DNA of 64,000 nt from Candidatus Sumerlaeota bacterium. GTDB taxonomy: Bacteria; Sumerlaeota; Sumerlaeia; JAFGJS01. Both the position numbers and the translations under genes were made by a program. This document shows, piece by piece, positions 1-64,000 of this stretch (positions are counted from its first letter, which is position 1; every line of letters starts with the position of its first letter). The stretch spans positions 1 through 64,000 of the forward strand of contig JAFGJS010000086.1 in assembly GCA_016928995.1 (NCBI GenBank). The letters are read 5' to 3'. Under the pieces are notes generated by a model, which worked only from the letters and a program-made list of their open reading frames with translations, was not told where the DNA came from and searched no databases.

Positions 1-130
1 AAATGTAGTGAAGAAAATCACCGTTTTGGAAAAACAAGCCCAACAAAATCAATAACTACATCCTTTAAACTGCGGAACATGGGCTAAACATTTTTAATGT
101 TGAACTCATTGCAACAGCAAGAAGACAATT

Positions 131-232
131 CAACAACGCCCCGCAGGGGCGTCAGATGAATAGCCAGGGGTGACCGCAGGGAACCCCTGGTTGCAGCGAA
201 ATACATCCAAGCCCTGAAAGGGCGATACAATA
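131..232. repeat. Three-stem palindromic repeat element
   Basis: Three consecutive hairpins are visible. CGCCCC/GGGGCG (137-142 with 146-151) has a 3-nt loop. CCAGGGGT/ACCCCTGG (164-171 with 183-190) encloses GACCGCAGGGA. GCCCT/AGGGC (211-215 with 219-223) closes on GAA. The element lies just beyond the lipB stop codon. From memory, elements of this layout recur in planctomycete-, Lentisphaerae- and Sumerlaeota-like genomes; this is recall, not a search. There is no T-run, so it is not a simple terminator. Bases 1-130 hold no gene or site I recognise. Confidence 0.75.
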
Positions 233-239
233 TCCTGTT

Positions 240-887
240 TTATTGAAACAATTCAAGAAACTGCCGTTCGAGGGAGGACATGACCTCTTCGAGCGGCAGT
301 TCTTTTTGGGCTTCGCGGCTGAGAGTGGTCATGACGGACGACGGGTGGCCGCAGGGATTCAGCGTTTCGAATAGCGAAAGGTCGGTGTTGACGTTGAGGC
401 CGAAGCCGTGGCGGCTGACCTGACGCCGGACGGATAGTCCGAGGCTCGCGATTTTACGCGGCGACTCACCTTCGCCGCCATCCACCCAGATCCCCGGCTC
501 GGTATCATCGGGATGGGCGTTCACGCCGAAATCAGCGCAGCAGCGGATCAGCCCTTCCTGCAATACGTTAATGAAACCGCGCAGGCCTCCGAGCCAGCCG
601 TTTAACCGGACGAAGAAGTAGCCCACGATCTGCCCCGGCGCATGGAGCGTGGCCAGCCCTCCGCGATCCGTTTTCACCAGTTCGATGCCGCGCGCATGGA
701 GCAATTCCGGCGACAGCAGCACGTCGTCCGCGCTTTGCTTGCGCACGCCCAGCGTGATCACCGGCGGGTGTTCCAGCAGCAGCAGCGTGTCGCCGATCTC
801 ATCGCGCGTGCGTCGTTCCCAATAGTCGCGTTGCATCGCTTCACCATCGCGATATGCGATTAATCCAACCTGTTTCACATCCAGCAT
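240..887 (-). CDS. lipB: Octanoyltransferase LipB
   Basis: 215 aa, the usual LipB length. The family moves octanoyl groups from acyl carrier protein to lipoyl domains of enzymes such as pyruvate dehydrogenase and the glycine cleavage H protein, in the cytoplasm. The sequence shows the family signature RGG followed by HAPGQ (about residues 75-86), the candidate active-site Lys145 in KIASLG, GFGLNVN (161-167) and the catalytic Cys179 in LNPCG. The chosen ATG at 887 gives the normal N-terminus. It is divergent from the PilZ-like gene with about 130 bp between starts. No lipA is visible in the window. Confidence 0.95.
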   Translation of the reverse strand: MLDVKQVGLIAYRDGEAMQRDYWERRTRDEIGDTLLLLEHPPVITLGVRKQSADDVLLSPELLHARGIELVKTDRGGLATLHAPGQIVGYFFVRLNGWLGGLRGFINVLQEGLIRCCADFGVNAHPDDTEPGIWVDGGEGESPRKIASLGLSVRRQVSRHGFGLNVNTDLSLFETLNPCGHPSSVMTTLSREAQKELPLEEVMSSLERQFLELFQ

Positions 888-1015
888 CTCGCCGCCTGGC
901 CGTAATTTTCGTTTTTTTAAGTTTGATGCGCCTTAAGACTTTGCCCGCGAACGCCGATACTTTCAATAGGCAAGTTCGCTTGCCGCCGGATTCCCCATTG
1001 CCGGAGGTAACAATA

Positions 1016-1909
1016 GTGGTGCGCCGTACATTCACTTCGGTTCACGATCAAAACGGAACCGCCTCATCGCTGACGTCCTTGAAGCGTGGAGCTTCCGTGC
1101 GCCTGACGCAAGTCGCCGTTACGGCGCCGATCACGCTGAACGCCACCGTGGAAGAGATCAAGGGCGGACAGGTGCTGCTGACCATCGTGGACGGCGATCC
1201 GATGAGCCTGGGGCAGCTGCGCTATATGCATGAATTCCTCATGCGCTGGAGACACGACGGCTACGAGGACGCCCCGATGGTGGTGGTGGATGTCGATCCG
1301 CGGCTGCGCGAGATGATCCTTGTGGAGCGCCGCCAGAATCAGCGCGAGTATCAGCGCGTGGAAAGTCCCTTTCCGATCACCTACGACGTCATCGACGAGC
1401 TCAATCTGCGCGAGGAAAGCTCAAAAATCGACGGCATGGGCGATCAAGGCCGCGAGACGTATGAACGCGCCAGCACGGATCTGCAGCGGCTGGCGGAGAA
1501 GATCGATCAATTGGCGAATCGCTTTGAAGACGCCCTGGCTGAATTGCGCGACAAAGTTGATTTTCTCGTCGCCATCGCGCAAGGCCTCACGCCCGAAGCG
1601 ACTCCGCACTGCAAGGGGCACATGATTGACCTGAGCGGCAGCGGCTTCAGCTTTGTCGCTGATGATGCGCGATTAAAACAGGGCGATTACATCCGGGTGC
1701 ATTTCGACATCCACCTCGATCCCAGCCGCCGCGTCAACTGTATCGGCGAGGTGGTGCGCGTCAGCGCATCTGAGTTGCGCGGCGCGCCGCCCGAACAAAA
1801 ACGTTTCGGCGTGCATATTGTCAAAGTTTCTGAGCAGGATCAGGACAAGATCATTCGCTACGTCTTCGCCATCGAACGCCGTATCCTTCGTCTTCACCGC
1901 GAACGCTAG
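1016..1909 (+). CDS. PilZ-domain protein with helical insert
   Basis: 297 aa from a GTG at 1016, chosen because a strong GGAGG (1003-1007) sits 8 nt upstream. A longer frame from 854 would overlap lipB and adds unlikely sequence. The N-terminal half (to about residue 95) looks like a beta-rich YcgR-N-type region. An RxxxR motif (Arg106/Arg110) and DLSGSG (205-210, the DxSxxG motif) are the two c-di-GMP-binding signatures of PilZ. They are separated by about 95 residues, much more than usual, and the spacer contains a coiled-coil-like helix (about 150-190). It is likely a c-di-GMP receptor that oligomerises through the insert. The target is unknown. Confidence 0.75.
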   Translation: MVRRTFTSVHDQNGTASSLTSLKRGASVRLTQVAVTAPITLNATVEEIKGGQVLLTIVDGDPMSLGQLRYMHEFLMRWRHDGYEDAPMVVVDVDPRLREMILVERRQNQREYQRVESPFPITYDVIDELNLREESSKIDGMGDQGRETYERASTDLQRLAEKIDQLANRFEDALAELRDKVDFLVAIAQGLTPEATPHCKGHMIDLSGSGFSFVADDARLKQGDYIRVHFDIHLDPSRRVNCIGEVVRVSASELRGAPPEQKRFGVHIVKVSEQDQDKIIRYVFAIERRILRLHRER

Positions 1910-1989
1910 ACGGCGCACGTTTCTCACCGATTTTTTTATCTCGATTTAATGTCGAAGGAACGACGCAGACGCAGTTCGTATTCTGCGTT

Positions 1990-2469
1990 TTATTCTTTTT
2001 CTTTAACAGAGGTTTGCGCCATGTCGGTGATGAAACGCAAACCCTCGCATGCGTCGACATCGCCGACATATAGACCCGGCTCTTCTGCCCGGAGCGTGAA
2101 GACGAAGTTTTGCGTCGTGTTGGGTGGTATTTTCACATCAAATGTGAAACTTCTGCTGTTGTCGATCGGCACATGCATGTTGGATTTCGGTTTTGGATCG
2201 ATTTCGGAGACCGTGAATCCCGCCAGGTAGTCTTCGCTAATGTCAATGTCCGACAGTTCTAAAGTTTTCTTCGAACGTTCATTGGCGACGGCGACATTCA
2301 ATTCAAAAGTCTCCTCGACCATGACATCCACCGGACTACTCACTGAAATGCTGGCCCCCTCGACATCCTGCGCTGCGTAGGCGATAAACATTACAATCGC
2401 GACGATGCCGGCGAAACAGACGAATATCATTCCGCCGCACCCTAATAAGATGGCTTTTTTGGGATCCAT
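1990..2469 (-). CDS. Membrane-anchored protein of unknown function
   Basis: 159 aa. A single hydrophobic segment (about residues 8-32, glycine- and isoleucine-rich) follows the short N-terminus MDPKKAILLGCGG. The remaining ~125 residues are polar and beta-rich, with alternating hydrophobic strands such as FELNVAVAN and RSFTFDVKIPP, like an Ig/CARDB-type fold. It probably sits in the cytoplasmic membrane with its domain outside. No catalytic motif is seen. It is convergent with the PilZ-like gene and divergent from accA. I do not recognise the family. Confidence 0.6.
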   Translation of the reverse strand: MDPKKAILLGCGGMIFVCFAGIVAIVMFIAYAAQDVEGASISVSSPVDVMVEETFELNVAVANERSKKTLELSDIDISEDYLAGFTVSEIDPKPKSNMHVPIDNSRSFTFDVKIPPNTTQNFVFTLRAEEPGLYVGDVDACEGLRFITDMAQTSVKEKE

Positions 2470-2753
2470 GATAATCGGCTAAACGCCTTCTCCAATCTTG
2501 ATATGATATTCTATCGTCTTTTCTTTAAAATGAACTTATCACGAAATGGGCGCCGGTGCTCTGACGCCTATCCTCGTTCGCCTTATCGGTTGATGCGAAA
2601 TCCCTATGTAAACCAAACCATATTTCAGGGTTACGTGTCAAATCTATATTAATCAGAGTTTTGCGCTCGTTATTTCTGTCGCGTTCTTTAATTGACAATG
2701 CCATCGGCGAATGGCGGAATAAGCCTTCGTATACACTGATGGAGCATGAGACG

Positions 2754-3731
2754 ATGGCGATTTCATATTACGAGTTCGAAAAGCCCGTGCAGCAGGCCCA
2801 GGACAAACTGGACAAGGCGCTGGCCAAAGACCGGCAGGATGAGAAGCACCTGCGCGAAATTCAAAAGTTGGAAACCGAACTGGAGCAGGCGCGCCATGAG
2901 ATTTACGGCAACCTGACGCCGTTCCAGCGTGTGCTGATCGCGCGCAAGCCGGAGCGTCCGCACGCGCAGGATTACATCAAGGCGCTAACCACGGAATTCC
3001 AGGAAATCCACGGCGATCGGGGCTATGCGGACGACAAGGCGGTGCTTTGCGGCTTCGCCCAATTTCGCGGCGTGTCGTGCGTCGTGATCGGCCAATGCAA
3101 GGGCCGCGAAGTGAAGGAAAACCTGAAATACAACTTCGGCATGATGCATCCCGAAGGCTATCGCAAGGCGCTGCGCACGATGAAACTGGCGGACAAGTTC
3201 GGCTTGCCCGTGTTGGTTTTCATCGACACTCCCGGCGCGTATCCGGGCGTGCAGGCCGAGGAACGCGGCCAGTTCGAGGCCATCGCGCGCAACATCCGCG
3301 AGATGTTCACCTTCACCGTTCCCGTGCTTTGCTCCGTGATCGGCGAAGGCGCCAGCGGCGGCGCCATCGGCATCGGCGTGGGCAACGTCGTGCTGATGCT
3401 GGAAAACGCATGGTACAGCGTCATTTCGCCGGAGGGCTGCGCATCGATTCTCTGGCGCGACGCGCAGTTCGCTCCGCAGGCGGCCGAGGCTTTGAAATTA
3501 ACCGCGCAGGATCTGCTGGAGTTGAAGATCGTCGAGGAGATCGTGCCGGAGCCGCTGGGCGGCGCGCATTACGATCCCGACACGGCCTACGCCAACCTGG
3601 GCGATGCGATGCAACGGCAATTGACGCAACTTTTGAAATTGTCGCCCGATGAATTGCGCGAGCAGCGATTCGCCAAGTATCGCGCGGTCGGCGAATGGGA
3701 AGAGAATCTCGCCGAACAGACAAAGGGCTGA
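2754..3731 (+). CDS. accA: Acetyl-CoA carboxylase carboxyltransferase subunit alpha
   Basis: 325 aa, matching the AccA family. It is the alpha half of the carboxyltransferase that moves CO2 from biotin to acetyl-CoA, making malonyl-CoA for fatty-acid synthesis. Visible features are an N-terminal helical coiled region, the GDR-GYADD segment, the glycine-rich oxyanion stretch VIGEGASGGAIGIG (about 200-215) and ISPEGCASILW. The ATG at 2754 was preferred over upstream TTG/ATG codons because GGAG at 2741-2744 lies 9 nt before it. accD is not in the window; accB and accC are 35 kb away. The 284 bp upstream (2470-2753) show no identifiable site. Confidence 0.96.
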   Translation: MAISYYEFEKPVQQAQDKLDKALAKDRQDEKHLREIQKLETELEQARHEIYGNLTPFQRVLIARKPERPHAQDYIKALTTEFQEIHGDRGYADDKAVLCGFAQFRGVSCVVIGQCKGREVKENLKYNFGMMHPEGYRKALRTMKLADKFGLPVLVFIDTPGAYPGVQAEERGQFEAIARNIREMFTFTVPVLCSVIGEGASGGAIGIGVGNVVLMLENAWYSVISPEGCASILWRDAQFAPQAAEALKLTAQDLLELKIVEEIVPEPLGGAHYDPDTAYANLGDAMQRQLTQLLKLSPDELREQRFAKYRAVGEWEENLAEQTKG

Positions 3732-3762
3732 TGGAGTCTAGATTTCAGACGGAGTTTGAGCC

Positions 3763-4113
3763 ATGGAACGCAAAAGCATATTAACGATTATCGTCTTCTC
3801 CCTGCTGGGCGGATTGATCGGCGGTTCGGTGATCAATGTCGTTTATATGAGCTACTTTGAACAGCGGATTCAAACGCGGCTTGAAACCGCCGTGCAAATG
3901 GCCGAGAAACGGATTCGCGTTCTCGAGCGCTCCGCGGTCGCGTCATCCATTCCGCAACAACGCCCCGTATCGGCCGCGAAGCGCGACGCATCTTCCGTCA
4001 ATCTTCATTCCGCGACGACGACGCCTGAGGAGAGCGACGGCGTCGCCGATTCTCGCGCTCCGCAGAAAGTCATCCCGCCTGCCGGCATCGCGCGAACCGA
4101 AACGAGCTTTTAA
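3763..4113 (+). CDS. Small membrane-anchored coiled-coil protein
   Basis: 116 aa. After MERKS comes one transmembrane segment (about residues 6-28, with GGLIGGS glycine spacing). A short amphipathic helix follows (EQRIQTRLETAVQMAEKRI, about 34-52), then a low-complexity Ser/Ala/Thr/Pro tail. It starts 31 bp after accA, with a GGAG ribosome-binding site, so it may be co-transcribed. Topology is probably cytoplasm-in with the helix outside. No family recognised; existence as a gene rests on frame, start site and membrane pattern. Confidence 0.55.
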   Translation: MERKSILTIIVFSLLGGLIGGSVINVVYMSYFEQRIQTRLETAVQMAEKRIRVLERSAVASSIPQQRPVSAAKRDASSVNLHSATTTPEESDGVADSRAPQKVIPPAGIARTETSF

Positions 4114-4269
4114 GACGGCTGATTCTAGCGCCGCCCTCCGCATGCTTCCGCTGATAATCATACGTGGAAGGCCATCCGGCGATTTCAGGGTTGATTCCGC
4201 GTCAATGAGATGCCAAACTTTCTCAATTAAAAGGAATGGCTGCAGGGAAGAGCGAGCGAGGTTTTAACG

Positions 4270-5553
4270 ATGACGACGATTGTGCACACCGATCCGAAAA
4301 CAAATCAGGAGCTGATGGATTTCCTCGGCTCGCGGGCGCGAAACGCAGCCGCGCAACTGGCCAAGCTGAATCCGTGCGTAAAAAATGATGCCCTGCTGGC
4401 CATCGCCAAGGCGATTGATGATCGCGCCGCGGAAATTGCCCAGGAGAATCAACGCGACATCGATAAGGCCCCTGAATACGGCCTGACCGATGCGCAGATC
4501 GACCGTCTGCGATTGAACGACAAGCGGATCGGCGAGATGATCATGGCCTTGCGTCAAGTGGCCGAACTGGAAGATCCAGTCGGTTCGATTTTCGATATGA
4601 AGACGCGGCCCAACGGCCTGCGCGTCGGCCGGATGCGCGCGCCGATCGGCGTCATCGGGATTATCTACGAATCCCGCCCGAACGTGACCGTGGACGCCGG
4701 CGCGCTGTGCGTCAAGTCCGGCAACGCCGTGATCCTGCGCGGCGGCAAGGAAGCTTTTCATTCCAACACCATACTGGCGAAAATCATGAACGAAGCCGGC
4801 TCCGGCGCCGGACTGCCGGCCAACGCCGTGCAGCTGGTGCCGACCACGGACCGCGAGATGGTCGGTCTGATGGCCAAGGCGGACGCCTTTATCGACCTGA
4901 TCATCCCGCGCGGCGGCAAGGGCCTTATCGAGCGCGTCGTGCAGGAAGCCACGATCCCCGTGATCAAGCACTACGACGGGATCTGCCATGTGTTCGTTGA
5001 CGCGCACGCGGATCTGGACATGGCGGTGATGATCGCGGTCAACTCCAAAACCCAACGGCCCGGCGTGTGCAACGCGATGGAAACCCTGCTGGTGCACAAG
5101 CGCGTGGCGGAAGAATATCTCAAACGGCTCGCTCTGACGCTGCAGAAAAAGGGGACGGAAGTGCGCGGCGACGCCCGCACCCGGGAATTGATTCCCTGGG
5201 CGAACGAGGCCACGCTGGAGGATTGGAGCACCGAGTATCTGGATAATATCTTATCCGTCGCCGTGGTGGAATCCTTCGACGACGCCGTGCAGCATATCAA
5301 CCGTTTCGGCTCGCGGCACACCGACGCGATCGTCACGCGCGACTATCACCGGGCGATGCGCTTCCTGCGCGAGGTCGATTCGGCGTGCGTGTTTGTCAAC
5401 GCCAGCACGCGCTTCAGCGACGGCGGGGAGTTTGGCATGGGCTGCGAGATCGGCATCAGCACCGACAAACTGCATGCTCGCGGACCGATGGGTCTGGTCG
5501 AACTGACCTCCGCGAAATTCGTCGTCTTCGGCGACGGTCAAGTGCGCCAATAA
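4270..5553 (+). CDS. proA: Gamma-glutamyl phosphate reductase ProA
   Basis: 427 aa, full length. It reduces gamma-glutamyl phosphate to glutamate semialdehyde with NADPH, the second step of proline synthesis in the cytoplasm. It has the aldehyde-dehydrogenase-type fold signatures GVIGIIYESRPNVT (about 127-140), LRGGKEA (156-162), IIPRGGKGLI (211-220) and the catalytic Cys267 in QRPGVCNA. The C-terminal GGEFGMGCEIGIST segment is intact. proB is not adjacent. A hairpin plus T-run follows the stop codon. Confidence 0.97.
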   Translation: MTTIVHTDPKTNQELMDFLGSRARNAAAQLAKLNPCVKNDALLAIAKAIDDRAAEIAQENQRDIDKAPEYGLTDAQIDRLRLNDKRIGEMIMALRQVAELEDPVGSIFDMKTRPNGLRVGRMRAPIGVIGIIYESRPNVTVDAGALCVKSGNAVILRGGKEAFHSNTILAKIMNEAGSGAGLPANAVQLVPTTDREMVGLMAKADAFIDLIIPRGGKGLIERVVQEATIPVIKHYDGICHVFVDAHADLDMAVMIAVNSKTQRPGVCNAMETLLVHKRVAEEYLKRLALTLQKKGTEVRGDARTRELIPWANEATLEDWSTEYLDNILSVAVVESFDDAVQHINRFGSRHTDAIVTRDYHRAMRFLREVDSACVFVNASTRFSDGGEFGMGCEIGISTDKLHARGPMGLVELTSAKFVVFGDGQVRQ

Positions 5554-5569
5554 GCAAAGGAATAACTGC

Positions 5570-5599
5570 CGGACCTGTCCCTCAGGTCCGCATATTTTT
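5570..5599 (+). terminator. Intrinsic terminator after proA
   Basis: CGGACCTG (5570-5577) and CAGGTCCG (5583-5590) form a perfect 8-bp stem with a TCCCT loop, followed by CATATTTTTG. It starts 16 bp after the proA stop. The same bases also fit the 9-bp-periodic TCNGAC repeat family seen elsewhere, so the terminator may be made from repeat DNA. Confidence 0.6.
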
Positions 5600-5656
5600 G
5601 GATCTATCCGGCAGATCCATCCATTTCTGGCAACCCAATCCGGCCGATCCGGCCGT
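5600..5656. repeat. 9-bp-periodic TCCGG array (copy 1)
   Basis: The spacer between proA and the GH43 gene contains ATCC/ATCCGG units at 9-bp steps: 5606 and 5615, then ATCCGGCCG twice in direct tandem (5638-5655). GGATCT/AGATCC (5600-5605 with 5613-5618) forms a small hairpin. It resembles arrays at 8453, 15923 and 41733. Confidence 0.5.
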
Positions 5657-5695
5657 GGATCAAACAGGCATAGAGAAAGCGAGCAGACAGACAAC

Positions 5696-6703
5696 ATGCA
5701 AAAGTCCATCAAATCCGGCGAGCAATGGCTGGATACCGAAGGTGTGTTCATTCAAGCGCATGGCGGCGGGATTCTGTATCACGAAGGAGTCTACTATTGG
5801 TACGGCGAGAATAAAGATTATCCGCAGAACTTCCGGGAAAAACGCATCAATGTGATCGGCATTTCGTGCTATTCCTCCACGGATCTCTGCAACTGGAAAA
5901 ACGAGGGCCTCGTGTTGTCCGCTGTTCCGGACGATCCGGATCATGACCTGCATCCATCCAAGGTGCTCGAACGGCCCAAAGTGGAGTACAATGAAAAGAC
6001 CGGCAAGTTCGTGATGTGGATGCATATCGACGCCCACCGGTATCGCTATGCGGCGGCGGGCGTGGCCGTGGCGGATTCGCCCACCGGCCCGTTCACCTAT
6101 ATCGAAAGCGTGAATCCCGAAGGTCAGGACAGCCGCGATCAGACCCTATTCAAGGATGACGACGGCAAAGCGTACCGGATCTATTCATCCGAAGACAACA
6201 TGACCACGTATATTTCGCTGCTGAGCGATGATTACCTGAAGCACACTGGCGAATATGCCCGGGCGTTCGAGAATCGCATGATGGAAGCGCAAGCGGTCTG
6301 CAAACGCGGCGGGAAGTACTACATGTTCGCTTCGGGCTGCAGCGGCTGGGCGCCCAACACCGCCCGTTGCGCCGTGGCCGATTCAATCATGGGCCCCTGG
6401 AAGGAACTGGGCAATCCCTGCCTGGGCGAAGGCATGGAGCGGACCTTCGAATCGCAAAGCGCGTTTATTTTGCCGGTCGCTGGTCAATCGGACGCGTTCA
6501 TTTTCATGGCTGACCGCTGGAATCCAAAAAATCTGGGCGATTCCCGTTACATCTGGTTGCCGATTGAATTTCATGAGCGCCGGATCGCCGCCGGCCCCGG
6601 TTTTCGTGAATACGATCCCGATCCTGACGATCCACGCGCGGAAACGCTGGTTGTTCCTGAAATCCGCTGGCGCGACGAATGGGATTTGTCTTTTTTTGCC
6701 TGA
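5696..6703 (+). CDS. GH43 family exo-beta-1,3-galactanase-like enzyme
   Basis: 335 aa five-bladed-propeller-type glycosidase with no signal peptide. The N-terminus (WLDTEG, QAHGGGILY, YYWYGENK) matches the exo-beta-1,3-galactanase branch of GH43 (subfamily 24). Candidate active-site residues are Glu92 (LERPK), Asp148 (SRDQT), Glu197 (MMEAQ) and Gln254 (FESQS). Their spacing closely follows Glu102/Asp158/Glu208/Gln263 of the fungal enzyme Pc1,3Gal43A, where Gln acts in place of the usual Asp base. It would release galactose from beta-1,3-galactan main chains. The lack of a signal peptide suggests cytoplasmic action. The GH43 family call is strong; the substrate is inferred. Confidence 0.8.
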   Translation: MQKSIKSGEQWLDTEGVFIQAHGGGILYHEGVYYWYGENKDYPQNFREKRINVIGISCYSSTDLCNWKNEGLVLSAVPDDPDHDLHPSKVLERPKVEYNEKTGKFVMWMHIDAHRYRYAAAGVAVADSPTGPFTYIESVNPEGQDSRDQTLFKDDDGKAYRIYSSEDNMTTYISLLSDDYLKHTGEYARAFENRMMEAQAVCKRGGKYYMFASGCSGWAPNTARCAVADSIMGPWKELGNPCLGEGMERTFESQSAFILPVAGQSDAFIFMADRWNPKNLGDSRYIWLPIEFHERRIAAGPGFREYDPDPDDPRAETLVVPEIRWRDEWDLSFFA

Positions 6704-6937
6704 TTGGTTGTTAGTAGATTGCGACTCGGGCGATGGCCGTCGCTGGCAATATGTCAAGGGCGCAACCAGCGCATTGCAACGTCAGAGACGCCATTGTCGG
6801 ATGGCGAGTTATCACTCAGCGCCACACAATTCCTTTGAAATTAAATAATTTGGAACTAAACGAGTATTTGATATAAATAAGACTTGCAATATATGAGTAA
6901 GCAGAACACAATCTTCGTCAAACCAGGGAGAAAAACA

Positions 6938-7444
6938 ATGCTTACTCAAACCTCAGAACTCGCAGTGAAGACGCTTGTGTTCCTCGGATTGGAGGGCAAT
7001 GAAATCCCGTTGCCCCCACGACAGATTGCAGATAAATTAAAATGTTCGGCCTCTTATCTGGCTAAAATTTTGGGCATCCTGGTGCGTTCGGGCATCCTGC
7101 GCTCCGTGCGCGGGGCGCGCGGCGGTGTGCTGCTCAGCCGTGATCCGAAAGACGTGACGCTCCTCGACGTCGTGGAAGCCTGCCAGGGACTGCTGATCGG
7201 CAACTACTGCTCGGATGTCGCCGGTCACGAAGAGCCAGTGTGCGCTTTTCACACAGCCATGAAGGAAATTCACGAAGTGACGATCACCACGCTTTCCAAA
7301 TGGACGCTGGCCGATCTGCTGGCGGCGCCCGTGCCGTATTACGTCGCGGATGAAAACGCCCCGTTATCCTGCAAAATGGCGTTTGTGGGCTGCGAAAAGC
7401 ACGCTCCAAAGAAAAATGCAGCCAAAACGCCACGAAAAAAGTGA
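6938..7444 (+). CDS. Rrf2-family transcriptional regulator
   Basis: 168 aa. The ATG at 6938 follows GGGAG (6926-6930); an earlier in-frame ATG at 6884 would add an untypical leader. The winged-helix region starts MLTQTSELAVKTLVFLG and contains the PPRQIADKLKCSASYLAKIL recognition helix and the RSVRGARGGV wing, typical of Rrf2/IscR/NsrR proteins. Cys residues lie in NYC and PVCAFH (10 residues between them) and two more near the C-terminus (LSCKMAFVGC). The Cys pattern differs from the tight IscR cluster, so an Fe-S cluster is possible but unproven. It sits upstream of rex, which suggests a redox-sensing pair. Confidence 0.85.
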   Translation: MLTQTSELAVKTLVFLGLEGNEIPLPPRQIADKLKCSASYLAKILGILVRSGILRSVRGARGGVLLSRDPKDVTLLDVVEACQGLLIGNYCSDVAGHEEPVCAFHTAMKEIHEVTITTLSKWTLADLLAAPVPYYVADENAPLSCKMAFVGCEKHAPKKNAAKTPRKK

Positions 7445-7558
7445 AATATTTAGCGTTTTCATGCCCGCTCAATAGAAAACACTCGTTTTTTTATTCTTCT
7501 TAAGCATACGCCGCATGCAAAGCGTACTTTTCGTCGGCAACAGTTTTTCATAATATAT

Positions 7559-7583
7559 CCGGGACGCCAAATCGGCGTTCCGG
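7559..7583. other. Hairpin in the Rrf2-rex spacer
   Basis: CCGGGACGCC (7559-7568) pairs with GGCGTTCCGG (7574-7583) with one G-T mismatch, so 10 bp in RNA with a G-U pair and a 5-nt loop. No T-run follows, so its role is unclear. It could end Rrf2 transcription or be a repeat relic. The rest of 7445-7636 shows nothing else I recognise. Confidence 0.4.
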
Positions 7584-7636
7584 AACGCTTAATAGGCTCT
7601 TGCGGATCTCCGTTCTCCCAAAATCTGAGATTTGGC

Positions 7637-7665
7637 TTGACCGCGCATCTATCTTGTGACAAAAT
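7637..7665 (+). promoter_or_regulatory. Candidate sigma-70 promoter of rex
   Basis: TTGACC (7637-7642) and CAAAAT (7660-7665) are 17 bp apart and resemble -35 and -10 boxes. The -10 is imperfect. The Rex-type operator overlaps it, which fits repression of its own promoter. Confidence 0.4.
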
Positions 7666-7671
7666 TCACAT
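7654..7671. promoter_or_regulatory. Rex operator upstream of rex
   Basis: TTGTGACAAAATTCACAT matches the known Rex site TTGTGA-N6-TCACAA in all but the last base. It lies about 100 bp before the rex start codon. Rex releases such sites when NADH is high, so this predicts negative autoregulation by the NADH/NAD+ ratio. No second copy was noticed in the window. Confidence 0.75.
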
Positions 7672-7769
7672 ACTAATCGTTGACAAAGTGAATAGTAGAA
7701 TTACCGATCAGCTGTTGCCGAAACTTGACTGAAGTCGCGCACAAATAAGCAAAGCACTCGATACGAACA

Positions 7770-8429
7770 ATGACGGATTCCCCCAAAAATGATGTTTCCG
7801 TAGCGGCGGACGAGAAGAAAATCCCCAAAGCCGTCATTAAGCGTCTTTCACTCTATTCCCGCATGCTGCAGGAATTGGAGCATAAGAACATCACCAAAAT
7901 TTCATCCAAGGAACTCAGCGATCTGCTGGGTATGAATCCCGCCAAGGTGCGCAAGGATCTGGCTTACTTCGGTCAGTTCGGCGTGCCCGGCCTGGGCTAC
8001 TACGTCTCGGAGCTCAAGGCTCAGATCAAGCGCATCCTGCGCACGGATCGTGAGATTCGCGTGGCGCTGATCGGCGTCGGGCATCTGGGGCAGGCGCTGC
8101 TGGCTTACGGCGGATTCCTCCGGCAGAGTTTCCGCGTCGTGGCGGCGTTCGACACCTCGCCGGACAAGATCGGCCGCACCTTCAACGGCGTCAAGGTGAT
8201 GTCCACCGAGCACCTGGAGGATCAAATCCGCACGCTGGGCGCGGACATCGTGGTGCTGGCGATCCCCGCCGAAAACGCTCAGGCCACGGTCGATCAGGTC
8301 GTGCGCGCCGGCATTCGCGCCATCCTGAACTTCGTGCCCGCTCGCATCGTTTGTCCCGAAGCCATCAAGGTCCACTACGTCGATCTCGGCATCGAACTCG
8401 AAAGCCTCTCCTATTACCTGAAAGACTAA
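7770..8429 (+). CDS. rex: Redox-sensing transcriptional repressor Rex
   Basis: 219 aa, normal Rex length. An N-terminal winged helix (about 20-80) includes KISSKELSDLLGMNPAKVRKD and the conserved YFGQFGVPGLGY. A Rossmann domain begins VALIGVGHLGQAL (GxGxxG at 102-107), binding NADH/NAD+. The C-terminal helix (LGIELESLSYYLKD), which swaps between subunits in known structures, is present. It probably represses fermentation or respiration genes until NADH rises. The upstream operator suggests self-control. Confidence 0.95.
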   Translation: MTDSPKNDVSVAADEKKIPKAVIKRLSLYSRMLQELEHKNITKISSKELSDLLGMNPAKVRKDLAYFGQFGVPGLGYYVSELKAQIKRILRTDREIRVALIGVGHLGQALLAYGGFLRQSFRVVAAFDTSPDKIGRTFNGVKVMSTEHLEDQIRTLGADIVVLAIPAENAQATVDQVVRAGIRAILNFVPARIVCPEAIKVHYVDLGIELESLSYYLKD

Positions 8430-8452
8430 GTACGAAGCGTTGATCGAATCAA

Positions 8453-8488
8453 TCGGACATGTCCGGCAAGTCTGACCGGTCTGATTCA
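8453..8488. repeat. 9-bp-periodic TCNGAC array (copy 2)
   Basis: Four 9-bp units follow the rex stop codon: TCGGACATG, TCCGGCAAG, TCTGACCGG, TCTGATTCA. CGGACATGTCCG and GACCGGTC are palindromes inside it, so the array folds into small hairpins. It belongs with the arrays at 5569, 15923 and 41733. Confidence 0.65.
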
Positions 8489-8599
8489 CTCCGAAAGCCT
8501 CAAGAGAAACCATCGATATGTTGAAAAAACTTGCATCCTGCGCGGCCGCGCATGACCATGACGGCGCTTTGAATTGAACGGAGGAATCGAACGGCGGAG

Positions 8600-9715
8600 A
8601 TGAATCCTGTTTTGCTGGCGGCGGACAGAGCGCATACGTGGCTGGAGTGGCTGTACCGCGAGGAATTGCTCAATCAATGGATGGATGGGCGCTCCACGCC
8701 CGTGCTGCTGGCGCTGATCGCCGTCTGCCTGTACGTGCTGGTGAAGGGCGCGGACTGGCTGGTGGAAGGCGCCGCCTCGCTGGCCCGGCGCACCGGCATG
8801 CCGAATATCGTCATCGGAGCCACCATTGTCAGCATCGGCACCACTACGCCGGAATGCTTCGTTTCCGTCATGGGCGCCGTGTTCGGCAATTCCGGTTTGG
8901 CGCTGGGCAACGGCGTCGGCTCGATCATCTGCGACACCGGCCTGATTCTCGGTTTGGTGATGGCGATCAGCAGCCTGCATGCAGATCCGTATATCTTGAA
9001 CCGGCAAGGCCGCGTACAGGTTGGCGCGGCCGCGATGCTGGTCGCCTTATGCGTGGCACTGCGCTTGGTGCAAGGTCCAGAGCCTGTGCTGGGCCGCATC
9101 TGGGGCGCGCTGCTGCTGGTTGGACTCTGCGCCTATATCGCGAAGTCGATCCACTGGGCGCGCAAGCGCAAACGCCAATTGGCTGCGGAGCAGGCGAACG
9201 CCGCCCTGGCCGGCGATCTGGCGGATGAGATCGAGCAAATCCATGACATGCCCGTGGTGAAATCGCTTGGGTTGCTGTTCATCGGGGTGTTGATGGTGAT
9301 TGTCAGCGCGCGCGTGTTGATTCCGGCCGTGGCCACGCTCGCCCGGCGGCTGCACGTGCCCGACGACGTGATCGCCGCTACGCTGGTCGCCTTCGGCACC
9401 TCGCTGCCGGAGCTGGTGACGTGCCTGATGGCGGTCCGCAAAGGCAAGGGCGACCTGGCCCTGGGCAATGTGATCGGCGCCGACGTGCTCAACGTGCTTT
9501 TCGTCATCGGCGCGGCCGCGCTCGCCCGTCCGCTCACCGTGATGGACAACTTCTTCTTCTTCCATTTCCCCGCGATGATGACGATCCTGGTGTTGTTCCG
9601 CATCTACATTCACATCAACCGCGGCGCTCCCTTCAAACGCTGGCAAGGCATCACACTGCTCAGCGTCTATGGCATCTATATCCTCCTGCAATACGCTTTT
9701 GGTTTGGGAAACTGA
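8600..9715 (+). CDS. Sodium/calcium exchanger family membrane antiporter
   Basis: 371 aa polytopic membrane protein (about 10 segments) of the CaCA superfamily, YrbG-like. The two alpha repeats are clear: IVGATI-type SIGTTTPE with LALGNGVGSIICDTG (about 73-120) and VAFGTSLPE with LALGNVIGADVLN (about 263-305). The acidic Glu in each GT(T/S)xPE is the ion-binding residue in this family. A charged cytoplasmic loop (about 180-215, RKRKRQLAAEQ) separates the halves. It probably exports Ca2+ in exchange for Na+ at the cytoplasmic membrane. Confidence 0.9.
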   Translation: MNPVLLAADRAHTWLEWLYREELLNQWMDGRSTPVLLALIAVCLYVLVKGADWLVEGAASLARRTGMPNIVIGATIVSIGTTTPECFVSVMGAVFGNSGLALGNGVGSIICDTGLILGLVMAISSLHADPYILNRQGRVQVGAAAMLVALCVALRLVQGPEPVLGRIWGALLLVGLCAYIAKSIHWARKRKRQLAAEQANAALAGDLADEIEQIHDMPVVKSLGLLFIGVLMVIVSARVLIPAVATLARRLHVPDDVIAATLVAFGTSLPELVTCLMAVRKGKGDLALGNVIGADVLNVLFVIGAAALARPLTVMDNFFFFHFPAMMTILVLFRIYIHINRGAPFKRWQGITLLSVYGIYILLQYAFGLGN

Positions 9716-9722
9716 TTTATTT

Positions 9723-9851
9723 ACCACAGAGCGCACAGAGATCACAGAGGAATCAAATATTAAAGGTTCAATGTTTTGCCAACTCATTGAATTTCTAGAA
9801 TTAGAGCATCGTGGCAAATTCATCTCTACGCTCGCTGTGTCCTCTGTGGTG
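9723..9851. repeat. ACCACAGAG inverted repeat element
   Basis: The left arm ACCACAGAG...CACAGAGG (9723-9750) is complementary to the right arm CTGTGTCCTCTGTGGT (about 9835-9850), around an unconserved ~80-bp centre. It lies between the exchanger and valS. From memory this ACAGAG/CTCTGT element is widespread in environmental bacterial genomes. Related arms occur at 26961 and 47994 here. Confidence 0.7.
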
Positions 9852-9990
9852 ACACTTCTGAAGTTCTCCAACCAATGTCCTCGTTTCAGAATCCAGATTG
9901 TTTTTGACAGCCACGATCCGATTCCCGATGCTTGGGCCTTTCCAACGGGCATCGAGACAGGATGCCTTATTTTTCAGGAGGTTGAACGCC

Positions 9991-12747
9991 ATGAGCGAAT
10001 TGAGCAGCCGGTTTTCGCCGGCGGAGATCGAGGAGAGGCAACTGGAGTTTTGGAACGGCAAGGGCTTTTACGGCCCGGTCGAGGATCCGAAACAGGGAAA
10101 TCTATCACGCAAGAGCTACGTCATCGCGATTCCGCCGCCGAACGTCACCGGCATCCTGCACATGGGCCACGCGCTGAACAATACGCTGCAGGACATCCTG
10201 ATCCGCTGGCGGCGCATGCAAGGCTACAACACGCTGTGGGTGCCGGGCACGGACCACGCCTCGATCGCCACGGAAAGCAAGGTGACGACGAAACTGCGCA
10301 AAGAAGGCATCGATAAGCACGAGATTGGCCGCGACGAGTTCCTCAAGCACGCCTGGGAATGGACCGAGGAGTACGGCGGCACGATTATCAAGCAACTCAA
10401 GCGCATGGGCTGCTCGTGCGATTGGACGCGCGAACGCTTCACCATGGACGAGATGTGCAGCAAGGCCGTGCGCGCGGCGTTCAAGCGGCTGTATGACAAG
10501 GGGCTGATTTATCGCGGCAAGTATCTCGTAAACTGGTGCCCGAGCTGCCAGACTGTGATTTCAAACGACGAGGTGGAGTATAAAGAGCAGAACGGCCATC
10601 TGTGGCATATTCGCTATCCGCTGAAGGTCGAACAAGAGAACACGGGCGAGACGCCCGTGCCACAATATCTCGTCGTGGCCACGACGCGTCCGGAGACGAT
10701 GCTGGGCGACACGGCCGTGGCGATCAATCCGAAGGATGAGCGCAATCAGCATCTGCTGGGCCAGACGGTGATCCTGCCGCTGATGAACCGGGAGATTCCG
10801 GTGATCGCCGACGAGTTCGTTGATCCGGAATTCGGCACGGGTTGCGTGAAGGTGACGCCCGCGCACGACCCGAACGACTTCGACATGGGACGCCGTCACA
10901 ATCTGGAGATGATCAACATCCTCAACGAAGACGGCACGCTGAACGAGAACACCGGCGCATATGCCGGGATGGATCGCTACGACGGCCGCAAGCAAGTCGT
11001 CGCCGATCTGGAGGCGCAGGGGCTGCTGGAAAAGATCGAGGATTACAAGAACAACATCGGCTGCTGTTATCGCTCCGGCGACGTGGTGGAGCCATTCCTC
11101 AGCGACCAGTGGTTCGTGAAGATGAAGCCGCTGGCCGAACCGGCGATCAAGGCTGTGCGCGAGGGCCGCACGAAGATCGTGCCGAAGCAATATGAAAACA
11201 CCTACTACCACTGGATGGAGAACGTGCGCGACTGGCCCATCTCGCGGCAGCTCTTCTGGGGCCATCGCATTCCGATCTGGTTCTGCAAAGACGATCCAAC
11301 GAAGATGATCTGCTGGGGCGGCGAGGGCAATCCGCCTGAAGTGGACGCCGATCCGGACGCTTGGCGGCAGGAGGAAGACATCCTCGACACCTGGTTCAGC
11401 AGCGCGCTCTGGCCCTTCAGCACGCTGGGCTGGCCGGATGAGACGCCGGACCTGAAGGCGTTCTATCCGACGAGCACGCTGGTGACGGCGCACGAGATCC
11501 TGTTCTTCTGGGTTGCGCGCATGATCATGATGGGCCTGGAATGTATGGACGACGTGCCGTTCAGCGACGTGTACATCCATGCGATGATTTTCGACCTGGA
11601 GACGCGCTCGAAGATGAGCAAGAGCCTGGGGAACATCATCGATCCGTTGGAGATGATCGACAAATACGGCGCGGACGCCATGCGCTACACGCTATGCGCA
11701 TACGCCATCACAGGGCGCAACATCTACCTGAGCGAGCAGCGCTTCGAGGGCTATCGCAACTTCATGAACAAAATCTGGAACGCCTCGCGCTTCGTGCTGA
11801 TGAACACGGAAAGCCTGGACGCCGGGACGTTCGCGCGCGGCGTGAAGCCGGACGAGTTGAAACTGGAGGATCGCTGGATTTTGCATCGTCTGCGCACGAC
11901 GATCAGCGAAGTGAATCGCAACATGGAGCGCTTCGCCTTCGACGCAGTGGGGCACGACATCTATCATTTCATCTGGGACGATTATTGTGACTGGTACGTG
12001 GAACTGGCCAAGGCGCGTTGCACGGGCGAGGATGCGCGCGACAGGGAAGTGGCGCAGATCGTGCTGATCAGCGCGCTGGACGCGGTCTTGCGCTTGATGC
12101 ATCCTATTTCGCCGTTCGTAACGGAGGAACTCTGGCAGATTCTGAAGGAACGCTTTGGCGGAGCGGCCGCGGACGGAGCCGGCGTTTCAAACTCCAGCGT
12201 CGCGGCCCTGGCGTCGGATTCGATCATGACCGCTTCATATCCGGCCGCGGAAGATTACGCCGAAGACGCCAAGGCGGAAGAGGCGATGACGCAGTTGCAG
12301 GAGATCATCACGGCGATCCGCCGTTTGCGCGCGGGCGTGAATCTGCCGCCGAAAGAGCGGACGAATATTTACATCGCGGCGGATGATTGCTCGACGCGGG
12401 TGTTCGTCACGACGCATCAGACCTACATCGCGTCGTGCGTCCCGGCCGATGAGATTATAATTCGCGACGAGATTCAAGCTGATGGCTGCGCGCTCACGGA
12501 GCAGCTGGAAAAACTGCGTGTGGCGATTCCGATCAGCGCCGAAGTGCGCGACAAGGAAGTGCAGCGCTTGCAGAAAGAAATCGGCAAGCTGGAAGGCGGG
12601 CTGGCCGGTTTGGAGAAAAAACTCGGCAACGAAAACTTTGTCAACAACGCCAGTCCGGATGTCGTGGAGAAGGAACGTAAGCGTCAGCAGGAGATGCAGA
12701 ACGACCTTGCTCGGGCGCAGGAAAAGCTCGCCGCGCTGCAAGGTTGA
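9991..12747 (+). CDS. valS: Valyl-tRNA synthetase
   Basis: 918 aa class I synthetase that charges tRNA-Val. The start ATG at 9991 follows GGAGG (9977-9981). Motifs: HMGH (HIGH box, about 56-59) after PPPNVTG, the editing-domain TTRPETMLGDTAV (about 230-242), and KMSKS (about 541-545). The C-terminal coiled-coil arm (about 845-918) typical of ValRS is present. Odd point: residues 216-225 (ENTGETPVPQ) are encoded by a 26-bp palindromic repeat inserted just before the conserved VVATTRPETM stretch, in frame. It appears to be tolerated in a surface loop of the CP1 editing region. Confidence 0.97.
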   Translation: MSELSSRFSPAEIEERQLEFWNGKGFYGPVEDPKQGNLSRKSYVIAIPPPNVTGILHMGHALNNTLQDILIRWRRMQGYNTLWVPGTDHASIATESKVTTKLRKEGIDKHEIGRDEFLKHAWEWTEEYGGTIIKQLKRMGCSCDWTRERFTMDEMCSKAVRAAFKRLYDKGLIYRGKYLVNWCPSCQTVISNDEVEYKEQNGHLWHIRYPLKVEQENTGETPVPQYLVVATTRPETMLGDTAVAINPKDERNQHLLGQTVILPLMNREIPVIADEFVDPEFGTGCVKVTPAHDPNDFDMGRRHNLEMINILNEDGTLNENTGAYAGMDRYDGRKQVVADLEAQGLLEKIEDYKNNIGCCYRSGDVVEPFLSDQWFVKMKPLAEPAIKAVREGRTKIVPKQYENTYYHWMENVRDWPISRQLFWGHRIPIWFCKDDPTKMICWGGEGNPPEVDADPDAWRQEEDILDTWFSSALWPFSTLGWPDETPDLKAFYPTSTLVTAHEILFFWVARMIMMGLECMDDVPFSDVYIHAMIFDLETRSKMSKSLGNIIDPLEMIDKYGADAMRYTLCAYAITGRNIYLSEQRFEGYRNFMNKIWNASRFVLMNTESLDAGTFARGVKPDELKLEDRWILHRLRTTISEVNRNMERFAFDAVGHDIYHFIWDDYCDWYVELAKARCTGEDARDREVAQIVLISALDAVLRLMHPISPFVTEELWQILKERFGGAAADGAGVSNSSVAALASDSIMTASYPAAEDYAEDAKAEEAMTQLQEIITAIRRLRAGVNLPPKERTNIYIAADDCSTRVFVTTHQTYIASCVPADEIIIRDEIQADGCALTEQLEKLRVAIPISAEVRDKEVQRLQKEIGKLEGGLAGLEKKLGNENFVNNASPDVVEKERKRQQEMQNDLARAQEKLAALQG
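10638..10663. repeat. GTGGCAC/GTGTTC palindrome inside valS
   Basis: Read on the minus strand the unit starts GTGGCACGGGCG and ends CGCCCGTGTTC. CACGGGCG (10641-10648) and CGCCCGTG (10652-10659) form a perfect 8-bp stem with a 3-nt AGA loop. The same GTGGCAC-stem-GTGTTC layout occurs between genes at 58220-58246 with a different stem. Here it is translated as NTGETPVP. Confidence 0.85.
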
Positions 12748-12784
12748 TACGGCGGTCTTGTGTTATTGACGACTGCGCAAACAG

Positions 12785-12820
12785 AAACGCCCTCTTCCCT
12801 TTCAGGAAGAGGGCGTTTTC
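12785..12820. terminator. Bidirectional terminator between valS and rpsU
   Basis: AACGCCCTCTTCC (12786-12798) pairs perfectly with GGAAGAGGGCGTT (12805-12817) around CTTTCA. A short T-run follows on the plus strand and AAA precedes it, so it can end both valS and the convergent rpsU. Confidence 0.8.
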
Positions 12821-12843
12821 AATGGTCGCTATTTGAGGGCGAA

Positions 12844-13056
12844 TCAATAATTCATTTCGCGCCGTTTCATTTTAGCCATGCGGCGGCGCATTTTGCGGCG
12901 CGCGGCCTCGACCTTGCGCTTGCGGATTACGCTCGGTTTCTCGTAATGCTCGCGGCGACGCAGCTCCGCCGGAATGCCCGCTTTCTGGCATTCCTTCTTG
13001 AAGCGCTTCAGCGCTTTTTCGATCGGCTCGTTGGGATCGATTTTAATTTCCGGCAT
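12844..13056 (-). CDS. rpsU: 30S ribosomal protein S21
   Basis: 70 aa, very basic. MPEIKI, the [19 protein letters not shown] helix, [17 protein letters not shown] and an Arg/Lys/Met-rich tail are typical of bS21, which binds the 30S platform near the anti-Shine-Dalgarno end of 16S rRNA. An AAGGGGTG ribosome-binding site lies before the ATG. A consensus TTGACA on the minus strand (13144-13149) may be its -35 box, though no good -10 follows. It is a single-gene unit convergent with valS. Confidence 0.95.
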
Positions 13057-13162
13057 TAAAAAAATTCACCCCTTTCCCCCTGGGCAGCTTCCGGAAAAAG
13101 TTAACTTCCCGGTTTTCAGGCGTTTGGAAAACGCCATCGAAAATGTCAAGCCTAGTTTGCGC

Positions 13163-13190
13163 TTGACGGGCTGATCACTTTATTTATGAT
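13163..13190 (+). promoter_or_regulatory. Sigma-70-type promoter before PIN-TRAM gene
   Basis: TTGACG (13163-13168), 16 bp, TATGAT (13185-13190). This is one of the best -35/-10 matches in the window. It would start transcription about 75 bp before the membrane PIN-TRAM gene. Confidence 0.55.
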
Positions 13191-13270
13191 AGAAGACCAA
13201 TGTCAAGCGATTTTCAGCGCGCTTCGGTCTTTTTGGCTTCTATTGAAATCGGTCCCAGGAAACTCGTTCC

Positions 13271-14308
13271 ATGCAAAAATTCTTCCGCGACGAAATTATG
13301 TTAATCCGTGTGTTTTTTGTCCTGATTGCAACCTGGGTGGGCTACTCCATCGGGTCCGCCGGAGCCAGTCCGGAAGAGGAGCTGAACAGAGGTTTGATCT
13401 ATACTGCCGCCAGTTTCGGTCTTTCGCTCTTTTTCGTCATTTTCGAGTACAGCACGCATATCGTCTCCTCGAAGAAGATTTTGCTCGCCGCGCTGGGGCT
13501 GCTGATCGGCATGCACGTGGCGAATTTCCTCTATAAAATTTTCCCGCAAAACATCCTCGATCCGCAGCGCGCGCTGATGATCTGCTACCTGTTTTTCGGC
13601 TATATGGGCATCGTGCTCGCCGTGCGCAACGCGGACCGCTTCGACACTTCGAAACTGAAATTCATCGTCTCTTCGCCGCAAGGGGAGATGAAGATTCTAG
13701 ACACCAGCGTGATCATCGACGGACGGATCAAGGATCTGTTCGAGCAGCAGTTTATCAAGGGCTCGGTCATTGTGCCGGAGTTTGTGATTCATGAGATGCA
13801 GCGTTTGGCCGACTCCGCCGATCCGACCAAGCGCGCGCGTGGACGTCGCGGGCTGGACATTCTTGAAACGCTGAAAAACGTTTGCGCCGGACTGCAGATC
13901 TACGACAAGGACGTGACGGATGTGGATGAGGTGGATCTCAAACTTGTGGCGCTCTCCCGGCGTTTTGACGGCCAGCTCGTGACGAATGACTTCAACCTGC
14001 AGAAGGTGGCGCAGGTGCATGGCGTCAAGGTGATGAACATCAACGAACTCGCCAGCGTGCTCAAGCCGCCGACCTTCATCGGCGAAACGCTGAAGATCAA
14101 GGTGACCAAATCCGGCCGCGAGGAAGGCCAGGGCGTGGGCTACCTGGAAGACGGCACGATGGTCGTGGTCGATGACGGTAGGAATTGCATTGGCGAGGAG
14201 GTCAACGTGGACGTGACCAGCATCCTGCATACATCGGCGGGCCGTATGATCTTCGCCAAATTGAACGACGCACAGCCCTTCCCGGAGCGCGATGGTAACG
14301 CCTCCTAG
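13271..14308 (+). CDS. Membrane PIN-TRAM domain protein (YacL type)
   Basis: 345 aa. Four transmembrane segments (about 12-30, 43-60, 70-90, 103-120) precede a PIN nuclease-like domain (about 140-255). That domain contains the acidic signature LDTSVIIDGR (Asp144, Asp150), the Glu in VIHEMQRLAD and the TNDFNLQKVA segment. A TRAM RNA-binding domain (about 285-345) closes the protein. The order matches the YacL family of membrane PIN-TRAM proteins. It is a likely membrane-bound ribonuclease, but the substrate is unknown. A strong promoter lies before it and a terminator after. Confidence 0.9.
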   Translation: MQKFFRDEIMLIRVFFVLIATWVGYSIGSAGASPEEELNRGLIYTAASFGLSLFFVIFEYSTHIVSSKKILLAALGLLIGMHVANFLYKIFPQNILDPQRALMICYLFFGYMGIVLAVRNADRFDTSKLKFIVSSPQGEMKILDTSVIIDGRIKDLFEQQFIKGSVIVPEFVIHEMQRLADSADPTKRARGRRGLDILETLKNVCAGLQIYDKDVTDVDEVDLKLVALSRRFDGQLVTNDFNLQKVAQVHGVKVMNINELASVLKPPTFIGETLKIKVTKSGREEGQGVGYLEDGTMVVVDDGRNCIGEEVNVDVTSILHTSAGRMIFAKLNDAQPFPERDGNAS

Positions 14309-14336
14309 GCATAACGCAGTAACAGAACAGATCAAT

Positions 14337-14377
14337 AAAAGAGAGGGCGGATTTTTCAACCCGCCCTCTCTTTTTTT
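14337..14377. terminator. Bidirectional terminator
   Basis: AAAAGAGAGGGCGG (14337-14350) pairs with CCGCCCTCTCTTTT (14361-14374) around a 10-nt loop, with a T7 run. It serves the PIN-TRAM gene on plus and the GH30 gene on minus. Confidence 0.88.
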
Positions 14378-14406
14378 GTATTTTTGGGAATCACTACGCG
14401 GCGCGT

Positions 14407-15891
14407 TTATTCGTAATTCGCAATCAGCGTCACGACGGCGCGAGCCGGGATAGTGATTTCTTCGCCGGCCGCGATATCAGGATATTGCTTCAGGTTGTCG
14501 TCTCGCATGAACGATGTGACAAAGGGGCTCCAGGCCTTGATCTTGGCGCCGGCGATGTTCAGTTTCACCTGGGCGCGGATGTCGGCCATGTTGAGGTAGA
14601 CAGCGACGATTTTCTTCTCCGCCTCGTCTTTATACGCGCTGCCCAGCAGGCCGTATCGATCATGGCCGTCGCCGGTCAGCTCGACGCGCTTGGCGCCCGG
14701 ACGGACGAAGCGGCTGAAATTGCCGAAGGTCCAGAGCAGTTTGGGCACGATGATGCTCTCCGGATCGCCTTCCTTGAAGTAGTCGGTGTGGATCAGGCCG
14801 TCTTTGTAATCCTCGGGCGAGAACGATGTCCACCATTGCCAGGCGTTGGCGTTGGCTACGGACATATCGTAATGCATCACGCGGGAAACCCACAGCGCCG
14901 TGATCATGCTCAGATCGCGGCCGAAACCGCCGGCCTCGGGGCCGAGGGAGTGCGGCCCGGCCATGACGCAATATTCGGTCTGATGCAGTTCCCAATCGGG
15001 ATACTTGTCCATTTTTTTGCGCATCACCTCGCGGGCTTCAACGATGCGATTAGTCTCCGCGTTGTCCGCCCAGTACGCGTGATAGCAAATTTGCTTGCTC
15101 AGGCATTCCGCCATTTCCGGATCGCTGCAAAGCTCGTCGATGTAATCGCCGTACTTGGTCCCGAATTTTTCCGACATCCATTCGCATTCGCCGCACATCG
15201 TTCTCGGGCTGCCGGCTTCCGGGCTGAGAATCTTGGTCGTCAGGCCCTGGCGCCGCAGTTCCTTGTGCAGTTCCTTCACCACGGCTTTGATGTCGGCGAT
15301 GGCGTAACGGCATCCCTCTTGACCGCCGCCGTTCCATTCATGCTCGGGCTCATTGATCGGGCTGATGTAATCGAAATGGATGCGCGACTCTTCGTTCGGG
15401 TGGTTCTCGAAATGCGACAGGATATCGCAGATGTAGCGGGCGAACTGGCCCTCGTAGCCTTTTTTCAGATTCGTGCTGTTGCCGTCCGGGCTGCATCCGG
15501 TCAGGTTGTTGGCGGTCAGGCGGCGCGGCGGGCTGTTGACGAACGCGACGAATTCATTCACGCCGTAGCGCTTGGCGGCGCGCAGAAACCACTGCTCGTT
15601 GGCCTGGTGGTTCCAGTCATATTGGCCCTCGGCGACCTCGAAGGTCTCGGCCGTGCGCCAGGGGTGATGGATCTTGTCATTCAAGCCGCCGCCAAAATTG
15701 AAGCGCCAGCAGGACAATCCGATGCCGTGATACTTGCTGAAAAGCAGTTCGGCCACGCGCTCACGGTTTTTCGGCGACCATGCGCCGATTTTCTGCATGC
15801 TCCAGCAGTCGGATGCGCCGAAGTTGCGGATCGTCTGATATTCTTTTTTAATATCGATCTTGTCTTTGTGGGTTTTTACGACATCGCTCAT
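14407..15891 (-). CDS. GH30 family glycosidase, beta-1,6-galactanase-like
   Basis: 494 aa. A (beta/alpha)8 barrel is followed by a C-terminal beta-sandwich (from about residue 410), the GH30 layout. The acid/base is Glu181 in SPINEPEHEW and the nucleophile Glu306 in LHQTEYCVM. The NAWQWWTS segment resembles endo-beta-1,6-galactanases of GH30. No signal peptide is present (MSDVVKTHKDKIDIKK), so it should act in the cytoplasm. It is third in a leftward cluster after a GH112 phosphorylase and a GH35 beta-galactosidase, with 92 bp to the GH35 stop. The GH30 family is confident; galactan specificity is inferred from motif and neighbours. Confidence 0.85.
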   Translation of the reverse strand: MSDVVKTHKDKIDIKKEYQTIRNFGASDCWSMQKIGAWSPKNRERVAELLFSKYHGIGLSCWRFNFGGGLNDKIHHPWRTAETFEVAEGQYDWNHQANEQWFLRAAKRYGVNEFVAFVNSPPRRLTANNLTGCSPDGNSTNLKKGYEGQFARYICDILSHFENHPNEESRIHFDYISPINEPEHEWNGGGQEGCRYAIADIKAVVKELHKELRRQGLTTKILSPEAGSPRTMCGECEWMSEKFGTKYGDYIDELCSDPEMAECLSKQICYHAYWADNAETNRIVEAREVMRKKMDKYPDWELHQTEYCVMAGPHSLGPEAGGFGRDLSMITALWVSRVMHYDMSVANANAWQWWTSFSPEDYKDGLIHTDYFKEGDPESIIVPKLLWTFGNFSRFVRPGAKRVELTGDGHDRYGLLGSAYKDEAEKKIVAVYLNMADIRAQVKLNIAGAKIKAWSPFVTSFMRDDNLKQYPDIAAGEEITIPARAVVTLIANYE

Positions 15892-15922
15892 GTTTGCTTT
15901 TGCTCCTTATAATTTATATCAG

Positions 15923-15967
15923 TCTGTTTGGTCGGACGCGTCGGACCGGTCTGACTAGTCCGACATT
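15923..15967. repeat. 9-bp-periodic TCNGAC array (copy 3)
   Basis: Five consecutive 9-bp units fill the GH35-GH30 spacer: TCTGTTTGG, TCGGACGCG, TCGGACCGG, TCTGACTAG, TCCGACATT. GTCGGAC (15931-15937) and GTCCGAC (15958-15964) are inverted, with an inner palindrome around GACCGGTC, so it folds into a nested hairpin within the presumed transcript. Confidence 0.7.
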
Positions 15968-15983
15968 ATGATTATGCTCCTGC

Positions 15984-18758
15984 TTACTTCACCACCACCG
16001 AAACGCGTTTCGCGGTGTAATAGAAGCCGAACTCCAACTCCCTGAAAAACGCCGGGCGGAATCCGAGGTGCTTGCGGTAATGCAGGCACGGTCCCTCGAT
16101 CTGCAGCGTCAGCTGGTTGTTTTCCTTCAGGATGTTGTCCGGAACGTAGTACTCCGTCTGCGGACCGCAATCCTCATGCCGGCCGATCGCCACGCCGTTG
16201 ACGTAAATCATGCAGCGCTCTTTCAGTTTGGGGAAGCGGATGAACATCGGCGATTCCCAATCCGCTTTTTTCTGATAGGTGAATGAGCGGCGCAGCCAGG
16301 CCACGTTGCCGGTGCTTTCCTGCACGACGTACTTGTCCGCGACCGGCGCCGAAGGCCACTTGGAATCGTCGAAGTTTTCCGCCTGGTATTGATCCAGGTT
16401 GCCCTGCAGGCCGAAGCGCAGTTTCCAGGAATCGACGGTGTGGCTGAAATCCTTGCCGTCCACTTTGCCCAGGAAGGTGATCGGCTCAAAGAGGCCGCTG
16501 ACCTTTTGCACCGGGCCTTCATGCGGGTGCGCCTTGGGATGGTATTCATTCGCGTAAAGCACGGCGACGGTGTTCTTGCCTTTCTGCAGGAATTCCGTGA
16601 CGTTCTTCCGGTTGTCCTTCTCCGGCGTGCAAGCGATGGATTTCGTGTTGACGTCGACCAGACGGCCGTTGATGTAAAGCAGGTAACGGTCGATGTCGTT
16701 CATCTTCAGATCGAGTTTGATCTCGCTGAAATCGCCGTCGAGCTGGAACTGATGGCGATACCAGAAGTAGCCTTGTTCGTAACGTTCATCGCGCTCCAGC
16801 GGCTTATCGGCGGCGATCACATCCCAGGACGAATCGTCATAGTCCGGCGCGGCTTCGGCCGTATCGCCGGCGAACTTCCATTCATCCTGCATGGTCACCT
16901 TGCTGCCGGCTTTTTCCTTCAGACTCATGTCGAACGAAACCGCCTGCAAGGCGCTGTCACGCTCGATGTCCACGGCTTTGCCGTCCACCAGGACTTTCTT
17001 GATTTTATCAGCCGCCCACAGGCGGGTTTTCAGTTTCTTGCCGTTCTTGACCAGCAGCGTGACTTCCGTGCCGCCATCCAACGGCTTCGTTTCTTCCACG
17101 TGGTAGCAGTCGGTGTGGATCAACAGGTTGTCCTGCATCCAGATTTTGAAGCTCTCCTCGCGCTCGAAAATGACAAAGCAGCAGTCGTCGACTTTGAACG
17201 CATTGACATCGCCATGCGTGTAGCTCAGGCGCTGCGCGCCGCCATCCTTGCTGATCTTAATGTCGCCGCTCAGCTTCTTGATCTTCTTCGAGGTTTGAAG
17301 CAGCATCTCGCCATGCGTCACGGACTGGCCTTTGAGGAACACGTACGTCGTGTCGCCCATCTTCTTCATCAGCGCGATTTCGGAGGTGGAGTAAACGATC
17401 TTGACGTCGGAGGTGACTTTGAAATCGAGCGGCATGAACAACGCATATCGCGCGCCGACGGCCGTTTCCCGGTCGTGCGGGATCAAGACTTCCTTCTTCA
17501 ACACGTCCGATTTGTATTTCAGCTGGAACGGCCGGTCTTCAGGCTCGATGTTGCGCAGCAGCACGCCGCTGTAGTCTTTGCCCTTGCGCAGCAGGAGTTT
17601 CATCTCGGCGAATGAGTCCGTATAGGCTTTGCTGATCTGCCCTTTCGCGCCCATGCAGGAGATGTCGCCGCTGCCCGCCACGAATTGGATGTCCTTGGTG
17701 TTGCGTTTCGACTTCGTGATGATCTCCGGGCAGCATTTGACGAAATAGTTCCAGACCTTGGCGACGCTGTAGCGGCGATGCTCCTCGCCCCATTCGCGGA
17801 TGCACGCGCCAAAGTCGTAGGTCGTGGTCATGCCGATGCCGCCGAAATCGCCGCGGCTGCCCCAATACGGGAAGTTCGTGCCGCCGCAGAACATGTAGAA
17901 GTTCAGCACCGAGCCGCCGTATCCCGCCACGGTCTTGGCCACGGCCTCGAAGGCTTCCACTTCGAGATCGTAGAAGTCGTAGCCGTACTGCGAGAACCAG
18001 CCGCCCTGGGCTTCGACGACCATCAGCGGCTTGTCCGGCTGCTTGATCATGCTGGCTTCGATGAGTTGATCAAAATAATCGAACACCCACATCACGATCC
18101 ACGGAATGTTCGGATAGTATGTGTTAGCATTGATGATTTCCGTGCCCAGCACCGGCGTGCCCTCGACGGTGAACGCCGGGATGTCGATGCCGCCGTCGCG
18201 CGCGATTTGCAGCAGTTTCAGGATGTACTTCTTCGCCGTCTCCGCGTCGCCGGTGATGTCCGTGCGGTATTTCATCAGGTGGTCGTATTCGTTTTCGATC
18301 TGGATCGAAACGACGATGCCGCCGTTGGTCACGAGGTGCGGACGGATCACGTCGGCCAGATCCTTGAACCACTTGGAGGTGTAGGCCATGTACTTCGGCC
18401 GGTCGACGCGGATCTCGATGGGCTCCTTGAGGAACCAGAACGGAAAGCCGCCAAAGTTCCATTCTCCGCAGATATACGGCCCCGGCTTGACCACCACGTA
18501 CATGTTGTATTTCTTGCAGATTTCGAGAAAGCGCGACAGATCGCGGTCGCCCGACCAGTTCAGCTCGCCATGCTTCTCCTCGTGGAAGTTCCACGGGATG
18601 TACGTCGTGAGCAGATTGCAGCCAGCCTGCGCCATCATCCGCACGCGCGTCTCCCAGAGTTCGGGGGGGATGCGAAAGTAGTGCAACTCGCCGCCAGACA
18701 TCACGACATGCTTGCCGTCGATGATAAAACCGTTGGGATCATAACTGATTGTGGCCAT
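15984..18758 (-). CDS. GH35 beta-galactosidase, cytoplasmic
   Basis: 924 aa. The start (MATISYDPNG) was chosen because GGAGG lies 8 nt upstream; a longer frame to 18845 has no support. The GH35 barrel (about 10-350) shows GGELHYFRIPPELW, GPYICGEWNFGG, the acid/base Glu157 in IENEYD and the nucleophile Glu249 in MVVEAQGGWF. Beta-sandwich domains follow, with jelly-roll galactose-binding-like segments near the C-terminus (about 620-900). No signal peptide is seen. It would remove terminal beta-galactose from imported oligosaccharides. It lies 91 bp downstream of the GH112 gene. Confidence 0.92.
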   Translation of the reverse strand: MATISYDPNGFIIDGKHVVMSGGELHYFRIPPELWETRVRMMAQAGCNLLTTYIPWNFHEEKHGELNWSGDRDLSRFLEICKKYNMYVVVKPGPYICGEWNFGGFPFWFLKEPIEIRVDRPKYMAYTSKWFKDLADVIRPHLVTNGGIVVSIQIENEYDHLMKYRTDITGDAETAKKYILKLLQIARDGGIDIPAFTVEGTPVLGTEIINANTYYPNIPWIVMWVFDYFDQLIEASMIKQPDKPLMVVEAQGGWFSQYGYDFYDLEVEAFEAVAKTVAGYGGSVLNFYMFCGGTNFPYWGSRGDFGGIGMTTTYDFGACIREWGEEHRRYSVAKVWNYFVKCCPEIITKSKRNTKDIQFVAGSGDISCMGAKGQISKAYTDSFAEMKLLLRKGKDYSGVLLRNIEPEDRPFQLKYKSDVLKKEVLIPHDRETAVGARYALFMPLDFKVTSDVKIVYSTSEIALMKKMGDTTYVFLKGQSVTHGEMLLQTSKKIKKLSGDIKISKDGGAQRLSYTHGDVNAFKVDDCCFVIFEREESFKIWMQDNLLIHTDCYHVEETKPLDGGTEVTLLVKNGKKLKTRLWAADKIKKVLVDGKAVDIERDSALQAVSFDMSLKEKAGSKVTMQDEWKFAGDTAEAAPDYDDSSWDVIAADKPLERDERYEQGYFWYRHQFQLDGDFSEIKLDLKMNDIDRYLLYINGRLVDVNTKSIACTPEKDNRKNVTEFLQKGKNTVAVLYANEYHPKAHPHEGPVQKVSGLFEPITFLGKVDGKDFSHTVDSWKLRFGLQGNLDQYQAENFDDSKWPSAPVADKYVVQESTGNVAWLRRSFTYQKKADWESPMFIRFPKLKERCMIYVNGVAIGRHEDCGPQTEYYVPDNILKENNQLTLQIEGPCLHYRKHLGFRPAFFRELEFGFYYTAKRVSVVVK

Positions 18759-18848
18759 GCAAATGTCCTCCATGAGGCGTATGTTTATTTTCGTGGTTTT
18801 ATTAACATTTTTCAAAGGGTTTAGACCCTGAACCCCGAACCCCAAACC

Positions 18849-21020
18849 CTACTCAAAATCCGTCATCTCGCGCCATTGCGATGCGTATGCATCCAGCGAC
18901 ACTTCAACCGTGCCGCCCTTGTCGCTGTGTACTGTCGTGCTCTGCGGCTTGCCGGTGTTGTTGAAGATGAACACCTTTCCCGTTTCCGGATACGCGGCGC
19001 ATTCCGTCAGCGGGTTCGAGCAGAACCATTTCTTCAGTTCGCTTTCCTTGTTCGCGGTCCAGAAAATCGCGCGGTGAATCATGCGCGTGTTCGCCCAGTT
19101 GTGCTTGTAACCCGCCAGATAAACCGCGCGGCCCTTGCCGCATTCATTCGCCGCGATAATCAGGTCGCCGCCGTTCTTGACCAGCGCTTGCGTCTGAGCG
19201 GTGTAGGCGTACACCTGATCCGCGCACTTGCCCAGGTTCGGCGCGCCATCCTGGTCTTCCATGATGAAATGCGACTCCTGCGACGTGGTCTCCGGTTTGC
19301 TCTTGCCGCGGCTCAGGTTGCGTTCCTTGTCCACGCCCAGCACGTCGGCCAGCTGAAAGAAGCGTCCCTGATTCTGGATCGCCGTCGGTTCGCCGATGCC
19401 GATCAAGCCGCCGCCGTTATGCACGAACTCGCGCACCGCCGCAACGATCTTGGGATTCAGCCAATGCGCGCCGCCGCTCCAGGCTGTGCCTTCGTTGCCG
19501 GTATTGATCAAGACTTGCACACCTTCAGGGATGCCGTGCTTTTCGATGTCGGAGAAGTTGATGAACTGCACCTCGAGCGGCAGGCCGGTCAACGTTTCCA
19601 TCAGACCGCCGCCTTCCCATTCCTTGCAGATCCACGAGCGCAGCTTGCCCCAGCAATTAACTACGGCCACCTTGACCGTGGATTGATACGGTTTGCTCTG
19701 CTTCGTGTGCGCGTGCATCGTGCGGAACTCCTCGGATAGCTGCGCGACGTAGTCGATGAAATCGGGATACTTGATCGCGAGGCTCGGATAGCCGCCGAAG
19801 CCGATGCGATCGACCAGGTTCCGCGCCAGCGCGCGCCGCACGTCCACCCAGAAATCCACGCACTCCTGTTTCGGATTGCCGCCGGGCGCGAAGCTCGGCT
19901 CGTTTTTCAGGTTGACCGGGAAGAAGTACGGATAGAGCCGCACTTCCTTCACGATGTCCACCGGCACATCGGCGATACGGCGCGCCTCCAGGCCGTTCTT
20001 GCAGGCGTTGACGATGCCGTCGAAGCCGGCCTTGGCATAGCGCTCGCCGTACGGCTCGGTGCCGATCCAGTGGTCGCAGAAAAACATCATCGACTTGCGG
20101 CCGGCCTTGTGCACGCGATCATTCCACGCCCGGCACAACTTGACCACGAAGGCGTTGATGAAATCGATCCAATCCAGATACTGCGGCGCCGGCACGGCGT
20201 TCACGTCGTTGAATAGTCCGCCCTGAATGAAATCTTCCGGGCGCAGCGCGTAGCCTTTGGCCTTTTTGAAATCCTCGATCGCCAACGGGCTGATGCAATC
20301 GGTGTAGCCGCTCCAGTCGCGGTATTTCGGGTTTGCGTCATGGCCGTAGATGTTCGTGAAATGATACGCCACCGAGGTGAAGCGCACCATGTCGGTCTTC
20401 GGATTCCGCTCCAGCCACTCGTCGAGGAACTTCAGCAGGTGCTCGAACACCTCCGGCTGATACGGATCGACGCTGGTGGGGTGCTCGCCCGCCCAATCGT
20501 TCGTCAGGGCGTTGTACATCGAGGTGCTGTCCCAGATTTGATAAACAAGGAAGCTGACCGAGTATTGATGATAGGGTTTGCAGTCCTTAACGGTGACGAC
20601 GCCGGTCTTGGGATTAAAATCCCAATTCTTCGGCGCCACTTTTTTATCCGCCGTGCGATCGATCACTTCCCACCATTTTTTCGGATTATGCTTTGTGTCG
20701 ATGGCGAATTGCTCTTTGTAGTACTCCTTGAGGATGTCGATCTTCACCATTTTCGATTCGGCGGTGACGAACGCCGAGCACAGATACTTCTGTTGCGCCT
20801 TGTCCATGTTGGCCTTGGCGTACTTCTGATCCGCGCGCACCATGCACAGCGTGGAATACACCTCCAGCCCCAGATCCTTCAATTCCTCCGGCAGCTCGGT
20901 GCCGTCGCTGTTACGCACGGCGTCCGCGCCCCACTTCTGGATCATCGAGCGCAGTTCTTCCTCGATCCCCTGCTCCACCGGCAAGGTCATGCGCCCCTTG
21001 GTCTCAACCGTTTCAGACAT
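18849..21020 (-). CDS. GH112 galactoside phosphorylase
   Basis: 723 aa, the GH112 family length. These enzymes split beta-1,3-galactosyl-N-acetylhexosamines or beta-1,4-galactosyl-L-rhamnose with phosphate, giving galactose 1-phosphate without spending ATP. The signatures KGRMTLPVEQG and KWGADAVRNSDGTELP open the protein. The likely catalytic acid is Asp316 in CDHWIGTEPYG, close to Asp313 of the Bifidobacterium enzyme. A GATase-like middle domain (about 450-650) and a small C-terminal beta domain follow. The start ATG at 21020 follows GGGAG. It is cytoplasmic and first in the GH112-GH35-GH30 cluster. Substrate (LNB/GNB or Gal-Rha) cannot be fixed from sequence. Confidence 0.9.
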   Translation of the reverse strand: MSETVETKGRMTLPVEQGIEEELRSMIQKWGADAVRNSDGTELPEELKDLGLEVYSTLCMVRADQKYAKANMDKAQQKYLCSAFVTAESKMVKIDILKEYYKEQFAIDTKHNPKKWWEVIDRTADKKVAPKNWDFNPKTGVVTVKDCKPYHQYSVSFLVYQIWDSTSMYNALTNDWAGEHPTSVDPYQPEVFEHLLKFLDEWLERNPKTDMVRFTSVAYHFTNIYGHDANPKYRDWSGYTDCISPLAIEDFKKAKGYALRPEDFIQGGLFNDVNAVPAPQYLDWIDFINAFVVKLCRAWNDRVHKAGRKSMMFFCDHWIGTEPYGERYAKAGFDGIVNACKNGLEARRIADVPVDIVKEVRLYPYFFPVNLKNEPSFAPGGNPKQECVDFWVDVRRALARNLVDRIGFGGYPSLAIKYPDFIDYVAQLSEEFRTMHAHTKQSKPYQSTVKVAVVNCWGKLRSWICKEWEGGGLMETLTGLPLEVQFINFSDIEKHGIPEGVQVLINTGNEGTAWSGGAHWLNPKIVAAVREFVHNGGGLIGIGEPTAIQNQGRFFQLADVLGVDKERNLSRGKSKPETTSQESHFIMEDQDGAPNLGKCADQVYAYTAQTQALVKNGGDLIIAANECGKGRAVYLAGYKHNWANTRMIHRAIFWTANKESELKKWFCSNPLTECAAYPETGKVFIFNNTGKPQSTTVHSDKGGTVEVSLDAYASQWREMTDFE

Positions 21021-21074
21021 CATGAATCTCCCTATGCAAAACGTTTTCAAATTGTGTGCGGAATATTTTTGAAT

Positions 21075-21160
21075 GAATCGAAATCCCTATCGGGATCGGG
21101 ATCGCTGTCGAAATCCCCAGCGGCGTCGCCATCGATATCGGGACCGCAATCCGCTCCGGC
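21075..21160. repeat. 6-bp-periodic ATCG/ATCC array
   Basis: Hexamers ending in TCG or TCC run in phase: GAATCG AAATCC CTATCG, then GGATCG twice, CTGTCG, AAATCC and so on to CAATCC. Both ATCGGG and its complement type CCCTAT/ATCCC occur, so it can fold back on itself. It sits just upstream of the GH112 start. It resembles the paired hexamer arrays at 27126, 38837 and 41897 in layout. The rest of 21161-21545 shows no gene or site I recognise. Confidence 0.65.
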
Positions 21161-21545
21161 TGCATCACACGTTTCTGCTCGCCAAGGCGTTTGGGTTTTT
21201 CGACCGGAATTCCGGCAAGAAGTCCTCTCTTATTCAGAGCTCACGCCAAGCGCGAGGATTCGCGACGAATCCGGACTTCAGCGTGATGAGCCGTTTTCTT
21301 TCATGCATTGCCCCCTTTTTCAAGGGGAGAATTCACGAATTTGCATAATCCCTTACGGTCGATGTCGAAAAAAGATATCACGTTATCGCAGCGCTGTAAG
21401 GAATATCCTGATCGAACTACAAACGGAAATAATGCTAAGTGAGATCGTGCAAAGCGGATATCTCTTCCAGTCGTATGGATGAATTGCAATGCAAATGAAA
21501 TCAGTATTCTAATGAATGATATAACTCAGCAAAGGAGACGCAAAC

Positions 21546-22220
21546 ATGTGCGAGGAACAAGTCAGGTTGCCGTTGATCGGCGAGAAAGCTCCGTCTTTTA
21601 AGGCGGAAACAACGCAAGGGCCGCTGAATTTTCCCGATGATTTCAAGGGGAAATGGATCATCTTTTTTTCCCATCCGGCCGATTTCACACCAGTCTGCAC
21701 GAGCGAATTCATGACTTTCGCCACGATGCAGCCGGAGTTCGAAGCGTTGAACTGCCAGCTGCTCGGTCTGTCCATCGACAGCACCTACAGCCACATCGCA
21801 TGGCTGCGCACCATCAAGGAAAAGATCGAATACAAGGGCATGAAGGACGTCGAAGTCACGTTTCCCGTGATCAGCGACCTGACGATGGAAGTCTCCCGGA
21901 AATTCGGCATGTTGCAACCGGGCGAGAGCAACACGCAGGCCGTCCGGGCCGTGTTCGTCATCGACCCGGAAAGCAAAGTGCGGGCGATCCTGTACTACCC
22001 GCTGAGCACCGGCCGCAACATGCAGGAGATCAAGCGGATGCTCATCGCGCTGCAGCACGCCGACAAGCACAGCATCGCCACGCCGGCCAATTGGCAGCTG
22101 GGCGACGACGTGATCGTGCCGCCGCCAGGCTCCTGCGGAGTAGCGAAGGACCGCATGGAAAAACCGGGCGACGACGTCAAATGCCTCGATTGGTTCATGT
22201 GTCTGAAAAAATGCCCGTAA
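21546..22220 (+). CDS. Peroxiredoxin (Prx6/archaeal-type)
   Basis: 224 aa thiol peroxidase that reduces hydrogen peroxide and organic peroxides in the cytoplasm. The peroxidatic Cys51 lies in FTPVCTSEF (PxxxTxxC neighbourhood HPADFTPVC). The long C-terminal domain is of the Prx6 subfamily (about 165-224). It ends with Cys213, Cys219 and Cys223, comparable to the extra Cys of archaeal Prx6-type enzymes, so a 2-Cys mechanism is likely. An AAAGGAGA ribosome-binding site precedes the ATG. Confidence 0.92.
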   Translation: MCEEQVRLPLIGEKAPSFKAETTQGPLNFPDDFKGKWIIFFSHPADFTPVCTSEFMTFATMQPEFEALNCQLLGLSIDSTYSHIAWLRTIKEKIEYKGMKDVEVTFPVISDLTMEVSRKFGMLQPGESNTQAVRAVFVIDPESKVRAILYYPLSTGRNMQEIKRMLIALQHADKHSIATPANWQLGDDVIVPPPGSCGVAKDRMEKPGDDVKCLDWFMCLKKCP

Positions 22221-22243
22221 GGCAAATAAGCGCGGATTAATGG

Positions 22244-22281
22244 GCGCGGGGCATGGCGCATCGACGCGTCATGCCCTGCGC
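22244..22281 (+). terminator. Possible terminator hairpin after peroxiredoxin
   Basis: GCGCGGGGCATG (22244-22255) pairs with CATGCCCTGCGC (22270-22281) with one G-U, 12 bp. No U-run follows, so termination would need Rho or be weak. It may instead lie in the leader of the lipocalin gene. Confidence 0.35.
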
Positions 22282-22313
22282 TTAAAATGTCATCCTTCCG
22301 AAACAAACCGACC

Positions 22314-22829
22314 ATGAAAAAAATACTGCTCGCCGTCGCATCGCTATGCTTTACGGGTTGCCTGGGAACGCCTCGATCCGTCAAACCTGTCAATGGATTT
22401 GAACTGAATCGCTACTTGGGCCGATGGTATGAAATCGCCCGGCTGGATCACTCCTTCGAACGAGGATTGGATCATGTCACCGCCGACTATGCTCTGCTGG
22501 AGGACGGCGCCATCTCAGTGGCCAATCGCGGCTATTCCGCGGAACAGGATCAATGGCGGGAAGCCGCGGGCAAGGCGAAATTTGTGGGAGAATCCAGCGT
22601 CGGTCACTTGAAGGTTTCCTTTTTCGGCCCCTTTTACAGTTCCTATGTCATTTTCGGTCTGGATCATGATGATTATCAATATGCCTATGTCTGCGGATAC
22701 AAAACATCCTACCTTTGGCTGCTTTCCCGAACGCCTGCCGTAGACGAAAGCATATTGGCCCAGTTTCGTGAAGAAGCCGCGGAACTGGGCTTCGACACCG
22801 AGCAACTCATCTATGTCAACCAACAATGA
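22314..22829 (+). CDS. blc: Outer-membrane lipoprotein, Blc-like lipocalin
   Basis: 171 aa. The N-terminus MKKILLAVASLCFTGC is a lipoprotein signal with Cys16 as the lipidated residue, so it is probably anchored in the outer membrane. The lipocalin signature GRWYEIARLDHSFERG follows, then GYKTSYLWLLSR and a C-terminal helix (DESILAQFREEAAELGF), as in E. coli Blc, which binds lysophospholipids. The ATG at 22314 was chosen over 22287 because it begins the signal peptide. Confidence 0.9.
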   Translation: MKKILLAVASLCFTGCLGTPRSVKPVNGFELNRYLGRWYEIARLDHSFERGLDHVTADYALLEDGAISVANRGYSAEQDQWREAAGKAKFVGESSVGHLKVSFFGPFYSSYVIFGLDHDDYQYAYVCGYKTSYLWLLSRTPAVDESILAQFREEAAELGFDTEQLIYVNQQ

Positions 22830-22855
22830 AAACCTGAATCACATGATTAGTGTCT

Positions 22856-25800
22856 TCATTTTCTATGTGATTCGCGCATCAGATGCTTGTGTATCACGGA
22901 TGCCTCGCTGTATGGGATGTATTCGATTTGGCCGGGGATATGCCGCATCGTGCTGCAATATCCCATCGCCATCCATAACTGTGTGCAAAGAATGCGGCGC
23001 TCCTTCGCACCGTCAGCGTTCGATGGCGGCTCGGGCAGCAATTGCAGTTTCTCGCCCCATTCGGTGACCAATCCCTTTTGGATCTTGTAGACCAGCGTGG
23101 TGAATTGATCCTCGGGCAGCGTCATGGCCAGCATATAAGCCGTGGAATCGCCTGTGGTTAGATCCGCATAGCGCGTCTCGCCAGGGGCAAAGAACGGCGC
23201 CTTGGCCGGCTCATCCATGCCGGAGACGAGCAAGTAATCGCAATCCGTCGCCCGGCAAAGGATCTCGCAAGAGTATTCCATCCAGCTGTCCCGTTCACAG
23301 AGTTCAGCGGGCAGCAGCGGCGAATCCAGGTATCCATCCTCCCACTGCCAATCGGATTGAAAACTGCGCTGTATCACCAGGGTTTGGCTGGTGGCGGACA
23401 TGACCTTCAGGTCCGGATTGACATCATCCCAAGTCTGATGGTCCATCAACGGCGTTTCAGCCTGGTAAAAATCCAGAGCGTCAGACGCCGCCCAGTAAAT
23501 CAGCCGGTCCGGATTCAGCGGATTATAATAGCACAGCCCCAGGGCGCGGTCCTGGAATCCGCAGGATGCGCCGTCGTCAGTGACGACCTTGCCCTCCTGA
23601 ATGCGCGCCGGTAATTTATCGGCGATGCGCGCCACGACGGAGTTGGATTGCGCCGTGCCCAGCAGCAGCAGGTTGCGTGTTTGGATGTCCTCATCGGTGA
23701 CCTCTGTGTCCGGCTTGGCCGGCGTAGAGCCGTAAAGCATGGTCGCTCTTGGACTGTCCTCCTCGTACCAGCCGCCGTTGACGGATTGCGCCGCAAGCAG
23801 CGCCGCGCGATGCAGCGCCGTCGTCATTGCATCGTCGCCGGTCGTGCCCCAGACGATCAGCAGCGGTTCGCCATGATACAAGGATGACAGACCGCCGGGG
23901 AAGTGGCGGCGGATTTCCGGTTCGACTGGCGCCGCTTCCGATACGTTCCACCTGTCGCCCTCGCGGGTGAAATACAATTGATCCGGCAGTTTCGGCTCCA
24001 GTTGAATCGTCGGCGACGACTCGATGGAAATCGCCAGCGTCTTCTTGCGATCAACCGGCGCCTGCTTCAGATCGATGGCAAGCGCGTTGATGTTTTCCAG
24101 ATCGACATATAGCGTATTGTCGCTGCCCGTGCGCAGGTTGATCGTCGCTGGAGCGCTGAGCGGCCCCCATTCGATGATCTCCGCCCAATAAACCGACCGC
24201 GTCAGCCAATCGACCGCCGTGTATTGAATTGAATCGACGGCTTGAGGGCGAACCTGGCGCTGTTCCCATTCCCAGAGTTTTTCCAACCCTCCAGGCGTCC
24301 GGTTCGCATCGTGGCCGTATCCCGTGCTTTCGATGCGAATCGCCTTGCCGCCGGCCGCTGCGAAATCCTTCAACGGAACACGGGAAGCGATGATCGGCAC
24401 CGTCCAGTCGTCGTCGCTGTGCAGCGAATAGAACGGCACATGCAGCGCGTTTCGCAGCAACAGGGATTCGCAAAATCCGCATCGCGGCATCGCAGCGCAA
24501 AACAGATCCGGATGACGCAGCGGGAAACGGAACGAGCCGCCGCCGCCCATGCTGGTGCCGGTGATGGAAATGCGATTTTCGTCGATGTTCCAGTGGCGGC
24601 GCACGTAGGCGATCGCGTCCAGCACGTCCGCCTCGCAAAGTTTGCCGTATCCGGCCGCCTTTGCGCGCCCCATCGGACGCAGCTGAAAGTAATTTGCCGG
24701 GCTTGGCGCCCCGCCGCCGACCAGATGCGTTCCGCTCATGTAATGCACATCCACGCGCAGCGGGAACGCCTTGCGCGGCGTGTATTTCTCCGGCACGATG
24801 AGCGTAAACGGCTGGCCTGTGCCGTCCACCTGCGACAGATAGGCCCACTCAAACTGGCCGCGCATGTTCTTCAGCGGATTGCGCCGGACCTTGTCCACCC
24901 ACGAGCAATATTCCGCCAACCAGGCGATATATTCCTGGCTGTCGAAGCCCTGTTTCAATCCGCTTTGTTCGGCCAGCCAATGTTTATACGTCAACCATCC
25001 CTCGTAAGGACCGCCATCGTATTGCTGCGCGCGAACCGCCGCCTGATTCAGCGTTTCCGCGCCATACGCCTTTTGATCGCGAGCGACAATGAAACTCGTC
25101 GAGCGATTGAGTTCCCGGTCGGGCGCCGTGAGCGTCGCGGTATAGATGCCGGGCTCTTGCGGCAATCGGCAGACCGCCGGATCGGCGTAGCGCGTTTCCG
25201 CTTCGAACACCGGCTTCTTGCCGTCGTATGGCTTGACTTCCCACTTAACCGGCATATCGTCCAACGCGCCGGCCGTGTCGAAGCCGATCATCGGCGACAA
25301 CGTCGCCGTTTCGTTGAATTCGCCGGATTGGATGAGTTCGATCCGGATGTATTGCTCTGGATGCTCCCTCAGATATTTTCCATGTTCGGTTGCGTCGAGA
25401 ATCTGCAGGATCAAGCCCCAGCCGCCGTTGCCCTGCTCCACCTTGACCAACAGCCGGTTGCCGCCCTGCTTCAAATCCGCCTTGAAAATATCGTCATGCT
25501 CCCTCACACCGCGGCTGATGTAATGATCATGCACGAGCTGATCGTTGATGAACACCCGCACGCCGTCATCGGAGCCTAGATGAAAGAAGGCGCTGCAATC
25601 CTCGCGGGCTTGCAGGGTTGTATAGAGATAGACGATATGATTGTCCTTGTTGAACATTTTTTTGAAGTCCAGCTTCGGCTCCGGCGATGTAAGACGTTTG
25701 AACCGGTATTCTTTCTCCTGATACGTGAATGCATCGCCGTCGTGAATGACGCAAGCCGTCTCGCCGCCGATGGGCGCCAGCGCATCGTTCTCGAAACTCG

Positions 25801-25975
25801 CCTGTTTGATCTTCGCGTAGGGAGTGTCTTCCATCTTTAGATGAGGGATCGGCTCGCTGATCAGCCAGTCCAGCACATACCCATTGGACTCCACATCATG
25901 CGCCGGTTCGTCCGCCGCATAGGAAGCAATTGAAAAAGCAAACAGCATCGCCGCGCAGATGATCATCGGTCGCAT
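22856..25975 (-). CDS. Secreted esterase/peptidase-like alpha/beta hydrolase
   Basis: 1039 aa. The start is set by GAGGAGG 7 nt before the ATG at 25975 and a signal peptide (MRPMIICAAMLFAFSIASYAA). An N-terminal jelly-roll domain (about 80-190, FFHLGSDDGVRVFINDQLVHD) resembles PA14/CBM-type modules. An alpha/beta hydrolase (about 385-590) has the nucleophile Ser in GTSMGGGG (about 475), Asp in SDDDWTVP (about 520) and His in GYGHDANR (about 555). That is like feruloyl/acetyl esterases and prolyl-oligopeptidase-type enzymes. The C-terminal ~400 residues are beta-rich and unassigned. It is probably a periplasmic or extracellular polysaccharide esterase; the substrate is unknown. Confidence 0.75.
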   Translation of the reverse strand: MRPMIICAAMLFAFSIASYAADEPAHDVESNGYVLDWLISEPIPHLKMEDTPYAKIKQASFENDALAPIGGETACVIHDGDAFTYQEKEYRFKRLTSPEPKLDFKKMFNKDNHIVYLYTTLQAREDCSAFFHLGSDDGVRVFINDQLVHDHYISRGVREHDDIFKADLKQGGNRLLVKVEQGNGGWGLILQILDATEHGKYLREHPEQYIRIELIQSGEFNETATLSPMIGFDTAGALDDMPVKWEVKPYDGKKPVFEAETRYADPAVCRLPQEPGIYTATLTAPDRELNRSTSFIVARDQKAYGAETLNQAAVRAQQYDGGPYEGWLTYKHWLAEQSGLKQGFDSQEYIAWLAEYCSWVDKVRRNPLKNMRGQFEWAYLSQVDGTGQPFTLIVPEKYTPRKAFPLRVDVHYMSGTHLVGGGAPSPANYFQLRPMGRAKAAGYGKLCEADVLDAIAYVRRHWNIDENRISITGTSMGGGGSFRFPLRHPDLFCAAMPRCGFCESLLLRNALHVPFYSLHSDDDWTVPIIASRVPLKDFAAAGGKAIRIESTGYGHDANRTPGGLEKLWEWEQRQVRPQAVDSIQYTAVDWLTRSVYWAEIIEWGPLSAPATINLRTGSDNTLYVDLENINALAIDLKQAPVDRKKTLAISIESSPTIQLEPKLPDQLYFTREGDRWNVSEAAPVEPEIRRHFPGGLSSLYHGEPLLIVWGTTGDDAMTTALHRAALLAAQSVNGGWYEEDSPRATMLYGSTPAKPDTEVTDEDIQTRNLLLLGTAQSNSVVARIADKLPARIQEGKVVTDDGASCGFQDRALGLCYYNPLNPDRLIYWAASDALDFYQAETPLMDHQTWDDVNPDLKVMSATSQTLVIQRSFQSDWQWEDGYLDSPLLPAELCERDSWMEYSCEILCRATDCDYLLVSGMDEPAKAPFFAPGETRYADLTTGDSTAYMLAMTLPEDQFTTLVYKIQKGLVTEWGEKLQLLPEPPSNADGAKERRILCTQLWMAMGYCSTMRHIPGQIEYIPYSEASVIHKHLMRESHRK

Positions 25976-26347
25976 CGTCGAGCCTCCTCGATTTTCGGAT
26001 AGGTTGTTCTCAGCCGAATACGGCGATAACGTCAATGGTTTTCTCTGGAATAATTTTTACGGGAAATATTTCATGCGGATTACACAGGAACTGTCAGGTC
26101 GCTTGTTCTGCGAAAGAGGCTCTGTCAACGTATTCCAAAAAAATCATCTTCCTGCAACAGATTCGAAATTAAATTCTGCTCAAATGTATTACATAACTGA
26201 ATTAATATGGTTTTGTGGGCGGACGGAAATCCCAAGCGCAAGATTCACTGCAATCGTTGCTCCGGGTTTTTCGTTTTGCATTTCAGGATCATGTAATCAT
26301 ATCAGGCTTACAGTCTGTTTCATAACATGCGAAGGAAGGGGATTTCC
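25976..26347. other. Intergenic region, no gene seen
   Basis: This AT-richer 372-bp stretch separates divergent genes, the esterase-like protein (minus) and the pseudopilin-like protein (plus). It must hold both promoters. I see no convincing -35/-10 pair, hairpin or conserved reading frame. Confidence 0.5.
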
Positions 26348-26938
26348 ATGCGGTCCATTCCAAATCAACCCGGACGCAGCGGTTTCACGCTCATCGAACT
26401 GCTGATCGTGGTGCTAATCATCGCCATTCTCGCGGCGATTGCCGTTCCGAATTTCCTGGAATTCCAGGTTCGCGCCAAGGTCTCGCGCGCGGTAGCCGAC
26501 ATGCGCAGCGTGCGCACGTGCGTCGAGGCTTATGCCGTCGATAACGATGAATATCCCGACACTGAGAAGGATATGTGGCATCCCTCGTTGCTCGATATTA
26601 ATCGTCTCAGCACGCCAATCGCTTATATCAGCACGATGCCCATGGAAGCTTTTCCCCGAATGGCGGGCAGTTATGATCCGACGCTTTATGGCGACGGGAA
26701 TTACTACCGTTTCTATAACACCAAGCGATGGGAATCGACATACCCGCAGTTGGAAGAGCAAAGCTTCAAGTGGTTCATGATGAGCTACGGTCCGGATGTG
26801 GACTATAGCGTGGATGATCCTGGCGGCGTCATTGCGGAAGACCTGCTGAACGGCGAGACTTACATGTATTATGATCCGACGAACGGCACTGTTTCATCGG
26901 GAGACATCATCAACAGCAATAAAGAAAACGCGTCTTGA
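26348..26938 (+). CDS. Type IV pilin-like/pseudopilin protein (H-X9-DG-type)
   Basis: 196 aa. The prepilin signal RSG|FTLIELLIVVLIIAILAAIAVPNF is cut before Phe with Glu at +5, giving a methylated hydrophobic helix. The helix EFQVRAKVSRAVADMRSVRTCVEAY follows. The C-terminal part is a short beta domain ending YYDPTNGTVSSGDI, a motif shared with the two proteins at 61.6-63.1 kb. The ATG at 26348 sits behind GAAGGAAGGGG. No secretion or pilus ATPase is nearby, so these solitary pilin-like proteins need assembly genes elsewhere. Function is unknown beyond export and surface display. Confidence 0.85.
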   Translation: MRSIPNQPGRSGFTLIELLIVVLIIAILAAIAVPNFLEFQVRAKVSRAVADMRSVRTCVEAYAVDNDEYPDTEKDMWHPSLLDINRLSTPIAYISTMPMEAFPRMAGSYDPTLYGDGNYYRFYNTKRWESTYPQLEEQSFKWFMMSYGPDVDYSVDDPGGVIAEDLLNGETYMYYDPTNGTVSSGDIINSNKENAS

Positions 26939-26960
26939 TTTATGGGAACCTTAAAAAAAT

Positions 26961-27057
26961 TCAACGCCGAGACGCAAAGGCGCAGAGAATCAATTCTGTA
27001 TCTGCTGTGAATACAATCATTAAAGTCTCCATGCCCTCTGTGTCTCTGTGCAAGAAT
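26961..27057. repeat. GACGCAAAGGCGCAGAG inverted repeat element
   Basis: The left arm CAACGCCGAGACGCAAAGG (from 26962) plus CGCAGAGAA faces the right arm CCCTCTGTGTCTCTGTG (27034-27050). It belongs to the same broad family as the elements at 9723 and 47994. It follows the pseudopilin-like gene. Confidence 0.65.
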
Positions 27058-27125
27058 TGTAATTTATAGAGATTATGCAAGTACTTTCGAGAGGCGCTTG
27101 CTCTGTTGAAAACCTTTGGAAATCA

Positions 27126-27220
27126 CACTCGTTCTCGCCCTCGAAAATAAGTTTTAATCAGGCACGATGGCGATAAAATCGAGTACGAGTACCGCTACAC
27201 TGAGTACGAGTACGAATGAG
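27126..27220. repeat. Paired inverted hexamer array (GAGTAC)
   Basis: The left arm CACTCGTTCTCGCCCTCG (27126-27143) faces a right arm of GAGTAC units (27181-27192 and 27202-27220, ending GAATGAG), with a ~37-bp unconserved centre. The arms are complementary, so the element can form a hairpin. Confidence 0.6.
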
Positions 27221-27245
27221 TTTTTAAAAAACAAGAGGCACTCTT

Positions 27246-27284
27246 AAAAAAACAAACGCTGGATGCTCGCGCATCCAGCGTTTG
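27246..27284 (-). terminator. Terminator of the beta-propeller gene
   Basis: CAAACGCTGGATGC (27253-27266) and GCATCCAGCGTTTG (27271-27284) form a perfect 14-bp stem with a TCGC loop. The A7 run at 27246-27252 is a T-run on the minus strand, so it ends leftward transcription. Confidence 0.88.
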
Positions 27285-27306
27285 AACTTTGTCCATTCCA
27301 TTTGGC

Positions 27307-29439
27307 TTACTGAAAGATGTGCCAGTTTTTGGCGGATGTTTCCACAATGTGATTAAAATCCGCCGTCACGTTGATGTCCGCCGTTACGTTGGTGTCCGTG
27401 CGTGGATTGAGTTCCGAGGCATCGCTCCACTGGTTGAAAATATAGCCTTCGTCCGCCACGGCTTCAACCGTTGTGCCATCGCCGCCCCAGGGGATGATCT
27501 GTGGCGACGCGCCAGTGAGCGTGCCTCCTATGCCTGCCGCATAAGTCAATGTGCAATCGGTGCCGGCTGAATCCGAAGGACCGTCGCTGGTTTCGACATC
27601 CGCTCCGTTGCGGGCGCGGGCGGCGAAGGTGTATTGCGTTCCGCCGTTGAGTCCCGTGACCGTCAACGGTGCCGTCCCCCATGCCGCCGCCGTCTGCCAT
27701 GCGGCTGACGCGCTCAGCGTGCCGTCCGGTTGCACCCATTGATCGCCGGTCACGCAATGCAGCGCATACTCCGTTCCCGCTGGATTGCCGTCGCTTGAAT
27801 TAAATGTCACCACGAGGCTGTTGACTGTCGGACTGGTCACCTCCATCGCGGCGGGCGTCGCCGCCAAGGTCCAGGCGGTGAACACGTCAGTCTTATCGCC
27901 ATCGCTGACGCCATCGGTCGCCTGAACCTGCATCGCATATTGCGTGTTGACCGCCAGGGACGTCATTTCCCATAACTCGACATCCGCGGCGGTAGTGTGC
28001 GTCACGGTCCCCGGCGCCGTCGCGCCTGCGCCGGCATAGACCTTGAAGCCGGTTTCGTCGGTCGAATTATCCTGCCAGGTCCAGGTGATCGAATTCGTTC
28101 CGATGGGATCGGCGCCAGGATTGGACGGCGGATTCAGCGGCGGCACAGCCAGCGTGGAGAATTCAAAACGAGCGCCTTCCTGGGTGCTGCGGACATAGAG
28201 GTAGTTGTCGCTGAAAGAGGGGCTGGACCAGCATTTTCCGCTTCCTACGTCCACGATGTGCGCATTCGCGACGAGCGAGTAACCTGACGGACTCGCTTCG
28301 ACCACGTAGACATCGCCGTTTTCCCTCAATGCGATCAGCTTGTCATCCACCAATATGACGCCTCCCTGGGTGAAGCCGGATTGCGACCACATGACAGTTC
28401 CGGACGGTATCGCCACGCATTTGAGCGTGTTGGTGTTGTCTGTGCTATAAAGGCCGTAAAGATATCCGTCGTAATAGACGGGAGTGCTCCAGTAATTCTC
28501 CAGACTGCTGTTATTTTCCCAAACCAGCGTGGTGCTGAAATCCGCGTTGACCTGGTATAAAGTCGCTCCAATGTTATAATCTTCCGAGAAATAGACATAG
28601 TTTCCGCAAACAACGGGCGAGGCTCCATATGAATAGCTGAAGTTGGATGCTCCCGAACGCCAGATTTCCACGCCTGTGGCCGCGTTGACTGAAATCAGAA
28701 AAGCGCGGTCCGTGCCGTTGCCGTAAGCAGTGGTGGCGACAAACACGATCTGGCGGACTCCGTGGATATCAGCCGCCACGGGCGTGGAATGGGTCGCGTA
28801 TTCATCGGCGTCGGTCTGCCAGACCAGCGCGCCATCCGTTCGGTTGAAGGCCAGAATGAATTGTCCCGCGCCGCCGCCGGAAACGATAATGAGCTCACCC
28901 TCCAGCAATGGCGACGCGCCATAATCATATTGAATCTGCCGGCCGCCGAAATTCGTTTGAAGGTTCTTGCTCCAGACCACGGCTCCGGTTTCGTCATTAA
29001 AGCAATACAGCATCATTTCATTATCCATTACATAGACTCGTTCGCCATCGGCGGTCGGCGTGGAGCGCGGCCCGTCGCCGGTTCCTGCGCCGCCTGGGTA
29101 TGACGCCGTGCTCATCGGCGCCGCCCATATTTCAACGCTGGTCTCGATGTTAATGGCTACGCAGTATTCCAAACCTGACCGGGTGATCAGTGTAAAGGCC
29201 TTGCCGTCCGCCACCGTAAAGGAGCTGAATCCCGCGGGCGTGGAAATCGTCCAATCCAAAGTGGGAGGGGAGGCTGACGACCAGTCAATCGACCCGATCG
29301 TTTCATTTGATTTCCGGTTTCCCAGATTGCCGTTAATGCCTTGCCAATCATCGCCGCGTGCCTGGGCGATCATCAGGCAAACGATCAACAACGCAGGCGT
29401 AAACCGTCTGTATAGCATTTGCATTCTTACAAACCTCAT
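27307..29439 (-). CDS. Secreted PQQ-like beta-propeller/fibronectin III protein
   Basis: 710 aa. The start ATG at 29439 follows GGAGG by 9 nt and begins a signal peptide (FTPALLIVCLMIAQARG). Residues ~35-440 carry PQQ/quinoprotein-type propeller repeats (GKAFTLITRSGLEY, GAVVWSKNL, GALVWQTDAD, GTVMWSQSG). Two fibronectin type III-like domains follow (about 445-545 and 545-640). An InlB-B/listeria-type repeat ends it (VEAVADEGYIFNQWSD). It is probably a cell-surface or extracellular protein for binding rather than catalysis. No PQQ ligands are certain. Confidence 0.8.
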   Translation of the reverse strand: MRFVRMQMLYRRFTPALLIVCLMIAQARGDDWQGINGNLGNRKSNETIGSIDWSSASPPTLDWTISTPAGFSSFTVADGKAFTLITRSGLEYCVAINIETSVEIWAAPMSTASYPGGAGTGDGPRSTPTADGERVYVMDNEMMLYCFNDETGAVVWSKNLQTNFGGRQIQYDYGASPLLEGELIIVSGGGAGQFILAFNRTDGALVWQTDADEYATHSTPVAADIHGVRQIVFVATTAYGNGTDRAFLISVNAATGVEIWRSGASNFSYSYGASPVVCGNYVYFSEDYNIGATLYQVNADFSTTLVWENNSSLENYWSTPVYYDGYLYGLYSTDNTNTLKCVAIPSGTVMWSQSGFTQGGVILVDDKLIALRENGDVYVVEASPSGYSLVANAHIVDVGSGKCWSSPSFSDNYLYVRSTQEGARFEFSTLAVPPLNPPSNPGADPIGTNSITWTWQDNSTDETGFKVYAGAGATAPGTVTHTTAADVELWEMTSLAVNTQYAMQVQATDGVSDGDKTDVFTAWTLAATPAAMEVTSPTVNSLVVTFNSSDGNPAGTEYALHCVTGDQWVQPDGTLSASAAWQTAAAWGTAPLTVTGLNGGTQYTFAARARNGADVETSDGPSDSAGTDCTLTYAAGIGGTLTGASPQIIPWGGDGTTVEAVADEGYIFNQWSDASELNPRTDTNVTADINVTADFNHIVETSAKNWHIFQ

Positions 29440-29791
29440 TAGCGCATACCTCCACGTGGCTAAACGCATTTATAGTCTTTAATATTCCGGCTGGATTCAG
29501 CCTGAACCGCGCCATGCTGCTCAACGGAGCGGCTTCAGGCAGAAAGTCCGAATACCCGATTCGACATTTCCAGTTCGTTTGTTACGGGTAATCTTTTGAT
29601 AAACAATAATCACTGCTGATGTTACGCAAGCGTAGCTTCAGCCCACAATGGAAATACACTGGATGAGGATTCTATTTCACCATCCATCTTTTCTTATGCA
29701 CATTGCTCTATCGCTAAGGTGAGATTTGAGAAAACTGTCCGTTCCGCAACCGTCGCGGCAGTTTATCCGCCGGTTGATTCAGCGTTCAATC
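29440..29791. other. Intergenic region with imperfect hairpin
   Basis: Leader of the beta-propeller gene and 3' side of the Cys-rich membrane gene. GCCTGAACCGC (about 29500-29510) can pair with GCGGCTTCAGGC (about 29529-29540) with a one-base bulge. GTTACGCAAGCGTAG (about 29620) is near-palindromic. No gene is seen. Confidence 0.4.
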
Positions 29792-30310
29792 TTATTGCGC
29801 ATCCCGGGCGCAGGAACCGCCAGTTCCCATCCATGGGCATTGTTCTTTCTGGGGGCATTCCGCGCAACAGTGCTTCTTCGACACCATGGGGAGAATGATC
29901 CATGCTTCAATGACAAAGGCCGCAACCAGGATGGCTAAAAGCCACGAAAAGGATTGCCACAAGCCGATGGCGGCGTAAAGCACGGGCAGGATCCATAGCG
30001 GCACGATAACGGGAATATGCTTCTTGAATTTTTCAGCGAAATTTTCCCGAGCTCCTTTTTTGGCGATCCTTGCTGCGATCATTCCGTAACCGCATGGGCA
30101 TGCTTTCGTATCGAAGAACGCGCAATACGGGCAGACGAAGAACATGATCCAGAACGCGCCGGCGACTCCATAAGCAAGATAGAGACCCGCGCTGGCCAGC
30201 CCGAAAGGCGAAAAGGCATAAGCAAGCGCGATGATCGCCGCTCCCAGCAGCACCATCGCCGTATATGGAATATTCGCGATAACAGTATCCAGCCGGGAGT
30301 ATTCACGCAT
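29792..30310 (-). CDS. Cysteine-rich four-helix membrane protein, unknown function
   Basis: 172 aa. Four transmembrane segments (about 13-32, 37-58, 99-117, 122-141) are visible. A first Cys cluster lies after helix 2 (CPYC at 60-63, CPC at 71-73). A second lies in the C-terminal tail (HCCAEC 147-152, QCPW 157-160, Cys167). Nine Cys in 172 residues suggests metal or Fe-S binding or a thiol redox role at the membrane face. I think similar proteins occur in anaerobes, but I cannot name the family. Confidence 0.7.
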   Translation of the reverse strand: MREYSRLDTVIANIPYTAMVLLGAAIIALAYAFSPFGLASAGLYLAYGVAGAFWIMFFVCPYCAFFDTKACPCGYGMIAARIAKKGARENFAEKFKKHIPVIVPLWILPVLYAAIGLWQSFSWLLAILVAAFVIEAWIILPMVSKKHCCAECPQKEQCPWMGTGGSCARDAQ

Positions 30311-30563
30311 GGTTGGCGCTCCTTAATTGTCTGTTTGAAAGGGCAAACACTCGATTCCTTTGACTTATTCACGAAAAAGATAACGAACGCGGTTTTGGTG
30401 TATTCAATCATCCATTTAAAAGCAAGGTTTAGATTGCTTCGATAGCATATATAGACGCATCCCTTCCGACTAAATTTCTCCAATAATTTCATCGAAAAAC
30501 CTTGGGAAAATCGCCAAGCAGCGATTGACTCCTCTTTTTTGACCGATTAAATTCCCCAAACTG
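30311..30563. other. Intergenic region, nothing recognised
   Basis: AT-rich spacer between divergent genes. It should hold promoters for the Cys-rich membrane protein and the second GH35, but no convincing box, operator or RNA is seen. Confidence 0.4.
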
Positions 30564-30613
30564 ATGAAAACTGATCGCGTTCAGCGGAAAAAAAATTACG
30601 CTGCATTCCGGCA

Positions 30614-33013
30614 TTGTCGCTGCTCATGACGATGCTGGTGTTGAGCAGTTCCAGTTTTGTCCAAGAACAAAATCCCTTTGTAAATGGTGCAATTATGAAT
30701 TTAATGCCGCCCCCCAAGCCTTACGGTCAGCCGCAACCGAAATTCGAGATCGGCAAGCAGCAATTTCTGATGGATGGCAAGCCGGTCGTGCTCATTTCCG
30801 GTTCGATCCATTATCCCCGGGTGCCGCGACCCTATTGGCGCGACCGGATGAAAAAGGCGCGCGCCATGGGGCTGAATTGCATCGACACCTACGTCTTCTG
30901 GAACGCGCACGAAAAGCGGCCGGGCGAATTCGATTTTTCCGGCAATCTGGACCTTGAGGAATTCCTGCGCATCGCGCAGGAAGAGGGGCTGTGGGTCATC
31001 CTGCGGCCGGGTCCGTACATCTGCGCGGAGTGGAATTTCGGCGGCTATCCGCCCTGGCTGATGAAAGACCAGAACGTCGAGTTGCGCAGCGACGATCCGG
31101 CGTTTCTGGAGGCGACCGCGCGCTACTTCAGCGAAGTCGGCAAGCGCGTCGGCCACATGCAGATCACGCACGGCGGCCCGATCCTGATGGTGCAGGTGGA
31201 GAACGAATACGGCGTGTTCGCGAAGGAGCCGCAGCCGAATTACACCAACGCGATCCGGCAGCAATACATCGACGCCGGTTTCGACGCGCAGTTCATGCGT
31301 TGCGACTGGGCCAACGAAAGCGCCGACCGCATCGGGCACATCGAAGGCGCGATTTACGTGTTGAACTTCGGCAGCAATCCGCAAAAGGCGTTTGAGTACC
31401 TGACGAGTAAATATCCCGACGCGCCGCGCATGTGCGGCGAATATTGGATCGGCTGGTTCGACTCCTGGGGCGATCCGCACCACGAGTCCAGCGTGAAGGA
31501 TAAAATCGCGGAGTCCGAATGGATGTTGAGCCAGGGCATCTCCATCAACATCTACATGTTCCACGGCGGCACGAATTTCGGCTTTAACTCCGGTTGCGAT
31601 TGGAACTGGCGGAATGAATTCAAGATCGACACAACAAGCTACGATTATTCGGCGATCCTGAATGAGCGCGGCGAGCCGACGGCGAAGTTCGAGGCGTTCC
31701 AGCAGCTGATCCAGTCGCAGTTGCCGGAAGGAGCGCAGCTGCCGCCGCTGCCCGAGCCGATTCCCACGATCACTGTGCCTGCCTTCGAGATGACCGAATG
31801 CGCGCCGCTGACGCAATTGATGACGCGCTCGCAAACGGCGGACACGCCGCTGCACATGGAGGCGCTGGAGTGCTATCACGGCTACATGCTGTATCGCACG
31901 ACGATCAAGGAGCCCAGCGCGGGCAATCTGGCGTTTGCCACGGTCAAGGACCGCGCGATCATCCGCCTGAACGGCAAGGTGGAGGGCGTGCTGGACCGGC
32001 GTTACGGGGACACGTCCATGCGGCTGGAAGTGACGGAGAAGAACTCCACCCTCGAGGTGCTGGTGGAAAACGTCGGCTACCTGAATTACTCCTATTGCAT
32101 CCGCGACGAATATAAAGGCATTCCGGGTGAAGTGAAGTTCTGCGGCGAGACGCTGAACGGCTGGGAGATGTTCCCGCTGCCGTTGCCGGTCGAGGACATC
32201 GCCAAACTGAAGTTCGAAGCGAAGAAAGACGGTGATGCGTCCGACGAGCCGATGTTCTATCGCGCGACGTTCGACATAGAGCAAACCGGCGACACGTATC
32301 TCGACATGCGCGGTTGGAGCAAGGGGCACGTCTGGGTCAACGGTTATCACCTCGGGCGCTATTGGGACGTCGGTCCGCAAATGACGCTGTTCATGCCCGG
32401 CTGCTGGCTGAAGCAAGGCGCGAACGAAATCATCGTGTTCGACCTGGAGCCTGTCGAACATCCTTCCGTGCAAGGCTTGGAAGCGCCGGTCTGGGAGACC
32501 AAGGCCGACGACGACATCAAGCTGCACCGCGAGCCGGGGCAAGAATTAATTCTGTCTTCCAATGACATCATCGCCACGGGAACTTTTTCATTCGACGTGG
32601 ACGAACAACTCGTTCAACTCGACAGCGCGCGGCAAGCGCGATACATCTGCCTGGAGTCGCTTTCCTCCCAGAAGGATGACAACTTCGCCTCGCTGGCGGA
32701 TTTGCGCCTGCTCGACGCCGATGGTCAATCCATCGACCGCGGCGAATGGACCGTCGTATACGCCGACAGCGAGGAAGTGATCGGCGAATCCGCCGGCGCG
32801 AATTATATCATCGACGATAATCCGCGCAGCATTTGGCACACACGATGGCAAGGCGAACAGCCGTCGCATCCGCACCAGATCGTGATCGATCTGGGCAATA
32901 CGACGGAGTTCAAGACCGTCGTCTGCGTCCATCGGCCGGGTGATAATCCGGGCAAGATCAAAGAGTATCGCATCTACGCCCGCATCGAGCCCTTTGAGAT
33001 CACGGGGCCATAA
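30614..33013 (+). CDS. GH35 beta-galactosidase, probably exported, possible 5' frameshift
   Basis: 799 aa counted from TTG at 30614. The GH35 barrel shows ISGSIHYPRVPRPYW, GPYICAEWNFGGYP, the acid/base Glu198 in VQVENEYG and the nucleophile Glu276 in CGEYWIGWFDSWG. Galactose-binding beta-sandwich domains follow (about 380-630). A discoidin (F5/8C)-like C-terminus (about 655-799) ends it. The intact frame begins inside a hydrophobic stretch. An upstream ATG at 30564 gives MKTDRVQRKKK, a good n-region, but joins it only if the A8 run at 30588-30595 had nine A. So this is either a frameshift or sequencing error, or the protein starts at 30614/30626. It is likely exported, unlike the GH35 at 16-18.7 kb. 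Confidence 0.9.
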   Translation: MSLLMTMLVLSSSSFVQEQNPFVNGAIMNLMPPPKPYGQPQPKFEIGKQQFLMDGKPVVLISGSIHYPRVPRPYWRDRMKKARAMGLNCIDTYVFWNAHEKRPGEFDFSGNLDLEEFLRIAQEEGLWVILRPGPYICAEWNFGGYPPWLMKDQNVELRSDDPAFLEATARYFSEVGKRVGHMQITHGGPILMVQVENEYGVFAKEPQPNYTNAIRQQYIDAGFDAQFMRCDWANESADRIGHIEGAIYVLNFGSNPQKAFEYLTSKYPDAPRMCGEYWIGWFDSWGDPHHESSVKDKIAESEWMLSQGISINIYMFHGGTNFGFNSGCDWNWRNEFKIDTTSYDYSAILNERGEPTAKFEAFQQLIQSQLPEGAQLPPLPEPIPTITVPAFEMTECAPLTQLMTRSQTADTPLHMEALECYHGYMLYRTTIKEPSAGNLAFATVKDRAIIRLNGKVEGVLDRRYGDTSMRLEVTEKNSTLEVLVENVGYLNYSYCIRDEYKGIPGEVKFCGETLNGWEMFPLPLPVEDIAKLKFEAKKDGDASDEPMFYRATFDIEQTGDTYLDMRGWSKGHVWVNGYHLGRYWDVGPQMTLFMPGCWLKQGANEIIVFDLEPVEHPSVQGLEAPVWETKADDDIKLHREPGQELILSSNDIIATGTFSFDVDEQLVQLDSARQARYICLESLSSQKDDNFASLADLRLLDADGQSIDRGEWTVVYADSEEVIGESAGANYIIDDNPRSIWHTRWQGEQPSHPHQIVIDLGNTTEFKTVVCVHRPGDNPGKIKEYRIYARIEPFEITGP

Positions 33014-33037
33014 ACGGGCGCGGCAAGAGAAATCAGG

Positions 33038-35176
33038 CTATTCTTCGTTTTCGACAACGTCCTGCTTGGTCTGATAGAACCAGTAATGCGCTGATTGGTA
33101 CGGCTTGTCCAGATCGATTGGCTCTACCTCGACGCGCACGTCGAGCCATTCCACGCCGTCCACGTCCTTGCGCAGCTGCAGCTTGCCCGGAGGAATCCAG
33201 AAGCCGTAATCCTTCCAGAAATCGCCGCTGGCGTCAGGTTCGATGAAGACTTCCTTTTGATAGCCGCCGATGTTGACTTTCAACATGCAATCGGAGCGCG
33301 TGTCGGAGCGCAACACCAGCACGGCGGCCTTGTTGCCGTACTTCGGCCGGAGTTGAAATTCCTCGAAGAAGTGGATCTGCCGTCCGCAATCCCACATTTC
33401 CAGCACTTTGCTTTGCGGATAGGGCTTGCGCAGCAGCCACATCGGCGTGCGCGGGATCACGCGCGCCGTGCCGCTGTCGTCGCGCGAGGCGTACAGATGT
33501 TCCGCCTCGCCGATCAGGTCGCCTACGTTCAACTCGTCCACCAGATCCAAGCCATACGTCCATTCCGGCGGCTGCGGCCAATCGGGATAGGCGATCTGAC
33601 CGGGCGATCTCCACGGACGGCGTCCGCTGCTGATCGCGTCCCAGTCGGGCCTGAGCAGCATCAAGCCGCTCTTTTCGACCGCGCCAGTGTGGAGCGCGAC
33701 GAATGATTTGAACAGATTCAGACTCGGCCAATCGCCGCCGCCGCTGAAGATCAGAGTGGGGCGTTGCGCATCGGGCTGGCGGTAAAACCAGGCGAAGCGC
33801 TGAGCCGGCTGCTCCAGCCGATGCGCGCCATGCGGCGTTTGCGCGCTGAATGCGGTCAGCGGCAGGATCGGACACGGCGCGTTGAGCAGCGCGGGATGAA
33901 ACAGCGTGGCGGCCAGCGTGTCGGTCTCCATGAGCGCCGAACGAATGCCCGTTCCCACGTTGCGGTCCACGGCGATCTGTTCGTTGTAGCCCTGGTTCCA
34001 TTCGCCGGTCAGCGAAGGCAGGAACGCCAACAGAAACGCCGCCATCGCGGAGCACAGCGCGATGAAGATGCGCTGCGCCATCTGGCCGAAGATCCCCGCG
34101 TATTGCTCCAGCCCCATCACCGCGAACAGCGTGAGCAGCAGCATCGCCGGAGCATGCCCGGCCGATTGCGCGATCTCCGGCTGCAAGGCGCCGAGGAAGG
34201 GGAGAATCAGCAGCAACAAGCCTATCGTGGTGAAGACGCTGAACGGTTTGTCCGCGTTCGCCGTGCGGATCAGCAACGGACGCACGGCCAGCACGGCCAG
34301 CAGCGGCATGCTGGCCCATTGCAGCCGGCCCAACGGCAATCCGGCCAGCGCATTGAGCCAGAAATCAGCCAATCCGCGCCCCAGCAACGCCATGCCTTTG
34401 ACGAACGAGCCGTCCGGCGCATTGAAGCCGTTGTAAACCCCGACAGCCGCCGCTTTGCTGATCGATGGCGCGAACAGCGCTCCGGAGAACAGCGCGTGTG
34501 TTGCGAGAAACACGGCCGGGATCGCCAGCAGGATGATGGCGGGCAGGCCGCGTTGCATGAGATTCTTGCTGCGTGGGGCGATGCGCCAGGCGCACAGCGC
34601 GAGCAAGGGAAACACAACCCAGACAGCGAAGGGCGTCTGGTAATGCAGCGCCAATGTGAAGATTGCGAACAGCGCCAGCAGGCCGTAGTTCTTTTTTTGT
34701 TTCAACCATTCCGGCTTGCCGTTCCATTTCCACAGCCAGCGCAGCAATCCCAGCAGTCCAAGCACGCCGAGCGTCAGCGCGAAATTGCCGCTCAGTCTGC
34801 CGATCGCGCCGCCTTGCAATACGAAGAGGAAGCCGCCTGCGTTCGCCACCGTGCTGCCGGAAAGCTCCGTGAGCCACCGGCGGAAAACGTACAGCAATCC
34901 GATCAGCGCTGCCAGCGTGGCCAGCCAGGTCAACAGCGCGGCGATGCGATGACCCATCGCTTGCCGCAACGCCGCATCCTCCGGCATGACGCGGATCAAT
35001 CCTTCCGGCGCGTTTTCCAGCTGCGCCGTGGCCACGCGCAGATGGCGCAACGCCGCCTCCGGACTGGAATACACCGGTCCGTCATTATAGGTCAGCGCGG
35101 GCAGGTGAAACAAGCCCGCCACGAGCGCCAGGATCGCGCATTGCAGCAGGAACAAACGGAGATCGTTTCGGCTCAT
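33038..35176 (-). CDS. Large GT-C-like membrane protein
   Basis: 712 aa. About 9-10 transmembrane helices occupy residues 1-390, with a large first extracytoplasmic loop (about 30-95). A soluble C-terminal domain of ~320 residues follows. This layout resembles GT-C glycosyltransferases and related uncharacterised integral membrane proteins, but I see no clear DxD or DD catalytic pair in the first loop. The C-terminal part is beta-rich and Trp-rich (LEMWDCGRQIHFFEEFQL). It starts after a terminator that separates it from the acc operon, so it has its own promoter. Role unknown. Confidence 0.65.
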   Translation of the reverse strand: MSRNDLRLFLLQCAILALVAGLFHLPALTYNDGPVYSSPEAALRHLRVATAQLENAPEGLIRVMPEDAALRQAMGHRIAALLTWLATLAALIGLLYVFRRWLTELSGSTVANAGGFLFVLQGGAIGRLSGNFALTLGVLGLLGLLRWLWKWNGKPEWLKQKKNYGLLALFAIFTLALHYQTPFAVWVVFPLLALCAWRIAPRSKNLMQRGLPAIILLAIPAVFLATHALFSGALFAPSISKAAAVGVYNGFNAPDGSFVKGMALLGRGLADFWLNALAGLPLGRLQWASMPLLAVLAVRPLLIRTANADKPFSVFTTIGLLLLILPFLGALQPEIAQSAGHAPAMLLLTLFAVMGLEQYAGIFGQMAQRIFIALCSAMAAFLLAFLPSLTGEWNQGYNEQIAVDRNVGTGIRSALMETDTLAATLFHPALLNAPCPILPLTAFSAQTPHGAHRLEQPAQRFAWFYRQPDAQRPTLIFSGGGDWPSLNLFKSFVALHTGAVEKSGLMLLRPDWDAISSGRRPWRSPGQIAYPDWPQPPEWTYGLDLVDELNVGDLIGEAEHLYASRDDSGTARVIPRTPMWLLRKPYPQSKVLEMWDCGRQIHFFEEFQLRPKYGNKAAVLVLRSDTRSDCMLKVNIGGYQKEVFIEPDASGDFWKDYGFWIPPGKLQLRKDVDGVEWLDVRVEVEPIDLDKPYQSAHYWFYQTKQDVVENEE

Positions 35177-35226
35177 GATGTCGGCATTCCTTATTGGATT
35201 CAAAAGGGCATAGACTCATCGCAATG

Positions 35227-35256
35227 AAAAAAACGCAGACGAAGCTGCGTTTTTTT
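35227..35256 (-). terminator. Terminator downstream of the acc-amaP operon
   Basis: ACGCAG (35233-35238) pairs with CTGCGT (35245-35250), extended by an A7/T7 pairing on either side. On the minus strand this is hairpin plus T-run, about 65 bp after the amaP-like stop codon. Its symmetry may also work on the plus strand. Confidence 0.75.
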
Positions 35257-35320
35257 ATCGATTCAATGCATGGCGGCGCCGGGAAATGATTAAACCCATC
35301 TTGATTGGCTCCGGAGGGCT

Positions 35321-36055
35321 TTATTGCGGTCCGAACTTGGTTTTAGGCGCGCTTTCCTCCCCGGCGTCCTTCTCCACGGTCACATCATAAGCCGAGATGT
35401 TGATCGCGTCATCGTCATCCTTGTCTTCCTCGGACGCATAGCCCGATTGGCTTAAGGAAATGTCGCCGGAGGAATCCTGCTCTTCTTTCGCTTTTTTGAC
35501 GGGCATCAGCGCGCGCGAGCCGCCTTCGTTTTCTTTGATGTATCTGAACTCTTCCACGCGCACATTGATGTTTTCCACGTTGGGGATGCCCAGTGTTTTG
35601 GTCAGCGTGCGCCGGGCCGTGTCGCGAATTTCCTTCACCAGTTCCGGCCGCGACTTGACGCCGCTCACGTTGGCCGTGATTTCCACGGTCAGCGCGCCGC
35701 CATGATGCGTGGCGATCTGGGTGTCGGTGTTGTTCACGCCGTCGATCTCGCGCAGCACGGCCCGGAGGAACTTGTTGATCGCGGTCTGCAGAACCAGCGT
35801 CGAGCCGCCTTCCTCGTTGATCAGCACCGCATCGTGGCGTCCGAGGCGGCCTGGGCTGGTGATCAGCACGAACAGAGTGACCAGCACGCCCAGCACGCAA
35901 TAAAGATGCACGACGAACGGATCATAGAAGAAGGTGAGGTGTTCCACGGCCCAGCCCTGGGTCCAACGGGCGAAATAGAGCAGCCCCAGCACGCTCAAAG
36001 CCAGGACGCAAAAAATCATTAATGAAATCGCCACCCGGTGCAGAAAACTTTTCAT
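35321..36055 (-). CDS. amaP: AmaP-like alkaline shock membrane anchor protein
   Basis: 244 aa. Two transmembrane helices (about 10-30 and 48-68) are followed by a cytoplasmic DUF322/Asp23-related domain (about 75-175, including HGGALTVEITANVSGVKSRPELVKEIR). An acidic low-complexity tail ends the protein. In Gram-positive bacteria AmaP anchors Asp23 to the membrane. Here it lies just downstream of an Asp23-like gene in the accB-accC operon. The two proteins probably form a membrane complex linked to envelope lipid supply. Confidence 0.8.
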   Translation of the reverse strand: MKSFLHRVAISLMIFCVLALSVLGLLYFARWTQGWAVEHLTFFYDPFVVHLYCVLGVLVTLFVLITSPGRLGRHDAVLINEEGGSTLVLQTAINKFLRAVLREIDGVNNTDTQIATHHGGALTVEITANVSGVKSRPELVKEIRDTARRTLTKTLGIPNVENINVRVEEFRYIKENEGGSRALMPVKKAKEEQDSSGDISLSQSGYASEEDKDDDDAINISAYDVTVEKDAGEESAPKTKFGPQ

Positions 36056-36126
36056 GGTTCGATCCTTTCGCGATTCAAGGTCAACGGCGCACGGTATGGC
36101 CGGGTATTGAAAGCTGAGCGGTATCG

Positions 36127-36609
36127 CTATTTCTGCTCAGCTTTGGGGGCTTCTTCTTTTTTTTCGTCGCTGGTTTTTTCCGGCAAAGCCTTGGGCGTCT
36201 CTTCGACTTCCGGCTCTTTCGGCTCGGGCATTTTGAGCCCGCGCACTGTGATGTTCACGCTTTCCACCACGTTGCCCGTGATGCTTTCCACGGCGTTTTT
36301 GATTCGGCGCTGGAGAGTCCGGCTGCACTCATACACGTTGTAGCCGTACTCCACCACGATGTTGATGTTGATCGACTTCACCACGTTTTCCACCACTTCG
36401 ATCTGCACGGTTTTCAGCAGATCTTTCAGCTCGCCGCGCGAGTGGCCGATCCAGCTCTTTTGTTCGGGAAACTGGACGCCTTCCACCTTCTGCGTCTCCA
36501 TCGCGGTGATCGTCTGGAAGACCTCCTCATGGACGTCGATGCGCCCCGGGCCTTCCTTGAGCATTTCTTCCATCGCTTTGCTTTGCGAATCCCGATAGTC
36601 AGTTTTCAT
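36127..36609 (-). CDS. Asp23/Gls24 (YqhY-like) family protein
   Basis: 160 aa from ATG 36609. GTG at 36615 also fits, with GAGAGG 7 nt before it. The Asp23 (DUF322) core spans about 20-120: GRIDVHEEVFQTI near the start, NVVKSININIVVEYGYNV and ITGNVVESVNITVRGL near the end. A Lys/Glu/Pro-rich tail follows (PEPKEPEVEETPKAL). It starts about 20 bp after accC. In Bacillus, accB-accC-yqhY has the same order, and YqhY is linked to acetyl-CoA carboxylase activity. The same role is inferred here. Confidence 0.88.
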   Translation of the reverse strand: MKTDYRDSQSKAMEEMLKEGPGRIDVHEEVFQTITAMETQKVEGVQFPEQKSWIGHSRGELKDLLKTVQIEVVENVVKSININIVVEYGYNVYECSRTLQRRIKNAVESITGNVVESVNITVRGLKMPEPKEPEVEETPKALPEKTSDEKKEEAPKAEQK

Positions 36610-36626
36610 AATCACGGTCCAGCCTC

Positions 36627-37982
<1,356 letters not shown>

Positions 37983-38103
37983 GCTGTCACTGTTCAGGAT
38001 GTAGTAGTCAGTAATGATTGTTCATCGTTTGGTACAAAGCAATCAGCGTCCGGAGTTTCAACCTTCCGGCGTTGCGCTCCAGGCGTTGAATCCGAAGTTC
38101 CGT

Positions 38104-38595
38104 TTACGCCGGGTCGATCAAAAACAGCGGCTGACCGTATTCAATCGGCTGGCCGTTTTCCACGACGATCTTAACGATGCGTCCGTTGCATTCCGCTTTG
38201 ATTTCATTCATCAACTTCATCGCTTCGATGATGCAAAGGACCGTGTCTTTCGACACCATGTCTCCCACCTTGACGTACGGCTCGGAATCCGGAGAGGGGG
38301 CTTGATAAAACGTCCCCACCATCGGCGCCGTGATGCTCATCAGATTGGAAGCCTCATTCTGCGTTTGCTCCTCTTCGGCGGCGGGCGTCGCGGAGGCCTG
38401 AGCCGGCGCCGGAGGCTGAGCCGCAGACAAGGACGCCATGTCCAGCGCTCCGGTCATCAGCGGAGTGTATTTGACCTTGGGCGTGCGTTCTCCGCATTTC
38501 ACGCGCAGCCGCACGTCGCCCTGCTCCACTTCGAGGTCGTAGATTTGCTTTTTCGCGCAGAGCGAGATGAGTTCTTTGATTTGTTCGAAATCCAT
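38104..38595 (-). CDS. accB: Biotin carboxyl carrier protein AccB
   Basis: 163 aa. An N-terminal dimerisation helix ([21 protein letters not shown]), a Pro/Ala-rich linker (about 60-80) and the C-terminal biotinyl domain (from about 86, [18 protein letters not shown]) are present. The biotinylated Lys is in EAMKLMNEI. It is first in the leftward operon accB-accC-asp23-amaP. It carries carboxyl-biotin between AccC and the AccA/AccD transferase. Its promoter must lie in 38596-38790, but I cannot pick clear boxes. Confidence 0.97.
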
Positions 38596-38794
38596 ACGAT
38601 TTCTTTTCCAGTGGCGAAATTTTTAAACATACGACAACGGCTGGGAGCCTTGGCAAGATGATCAACTTCCCGTTTGGGCGCGCATTTTACAGACTTTCAC
38701 CCATGCCTCGCCCCTTCCCAGGCACGCATCTATGCCGTTGTTGACATGCGACATCCTGATTTATGGCTCATGACGTGTCAATACAAAACGTGCC

Positions 38795-38839
38795 GTGCGC
38801 CGGGATGCGCATCTTAACCTTGCCCGGCGCCTTTTTTTT
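38795..38839 (+). terminator. Orphan terminator-like hairpin
   Basis: GCGCCGGG (38797-38804) pairs with CCCGGCGC (38823-38830) around an 18-nt loop that contains the palindrome ATGCGCAT, followed by T8 (38832-38839). It points plus-ward in a spacer between divergent genes, so no gene precedes it. It may be a leader attenuator of crcB or part of the repeat element that follows. Confidence 0.5.
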
Positions 38840-39051
38840 CTCTTGCTCTTGCTCCTGCTCTTGCTCTTACTCATGCTCCGCTCAACCGCTACGCAGCTTG
38901 AAATTCCTTTTCAACGCAACGTCAGCCGTTTGAATCCGAATTTCGAACCCAGATGCCGGAATCCGGTTGAGAGCATGAGCAAGAGCATGAGCAAGAGTCG
39001 GAAGCGCATAAGCCGGACAAACTTGCGATCTGCCTGTGCGCCGGGATGTGC
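38795..39051. repeat. Direct-repeat-flanked hexamer hairpin element
   Basis: GTGCGCCGGGATGCGC (38795-38810) recurs as GTGCGCCGGGATGTGC (39036-39051), 15 of 16 identical, each preceded by TGCC. Between them a left arm of CTCTTG/CTCATG hexamers (38840-38878) faces a right arm of GAGCAT/GAGCAA hexamers (38970-38997) across ~90 bp. The arms are complementary. The layout is like a small non-autonomous element with a target duplication, though this is only inference. It fills the accB-crcB spacer. I see no fluoride riboswitch before crcB. Confidence 0.6.
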
Positions 39052-39129
39052 GGATTAGGGGCTTGCATCCGGCAAGATTCAGGGGTAGATTCCTTTTTAC
39101 TTCAGTTGATCCGTTGAAAGGACGCATCT

Positions 39130-39540
39130 GTGTTTCCAAAGATAATCTGGATCGCCGCCGCTGGCGGGCTGGGAGCGCTGTCGCGCTACGGCATCATGAT
39201 TTTCATGCAAAAGCAACTTCCCGAAAGCGACTGGCCGGTGGGGACGATGACGGCGAATCTGTTGGGATGCTTTTTATTCGGCCTGATCTGGTCGCTGGCG
39301 GACCATGAGGGCTGGGGGGACAGCGGGATACGCATTATTCTGCTGACCGGTTTCATAGGCGCCTTCACGACCTTTTCGACCTATATTTACGAAACCGCGC
39401 ATTACATGCAACGCGCGGAGTACGGTCTGGCGCTGGGCAATTTTGTCTTGCAAAACGCCGCAGGTTTGCTGACATTAGCGCTGGGGATGTCTCTGGGGAG
39501 CAAGGCGTTGCCGCCATTGTTGCATCATCTGGGGAGATAA
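39130..39540 (+). CDS. crcB: Fluoride exporter CrcB/Fluc
   Basis: 136 aa from GTG 39130, behind AAGGA. The Fluc family forms dual-topology dimeric F- channels in the cytoplasmic membrane. Four membrane segments are visible. Signature segments are AAGGLGALSRYG (about 10-21), NLLGCFLFGL (about 41-50) and TGFIGAFTTFSTY (about 75-87, with the Phe and Ser/Thr of the fluoride pore). The stop codon TAA is immediately followed by the ATG of the CDF transporter, so the two are translationally coupled. Confidence 0.93.
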   Translation: MFPKIIWIAAAGGLGALSRYGIMIFMQKQLPESDWPVGTMTANLLGCFLFGLIWSLADHEGWGDSGIRIILLTGFIGAFTTFSTYIYETAHYMQRAEYGLALGNFVLQNAAGLLTLALGMSLGSKALPPLLHHLGR

Positions 39541-40470
39541 ATGCGCGAAAAAAATGATCAACGAAAAAAGCGCGACAGCGCCGTGACCGCGACCCTGCTG
39601 GGGATCTTCGTGATCAATGTAGTCGTGACGGCCTTCAAACTGGTCGCGGGATACCTCTCGGGCAGTCTGGCTCTGATCGGCGACGGCTTCCATTCCATCG
39701 GCGACGCCGGCGCCAACATCGTCGGTCTGATCGGCCTGAAGATCTCCATGCTGCCCGCCGACGACTCGCATCCCTACGGCCACCGCAAGTTCGAAAGCGC
39801 GGCGTCGCTCGCCATCGCCGTGATGCTGATCATCAGCGCATGGGAGATCATGCAGAGCATTATCCGCCGCTTCGTGGACGAATCCGCCGATCACATCCAT
39901 GCGGATCCCTGGGTTTTCGGAGTTGTGCTCGGCACGATCGTCATCAACATCGGCATCACTGTTTACGAGCGCCGCCAGGGCAAGCTGCACAACAGTCCAA
40001 TCCTGATCGCCGACTCCTATCATACGCTTACCGACGTCTTTAATTCGTTTCTGGCGCTCGCGGCCATCGCCGCGTCGCTCTACGGCATTTTATGGCTTGA
40101 CCTTGTCGCGGCGGTGATCATCGTCATGCTCGTGCTGCGTGCGGCATGGGACATTCTGCGCAAGGAGTCCGTCACGCTGCTCGATGGCGCGCGGCTGGAA
40201 GCGGATGATATTCGCGGCCTGGTGATGGCCGTGCCGAACGTCTCCGATTGCCATGACATCCGCTCGCGCGGAACGGAAAACGAAATCTGGGTGGATCTGC
40301 ACATCGTGGTTCCGCCCGACATCAGCGCCCAGGAGACCTATGACGTCGAGAAACAGGTGCGCGACCGGCTCAAGGCGGTCTTTCCGCAAATCGAAACGGT
40401 GTATATCCATCACCAAACGCATGAAGCCGGAGCCGGGTCTGATAGTCATAGCGTTCCTGCTCATCGCTGA
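39541..40470 (+). CDS. Cation diffusion facilitator transporter
   Basis: 309 aa. Six membrane helices (about 17-215) and a cytoplasmic C-terminal domain (about 215-295) are typical CDF/FieF-type. Metal-site motifs are HxxxD in helix 2 (GDGFHSIGD) and HxxxD in helix 5 (ADSYHTLTD), the Zn2+-type pattern rather than the DxxxD of FieF. A His/Asp-rich C-terminal end (YIHHQTHEAG) may bind metal too. It likely exports Zn2+ (or related ions) by proton antiport. It starts directly after the crcB stop codon. Confidence 0.92.
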   Translation: MREKNDQRKKRDSAVTATLLGIFVINVVVTAFKLVAGYLSGSLALIGDGFHSIGDAGANIVGLIGLKISMLPADDSHPYGHRKFESAASLAIAVMLIISAWEIMQSIIRRFVDESADHIHADPWVFGVVLGTIVINIGITVYERRQGKLHNSPILIADSYHTLTDVFNSFLALAAIAASLYGILWLDLVAAVIIVMLVLRAAWDILRKESVTLLDGARLEADDIRGLVMAVPNVSDCHDIRSRGTENEIWVDLHIVVPPDISAQETYDVEKQVRDRLKAVFPQIETVYIHHQTHEAGAGSDSHSVPAHR

Positions 40471-40601
40471 TGGACGGTTTAATGGGGCATCGAACAAGGT
40501 TGAATTGTATCGGTGGATGATGCTGACGACGTGCATCTGTAGTGGCGGCATGGATGGGCCTTGCGCCCGTTGTGGGATTCCAGTTCGGAGACGCAAATCC
40601 A

Positions 40602-41636
40602 ATGAAACGCTTCCTGGCAATTCTGACGATTATCGGCATCGCGGCGGCGGCATACTATTGGCACGAGAGATACACTGGCGGAAATAGCGATGCATCCGCC
40701 TCTCTTGGTCCGGTTTCCCCGGACCTGTGCAAGGTCAACGAGTTCTGGCCGGGATTCTTTGGCGGCTTCGCTCCTGTAAAGATGAACGGCAAATGGGGCT
40801 ATATCAATATGAACGGCAGGATCGCCGTGATGCCGCGCTACTCCAGCGCGATGAATTTCGGCGAGAAAATGGCGCCTATTCGCCAGGGGAACAAGTTCGG
40901 TTACATATATTACGATGGAATGGATTTAATCAACAAAGACTACCAGCTGGCCACGCCTTTCCATGAAGACGCCGCCGTAGTGAGCAAGGACGGCAAGCGT
41001 ATGTTCATCAACCGGCAGAACGAGCCGCTTTTCGAGCAGACCTTCGAAGGCGCTGGCCGGTTTTCCGAAGGTCTCGCGCCCGTGCGCGTGGATGGAAAGT
41101 GGGGGTATATCGACAAACAGGGCGCGCTTGTGATCAAGCCCCAATTTGAATGGGCTCAGACCTTCACCGAAGGGCTGGGTTGCGTGCGCATCAGCCGCGC
41201 CGATAACCGCTGGGGCTATGTGGATCATTCCGGCGAGATCGTGACGCAGCTCCGCTGTAAACGCGCCATGCCGTTCATCAACGGTCTGGCCCCGATGCTC
41301 TCGCTGGACGATAAGTACGGCTTCATCAACACGAATGGCGGGTACATGGTGAATCCGGATTATGACGGCGCCTGGTGGTTCAATGACGGCCTTGCGCCGG
41401 TGAAAGTCGGCGAGCGATGGGGCTACATCAACGCGCAGGGCAGGATGCTGATCAAACCCCAATTCGACCGGGCGTACCCCTTCTCCGAGGCCAAGGCGTA
41501 TGTCGAAATATCCAAACGTTCAGGCGGCAAGGAGCAGCTGATCACAGGCTACATCAAGCACGACGGCAGTTTCTTCTGGAAATTCACTGGCCAGCCGACG
41601 GAAGAGGAAGTCACGGATTCCGGATCCGACTCCTGA
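40602..41636 (+). CDS. WG-repeat protein with N-terminal membrane anchor
   Basis: 344 aa. The ATG at 40602 begins a signal anchor (MKRFLAILTIIGIAAAAYYWHERYTGG). At least six WG repeats follow, each ~45 residues, built around GKWGYIN, NKFGYIYY, GKWGYIDKQG, NRWGYVDHSG, DKYGFINTNG and ERWGYINAQG. The preceding GFAPVK/EGLAPVR/NGLAPM phrases repeat too. WG repeats form beta-rich binding surfaces; function is not known. It should face the periplasm or outside. An upstream frame from 40542 is unlikely. Confidence 0.85.
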   Translation: MKRFLAILTIIGIAAAAYYWHERYTGGNSDASASLGPVSPDLCKVNEFWPGFFGGFAPVKMNGKWGYINMNGRIAVMPRYSSAMNFGEKMAPIRQGNKFGYIYYDGMDLINKDYQLATPFHEDAAVVSKDGKRMFINRQNEPLFEQTFEGAGRFSEGLAPVRVDGKWGYIDKQGALVIKPQFEWAQTFTEGLGCVRISRADNRWGYVDHSGEIVTQLRCKRAMPFINGLAPMLSLDDKYGFINTNGGYMVNPDYDGAWWFNDGLAPVKVGERWGYINAQGRMLIKPQFDRAYPFSEAKAYVEISKRSGGKEQLITGYIKHDGSFFWKFTGQPTEEEVTDSGSDS

Positions 41637-41732
41637 TGTGCTGTATTCCTTCGTTGTATAACGCCCCTGAATTCAATGCATGAGCGCAATCAATGATGGC
41701 GCCGGTACTATTTCGGTGTTTTTTCTTGTATC

Positions 41733-41759
41733 ATCCGGTTCATCCGGACGATCCTGTCT
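41733..41759. repeat. 9-bp-periodic ATCCGG array (copy 4)
   Basis: ATCCGGTTC, ATCCGGACG, ATCCTGTCT are three direct 9-bp units in the spacer after the WG gene. They belong with the arrays at 5569, 8453 and 15923. The neighbouring 41760-41835 is A/T-rich with no site recognised. Confidence 0.5.
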
Positions 41760-41896
41760 TGGATAACAAATCGAAAAAAACGAAATTTTTTTTCATGATT
41801 TTCCGCCGCAGACGCTCCTTATATAATAGGAGGCTTATTCGGTCTTTTCACCAGGGTGGATAAGATTGTAATTGTATCGTGGTTGAGACTGAATAT

Positions 41897-41975
41897 TCTT
41901 GCTCGTGCTCTTGCTCTTGCTCTCGCTTAAAAACAATGTGTGGTTGGGCATGAAGAGCAAGAGCAAGAGCAAGTG
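41897..41975. repeat. Paired inverted hexamer array (GAGCAA)
   Basis: A left arm of TTGCTC/CTTGCT units (41899-41925) faces a right arm GAGCAAGAGCAAGAGCAAG (41955-41973), with ~26 bp between. About 20 bp of perfect or near-perfect stem can form. It is the same design as 27126 and 38840, and the hexamer is the same as at 38970-38997. No T-run, and no gene transcribed directly into it except perhaps the WG gene. Confidence 0.7.
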
Positions 41976-42083
41976 TAACGATTTCTCACCGCCAAAACGT
42001 GCTAGGTAGTGAGAAATGTGGACAAATAAAGCGGCTGACGTGGTATGTTTGTCATGGATTTTCATCATGAGGAGAATGGAAAT

Positions 42084-43376
42084 ATGGACGCGAGCATGAA
42101 GCGAAATGCAAGAGCATGGGTTTTCATCGCTTGGGCGGCGCTGATCCTGCTGCTGGCGAACTTCGCAAACGCCGGGCAGGAGGTGGAGTTCACCTATAAC
42201 GGTCGCGTGAAGCACAATGGCGATCCGTTCGACGGCGCAGGCTACTTCAAATTCGCACTGGTCGATCAGGCCGGCCAAACCACATACTGGTCGAACGACA
42301 GCACGAGCGCGGAGGGCGGCGAGCCGACGGGCTATGTCACATCGCAGGTGATCGACGGCTTTTTCAATGTGGCGATCGGCGACACCCTGGCCGGGATGGA
42401 TCCGTTGATTCCCACGGTCTTCAATGAGGATGAGCGGATTTATCTGCGCGTCTGGTTTTCTCACGACCTTGGCTCGCCATTCCAGTGTCTCGCTCCCGAC
42501 CGCCGCGTCGTGAATCCCGCGCTGCTCGGTCAGCAATCCTTCGACGAGGGCATCACGCTCTATGTGGACGCCGAAAACGGCGACGATTCCAATAACGGCC
42601 TGACCACGGACACCGCCAAGCAAAGCATCCAGGCGGCTTGGAATACGATTCCAGGTGTCGTCAAGCATGCGACGACGATTCAAATCGCGGACGGCGTCTA
42701 TCGCGAAGCGCTCGAGCTGGACTCCAAAACAGTCGTTGGGGGGACGACGATTTCTTTTGTCGGCAATGTCGCCCAACCGGAGCTCGTGCGCATCACTGGC
42801 GCTGAGGCCGACGCAGAAACTACGCCGGTTCTTGAGTGTGGATTGCGGCTCATTGACCAGGATGGGATTCAGATTTCTGGGGTGTTGATTGATTATTTTC
42901 AAAACAGCGGGATTAGCACATCCTATTCGTCGGTGATTGTGCAGAACTGTAAAATCATGCATGTATCCAAGGGTATTTTCGCCTATAATAAATCAACGAT
43001 CCAAATGTCAAATGTCGAGATCAGTGCTCCGTTATCTGGATATGAGACGCTGATCTGGGGAGTGACTGGACGGAATTTTTGTTACTTCACCCTGGATAGC
43101 TGTTCAATTTCAGATTTCACTCATGGAATCGATGTTGGAAATTGCTGCGTGATCGATAAACTCTATGGCTGCACAATCAATAATTGCGCGATGGCTATTT
43201 TTACACAGGCGAATAGCATCTGTAGCTTTGGCGCGCCGAGCACCACAATCAGCAATTATACCTGCGGCATTCGCGGAACGACGAATTCATCCTATACGCA
43301 GTGCGACGAAGTGACATTTGATGGAAGCGGAACGGATTATATTGTGGATTCCGGCGGAGTCGTGACGGGGTTCTGA
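42084..43376 (+). CDS. Secreted right-handed beta-helix protein
   Basis: 430 aa. The ATG at 42084 follows GGAGA; the N-terminus (WVFIAWAALILLLANFANAG) is a signal peptide ending near Ala-Gly. Residues ~35-160 form a beta-rich domain often placed before parallel beta-helices in surface proteins. The phrase LYVDAENGDDSNNG (about 168-181) and the repeated short strands after it (DGIQISGVLIDYF, SVIVQNCKIMHVSKG) fit a right-handed parallel beta-helix such as pectate-lyase-like folds. No catalytic Arg/Asp set is clear. It is probably an extracellular carbohydrate-binding or structural protein. Confidence 0.8.
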   Translation: MDASMKRNARAWVFIAWAALILLLANFANAGQEVEFTYNGRVKHNGDPFDGAGYFKFALVDQAGQTTYWSNDSTSAEGGEPTGYVTSQVIDGFFNVAIGDTLAGMDPLIPTVFNEDERIYLRVWFSHDLGSPFQCLAPDRRVVNPALLGQQSFDEGITLYVDAENGDDSNNGLTTDTAKQSIQAAWNTIPGVVKHATTIQIADGVYREALELDSKTVVGGTTISFVGNVAQPELVRITGAEADAETTPVLECGLRLIDQDGIQISGVLIDYFQNSGISTSYSSVIVQNCKIMHVSKGIFAYNKSTIQMSNVEISAPLSGYETLIWGVTGRNFCYFTLDSCSISDFTHGIDVGNCCVIDKLYGCTINNCAMAIFTQANSICSFGAPSTTISNYTCGIRGTTNSSYTQCDEVTFDGSGTDYIVDSGGVVTGF

Positions 43377-43417
43377 TTCTCTTCACCGGATTAGCGACAA
43401 AAAATGGATCAATCCAA

Positions 43418-43470
43418 GGGGCGCGAAGTTTTCCTGAGCATCGATTGAAAACTTCGCGCCCTTGTGTTTT
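43418..43470. terminator. Bidirectional terminator between beta-helix gene and gyrA
   Basis: GGGCGCGAAGTTTTC (43419-43433) and GAAAACTTCGCGCCC (43447-43461) form a perfect 15-bp stem, followed by TTGTGTTTT on the plus strand. It sits between convergent genes. Confidence 0.85.
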
Positions 43471-45972
43471 TTATTCTTCCTCGTCCGTGCCGTCTTCGGA
43501 GTCGTCCGCATCGTCTGCATCCTGCAGCGCGGGATTGATCTTCTCGTCGGCCTTTTCACCGAGGCGGGCGACGCCGGTGATGGCGTCTCCTTCCTGCAGC
43601 GTGATCAGGCGCACGCCGGCCGTGCTGCGTCCGATGACGCGGAAGTTACTCACCGGGCAGCGGATGCTTACGCCTTTCTGCGTGATCATGATCAGTTCTT
43701 CGTCCTCAAGCACTTCGATCACAGCGATCACGTCGCCGTTGCGTTCGATGTTCTTGATGTTGATCACGCCCTTGCCGCCGCGCCGGATCAGGCGGTAGTC
43801 CTCGATCTTGGTGCGTTTGCCGAAGCCCTTCTCGCACACGGTGAGCAGCGTGGCGTTCGGGCGGCAGACCTCCATGCCGACCACCTCGTCGTCGTCGGCG
43901 AGATTGACGCCGATCACGCCCTGCACGTGCCGTCCCATCGGCCGCATGTCGGTCTCATGGAAGCGGATCGCCATGCCCTTGCGCGTGCCAAGGATGATCT
44001 CCTGATCGCCGCGCGTCTGTTTGACGTGGATCAGCTCGTCGCCTTCCTGGATTTTAATCGCATTGATGCCGGTCTTGCGCGGGTTGCTGTACAGGCTGAG
44101 CGAGTTGCGCACGATCATGCCCTTGCGCGTGGCCATCACGAGGTAGTTGTCCTCCGTGAAGTTGCGCACGGGGACCATGGCCTGGATTTGCTCGCCCTTT
44201 TCGATCTCCAGCATGTTGACAATCGGCCGGCCTTTCGTGGCGCGGCCGCCTTGCGGGAGTTCATAGACCTTGAGCCAGTAAGCGCGACCGCGGTCGGTGA
44301 AGAACATCATGTAGTCGTGCGTCGTTCCGACGAAGAGATATTCCACCCAATCCTCGTCCTTGGTGTCCATGCCGGCGATGCCCTTGCCGCCGCGCCGCTG
44401 CTTGCGATATTGGCTGGTCGGGGTGCGCTTGATGTACCCCGCATGGCTGACCGTGATGATCATGTTTTCCTCAGCGATCAGATCCTCGATGGAGACCTCG
44501 CTTTCGGATTCGACGATTTCCGTGCGGCGGCTGTCTTTCATTTTTCCGCGGATTTCGGTCAGTTCATCATGGATGATCTGATCCACTTTATCCCGGCTGG
44601 CCAGGATGCCGCGCAGTTCCTTGATCAACTTCTGTAGATCTTTATATTCCTGCTCAAGTTTGTCGATTTCCAGTCCGGTGAGGCGTCCGAGGCGCATATC
44701 GAGGATCGCCTGCGCCTGGATTTTGGTGAGTTCGAATTCCTCCATCAGCCGCTCGCGGGCTTCATCGGAGTCCTTGGAGTTGCGGATGATGTCCACGACG
44801 TCGTCGATGTTGCGCACGGCGATGAGCAGACCTTCGACGATGTGCGCCCGGGCTTCGGCCTTGTCCAGATCGAAGCGCGTGCGCCGCACAATCACGTCGC
44901 GGCGGTGCTGGATGAAGAACTCCAGCATTTTGTGCAGCGAGAGGTAGCGCGGGCGGTTGTCCACCAGGGCGAGCATGATGATGCCGAAGGTGGTTTGCAG
45001 CTGGCTGTGCTTGTAGAGCTGGTTGATCACGACCTGCGGAACCTCGCCGCGTTTGAGTTCGAGCATGATGCGCATGCCGTCGCGGTCAGATTCGTCGCGC
45101 ACTTCGCTGATGCCCTGGATTTTCTTGTCGCGCACGGCGTTGGCGATGTCCTCGATCAATTTGGATTTATTGACCATGTAGGGGATTTCAGTGACGATCA
45201 GGGCCTCGCGTCCGCCTTTGAGTTGCTCCGTGGCGATGCGCGCCCGGCAGGTCAGCTTGCCGCGTCCGGTCTTGTATGCGTCACGGATGCCTCTGCGGCC
45301 GCAGATGAAGCCGCCCGTGGGGAAGTCCGGCCCAGGCATTTTCGCCAGGATCTCTTTCAGCGTGGCTTCCGGCTTTTTCAGCAGCAACAGAACGGCGTCG
45401 ATCACCTCGCCCGGATTGTGGGGCGGAATGTTCGTCGCCATGCCGACCGCGATGCCCGTTGAGCCGTTGACCAGCAGGTTGGGGAAGGACGAGGGGAGCA
45501 CCGTGGGCTCTTTTTCCTGCCCATCGAAGTTGGGCATGAAGTCCACGGTTTCCTTCTCGATGTCCTCGAGCATGAATTCCGCGAACTGCGTCATGCGCGC
45601 CTCGGTATAACGATAGGCCGCGGGCCGGTCGCCGTCGATGGAGCCGAAATTGCCCTGACCATCGACCAGCATGCAGCGCAGCGACCAATGCTGCCCCATG
45701 CGCACGAGCGAGTCGTAAACGGCCATATCGCCATGCGGATGGTACTTTCCGAGCACCTCGCCGACGATCTTCGCGCATTTCGTGTAGGGCCGGTTGTGGA
45801 CCAGGTTCAATCCCTTCATGCCGTAAATGATGCGGCGATGGACCGGTTTGAGTCCATCGCGCACATCGGGCAGGGCGCGCTGCACGATGACGCTCATGGC
45901 GTAATCGATAAACGAGTTTTTCATCTCGTCTTCGATGTTCGTTTCGAGAATCTGTTGCCGTTGATCCTGCAT
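43471..45972 (-). CDS. gyrA: DNA gyrase subunit A
   Basis: 833 aa. GyrA breaks and rejoins DNA to introduce negative supercoils with GyrB. The catalytic Tyr122 is in YRYTEARM and the GyrA box QRRGGKG is in the C-terminal domain, so it is gyrase rather than topoisomerase IV ParC. The six-bladed C-terminal pinwheel (about 500-805) ends in an acidic tail ([16 protein letters not shown]). Odd point: residue 83 (E. coli numbering, [10 protein letters not shown]) is Met, where Ser or Thr is usual in quinolone-sensitive enzymes; Asp87 is kept. The ATG follows GAGGAG by 8 nt. gyrB is not in the window. Confidence 0.98.
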
Positions 45973-46219
45973 GGGAAGAACTCCTCAATGAAACATTCAG
46001 GCGATTGCGTCACGGTCCATCGCGAGACGCTCTAAGTAAAAGAAATACAATGCAATAAATGGGCTATTCTGGTGTAAATCCTGCCGATTTTGCGATTGAA
46101 TATGCGGATGGATCGTATCTCTCGCAGAAGCGATGTGCAAGTGGCGATTGTGTGTTTTTTGTAAAAAAATAGCTGATTGAAGGAATATTCAGCTGAAAAT
46201 CGAAAGGCGTGTTATATGC

Positions 46220-46250
46220 AAAAAAGCGCCGTTTTCGAACGGCGCTTTTT
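46220..46250 (-). terminator. Terminator of rplS
   Basis: AAAAAGCGCCGTT (46221-46233) and AACGGCGCTTTTT (46238-46250) pair perfectly around TTCG. The A-run on the left is a T-run on the minus strand. It lies ~30 bp after the rplS stop. The region 45973-46219 between gyrA and this stem holds no recognised gene. Confidence 0.88.
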
Positions 46251-46280
46251 GGGGAGATCGTTTGATTGGCGCTGACGAGC

Positions 46281-46820
46281 TTATTCCTCGGTCTTTTCTT
46301 CCTGCTCTGGGGTTTCTTCAGCGGCAGCCTGCTGCTCCGCAACGGGCTCGGACTCGACAGCGGCTTCCAACTCTTCGTTCGCATCGGCCGCCGCCGCAGC
46401 TTCGGCTTCAGCGTCCAACGCGGCCTGCGCTTCCGCGGCGGCGCTGAGTTTTTCGTCCAGCGCGCGGCGCTGAGCGAGACTCAGTTCGGTGATGCGGGCT
46501 TTTTTGCCGCGCAGCTGTCGCAGGTAGAACAGTTTGGTGCGGCGCACACGGCCGCGGCGCTTGACCACGATTTTTTCGATCAGCGGTGAATGGAGCGGGA
46601 AAATGCGTTCCATCCCGACGCCGAACGAAATGCGGCGGATCGTGAAGGTTTCCTCGATGCCGCCGCCCTTGCGGGAGATGCATACGCCTTCAATTTCCTG
46701 CACGCGCGACTTATCGCCTTCCTTGATGCGCAGAAACACGCGCACCGTGTCGCCCGGACGGAAATGCGGGATGTCTGTTCTCAGTTGGTCTTTTGTGAAA
46801 TCTCTGACGACGCCTAGCAC
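46281..46820 (-). CDS. rplS: 50S ribosomal protein L19 with C-terminal extension
   Basis: 179 aa from GTG at 46820, behind GGGAGG by 7 nt. The bL19 core (1-118) shows [53 protein letters not shown] and [17 protein letters not shown]. The C-terminal ~60 residues are Ala/Glu-rich ([20 protein letters not shown]) and exceed the usual 115-120 aa. The core sits at the 30S-50S interface. rpsP, rimM and trmD, the usual neighbours, are not adjacent. The tail is likely disordered. Confidence 0.95.
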
Positions 46821-47379
46821 TTTAAGGCCTCCCTTGGCAAACCGGAGTTGGCCATATGTTTGATTTTTTTATTTCCGATGCACAATCAAATTTTTCCGTT
46901 CAGCGCGCCTGACGCGAAACAGGGAGGCATGTTCTGCGGCTCTGTCAGCTAAAAATCAACCAAAATCTTGCATCTATAGCAAAAAAATCTTTTGGCGATC
47001 CGGCAAGGACTATCTTGACTTTGCGCATCCGCTGCATCAAAATTTTCTTCTCTCTTGCGGCTTCATCTTTGGAATGAACAGAAACGCCATGTCTTGGCAT
47101 CTGACGATCCATGGCTAAGGACACAAAGATCAATGCGTCGGGTTGCACGTATGGGCCTGAAAAATAAGGACTTATTGGCGATGCGCGCGGTTGTAATGGT
47201 CAAAATCCAAGCAGAGATGGGCGCAGAATGGAATGCCTCCAACGATTAAGTCTGGAAGCTGATTTGGTAAAAATGGGAAAATGTCCTCGCTCAGCGGTCC
47301 GATGAAGGATCATTAATGGCGACTTTGATTGCACCCCTCGCCGTGAACCTCATCCTAATAAGGAATCTGTGGTACGCTA
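46821..47379. other. 559-bp intergenic region, no gene supported
   Basis: Between rplS (minus) and the coiled-coil gene (plus). A 64-codon frame at 47055-47249 has no family likeness, signal or ribosome-binding site, so I do not call it. No tRNA or small-RNA structure is recognised. It must hold the rplS promoter. Confidence 0.5.
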
Positions 47380-47895
47380 ATGGAACTATACAATGAAAAG
47401 CTGGGCGAGCAAACCCAGGAGATGGCGGAGTATAAAGAGCGTCAGGAACTTGAATTGCACCGGCTGGAGCTGGAACTCAAACGCCGGGACGACCGGCGTC
47501 GCGACTTGCTGGGCCGTGTTGAGATCGGCGGCTCCGAATCCCTGCAGCAGCTTAATTACGCGGAAAACAAGTGCGACGAACTGAAGAAAAAGATTCAACA
47601 GTTCAAGCACGAAAGCATGGATGAACTGCGCCGCATGCGGCTGCAGATCTACCAGCTGAAATCTGAAACGGAAGACGCGCTGAAACAGCAATTGCGCGAT
47701 TTGCGCCGCGAACAGGACGACATCCAGAACGACCGCATTCCGCAGCTAGAGCAGGAACTGATTGAATTGCGAGACCGGCAGGGAAAGCTCAAATCGGAAA
47801 TCCTCATCCTCACCGGCCGCCTCAGCGATCTCAACCGCTACGACCTTGAGACCGTCGACCTCGAACTCAACTCCCGCCTGCCGCATCAGCGATAA
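47380..47895 (+). CDS. Coiled-coil protein, unknown function
   Basis: 171 aa, almost entirely charged helix. Heptad-like patterns run from about residue 8 to 155 (ELHRLELELKRRDDRRRDLL, CDELKKKIQQFKHESMDELRRM, QLRDLRREQDDIQNDRIPQLEQEL). No membrane segment or signal peptide, so cytoplasmic. It probably forms a rod-like dimer. It is the first of two plus-strand genes, ahead of mnmA, with 155 bp between. No family recognised. Confidence 0.6.
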   Translation: MELYNEKLGEQTQEMAEYKERQELELHRLELELKRRDDRRRDLLGRVEIGGSESLQQLNYAENKCDELKKKIQQFKHESMDELRRMRLQIYQLKSETEDALKQQLRDLRREQDDIQNDRIPQLEQELIELRDRQGKLKSEILILTGRLSDLNRYDLETVDLELNSRLPHQR

Positions 47896-47993
47896 GGCCG
47901 TTTATATTCAGACTTGCCTTGGAACGACGCCCGTAATATTTTCCGTTGCGTAATATTTGGCATGGGACGCTTGAATGTTGCATCCATGATTTA

Positions 47994-48025
47994 TCCTTCT
48001 CTGCGCCCTTTGCGTCTCTGCGTTA
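47994..48025. repeat. CTCTGCG/GACGC repeat (single arm)
   Basis: CCTTCTCTGCGCCC followed by TTTGCGTCTCTGCGTTAA is the reverse complement of the left arm at 26962 (CAACGCCGAGACGCAAAGG plus CGCAGAG). Only one arm is present, ending 26 bp before the mnmA start codon. It may affect mnmA leader folding. Confidence 0.6.
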
Positions 48026-48050
48026 ATATCGGTTTCTGGAGCGATGCGTC

Positions 48051-49127
48051 ATGCGCGTAATGACGGCCATGAGCGGCGGGATTGATTCGACCACGGCGGC
48101 GGCGAAACTGTGCGAGGAAGGCCATGAGGTCGTCGGGTTGCACATGCGCATCTGGCGCGACGGCGCTGAGGCGGATGAAACTTGCTCGACGGATGCGCTG
48201 CTCAAGGACGCTCGCGAAACCGCCGAACGCTACGGCTTCGAAATCCACGAGATTGACCTAGCCGCCGACTTCAAACAGAACGTCGTCGATTATTTCATCG
48301 AAGAATATCTGAACGGCCGCACGCCCAATCCGTGCGTGCATTGCAACCGCACGGTGAAGTTCGGTCTGCTGATGGAACAGATGGAGCGGCTGGGATGCGA
48401 GAAAATGGCCACCGGTCATTACACGCGCGTCGGCCGCTATGAGCCGACGGACCGCTGGTCGATTCAGCGCATGGAGGATTACGAGAAGGACCAGACGTAT
48501 TTCCTGAGCTGCCTGACGCAACGGCAGCTTTCGAACTTCACGACGCCGCTGGCCGGCATGCGCAAGGAAGACGTGCGCGATTACGCGCGGCGGCTGGGGC
48601 TTTCCTGCGCGGATAAGCCGGAGTCGAACGAAATATGTTTTTTACCCGGCAATGACTATCGCGCGTTCATGGCCGGGATCGGCAAGCACGCCGGCGAACG
48701 AGCTCTGAAGCCCGGCGAGATTGTGGATCGCGCGGGCAACGTGCTTGGCCGTCATGACGGACTGGCGAACTTCACCGTGGGCCAGCGCCGCGGACTCGGC
48801 ATCGCGCATGAGCAGCCGCTATATGTGTTGAAACTCGACATGGCGAAGAACCAGGTGATCGTCGGCAAGCGCGAAGAGACGCTATGCAGCGTGGTCTGGG
48901 CCGCTGATATGAACTGGATGGGCGTCGAGCGCCCCGTGCATCCGATCAATGTCGCGGCGCAGATTCGTTATCGCGCCCGGCCCACGCCCGGCGTGCTGCA
49001 TCCCCGTGAAGACGGCAAGGTCGAGCTCGTCTTCGATCAGCCTGTCACATCTCCCGCGCCCGGACAAGCCCTCGCCTTCTACGACCCCAGCGCCGAATGG
49101 CTCCTCGGCGGCGGCTGGATTATTTAA
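48051..49127 (+). CDS. mnmA: tRNA-specific 2-thiouridylase MnmA
   Basis: 358 aa. It thiolates U34 of Lys, Glu and Gln tRNAs with ATP in the cytoplasm. The PP-loop SGGIDST (8-14) starts the protein (the usual form is SGGVDSS). NPCVHCN holds the catalytic Cys95, MATGHYTRV follows, and ICFLPGNDYR holds the partner Cys196, comparable to Cys102 and Cys199 of E. coli. The C-terminal beta-barrel ends at DPSAEWLLGGGWI, as in the family. The ATG lies 26 bp after a repeat arm. Confidence 0.97.
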   Translation: MRVMTAMSGGIDSTTAAAKLCEEGHEVVGLHMRIWRDGAEADETCSTDALLKDARETAERYGFEIHEIDLAADFKQNVVDYFIEEYLNGRTPNPCVHCNRTVKFGLLMEQMERLGCEKMATGHYTRVGRYEPTDRWSIQRMEDYEKDQTYFLSCLTQRQLSNFTTPLAGMRKEDVRDYARRLGLSCADKPESNEICFLPGNDYRAFMAGIGKHAGERALKPGEIVDRAGNVLGRHDGLANFTVGQRRGLGIAHEQPLYVLKLDMAKNQVIVGKREETLCSVVWAADMNWMGVERPVHPINVAAQIRYRARPTPGVLHPREDGKVELVFDQPVTSPAPGQALAFYDPSAEWLLGGGWII

Positions 49128-49140
49128 CGGGTACAAAAAG

Positions 49141-49181
49141 AAAAGCGCGCCGTTCGGGGGGAACGGCGCGCTGTTTTTTTT
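49141..49181. terminator. Terminator between mnmA and the OmpA-like gene
   Basis: AGCGCGCCGTTC (49144-49155) pairs with GAACGGCGCGCT (49161-49172) around GGGGG, followed by T8 (49174-49181). It terminates mnmA and, on the minus strand, the convergent OmpA-like gene weakly (A4). Confidence 0.88.
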
Positions 49182-49199
49182 GATCGATTTGATTCGCGG

Positions 49200-50018
49200 T
49201 TACTTTTTCTTCGGCATCACGACGATCACCGCGCGGCGGTTTTCTTTGCGCTCTTTGCCCGCGGGACGATAGTGACTGAAGGTCGTGGAAGAGAGGCTGC
49301 CGCCGCTGAAGCCGTAGTTGTCCTGCAGGTAATGCAGCACGACAAGCCCGCGCGCCGCGCCCAGTTCCCAGTTGCTCACGTAGCCGCTGAACTGGATCGG
49401 CTCGTCGTCGGTGTGACCTTCGATGTTCAGCTCATGACCGGCGTATTTTTCCTGCAGCAATTGGCCCAGTTTGTCGAGGGTCGCCTTGCCTTCGGGCTTG
49501 AGCTCGGCCATGCCGCTGTCGAACAGAACGCTGCCAAGGATGGTGTATTCGACGCCCTTGACGGTTTCCTTCACCGTGATGTTCTCATCGCCGGGTTTCT
49601 CCGCCGAGACGGGCTGCGTGCCACGAGCGTCGCCCAAGGCTTTCTCAAGATCCTTGATGCGCGTATTCAGCGCGTCAATTTCCTTTTGCAGATCATCGTT
49701 CGCGCCTTTTTGCCGGTCAAGCATGGCCTGGCGCGCGTCCAGATCGCGCTGGAGATTGTCCAGTTCGCCGCTCGACGGGCCGCCCATGCTGTCCATCGAA
49801 TCGGCAGCCAGCGCACCGACCAGGCCGCCCGTGGCGAAGCCGACCATGCCGCCTTCCGCGGCGCTCAGCAGGCCGTAATTGTTGGCCCAAAGGGCGCCAA
49901 CGGCCGCTCCGGCGCCGCCGCCCAGGGCCGCGCCTTTCTGCACACGAGTGCATCCTGTCATCAGACTGATTGTTAGAATCAACGTTAAAGCGGGCAATAC
50001 GATGCGGATTGGTTTCAT
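49200..50018 (-). CDS. OmpA-family lipoprotein with glycine zipper
   Basis: 272 aa from ATG 50018, the start of a lipoprotein signal (LTLILTISLMTGC, lipidated Cys about 22). A glycine-zipper-like stretch follows (GAALGGGAGAAVGALWANN), then a coiled coil (ELDNLQRDLDARQAMLDRQ, about 85-130). A C-terminal OmpA/MotB peptidoglycan-binding domain (about 155-272) has ELNIEGHTDDEPI and the final NRRAVIVVMPKKK. It would tie the outer membrane to peptidoglycan. It resembles Pal/YiaD-type proteins. Confidence 0.9.
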   Translation of the reverse strand: MKPIRIVLPALTLILTISLMTGCTRVQKGAALGGGAGAAVGALWANNYGLLSAAEGGMVGFATGGLVGALAADSMDSMGGPSSGELDNLQRDLDARQAMLDRQKGANDDLQKEIDALNTRIKDLEKALGDARGTQPVSAEKPGDENITVKETVKGVEYTILGSVLFDSGMAELKPEGKATLDKLGQLLQEKYAGHELNIEGHTDDEPIQFSGYVSNWELGAARGLVVLHYLQDNYGFSGGSLSSTTFSHYRPAGKERKENRRAVIVVMPKKK

Positions 50019-50257
50019 GATGCTTCCCTCACAGTACAATTGAATTGTGCCACTTGGATACCGCTGGTGCTGAATAATAAACATTTAACTCCGGACCGCT
50101 CGCGGAGTTTTCGCTGTTTTTATGGTTTTGGATCAAAAGGTTTTTGATCGCCTTGCCGATAATACATTTGAAAATATCAAATACCTCATTGCAATGGATT
50201 TTTGCAATGAATCTGAGATTTCTTACGTTTCGGTATGTTGATCGATTGTGGACAAAC

Positions 50258-53017
50258 ATGGAAGGTTTACTCCAAAAAATATTCACATTCGCGGCTGTGT
50301 ACGCTCTAATTACTGTTTTTTCAGTGATCGGAAACTCAGCGTGGAGCGCGGATGGAACCCTGGCCGAGGTCCGCGATGTGCGCCTGATCACGGAAATGCA
50401 GCGCTCGCGCGTGGTCGTGGAACTCTCCAATCCGCCGGACGTGCGCCATCTTTTCCCGACGAACGATCCATCGCGTTGGATTTTACGGTTACGGCCGGCG
50501 GAAGTCAGGGCCGGTCTCACAACGGAAAAAATCAACGATGGCCGGATCAAAAACATCGAATGGACCTTGGATCAAACCGAGTTTCTGTTGACCTTGCGGC
50601 TTAATGCTCCGCCGGATCACATTAAACTTTTCATGCTGCGGAATCCGCCGACGCTGGTGGCGGATTTTTTCAGCTCGCCGACGGCTGAGATCGAAGCTGC
50701 AACCACTCAAACCGAGTCGCAGCCATCATTGCGGTTGCCGATCCCCAAACCTCCCGTGAGTGTAACACCGAGCATGGAGGATGTGTTTTTGCCGCCGCCG
50801 GACATGGAAGAGGTTCTCACGATCGTTCCGGTGGAAAAAGAAATTAAAGCGGCGTATTCGCCGTTGAATCTACGCAAGCTTGATTTTTCGCGGCTGGGAG
50901 AGGAACTGCTGCGTGTGGCGGCGGAAGACTGGCCGGCTTTTGAACAACGCTTCCTCCCCTTGGCGCAACGGAGCGACTGGAAGGAGATGCAGGAACTGGC
51001 CCAAACCTTCGCGCTCGAGCCGCGCCCCACGTTGCCGGAAGAGGTCTGTCTGGCCGCGCTGGTCGAGGCGCATGCGCAGCAGGCGGGATTCCGGCAGGAT
51101 CAATCCCCGGCGAATCCTGGCGAGGCCTTGCTCGCGGTGGACATCGCGCGATTGGCGCTGCGCAGGCATCCCGGCAGCCGCCTCGCGCCGCTGATCCTGA
51201 TGCGCCTGGCGCAGATCTACCGCGATTTGGGTTTCACTCCGGAAGCGACCGCGACGTTGGGATGGCTGAATGATTTCGGTCCGAATGAATGGGATCCTCA
51301 GTTGCTGGCCTACGCGGCGGAAATCCTCACCGGCCTGGAAAAATGGGAAGAGGCGCGAACGATCCTTGAGGATTTGCTGGAGCGCTATCCCGGCGCTCCC
51401 GAGGCGCAACTGGCGCAAGCCTGGATCGGCCGCTGCCAGTATGCTTTGGGCGATCCAGGCGCGGCATTTTCCGCGTTGATGCAGGCCTGGGAGGCGGATC
51501 CCGGATTGCTGGAAAGCAATCCCGAACTGCTCGAAGCATGGGGCAAGGCATCGATGGAGCAGGCGTTGCTGACCGCCAATGCGCGTTCCGCGGCGCAGGA
51601 TGTCAACGCCGCGAGCACGGCGCCTGAATTTTCCATGCCGCGAAGGGCGTTCGAACGTTATGCGTTGCTGTATCCACAGCTTGTCGCGGAAAAGCCGGAA
51701 ATCGCGTATGGTCTGGCGCTTTCTCTCAGCCGCCTGGGCGAGTTTAATCAAGCGATGCGACAATACCGCGATGTCATCGAGACGTTTCCCGATTCGCCGC
51801 AGGCGGATGAGGCGCGGATTGATCTGGCGGAAATGGCCCTGCGGGATCGGATTTCCGGAATCGAGCGCGCCTATTCCGAGCTGGAAGCGTATCAACAGCC
51901 GGAGCAGACGCTGTTGCGCGTATTCCGCGAATCGCCGCATGATGAAACGGCGCAAGCCGCGGGGCATATTTACGCGCTGCATTGTTACCTGCGCGAGAAC
52001 AACGAGTCGGACGCGCTGAAAATCTGGACCGAACTGAGCGACCGTTTTCCGGATTCGAAGTTGTTGAGTCAGATCAGCGCCTATGCGGAGGAAATCTTCG
52101 TGCCGGCGATTCGCGGGGCGCATGAAGCCGGCAATTACCGGCAGGTTGTTGATCTGGTGCGGCGCCATCCGGCTTTTGCGGGAGTGATTCAAGCCAATGC
52201 GGAATTGACCTTTCGGGTGGCCGATTCCTGGCGGGCGATGGAACTGTATGAGCAGGCGGCGCTTCAAGCTTCTTATGCGCCGAATTTACATGAAGCCGCG
52301 CCGCAGGATTTGGAATGGGCCTTCCGGGCGTGTGAACTTCGCGCCGACAGCTTGTATCGCATCGGCTTGTACGATAAGGCCGCCGAAGAACGCAGGATGC
52401 TGCTGGAATATGATCCGGAAGGCGAAAGCGCGCCGCGCCAGTTATATTGGCTGGGCAAGATCGCGCGGCTGGAGCGGGATCCGGAGACGGCGCGTTCGCA
52501 GTGGAGCCAGGCGCTGGAGCATCCCCAGCTTTCGGCGCAATGCGAACTCGACGCCGCGGCGGATCGCGCAGCTTTGTTTCTGTCGTGTGAAGATTGGAGC
52601 GCGGCGCGCGCGGATTTGATCCAGGCCATCCGGGCGATCGGACGGATGGATTTGGATTTGCGGCAGCCGTTAGCGCACCGGTTGCTGGCGCAGTTGGCCC
52701 AGGCGCGATACCGCGACGGACGCTATGCGGATGCGTTAATGACTCTGGAGCCGTGCCTGGAAGGGGAATCCGATCCGGAGGAAATGGCGTTGATCCGGTA
52801 TCAGGCCGCGCAGTGCCATATACAGTTGCTGATGAACTCCAAGGATAAGGCCCGCAACTCCTGGCACGCCGATCAGGCCGAAAAATTATTGCTGGCGTTG
52901 CGTGCGCCCGGCGCCGCCTCTGCCGCGCTCGCCGCCAAGGCTGGCAGCGATTTGCGCATGCTGGAACAGCTGCGTTCTGTTTTAGGCTTGCATTCCAGCC
53001 AAGCGTATCAACAATGA
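50258..53017 (+). CDS. AMIN-domain/TPR-repeat envelope protein
   Basis: 919 aa from ATG 50258, a signal-peptide start (FTFAAVYALITVFSVIGNSAWSA); the frame is open upstream to 50144, so the start is uncertain. An AMIN domain (about 35-135, AEVRDVRLITEMQRSRVVVEL) is the type that targets envelope proteins to peptidoglycan or secretins. The rest, from about residue 250, is tetratricopeptide repeats (for example EKWEEARTILEDLLERYPGAPEA and YRQVVDLVRRHPAFAG). It is divergent from the OmpA-like lipoprotein and 47 bp before the kinase gene. Role: scaffold for an envelope complex. Confidence 0.8.
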   Translation: MEGLLQKIFTFAAVYALITVFSVIGNSAWSADGTLAEVRDVRLITEMQRSRVVVELSNPPDVRHLFPTNDPSRWILRLRPAEVRAGLTTEKINDGRIKNIEWTLDQTEFLLTLRLNAPPDHIKLFMLRNPPTLVADFFSSPTAEIEAATTQTESQPSLRLPIPKPPVSVTPSMEDVFLPPPDMEEVLTIVPVEKEIKAAYSPLNLRKLDFSRLGEELLRVAAEDWPAFEQRFLPLAQRSDWKEMQELAQTFALEPRPTLPEEVCLAALVEAHAQQAGFRQDQSPANPGEALLAVDIARLALRRHPGSRLAPLILMRLAQIYRDLGFTPEATATLGWLNDFGPNEWDPQLLAYAAEILTGLEKWEEARTILEDLLERYPGAPEAQLAQAWIGRCQYALGDPGAAFSALMQAWEADPGLLESNPELLEAWGKASMEQALLTANARSAAQDVNAASTAPEFSMPRRAFERYALLYPQLVAEKPEIAYGLALSLSRLGEFNQAMRQYRDVIETFPDSPQADEARIDLAEMALRDRISGIERAYSELEAYQQPEQTLLRVFRESPHDETAQAAGHIYALHCYLRENNESDALKIWTELSDRFPDSKLLSQISAYAEEIFVPAIRGAHEAGNYRQVVDLVRRHPAFAGVIQANAELTFRVADSWRAMELYEQAALQASYAPNLHEAAPQDLEWAFRACELRADSLYRIGLYDKAAEERRMLLEYDPEGESAPRQLYWLGKIARLERDPETARSQWSQALEHPQLSAQCELDAAADRAALFLSCEDWSAARADLIQAIRAIGRMDLDLRQPLAHRLLAQLAQARYRDGRYADALMTLEPCLEGESDPEEMALIRYQAAQCHIQLLMNSKDKARNSWHADQAEKLLLALRAPGAASAALAAKAGSDLRMLEQLRSVLGLHSSQAYQQ

Positions 53018-53064
53018 AACCATACTCGCAAGATCCGTAAAATTCGGCAGAACGTCAGGATGTA

Positions 53065-55077
53065 ATGTCTTTTTCAGCGAAACATAACGATGCCCGCGAC
53101 GATGGCCTGTTTCAGATTCTGGTCATGGAAAGCGACGCGGCGGAACTGGAGCGCCTGGAGCGGCTGCTGACGCGATTCGGCCATCGTGTCCTTCCTGCCG
53201 CGGACTACAACGAGGCGATGGTTCATTTAAAGATCACCAAGCCTGACATCGCATTCCTGGAGTTTCTGCCGTCGCGCGCCGCGCATACGGAAATGCTGGC
53301 CGCTCTCCATAACCGTTTTCCCGATACGCTTGTCGTGCTGCTTTCCATTCAATCGGGCTCCGAAACGACGTTTCCCGTTTATCGCATGCATATTTTCGAC
53401 GTCCTCTATAAACCGGTGCGCGCTTCGGATTTGCAATTCAAAGTGGAGCGCTGCTATCAGCGCCTGCGCATCATTCATGAAAAGGAAATGGCGCTCAAGG
53501 CCTTGCGCGAGCAAAACCAGAAACTGATCGAATCCCAGGAGCGCTTTTGGCTGGCGCAGCAATTCTCTCATCTGGGCGTGTGGGATTGGGATCTGGTGAC
53601 CGGCCGCGCCACTCGCGCGGAGCAAGCGTATAAGATCCCCGGCTCGCAGACCTTCTTCGACAGCGACAACATCAACGATTTTTACAGCATGGTTCATCCC
53701 GAAGACCAGGCGCGAGTGCGCCGGGCGCAAGAGGATTGCATCCATCATGGCAAGGACTACAACACGGAGTTCCGCATTCAGGATCCGGGCGGCTCCGTGC
53801 GCTGGCTGTCCGAGCGGGGCAACGTGATTCGCGATCAAAACGGCCGGGCGATCCGCATGGTCGGCGTCGTGCTCGACATCACGAAACGCAAGCACGCCGA
53901 AGCGGAACAGCTTCGCATGGTGGAGCGCATCCAGGAAACCCAGCGGCTGGAGGGTCTGGGCGTGCTGGCCGGCGGCATCGCCCATGAGTTCAACAATTTG
54001 ATGATGGGGATTCTGGGCAACACCTCGCTGTTGATGGAGAGCTCGCCGCCGGAAAGCATCATGCGCAAGTTGAACTCCATTGAGCGCAGCGCCAATCGCG
54101 CGGCGGAGCTCACGAATCAAATCCTGGCTTACGCCGGCAAAGGCCAGTATTTTCTCGAGCGCTTGAATCTCAGCGGGCTGGTGCGCGACATCAAACAACT
54201 TCTCTTAATTTCACTGCATAAACATCATGAGATGATCTTTCAATTGCAGGATGACCTTCCGTGCATCGAAGGAGACATGAAGCAAATCCAGCAGCTCGTC
54301 GTGAACCTGGCGACTAACGCCGCTGAAGCATTGACTGGACGGGAAAACGGTAAGATTTCCGTAGAGACCGGAGTGCGCACGCTTCCACGGGCGAATTTCA
54401 GCATGCGGGAGAATTTGGAGCACGTCACACCGGGAGAGTACGTCTACATCCGAGTCGAAGACAATGGCATCGGCATGGATGATGAGACGATAGAGCATTG
54501 CTTCGAACCATTCTACACCACCCGCTTCATGGGGCGCGGACTTGGACTGGCCGCGGTGGAGGGGATCCTGCGCTCGCATCATGGCGTGATCGATATGCGG
54601 TCCGTGCAGGATCATGGCACGGTCGTCACCGCCTACTTTCCGCGCGAAGGGTTGTTGCAGGAAAAAACGGAGGCCCCGGAAATTCCGCAAGCGAAGCCGC
54701 AGGAACAGGATCAAACCGTTGTGCTTTTCGTGGATGATGACGAGATGATCCTGGAGATCGCGCAGAGTTACCTGAAGGAAAATGGATTCGAGGTCAGACT
54801 GGCGGATAATGGACGCAAGGCGGTGGATCTCGCTGCCACATCGCCCGGAGACATCGATATTGTGCTGCTCGACATGACCCTGCCCGATATCTCCGGACAG
54901 GAAGTATTTGAACAGATTCGCAAAGTCAATTCCGCCGTGCCGGTCATCCTGACCAGCGGCTACACCCAGGAGAGCGTGCTGGGAGCCACCGAGCACCTCA
55001 AGCCCGCCGGATTTCTGCAAAAACCCTATCGGCCCAACGACCTGCTCAGCATCATCGAGCGCATCTTGAAAAAATGA
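53065..55077 (+). CDS. Hybrid histidine kinase with degenerate N-terminal receiver
   Basis: 670 aa, no membrane segment, so cytoplasmic. Domains in order: a receiver-like domain (about 10-125) whose phosphoacceptor position is Glu (AFLEFLPS) rather than Asp; a coiled coil; a PAS/PAC (about 165-285, WDWDLVTGRATRAEQAY); HisKA with His307 in GGIAHEFNN; HATPase_c with DNGIGMDD and GRGLGLAAVEG; and a C-terminal receiver with Asp603 in LLDMTLPD, acidic pocket VDDDE and a Lys in LQKPYRP. The N-terminal receiver likely cannot be phosphorylated normally. No response regulator is adjacent. Confidence 0.92.
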   Translation: MSFSAKHNDARDDGLFQILVMESDAAELERLERLLTRFGHRVLPAADYNEAMVHLKITKPDIAFLEFLPSRAAHTEMLAALHNRFPDTLVVLLSIQSGSETTFPVYRMHIFDVLYKPVRASDLQFKVERCYQRLRIIHEKEMALKALREQNQKLIESQERFWLAQQFSHLGVWDWDLVTGRATRAEQAYKIPGSQTFFDSDNINDFYSMVHPEDQARVRRAQEDCIHHGKDYNTEFRIQDPGGSVRWLSERGNVIRDQNGRAIRMVGVVLDITKRKHAEAEQLRMVERIQETQRLEGLGVLAGGIAHEFNNLMMGILGNTSLLMESSPPESIMRKLNSIERSANRAAELTNQILAYAGKGQYFLERLNLSGLVRDIKQLLLISLHKHHEMIFQLQDDLPCIEGDMKQIQQLVVNLATNAAEALTGRENGKISVETGVRTLPRANFSMRENLEHVTPGEYVYIRVEDNGIGMDDETIEHCFEPFYTTRFMGRGLGLAAVEGILRSHHGVIDMRSVQDHGTVVTAYFPREGLLQEKTEAPEIPQAKPQEQDQTVVLFVDDDEMILEIAQSYLKENGFEVRLADNGRKAVDLAATSPGDIDIVLLDMTLPDISGQEVFEQIRKVNSAVPVILTSGYTQESVLGATEHLKPAGFLQKPYRPNDLLSIIERILKK

Positions 55078-55101
55078 TTCGTCCAGTATCGTCGATTTTG
55101 A

Positions 55102-56204
55102 TCAGGCCAATGACCTCTGAAACTCGATCACTCTCTGGATGTATTCCAGTATGAGGGCGGGAAAGCGCGAATCGTAATCGGGAATCACGGATCGGGTGTT
55201 CGTCAGGTCAAACACACAGGATTCATTCAAATACGGCAGATAGGGCTTGAGCGAGCGGATCATCATTTTCTCCGTCCAGGTCGGATTCTCGGGGAGCGCT
55301 GAAACAAAGGACATGCGGATGAGGTGATGAACGCCAAAGGCCTGGGCCAGCAGAGACACGATCTCTGCGTTGGATTGCGGGCATGGATGACAGAGGTGAT
55401 AAGTCCGGCCTGCCGCCGGCGAGCGGAGGCCGATCTCGAGCATCGCATCGACAATTGAATCGATCGGCGCCAGGTTGGGACGAGCATCAGGAGCGATGGG
55501 GATCCTGATCTTTTCGCTGATCGCCTCGCCGTCGCCAAGCTGGTAGTGCTGCTGGATGCGGTTGATCACTTCGACCAGGGCGTTGAGATGCGTGAATGTA
55601 GAGGAGCGGCCTGTGGCCGTGTCGTTGATGATGATGGACGGCCGGACGACGCATAGCGGAAGGTCTATTTCGCCGCACAAGTCCGCTATTCCGATTTCCG
55701 CATCCAGTTTGCTTTGCTCATAGCAATTGCGAAAAGTCTGACCTTGATCCAGCTCGCTCTCCAAGACCAATCCTTTTCTGTCGCCGGCCACGTACGCCGT
55801 GCTTACATGAACAGCGTAGTCGATTGAGCCGCGCAACGTATGCATCACATTCAGCGATCCATCAATGTTAATCTGACGTTGGCTTTCCGGATTCGCTGGA
55901 TTGAATCGAGTGTCTCCGGCGACGTGAAAAAGGATGGCGTTGGACGCGGGGATCACTTCTGTGATTGGTCGAGACAGGCCCAGCCCGGGATCGGCGATGT
56001 CGATCTCAAGGCAATGCAAGTTCGCCAGCAGGTCGCGTTCCACCGGCGTCCCGGCGATGTCGTCGAGCGATGCTTTGACTCTATCCGCGAAAGCAACGTT
56101 CGCCTGGAAGCGTCCAAGCGCGTACACGCGCCATCCGCGCGTCAATAGCCGATGGACAAGCCTGGCTCCAATAAAACCATTCGCTCCTGTAACGCTGTTC
56201 TCAT
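55102..56204 (-). CDS. SDR-family NAD(P)-dependent oxidoreductase, apparent 5' frameshift
   Basis: About 367 aa if restored. The long frame (to 56145) starts at TTG inside the fold, at LTRGWRVYALGR. Its upstream bases still encode VTGANGFIGARLVHR, the Rossmann N-terminus, but no start codon exists in that frame before the stop of the neighbouring gene at 56224. An ATG at 56202-56204 reads MRTA in another frame and joins VTGANG if one base were added near 56193-56195. So this is either a frameshift mutation, an assembly error or a non-canonical start. The rest has HVSTAYVAGD and YEQSKLDAE (Tyr and Lys of the SDR triad), as in extended/fatty acyl-CoA reductase-like SDRs. It follows a DUF4838 gene by ~20 bp, so they form one operon. 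Confidence 0.75.
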
Positions 56205-56223
56205 CGGATGCTTGTTTGCCGCT

Positions 56224-58149
56224 TCAATCGCTCGTTGCATAGCGGTCGGCCTTGCGTTCGAATTCCTGCTTGAGCCAGCCATTGATCATTTTGAAGTACC
56301 AGGCCTCTTCGGGCAGTCCTGCCTCAACGGCCTGTTGCCGGGCGATTTCCTGCGCCTCAATGGCCTGCCGCAGCAGCGCGGCGCCTTGCTGCGCGTCGGC
56401 GGGATCCTGCGTGTTGTAATAACGGCCAAGGCGGTTCATCGCCTGCTGCTGGAACGACATCACGATCAGCTCGGCGGCTTCGAATTGCGCGCGGCCGAGT
56501 TCGCCGCGCAGACTCGCGGCGTTGCGCGGAGATGCGTCCGTATGCACGGCTTGCTGCAATTCCTCCGCCGCTTCGAGCAATTCCAGGCCCATGGCCTGGT
56601 ACGTTTGCGCGATCTCCCGTCCGAACTCCGAGTCGTTCGTCTCCGGCAGCCAGCGATAGTCGAAGTAGCTGCCGAATTCATGTTCACAGAGGCGCATTGC
56701 GTTCTGGAAGATGTCCGCCTTGCGTCGAAGATAATGCTCCCAGGGCAGGGGATCATGCGGCCGGATGCAGTGCGCCAGTTGCAGAATCGCGCCGTCCGCG
56801 TCCAGCTCGGCGTCCCAGTGCAAGTGCGCGAAGACGTGCATATTGAATTCCGCCGCGATGGCCGGGCCGCGGGTTTGCAGCGACATATGCGATTGGATCC
56901 CGTGCTGCTCATACACCGCCATGTCGCATGCGATCACGTCAGGCAGGAAGGGATGCATGCCCCGGAACAGCAGCTGGTCGAAGTAATACTCGAAGGTGTG
57001 GGAATCGTGACGCGGCTCCGCTTCGCCCTCGTCGCCGTACGTCGCGTCGAACTTTTGCAGCCATTGGCGCAGGGCTTTCAGGTATTGGCGATTGCGGCGG
57101 CACTTGGGATCGTCCAGCGCATGGCCGTAGCAGCGTTCGCGCGGGGCGAAGAGCAGGAACGCGCCTTCCGGCGCTTCGATTTCCGGACCGGGGAAGATTG
57201 TGTCGTGGTACGCCAGCACGGGAATCTGCGTTGCGGCGCCTTCCTCGCGCGCGGCTTGAACCAGATGGCGCATGGCCAGCAGCGCCTGATCCGTGGGCAG
57301 CAGCGCCCGGCAGGAGGGGCACAGGCACCATCCGCCGCCGGGCAGATCGTCGCCCCAGGTGTGGATCGCGTACGCCTCGGGCTGTTCGCACAGCCGCTGC
57401 TTGAAGTTTTCCTTGATGATCGCAACCGTCCGCGGATTCGTGACGCAGGCGTTGCTGTCCGGCTGGCGCGTGCCGCGGAAATCCTCGGGCTGAAACATGC
57501 GGAAGAGCTCGGGTTCTTCGTCGAAGCGCTCGCGCGGAATCAGTTTCTTGAAATCATGACCGCCGGTTTCCAATCGAATGCCGCATTGTTTGCAAAGTTC
57601 AAGCAAGCCGTAATCGTTGGCGAGTGCGTTGAAACCCAGCTTCGCGTAAAAGCGCACCCATTCCTCCGGGGTGAAGTCATGATGCCCGCAGCCCTCATGA
57701 ATTCCGCGCCAGGGAAAGCGGGGATTGATCCGACATTCGCCGCATTCCAGGGCGATCTCATTGGCGGCGTCGAGCGGCGGCCATTCTCCGCCGGAGCCGG
57801 GGAGTTCGAACCAGAAACCAAGCCGTCGGGCCAGGGCGTATACGCCGTTGAGCGCGCCTTTGTCCTTGTTGGCGGCGATGATCGCCTCATCCTTTTCAAT
57901 CCGTAGAATGTATCCATCCCACTTGACGCCGGATGTTTCGGGCGTTTTGTCGTGATGGCTGCGATTGGGCAACGCTAGTCGCAGACAATGAAGGCTGGTC
58001 GAGGCGGAGCGAATCTGACTCGTGGCGATATGAATGCGTCCGAGCAGGCGGATGAGCTCCGTCGCTGCGTATTTGTAGCACGGCGACGAATTATCCGGCG
58101 ACACATGAAGATCGAGTCTGGGTGAGAATGTCAGCTCGCTGCGTTCCAT
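56224..58149 (-). CDS. DUF4838-domain protein (glycosidase-like)
   Basis: 641 aa, no signal peptide. The N-terminal part (about 1-125) resembles a GH20b/GH67-type domain before a barrel (LTFSPRLDLHVSP, ALNGVYALARRLGFWFELPG). The middle (about 140-480) holds the DUF4838 signature WGDDLPGGGWCLCPSCRALLPTD, with paired Cys. The C-terminal helical part (about 500-641) has several Gln/Glu-rich helices. DUF4838 proteins sit in polysaccharide loci but their substrate is mostly unknown; a glycosidase-like role is inferred. It starts the operon that continues with the SDR. Confidence 0.8.
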   Translation of the reverse strand: MERSELTFSPRLDLHVSPDNSSPCYKYAATELIRLLGRIHIATSQIRSASTSLHCLRLALPNRSHHDKTPETSGVKWDGYILRIEKDEAIIAANKDKGALNGVYALARRLGFWFELPGSGGEWPPLDAANEIALECGECRINPRFPWRGIHEGCGHHDFTPEEWVRFYAKLGFNALANDYGLLELCKQCGIRLETGGHDFKKLIPRERFDEEPELFRMFQPEDFRGTRQPDSNACVTNPRTVAIIKENFKQRLCEQPEAYAIHTWGDDLPGGGWCLCPSCRALLPTDQALLAMRHLVQAAREEGAATQIPVLAYHDTIFPGPEIEAPEGAFLLFAPRERCYGHALDDPKCRRNRQYLKALRQWLQKFDATYGDEGEAEPRHDSHTFEYYFDQLLFRGMHPFLPDVIACDMAVYEQHGIQSHMSLQTRGPAIAAEFNMHVFAHLHWDAELDADGAILQLAHCIRPHDPLPWEHYLRRKADIFQNAMRLCEHEFGSYFDYRWLPETNDSEFGREIAQTYQAMGLELLEAAEELQQAVHTDASPRNAASLRGELGRAQFEAAELIVMSFQQQAMNRLGRYYNTQDPADAQQGAALLRQAIEAQEIARQQAVEAGLPEEAWYFKMINGWLKQEFERKADRYATSD

Positions 58150-58219
58150 GAATAGCTCCCTGTTCCATTCGCTTTCGTTTCAGAGCAGTTCTCGAATGTT
58201 TTGTTCGCATCCCTTGAAT

Positions 58220-58246
58220 GTGGCACAGCCGCCCTCGGCTGTGTTC
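58220..58246. repeat. GTGGCAC/GTGTTC palindrome (intergenic copy)
   Basis: GTGGCAC leads into CACAGCCG (58224-58231), a CCCT loop and CGGCTGTG (58236-58243), then TTC. Same flanks as the valS copy at 10638-10663 (minus strand), but a different stem, so the palindrome is conserved in structure rather than sequence. It lies upstream of the DUF4838 gene. Confidence 0.8.
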
Positions 58247-58352
58247 TCTTCCCATTCGGACAATACTTTCGAGAGATGCTATATTGCTGAGACGAATTTC
58301 GTTTTCTCGCAAGCCAAAACAACCTAGCGCAAATTTTGCATAAGACAACACC

Positions 58353-58386
58353 AAAAAAACAACCGCGCTCGATTCGAACGCGGTTG
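58353..58386 (-). terminator. Terminator of the Gfo/Idh/MocA gene
   Basis: CAACCGCG (58360-58367) and CGCGGTTG (58379-58386) pair perfectly, with CTCGATTCGAA between. The A7 run 58353-58359 gives a T-run on the minus strand. Confidence 0.85.
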
Positions 58387-58430
58387 CAGTCTTTTGTCTG
58401 TTTTTTCGAACCATGAGTCTGAATGATCGC

Positions 58431-59882
58431 TTACACCTGTTCCGGCATGACGAACGGCTCGCGATAGGCGTCCTTCAAGTATTGATTGGCCTGGTCGGCA
58501 TGATCGCCGGTGAAACTCTGTGCGTTCGCATCGAAAGTCAGCTGCGGACCCAGGATGATCGGCTCCCGGGCCAGGTCGATCTGAAGCTGATGCAGATTAT
58601 CGACCAGCGATGCGATGGCGTTTTTGACATCGTCGCATTGCTGGAAACTCTCCTTGACCTCTTCGGGCGAAGCGGCTTGCCCCACGCGATAGCTGGCGTT
58701 CACCATGTGGCACATCGTCGCGCTCAGGCAGCCTTGCTCGATGGTCGCGGCGATCTTGCTGTGATCGTCGTTCTGGATCGCGTCGATAAAACGCGGCAGA
58801 TGTTGCTGGCCGCCGTCGCCGTCGTAGCGCTTGATCTGCTTGCCGTCTTTATCGTATGCCCGGGCGCCGCCGCGAAAGACGACGAAGTAGCCGTTTTCGC
58901 ACATGACGATGTTGACGTCGCGGGCGCGGTTGCTGAAATAGGATGGCGAGCGTTCGCTTCCCTTTTCCGCGGGGAGATTGCGGATTTGCAGCGTCACGGG
59001 AATCCCGCTGGGATGCGTGAAATAAGCCAGGGCCATGTTCGGCGTCTGCCCGTCGTCGTGCCACATCCAGCGATTGCCGCACATCACCACGTTAGTGGGC
59101 GCTTCCGTCCAGCCCAGGATGTTGCAGATGTCATCCGCCCGATGCGGCCCCCAATTGCCGATCTCGCCGTTGCCGTAAGGCCACTGCCAATGCCAGTCGT
59201 AATGGAATCTCCTGCGCATCACCGGCGCGTCCGGCGCCGGACCGGCCCACAGGTTATAATCCACGCTGCTTGGCACGGGCATGGGCGCGCTGACCTTGCC
59301 GATGGATCCTCGCAGGCCAAAATGGATCGAGTCAACCCAGAGAACTTTGCCCAGCATGCCCGCCTGGATGTCCTGGACACTCGCCGTGATGCCCGGATCG
59401 GAGCGGTGCTGGGTGCCGACTTGCACGATGCGGCCGGATTTTTTGGCCGCGTCGATCATCCGGCGGCATTCCCAGATGCTGTGCGTCGCCGGTTTCTCCA
59501 CGTACACATGCTTGCCGGCCTGGCAGGCCCATACGGTCATCAGCGCGTGCCAGTGATTGGGCGCGACGATGACGACCGCGTCCACATCCTTACTGTCGAG
59601 CGCCCTGCGGAAATCCTGATAGGTCTGCACGCCTCCGCCGACTCGCTCCGCATGCTGATTCATGTGCTGTGAATCGGCGTCCGAAAGCGCGACGATTTTA
59701 ACGTTGTTCATGCCTGAAAGCTGCTTGATATGGCCGCCCCCCTTGTCGCCGCATCCGATCACGGCGACGTTGACGCGTTCGTTGGCGCCGAACACACGGG
59801 CGTGCGGCGCGACCATCGCTCCCACGCCCAGGGCTGTGGCGGCGCGGATAAATTCACGTCTTGATGGATTCGAAAATGACAT
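58431..59882 (-). CDS. Tat-exported Gfo/Idh/MocA family oxidoreductase
   Basis: 483 aa from ATG 59882 (MSFSNPSRREF), chosen over an ATG 6 bp earlier because AAGGA lies 9 nt before it. A twin-arginine signal SRREFIRAATALGVGAMVAP leads. The Rossmann domain has NVAVIGCGDKGGGH (about 38-51) and the family EKP motif in HVYVEKPATHS. A beta-sheet domain follows (about 160-390). Such proteins reduce or oxidise sugars with bound NAD(P). The Tat signal implies folding with the cofactor before export. It is common in bacteria with many secreted sugar-oxidising enzymes. Substrate unknown. Confidence 0.9.
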   Translation of the reverse strand: MSFSNPSRREFIRAATALGVGAMVAPHARVFGANERVNVAVIGCGDKGGGHIKQLSGMNNVKIVALSDADSQHMNQHAERVGGGVQTYQDFRRALDSKDVDAVVIVAPNHWHALMTVWACQAGKHVYVEKPATHSIWECRRMIDAAKKSGRIVQVGTQHRSDPGITASVQDIQAGMLGKVLWVDSIHFGLRGSIGKVSAPMPVPSSVDYNLWAGPAPDAPVMRRRFHYDWHWQWPYGNGEIGNWGPHRADDICNILGWTEAPTNVVMCGNRWMWHDDGQTPNMALAYFTHPSGIPVTLQIRNLPAEKGSERSPSYFSNRARDVNIVMCENGYFVVFRGGARAYDKDGKQIKRYDGDGGQQHLPRFIDAIQNDDHSKIAATIEQGCLSATMCHMVNASYRVGQAASPEEVKESFQQCDDVKNAIASLVDNLHQLQIDLAREPIILGPQLTFDANAQSFTGDHADQANQYLKDAYREPFVMPEQV

Positions 59883-60006
59883 CAGCATTGATCCTTTCAG
59901 GATTTTGATTCAAAAATCAAACCTAGCATAAGAGATGTGTCGCGCCAGCGCAAGGCTCAATCGCGAAGAGTTGGAAACAAAATACTTTTCAGGCCTCAGT
60001 ATATTC

Positions 60007-61347
60007 TCAATGGTTGATCATCACGGTCGGCTGACCCGTGGCCTCAAGCACGGCGCGCCATTCCGGGCCGTCCGGATCAAGGCGTTTGCTGCCGGAAATC
60101 GCCAGGCTCATCGGGATGTGCACAAAGTGCTGGTTGCAATACCCGATGATGATGCCGGTGCGCCCGGTCATCGCTGCGTGCACGGCGTTCTGCGCCAGTT
60201 TCAGGCAAAACACCGAATCCGCCGCATTGGCCGGCACCGAGCGAATGATATAACTCGGATCGATGTACTTGACCGTATGCTCCATGCCGATGTTTGTCAG
60301 AAAATCAGCGATGCGCAGTTTCAAATAGAGGCCGATGTCGGCCAGTTTTTTGTTGCCCGATTTATCCAACCCGAGGATTTCCGCCTCCTCGTGCATCAAG
60401 CTTTGTCCCGCGCCTTCGGCCACGACGACGAGCGCATGGCGCCGCGCTTCGAGCCGCGCGCGCAGGGCTTCCAGAAAGCCGCGCGGCCCTTCGAGTTCGA
60501 ACGGCACTTCGGGCACGATCACGAAGTTCGCCTCGCCCGAGGCCAGCGCCGCCTGCGCCGCGATGGAGCCGGAATTCCGCCCCATGACCTTCACCAGCCC
60601 GACGCCGTTGAGCGCGCCGCGCGCCTCCGTGTGCGCCGACATCACCGCGTCGCGCGCCGTGCTGAACGCCGTCTCATAGCCGAAGGTCTTCTCAGTGTAG
60701 CACACGTCATTGTCGATGGTCTTGGGCAGGCCGACGACAGCGATCTTTGCGCCGCGCCGTTCGATTTCCTTCACGATTTCCAGCGCGCCGCGCGTTGTGC
60801 CGTCGCCGCCGATGGTGAACAGCAGGCTGACGTTTTCGCGCTGCAACATGTCCACCATCGTCGGCACGTCCTGTGCGCCGCGCGAGGAGCGCAGGAACGA
60901 ACCGCCCTCCCACTGGATATGGTCCACCATCTCCGGCGTCAGGTTGAGCGCCTGCTCGATCCAGCTGGGCGTGAGTCCGAGAAAGCCGTACTGGCAGCCC
61001 AGGATGCGCCGTACGCCGTAGCGATGCCAGAGTTCCATCACCAGCGAGCGGATCACGTCGTTGATGCCGGGGCAGAGTCCGCCGCAGGTGACGATCGCGG
61101 CGGAAAGGCCGTCGGCCTTGGGATCGAAGTAAAGTTTGCGGCGCGGACCGGCCACCTCGAAAGCCAGCGGCTCCTCGCCCTGGTCCAGCGCCGCGCGGAT
61201 CGCCTGCACGCCGGGATTGTAATATACCCGCGCGTCCTCCGGCACGAAGTCCGCGATGAAGTCGCCGTGGACTTCGGAAAGGTTCAGCGGCGAGGCATGC
61301 GCCGCCTCGCCCAGCCTCGGTATCGAAAGCGCCTCGTGTGATTCCAT
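60007..61347 (-). CDS. 6-phosphofructokinase, ATP-type with mixed signature
   Basis: 446 aa from ATG 61347, behind GGAG. PFK fold with IVTCGGLCPGIND at the substrate loop, TIGGDGTTRGA and PKTIDND. In the family, Gly in GGDGT (position 104 E. coli numbering) with Lys in PKTIDND (124) marks the ATP-dependent clade found in plants, trypanosomes and spirochaetes. PPi enzymes instead carry Asp at 104. So ATP is the likely donor. It converts fructose 6-phosphate to the 1,6-bisphosphate in glycolysis. Confidence 0.93.
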   Translation of the reverse strand: MESHEALSIPRLGEAAHASPLNLSEVHGDFIADFVPEDARVYYNPGVQAIRAALDQGEEPLAFEVAGPRRKLYFDPKADGLSAAIVTCGGLCPGINDVIRSLVMELWHRYGVRRILGCQYGFLGLTPSWIEQALNLTPEMVDHIQWEGGSFLRSSRGAQDVPTMVDMLQRENVSLLFTIGGDGTTRGALEIVKEIERRGAKIAVVGLPKTIDNDVCYTEKTFGYETAFSTARDAVMSAHTEARGALNGVGLVKVMGRNSGSIAAQAALASGEANFVIVPEVPFELEGPRGFLEALRARLEARRHALVVVAEGAGQSLMHEEAEILGLDKSGNKKLADIGLYLKLRIADFLTNIGMEHTVKYIDPSYIIRSVPANAADSVFCLKLAQNAVHAAMTGRTGIIIGYCNQHFVHIPMSLAISGSKRLDPDGPEWRAVLEATGQPTVMINH

Positions 61348-61456
61348 TTTTCTCCAATTCCTGCTTTTGAATTCGTCTTTACTCAACCCTTGCCGGAGCC
61401 TGAAACGCAAGGCTAATTTCCTTTCCATTCAATGTTCGATAAGGTTTTTCGGCATG

Positions 61457-61491
61457 TAATTATGAATTATGAATTGCGAATGACGAATTAT
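61457..61491. repeat. 7-bp-periodic GAATTAT array
   Basis: Five units at 7-bp steps: TAATTAT, GAATTAT, GAATTGC, GAATGAC, GAATTAT. From memory this AATTATGAATT-type array is widespread in bacteria. It lies in the 262-bp spacer between the PFK and the pseudopilin genes, and no other site is seen there. Confidence 0.6.
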
Positions 61492-61609
61492 TTCTGAAAA
61501 GCATTGAGCAGATTCGCGAAAAAAAATGCAACCATCGCGCCTGTCTGTTGTCGGATGAAAATAATCCTGAGCCAGGCGCTGCGCAATACGCCGAAAGGAA
61601 CGTGAGATC

Positions 61610-62311
61610 ATGGCGATGCAATCGAGACAAACCAGCCGGGGATTGAGTGTAATCGAAATGCTGATTATCATTTCGATGGTTATGATTCTGACAACCATCG
61701 CTTGCCAGCAGAATCAGAGTCGCGGTGTGCGGAGTTGGGTTTCTCGCGTGAAGGCCGATCAGCGTTCTTTGGCCACGGCCATCGAAGCCTACTTTGTGGA
61801 TCATAATGCATATCCGGCCATGGCGAGTGGAGCTAATGGCGAGAATGAATTGTTCAAGTCAGGAACAGGGGCGTATCAAATGTGCACTTTTCGGTCGTCC
61901 AATGGGAGCGGTCTTTGCACATTGACGACTCCGATCAGCTACATCCCGGCGTATCCTCCGGATCCCTTTGCGGACTCAAAAGGTCCAACTTTTGGTTACC
62001 GGCAATTCGAATACACATGGGTGTTGATCAGCTACGGTCCGGACCGTGATGAGAACGCCAAGCCGCATTCTGGCGATCATTATAACACCGTTTGCACGGT
62101 GAAGTTAAATAAGAAAGGCGGAGGAATTTTCGGCAAGTTTTTTGCCAGCCGTAATTTCGATAAAAATTTCGAGCCCAGTTTCCAGCTCGATATCGGCCAG
62201 CCATCGCTGGAGTATCTAAGCAGCCTAGGCGTCAAGAGTATGCACGCATTGCATTACGATCCAAGCAACGGCACAGTCAGCGAAGGCGATATCGTGCGAG
62301 TGAAGCAATAA
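61610..62311 (+). CDS. Pseudopilin-like protein 1
   Basis: 233 aa. The prepilin signal is SRG|LSVIEMLIIISMVMIL, with Glu at +5. The N-terminal helix continues through SWVSRVKADQRSLATAIEAYFVDH. It then has TTPISYIPAYPPDPFAD, a YGPDRDENAKPHSGDH loop and the C-terminal YDPSNGTVSEGDIVR. This last motif is shared with the proteins at 26.3 and 62.3 kb, so the three are paralogues. The Leu at +1 is less common than Phe. Needs PilD and pilus or T2SS machinery, absent here. Confidence 0.85.
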   Translation: MAMQSRQTSRGLSVIEMLIIISMVMILTTIACQQNQSRGVRSWVSRVKADQRSLATAIEAYFVDHNAYPAMASGANGENELFKSGTGAYQMCTFRSSNGSGLCTLTTPISYIPAYPPDPFADSKGPTFGYRQFEYTWVLISYGPDRDENAKPHSGDHYNTVCTVKLNKKGGGIFGKFFASRNFDKNFEPSFQLDIGQPSLEYLSSLGVKSMHALHYDPSNGTVSEGDIVRVKQ

Positions 62312-62326
62312 AAGGAGCGTGAGATC

Positions 62327-63097
62327 ATGTTGATGCAATCGAAGCGAAACTGTCAGGGAATAACAACGATCGATGCCCTAATCATCATTTTGCTGATAGC
62401 TATTGTTCTCGCGATAGCCGTGCCGAATTTTCTGGAATTCAAAGCTGATTTCAATGTATCGCGAGTGAAGTCGGACATGCGGGCGATTGCGACAGCACTG
62501 GAAGCATACTACGTTGATAACAGCGCATATCCGCTAATGGCTTCCGGAGCCGAAGGCGAAAACTGGCGGGCAAAAGAAAAGTCCGGCGCATATCGCATCT
62601 GCACTTTTCGCCGGGCGGATCAGTTCGCCGCAGGTTTAACGACTCCGATTGCTTATCTTTTCGATTATCCGCTGGATCCAGCGGCGGATAGTGAAAATAC
62701 GACTTACGGTTATCGAGCCTATCAAAATGGATGGGCGCTGATCAGCTTTGGCCGGGATAGGGATGAAAACGCCAAGCCGCATCCCGGAGATCACAATAAC
62801 ACCGTCTGCGTGGCAGATATTGATCCTGTGACCGGCGCCGATCGTAATTTCGAACCATCCTTTCGTTTAAATGTAACTCAGCCATCGCCAGAATATTTGA
62901 CGGCAGTCGGAAGCCTAAGCGGCAATGCGCTGCATTTCGATCCGACCAATGGAGCGGAGAGTGAAGGCGACATTGTTCGTTCTTTTGTCCGTGTGATTGA
63001 GGAACAAGGCAATGTGAAAGCTGAGTCACGGTCTTCAATGAGTACAGAATCCTTCTCTTTTGTGAATCCTGAAGACTTTATAAACACTGAAAACTGA
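62327..63097 (+). CDS. Pseudopilin-like protein 2, Asp at +5
   Basis: 256 aa. Tandem paralogue of the preceding gene (15 bp apart): AIATALEAYYVDNSAYPLMASGAEGENW and GRDRDENAKPHPGDHNNTVC match it. The signal is CQG|ITTIDALIIILLIAIVLAIAVPNF, where the +5 residue is Asp rather than Glu and +1 is Ile. The C-terminus extends ~40 residues beyond FDPTNGAESEGDIVR with a Ser/Glu-rich tail. Glu5 normally neutralises the N-terminus of the next subunit, so Asp may change assembly or mark this as a minor component. Confidence 0.8.
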   Translation: MLMQSKRNCQGITTIDALIIILLIAIVLAIAVPNFLEFKADFNVSRVKSDMRAIATALEAYYVDNSAYPLMASGAEGENWRAKEKSGAYRICTFRRADQFAAGLTTPIAYLFDYPLDPAADSENTTYGYRAYQNGWALISFGRDRDENAKPHPGDHNNTVCVADIDPVTGADRNFEPSFRLNVTQPSPEYLTAVGSLSGNALHFDPTNGAESEGDIVRSFVRVIEEQGNVKAESRSSMSTESFSFVNPEDFINTEN

Positions 63098-63186
63098 TCT
63101 CTGGAGTTTGACTTTGCTTGACGGTTCCGGCTTCCGGCGATAGAGTGACGCCTTTCATTTGCATCACAATCAGGGCGGGGATCCGC

Positions 63187-64000
63187 ATGAAAATATTGTT
63201 TGATCCGGCGGAATGGAAGGGGCTTGTGCGGCCCGTGCCGTTCCTCAAGGTGCTTACCATCTTCATCACCAATCGCTGCAACGCCCGCTGCGAGACGTGC
63301 TTCTATTGGCAGGAACTGAATAATCAGTCGCAGGATCTGACGCTCGATGAGTATCGCCAGATTCAGGCGAAGCTGCCGCCGTATCAGGACATCCTGATCA
63401 GCGGCGGGGAACCGACTCTGGCGCCGCACCTGCCGGACGTGATCGAGACCTTCATCCATCGCCCGGAGCAGGCGATCACCATGCCGACCAACGGCATCAA
63501 GAGCCGCCAGATCCGCGACATGGTCAAGGACATCTGCGAGCGGCGGCCGAACAACCGCTTCGTGGTCGGCGTCTCGCTCGACGCCATTGGCGAGCTGCAC
63601 GACCGGATCCGCGGCGTGCCGGGCAATTACGACAAGGCCATTGAAACGTTGCGGCTGCTCTGTGAACTCAAACCGGAGCATCCGAACCTGCGGTTGACCT
63701 CGCTCACTACCGTGTTCGATGAGAATCACAAGCAAGTTCCGGAGTTGCTGCGCGAGATGGCGCGGCTGGATTACGTCGATTACCTTACCGTGGAGCCTCT
63801 GCGCGGCGCGCCGATGAAGCAGGGGCTGCGCGCGCCGCTGTTTTACGAGCTGAGGAAAATTCAGGATTTGCTGCACGAGCTGAACGTTGGCCTGCTTTCG
63901 CGCAAGCAGCCGCTCGAAGCGAGCACGATGCTGTCGCACATCCGCGCCCTGCATCGCGAGCAACAACGCATGCTGGAGTCCGGCCGGCTGAGCATCGACT
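63187..64000 (+). CDS. Radical SAM protein, truncated by window end
   Basis: At least 271 aa; the frame runs off the right edge. The ATG at 63187 follows GGCGGGG. The radical SAM cluster is CNARCETC (Cys31, Cys35, Cys38), which binds [4Fe-4S] and S-adenosylmethionine. SGGEP (72-76) follows at the normal place. FVVGVSLDAIGELHDRIRG and LTVEPLRGAPM match SPASM-type or heme/peptide-modification enzymes in general. The product is unknown, and a C-terminal SPASM domain would lie outside the window. It is 89 bp after the second pseudopilin and may be unrelated. Confidence 0.9.
   Translation, partial: MKILFDPAEWKGLVRPVPFLKVLTIFITNRCNARCETCFYWQELNNQSQDLTLDEYRQIQAKLPPYQDILISGGEPTLAPHLPDVIETFIHRPEQAITMPTNGIKSRQIRDMVKDICERRPNNRFVVGVSLDAIGELHDRIRGVPGNYDKAIETLRLLCELKPEHPNLRLTSLTTVFDENHKQVPELLREMARLDYVDYLTVEPLRGAPMKQGLRAPLFYELRKIQDLLHELNVGLLSRKQPLEASTMLSHIRALHREQQRMLESGRLSID

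Follow-up and report, generated by a model that had tools for sequence, protein, structure and literature searches.

Does the palindromic repeat that lies within valS in the window (the whole stretch of DNA analysed, 64,000 nucleotides) represent a mobile element that entered an essential gene and, if so, how did the gene survive its arrival?

The repeat in valS has the anatomy of a REP

The valS product matched Pfam tRNA-synt_1 (E 5e-136), Anticodon_1 and Val_tRNA-synt_C, as well as PDB 1gax (E 1e-204). The features of the locus are as follows:

9991..12747, (+): valS, valyl-tRNA synthetase (ValRS), 918 aa; start ATG at 9991, open frame from TTG 9898
10636..10665, (+): in-frame insert segment ENTGETPVPQ; net gain of ~9 codons versus the usual 21-residue segment
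10641..10663, (-): GTGG-tagged REP (repetitive extragenic palindrome) singlet; all 23 bp shared with 7 further copies in the genome

The 26-bp palindrome that the earlier note had described at 10638-10663, GAACACGGGCGAGACGCCCGTGCCAC, is present and is read in the valS frame as E-N-T-G-E-T-P-V-P-Q. The true unit of the repeat is a 23-bp core, GTGGCACGGGCGTCTCGCCCGTG (10641-10663), identical at 23 of 23 bases to the seven other copies. On the minus strand, it consists of the tag GTGG (10663-10660), an arm (10659-10652), the loop TCT (10651-10649), and the second arm (10648-10641), with an 8-bp stem of CACGGGCG and a hairpin z of -3.2. The unit has the build of the GTAG super-family of REPs, palindromes of 20-40 bp that carry an unpaired, GTAG-like tag on one side, and its GTGG tag is a recorded variant of GTAG (Di Nocera et al., 2013, PMC3733652).

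In the genome from which the window is taken (4.55 Mb in 161 contigs), the exact pattern of the valS family gave 22 matches, a stem-aware pattern gave 27 (reversed control, 1), and GTGGCAYGGGCRTCTYGCCCRTG at ≤3 mismatches gave 33 (reversed control, 0). The near-identical copies mostly form head-to-head dimers, GTGGCACGGGCGTCTCGCCCGTG plus GTGGCATGGGCATCTTGCCCATG, with a spacing of mostly ~20–60 bp; the valS unit is a singlet. Thirteen of the 14 clusters lie outside conserved genes, and the valS copy, the exception, is the sole member of its family within a conserved gene of this genome. A further match, C85:58229 in an 812-aa ORF, was discounted as probably due to chance, given its different stem. 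The anatomy of the family, a tetranucleotide tag (GTGG), an 8-bp stem, and a 3-nt loop, is that of a REP.

The repeat at 58220 belongs to another family

The pattern GTGGCACN{6,18}GTGTTC matched the window twice, at 10638 and 58220, and matched none of 100 shuffles. The genome-wide count of GTGGCAC-type units that the earlier note had proposed, made with the same pattern and a gap of 6–16 bases, gave 10 matches. The second match in the window comprises the following features, the extent of the larger one being drawn from a comparison of the flanks of these ten copies:

58190..58275, (+): larger imperfect palindrome around the hairpin, approximate extent; outer arms TCTCGAA..GT / AC..TTCGAGA
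58220..58246, (+): intergenic GTGG-tagged hairpin of another family; CACAGCCG-CCCT-CGGCTGTG stem-loop

Eight of the ten copies, including that at 58220, carry a stem of the AGCCG type, and most of these stand in the middle of an imperfect palindrome of ~90–110 bp. The other two, in valS and on contig C70, share a GGGCG stem and are free of long palindromic flanks. The earlier note had taken the valS and 58220 repeats to be of the same type, which holds in so far as both are built from a GTGG tag and an 8-bp stem. The two differ in the stem itself, the loop, and the flanks, so that 58220 represents a different family, and the grouping of the two repeats into one family was rejected.

The 58220 hairpin core has 8 exact-pattern copies in the genome; a copy other than that in the window is near an ORF of an IS200/IS605-family transposase (L150). 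Elsewhere in the window, two tandem, diverged ORFs at 61594-63097 (233 and 256 aa) have similar starts and a 79-nt block in common, and resemble duplicated pilin-like genes.

The insert lies in a length-variable loop of ValRS

In an alignment of 46 proteins, the segment from RYP to TTRPETM, within which the REP itself codes for TGETPVP, spans 30 residues in the window protein and 20–22 residues in 40 of the 46. The loop is therefore longer than is typical, as the earlier note had held. All of the compared ValRS relatives, which are at most 68% identical and come from other genera and families, lack the insert, and from them the empty site is deduced; 1gax, the ValRS of T. thermophilus, shows a gap at this position in the PDB alignment. 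The earlier note had reasoned that a same-length, non-repeat loop in all relatives would point to chance. The loops of the relatives are instead shorter and not repeat-like, with the exception, in length alone, of L029, which has a 31-residue segment without a REP of the valS type and thus indicates that the loop tolerates changes in length. The segments of L012 and L043 are 25 residues long. In the ValRS tree, the members of the class group together in a clade separate from all named rows.

An AlphaFold model of the window ValRS (mean pLDDT, 91) places the insert in a beta-hairpin loop, residues 212-225, between strands 195-211 and 226-231. The loop, in which pLDDT falls to ~69–82, below the rest of the model, comes directly ahead of the strand running into the conserved ATTRPETM motif. 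The model has the insert at the tip of this beta-hairpin, through which the chain passes into the editing domain. The closest structure to the model was 1gax (Z 41.3, 845 residues aligned, rmsd 7.2).

The same ValRS loop holds a different palindrome, also in frame, in Ca. Desantisbacteria (locus L064 of genome G068, valS at ~5610-5745). The loop segment there is 45 residues long and contains the palindrome GCCCGCCAATCTTGCTGGGCGGG, of which that genome has 39 copies.

A RAYT gene is flanked by REPs of the valS family

Nine matches to Y1_Tnp (PF01797) were found in the window's own genome. One of these genes, on contig C56 (L155, 1375-2019), has REP dimers of the valS family on either side, at 1220-1370 and 2020-2103. 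Its ORF of 214 aa contains MPNHWHVML, in which NHWH is a HUH-like motif, and the protein matched the NCBIfam model of REP-associated tyrosine transposases (RAYTs), REP_Tyr_transpos, with an E value of 5e-19 and a score of 68.5, below the curated cut-off of 80. We infer that this RAYT moved the copy now in valS.

A second RAYT of the same genome (L154, 1088-1894, contig C156) scores above the NCBIfam cut-off; the REPs flanking it are different and GTAG-tagged, GTAGCGCCAGCGTCTCGCTGGC.

Intragenic copies are frequent in a related genome

REPs of the valS type were found in 9 of 39 genomes of the class, with 63 copies in G006, 22 in the window's own genome, 20 in G003, 14 in G005, and 1–4 in each of five others. 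They extend beyond the class, to 7 of 119 genomes in the phylum of a Planctomycetota contig; in G189, the most REP-rich of these, a screen of frame and base composition alone gave few spanning ORFs, mostly of non-gene-like composition.

ORFs spanning REPs were sought in the surroundings of the copies in G006, G003, and others, and Pfam was run on 30 proteins. In G006, 17 of 45 REP clusters are in frame with conserved Pfam domains of the same ORF on either side or lie inside one domain, a count that favours open frames by construction; the corresponding numbers are 2 for G003 and 1 for G016. Taken together, the own genome, G003, and G005 have 3 intragenic clusters of 47, significantly fewer than G006 (Fisher p 0.0003). 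N-terminal cases, such as those in PheT (L218) and a methyltransferase (L198), were left out, as the REP is probably upstream of the true start. One REP family is thus mostly extragenic in G000, G003, and G005, yet often intragenic and in frame in G006.

The hosts in G006 are a CHASE2-cyclase, LacZ, an alpha-rhamnosidase, DNA polymerase III alpha, RNase R, ThiD, a GH2 enzyme, a DEAD helicase, a polyketide synthase (three sites on two contigs), a 3beta-HSD-like protein, an aldehyde dehydrogenase, UvrA, dihydrolipoamide dehydrogenase (Lpd), a NirDL-like regulator, and a radical SAM protein. When aligned with PDB homologues, RNase R (20 residues), Lpd, ThiD, and UvrA each showed a clean insertion; for DNA polymerase III alpha, the REP falls immediately beyond the stretch that could be aligned. 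Among five non-spanning G006 sites with same-strand flanking ORFs, Pfam revealed no split gene, and where both flanks had Pfam matches, these belonged to different genes.

The GTGG tag leaves all six frames open

The usual GTAG tag brings a TAG stop into one of the frames. The valS-type REP, with its GTGG tag, has no stop codon in any of the six. Of 35 REPs in Pfam-supported ORFs, 27 give peptides of the GTGVxPV or HGxDAxA type, and, counted by insertion, 16 of 21 use only these frames (binomial p 7e-5 versus one third). The valS copy is read in a rarer frame, as TGETPVP. This bias points to selection on the peptide, suggestively and short of proof, because the geometry of the dimers couples the GTGVxPV and HGxDAxA frames.

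Heavy intragenic loads are found in two genomes with GTGG REPs, G006 and, according to the 2013 survey, Opitutus terrae. Judged from these two genomes, it is possible, if rather doubtful, that the GTGG tag is what lets REPs live within genes, that REPs are a recurrent source of loop inserts, and that sites are hit independently across phyla. If so, REPs would recurrently supply inserts of 8–30 residues to surface loops, and the ValRS CP1 hairpin would be among the sites invaded independently in different phyla.

A tolerated mobile unit best explains the insert

These results strongly suggest that the valS insert is one mobile GTGG-REP unit, probably copied by a RAYT, which keeps the frame, is tolerated in a loop, and is most likely neutral or nearly so. 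A RAYT of the IS200/Y1 kind would have copied the unit, from a REP or a REP dimer, into the coding sequence of the valS loop, and among such copies those that preserved the frame and were tolerated in loops would then have survived. The valS copy would be translated like any other codons. Its survival is put down to three things: the net gain leaves the reading frame intact, none of its frames has a stop codon, and its residues sit at a surface beta-hairpin tip (catalytic body/CP1 editing domain) that varies in length anyway. The main claim of the earlier note, a short repeat of mobile type in frame in an essential enzyme, is therefore borne out by the copies in the genome, the REP-flanked RAYT gene, and the insert-free relatives.

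That the insert is instead kept because it is useful, for example by tuning editing or through an mRNA hairpin that regulates valS, is unlikely. The insert adjoins the conserved TTRPET editing segment, the hairpin is strong, and Ca. Desantisbacteria has independently acquired another palindromic repeat in the same loop. However, the valS REP is still a perfect copy, as expected of a recent arrival, the G006 insertions are in unrelated proteins with no common function, and the model confidence of the loop is below that of the rest of the protein. As nothing shows a benefit, the word "domesticated" in the earlier note is replaced here by "tolerated".

It is very improbable that the hairpin is removed or skipped, by ribosome bypassing or RNA processing. 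Mitochondrial byps are the precedent for bypassing, and the REPs in question are short hairpin inserts within essential genes. Bypassed elements, however, need not keep the frame, whereas the intragenic copies found do so (frame-breaking copies were sought to a limited extent, and selection of open frames biases the count), and the five G006 sites checked included no split gene. A chance palindrome in a native ValRS loop, for which the variable loop length (L029, L012, and L043) would speak, is refuted by the genome-wide copies and the controls, given that stem, loop, and tag all fit a family with seven exact copies, where shuffling predicts 0 and the reversed control gave 0.

The tolerated REP illustrates a concrete way, and one open to counting, in which selfish hairpins lengthen essential proteins. 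With at least 17 places in conserved genes of G006, REPs may supply proteins with small insertions at a steady rate. G006 would make a good natural experiment on which loops of proteins can take up extra residues. The ValRS loop, into which two unrelated palindromes have inserted, is a specific candidate hotspot.

Comparison with known systems

The closest counterparts are the intragenic GTAG/CGTC REPs, notably GTAG-20 of O. terrae, tagged hairpins of 20–40 bp that form dimers, are associated with RAYTs, and have in-frame copies in conserved genes (PMC3733652). GTAG-tagged REPs lie within genes of several species, with uvrA, dnaE2, tRNA synthetases, and RNA helicases among the targets, and most GTAG-20 repeats of O. 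terrae carry the tag GTGG (Di Nocera et al., 2013, PMC3733652). The present case differs in its host group, and ValRS is absent from the main text of that paper; the likeness to the O. terrae GTAG-20 repeats is one of tag and build.

REPINs and their RAYTs, as described in PMC3116915 and PMC2817692, likewise combine REP dimers with a RAYT gene that has such REPs on its flanks. The elements of those accounts are extragenic, whereas the valS copy and many in G006 are coding, and more than 100 copies per genome are called usual for REPs (PMC2817692), against 33 for the valS family. A search of the RepRanger paper text for intragenic REPs found none.

The Rickettsia palindromic elements (RPEs), in the accounts drawn on here (Ogata et al., 2000, 2002; PMC10969869), are also mobile palindromes in frame in essential genes. 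An RPE is ~150 bp long and encodes a conserved peptide (PMC10969869), whereas the valS REP is a 23-bp unit of RAYT type, and its family is read in five of six frames. Intragenic REPs, including those in tRNA synthetases, are therefore already known, with the Rickettsia RPEs as the classic, older precedent; what is new here is the ValRS site, the use of the ValRS loop a second time by a palindrome unrelated to the first, and the heavy burden of intragenic copies in G006.
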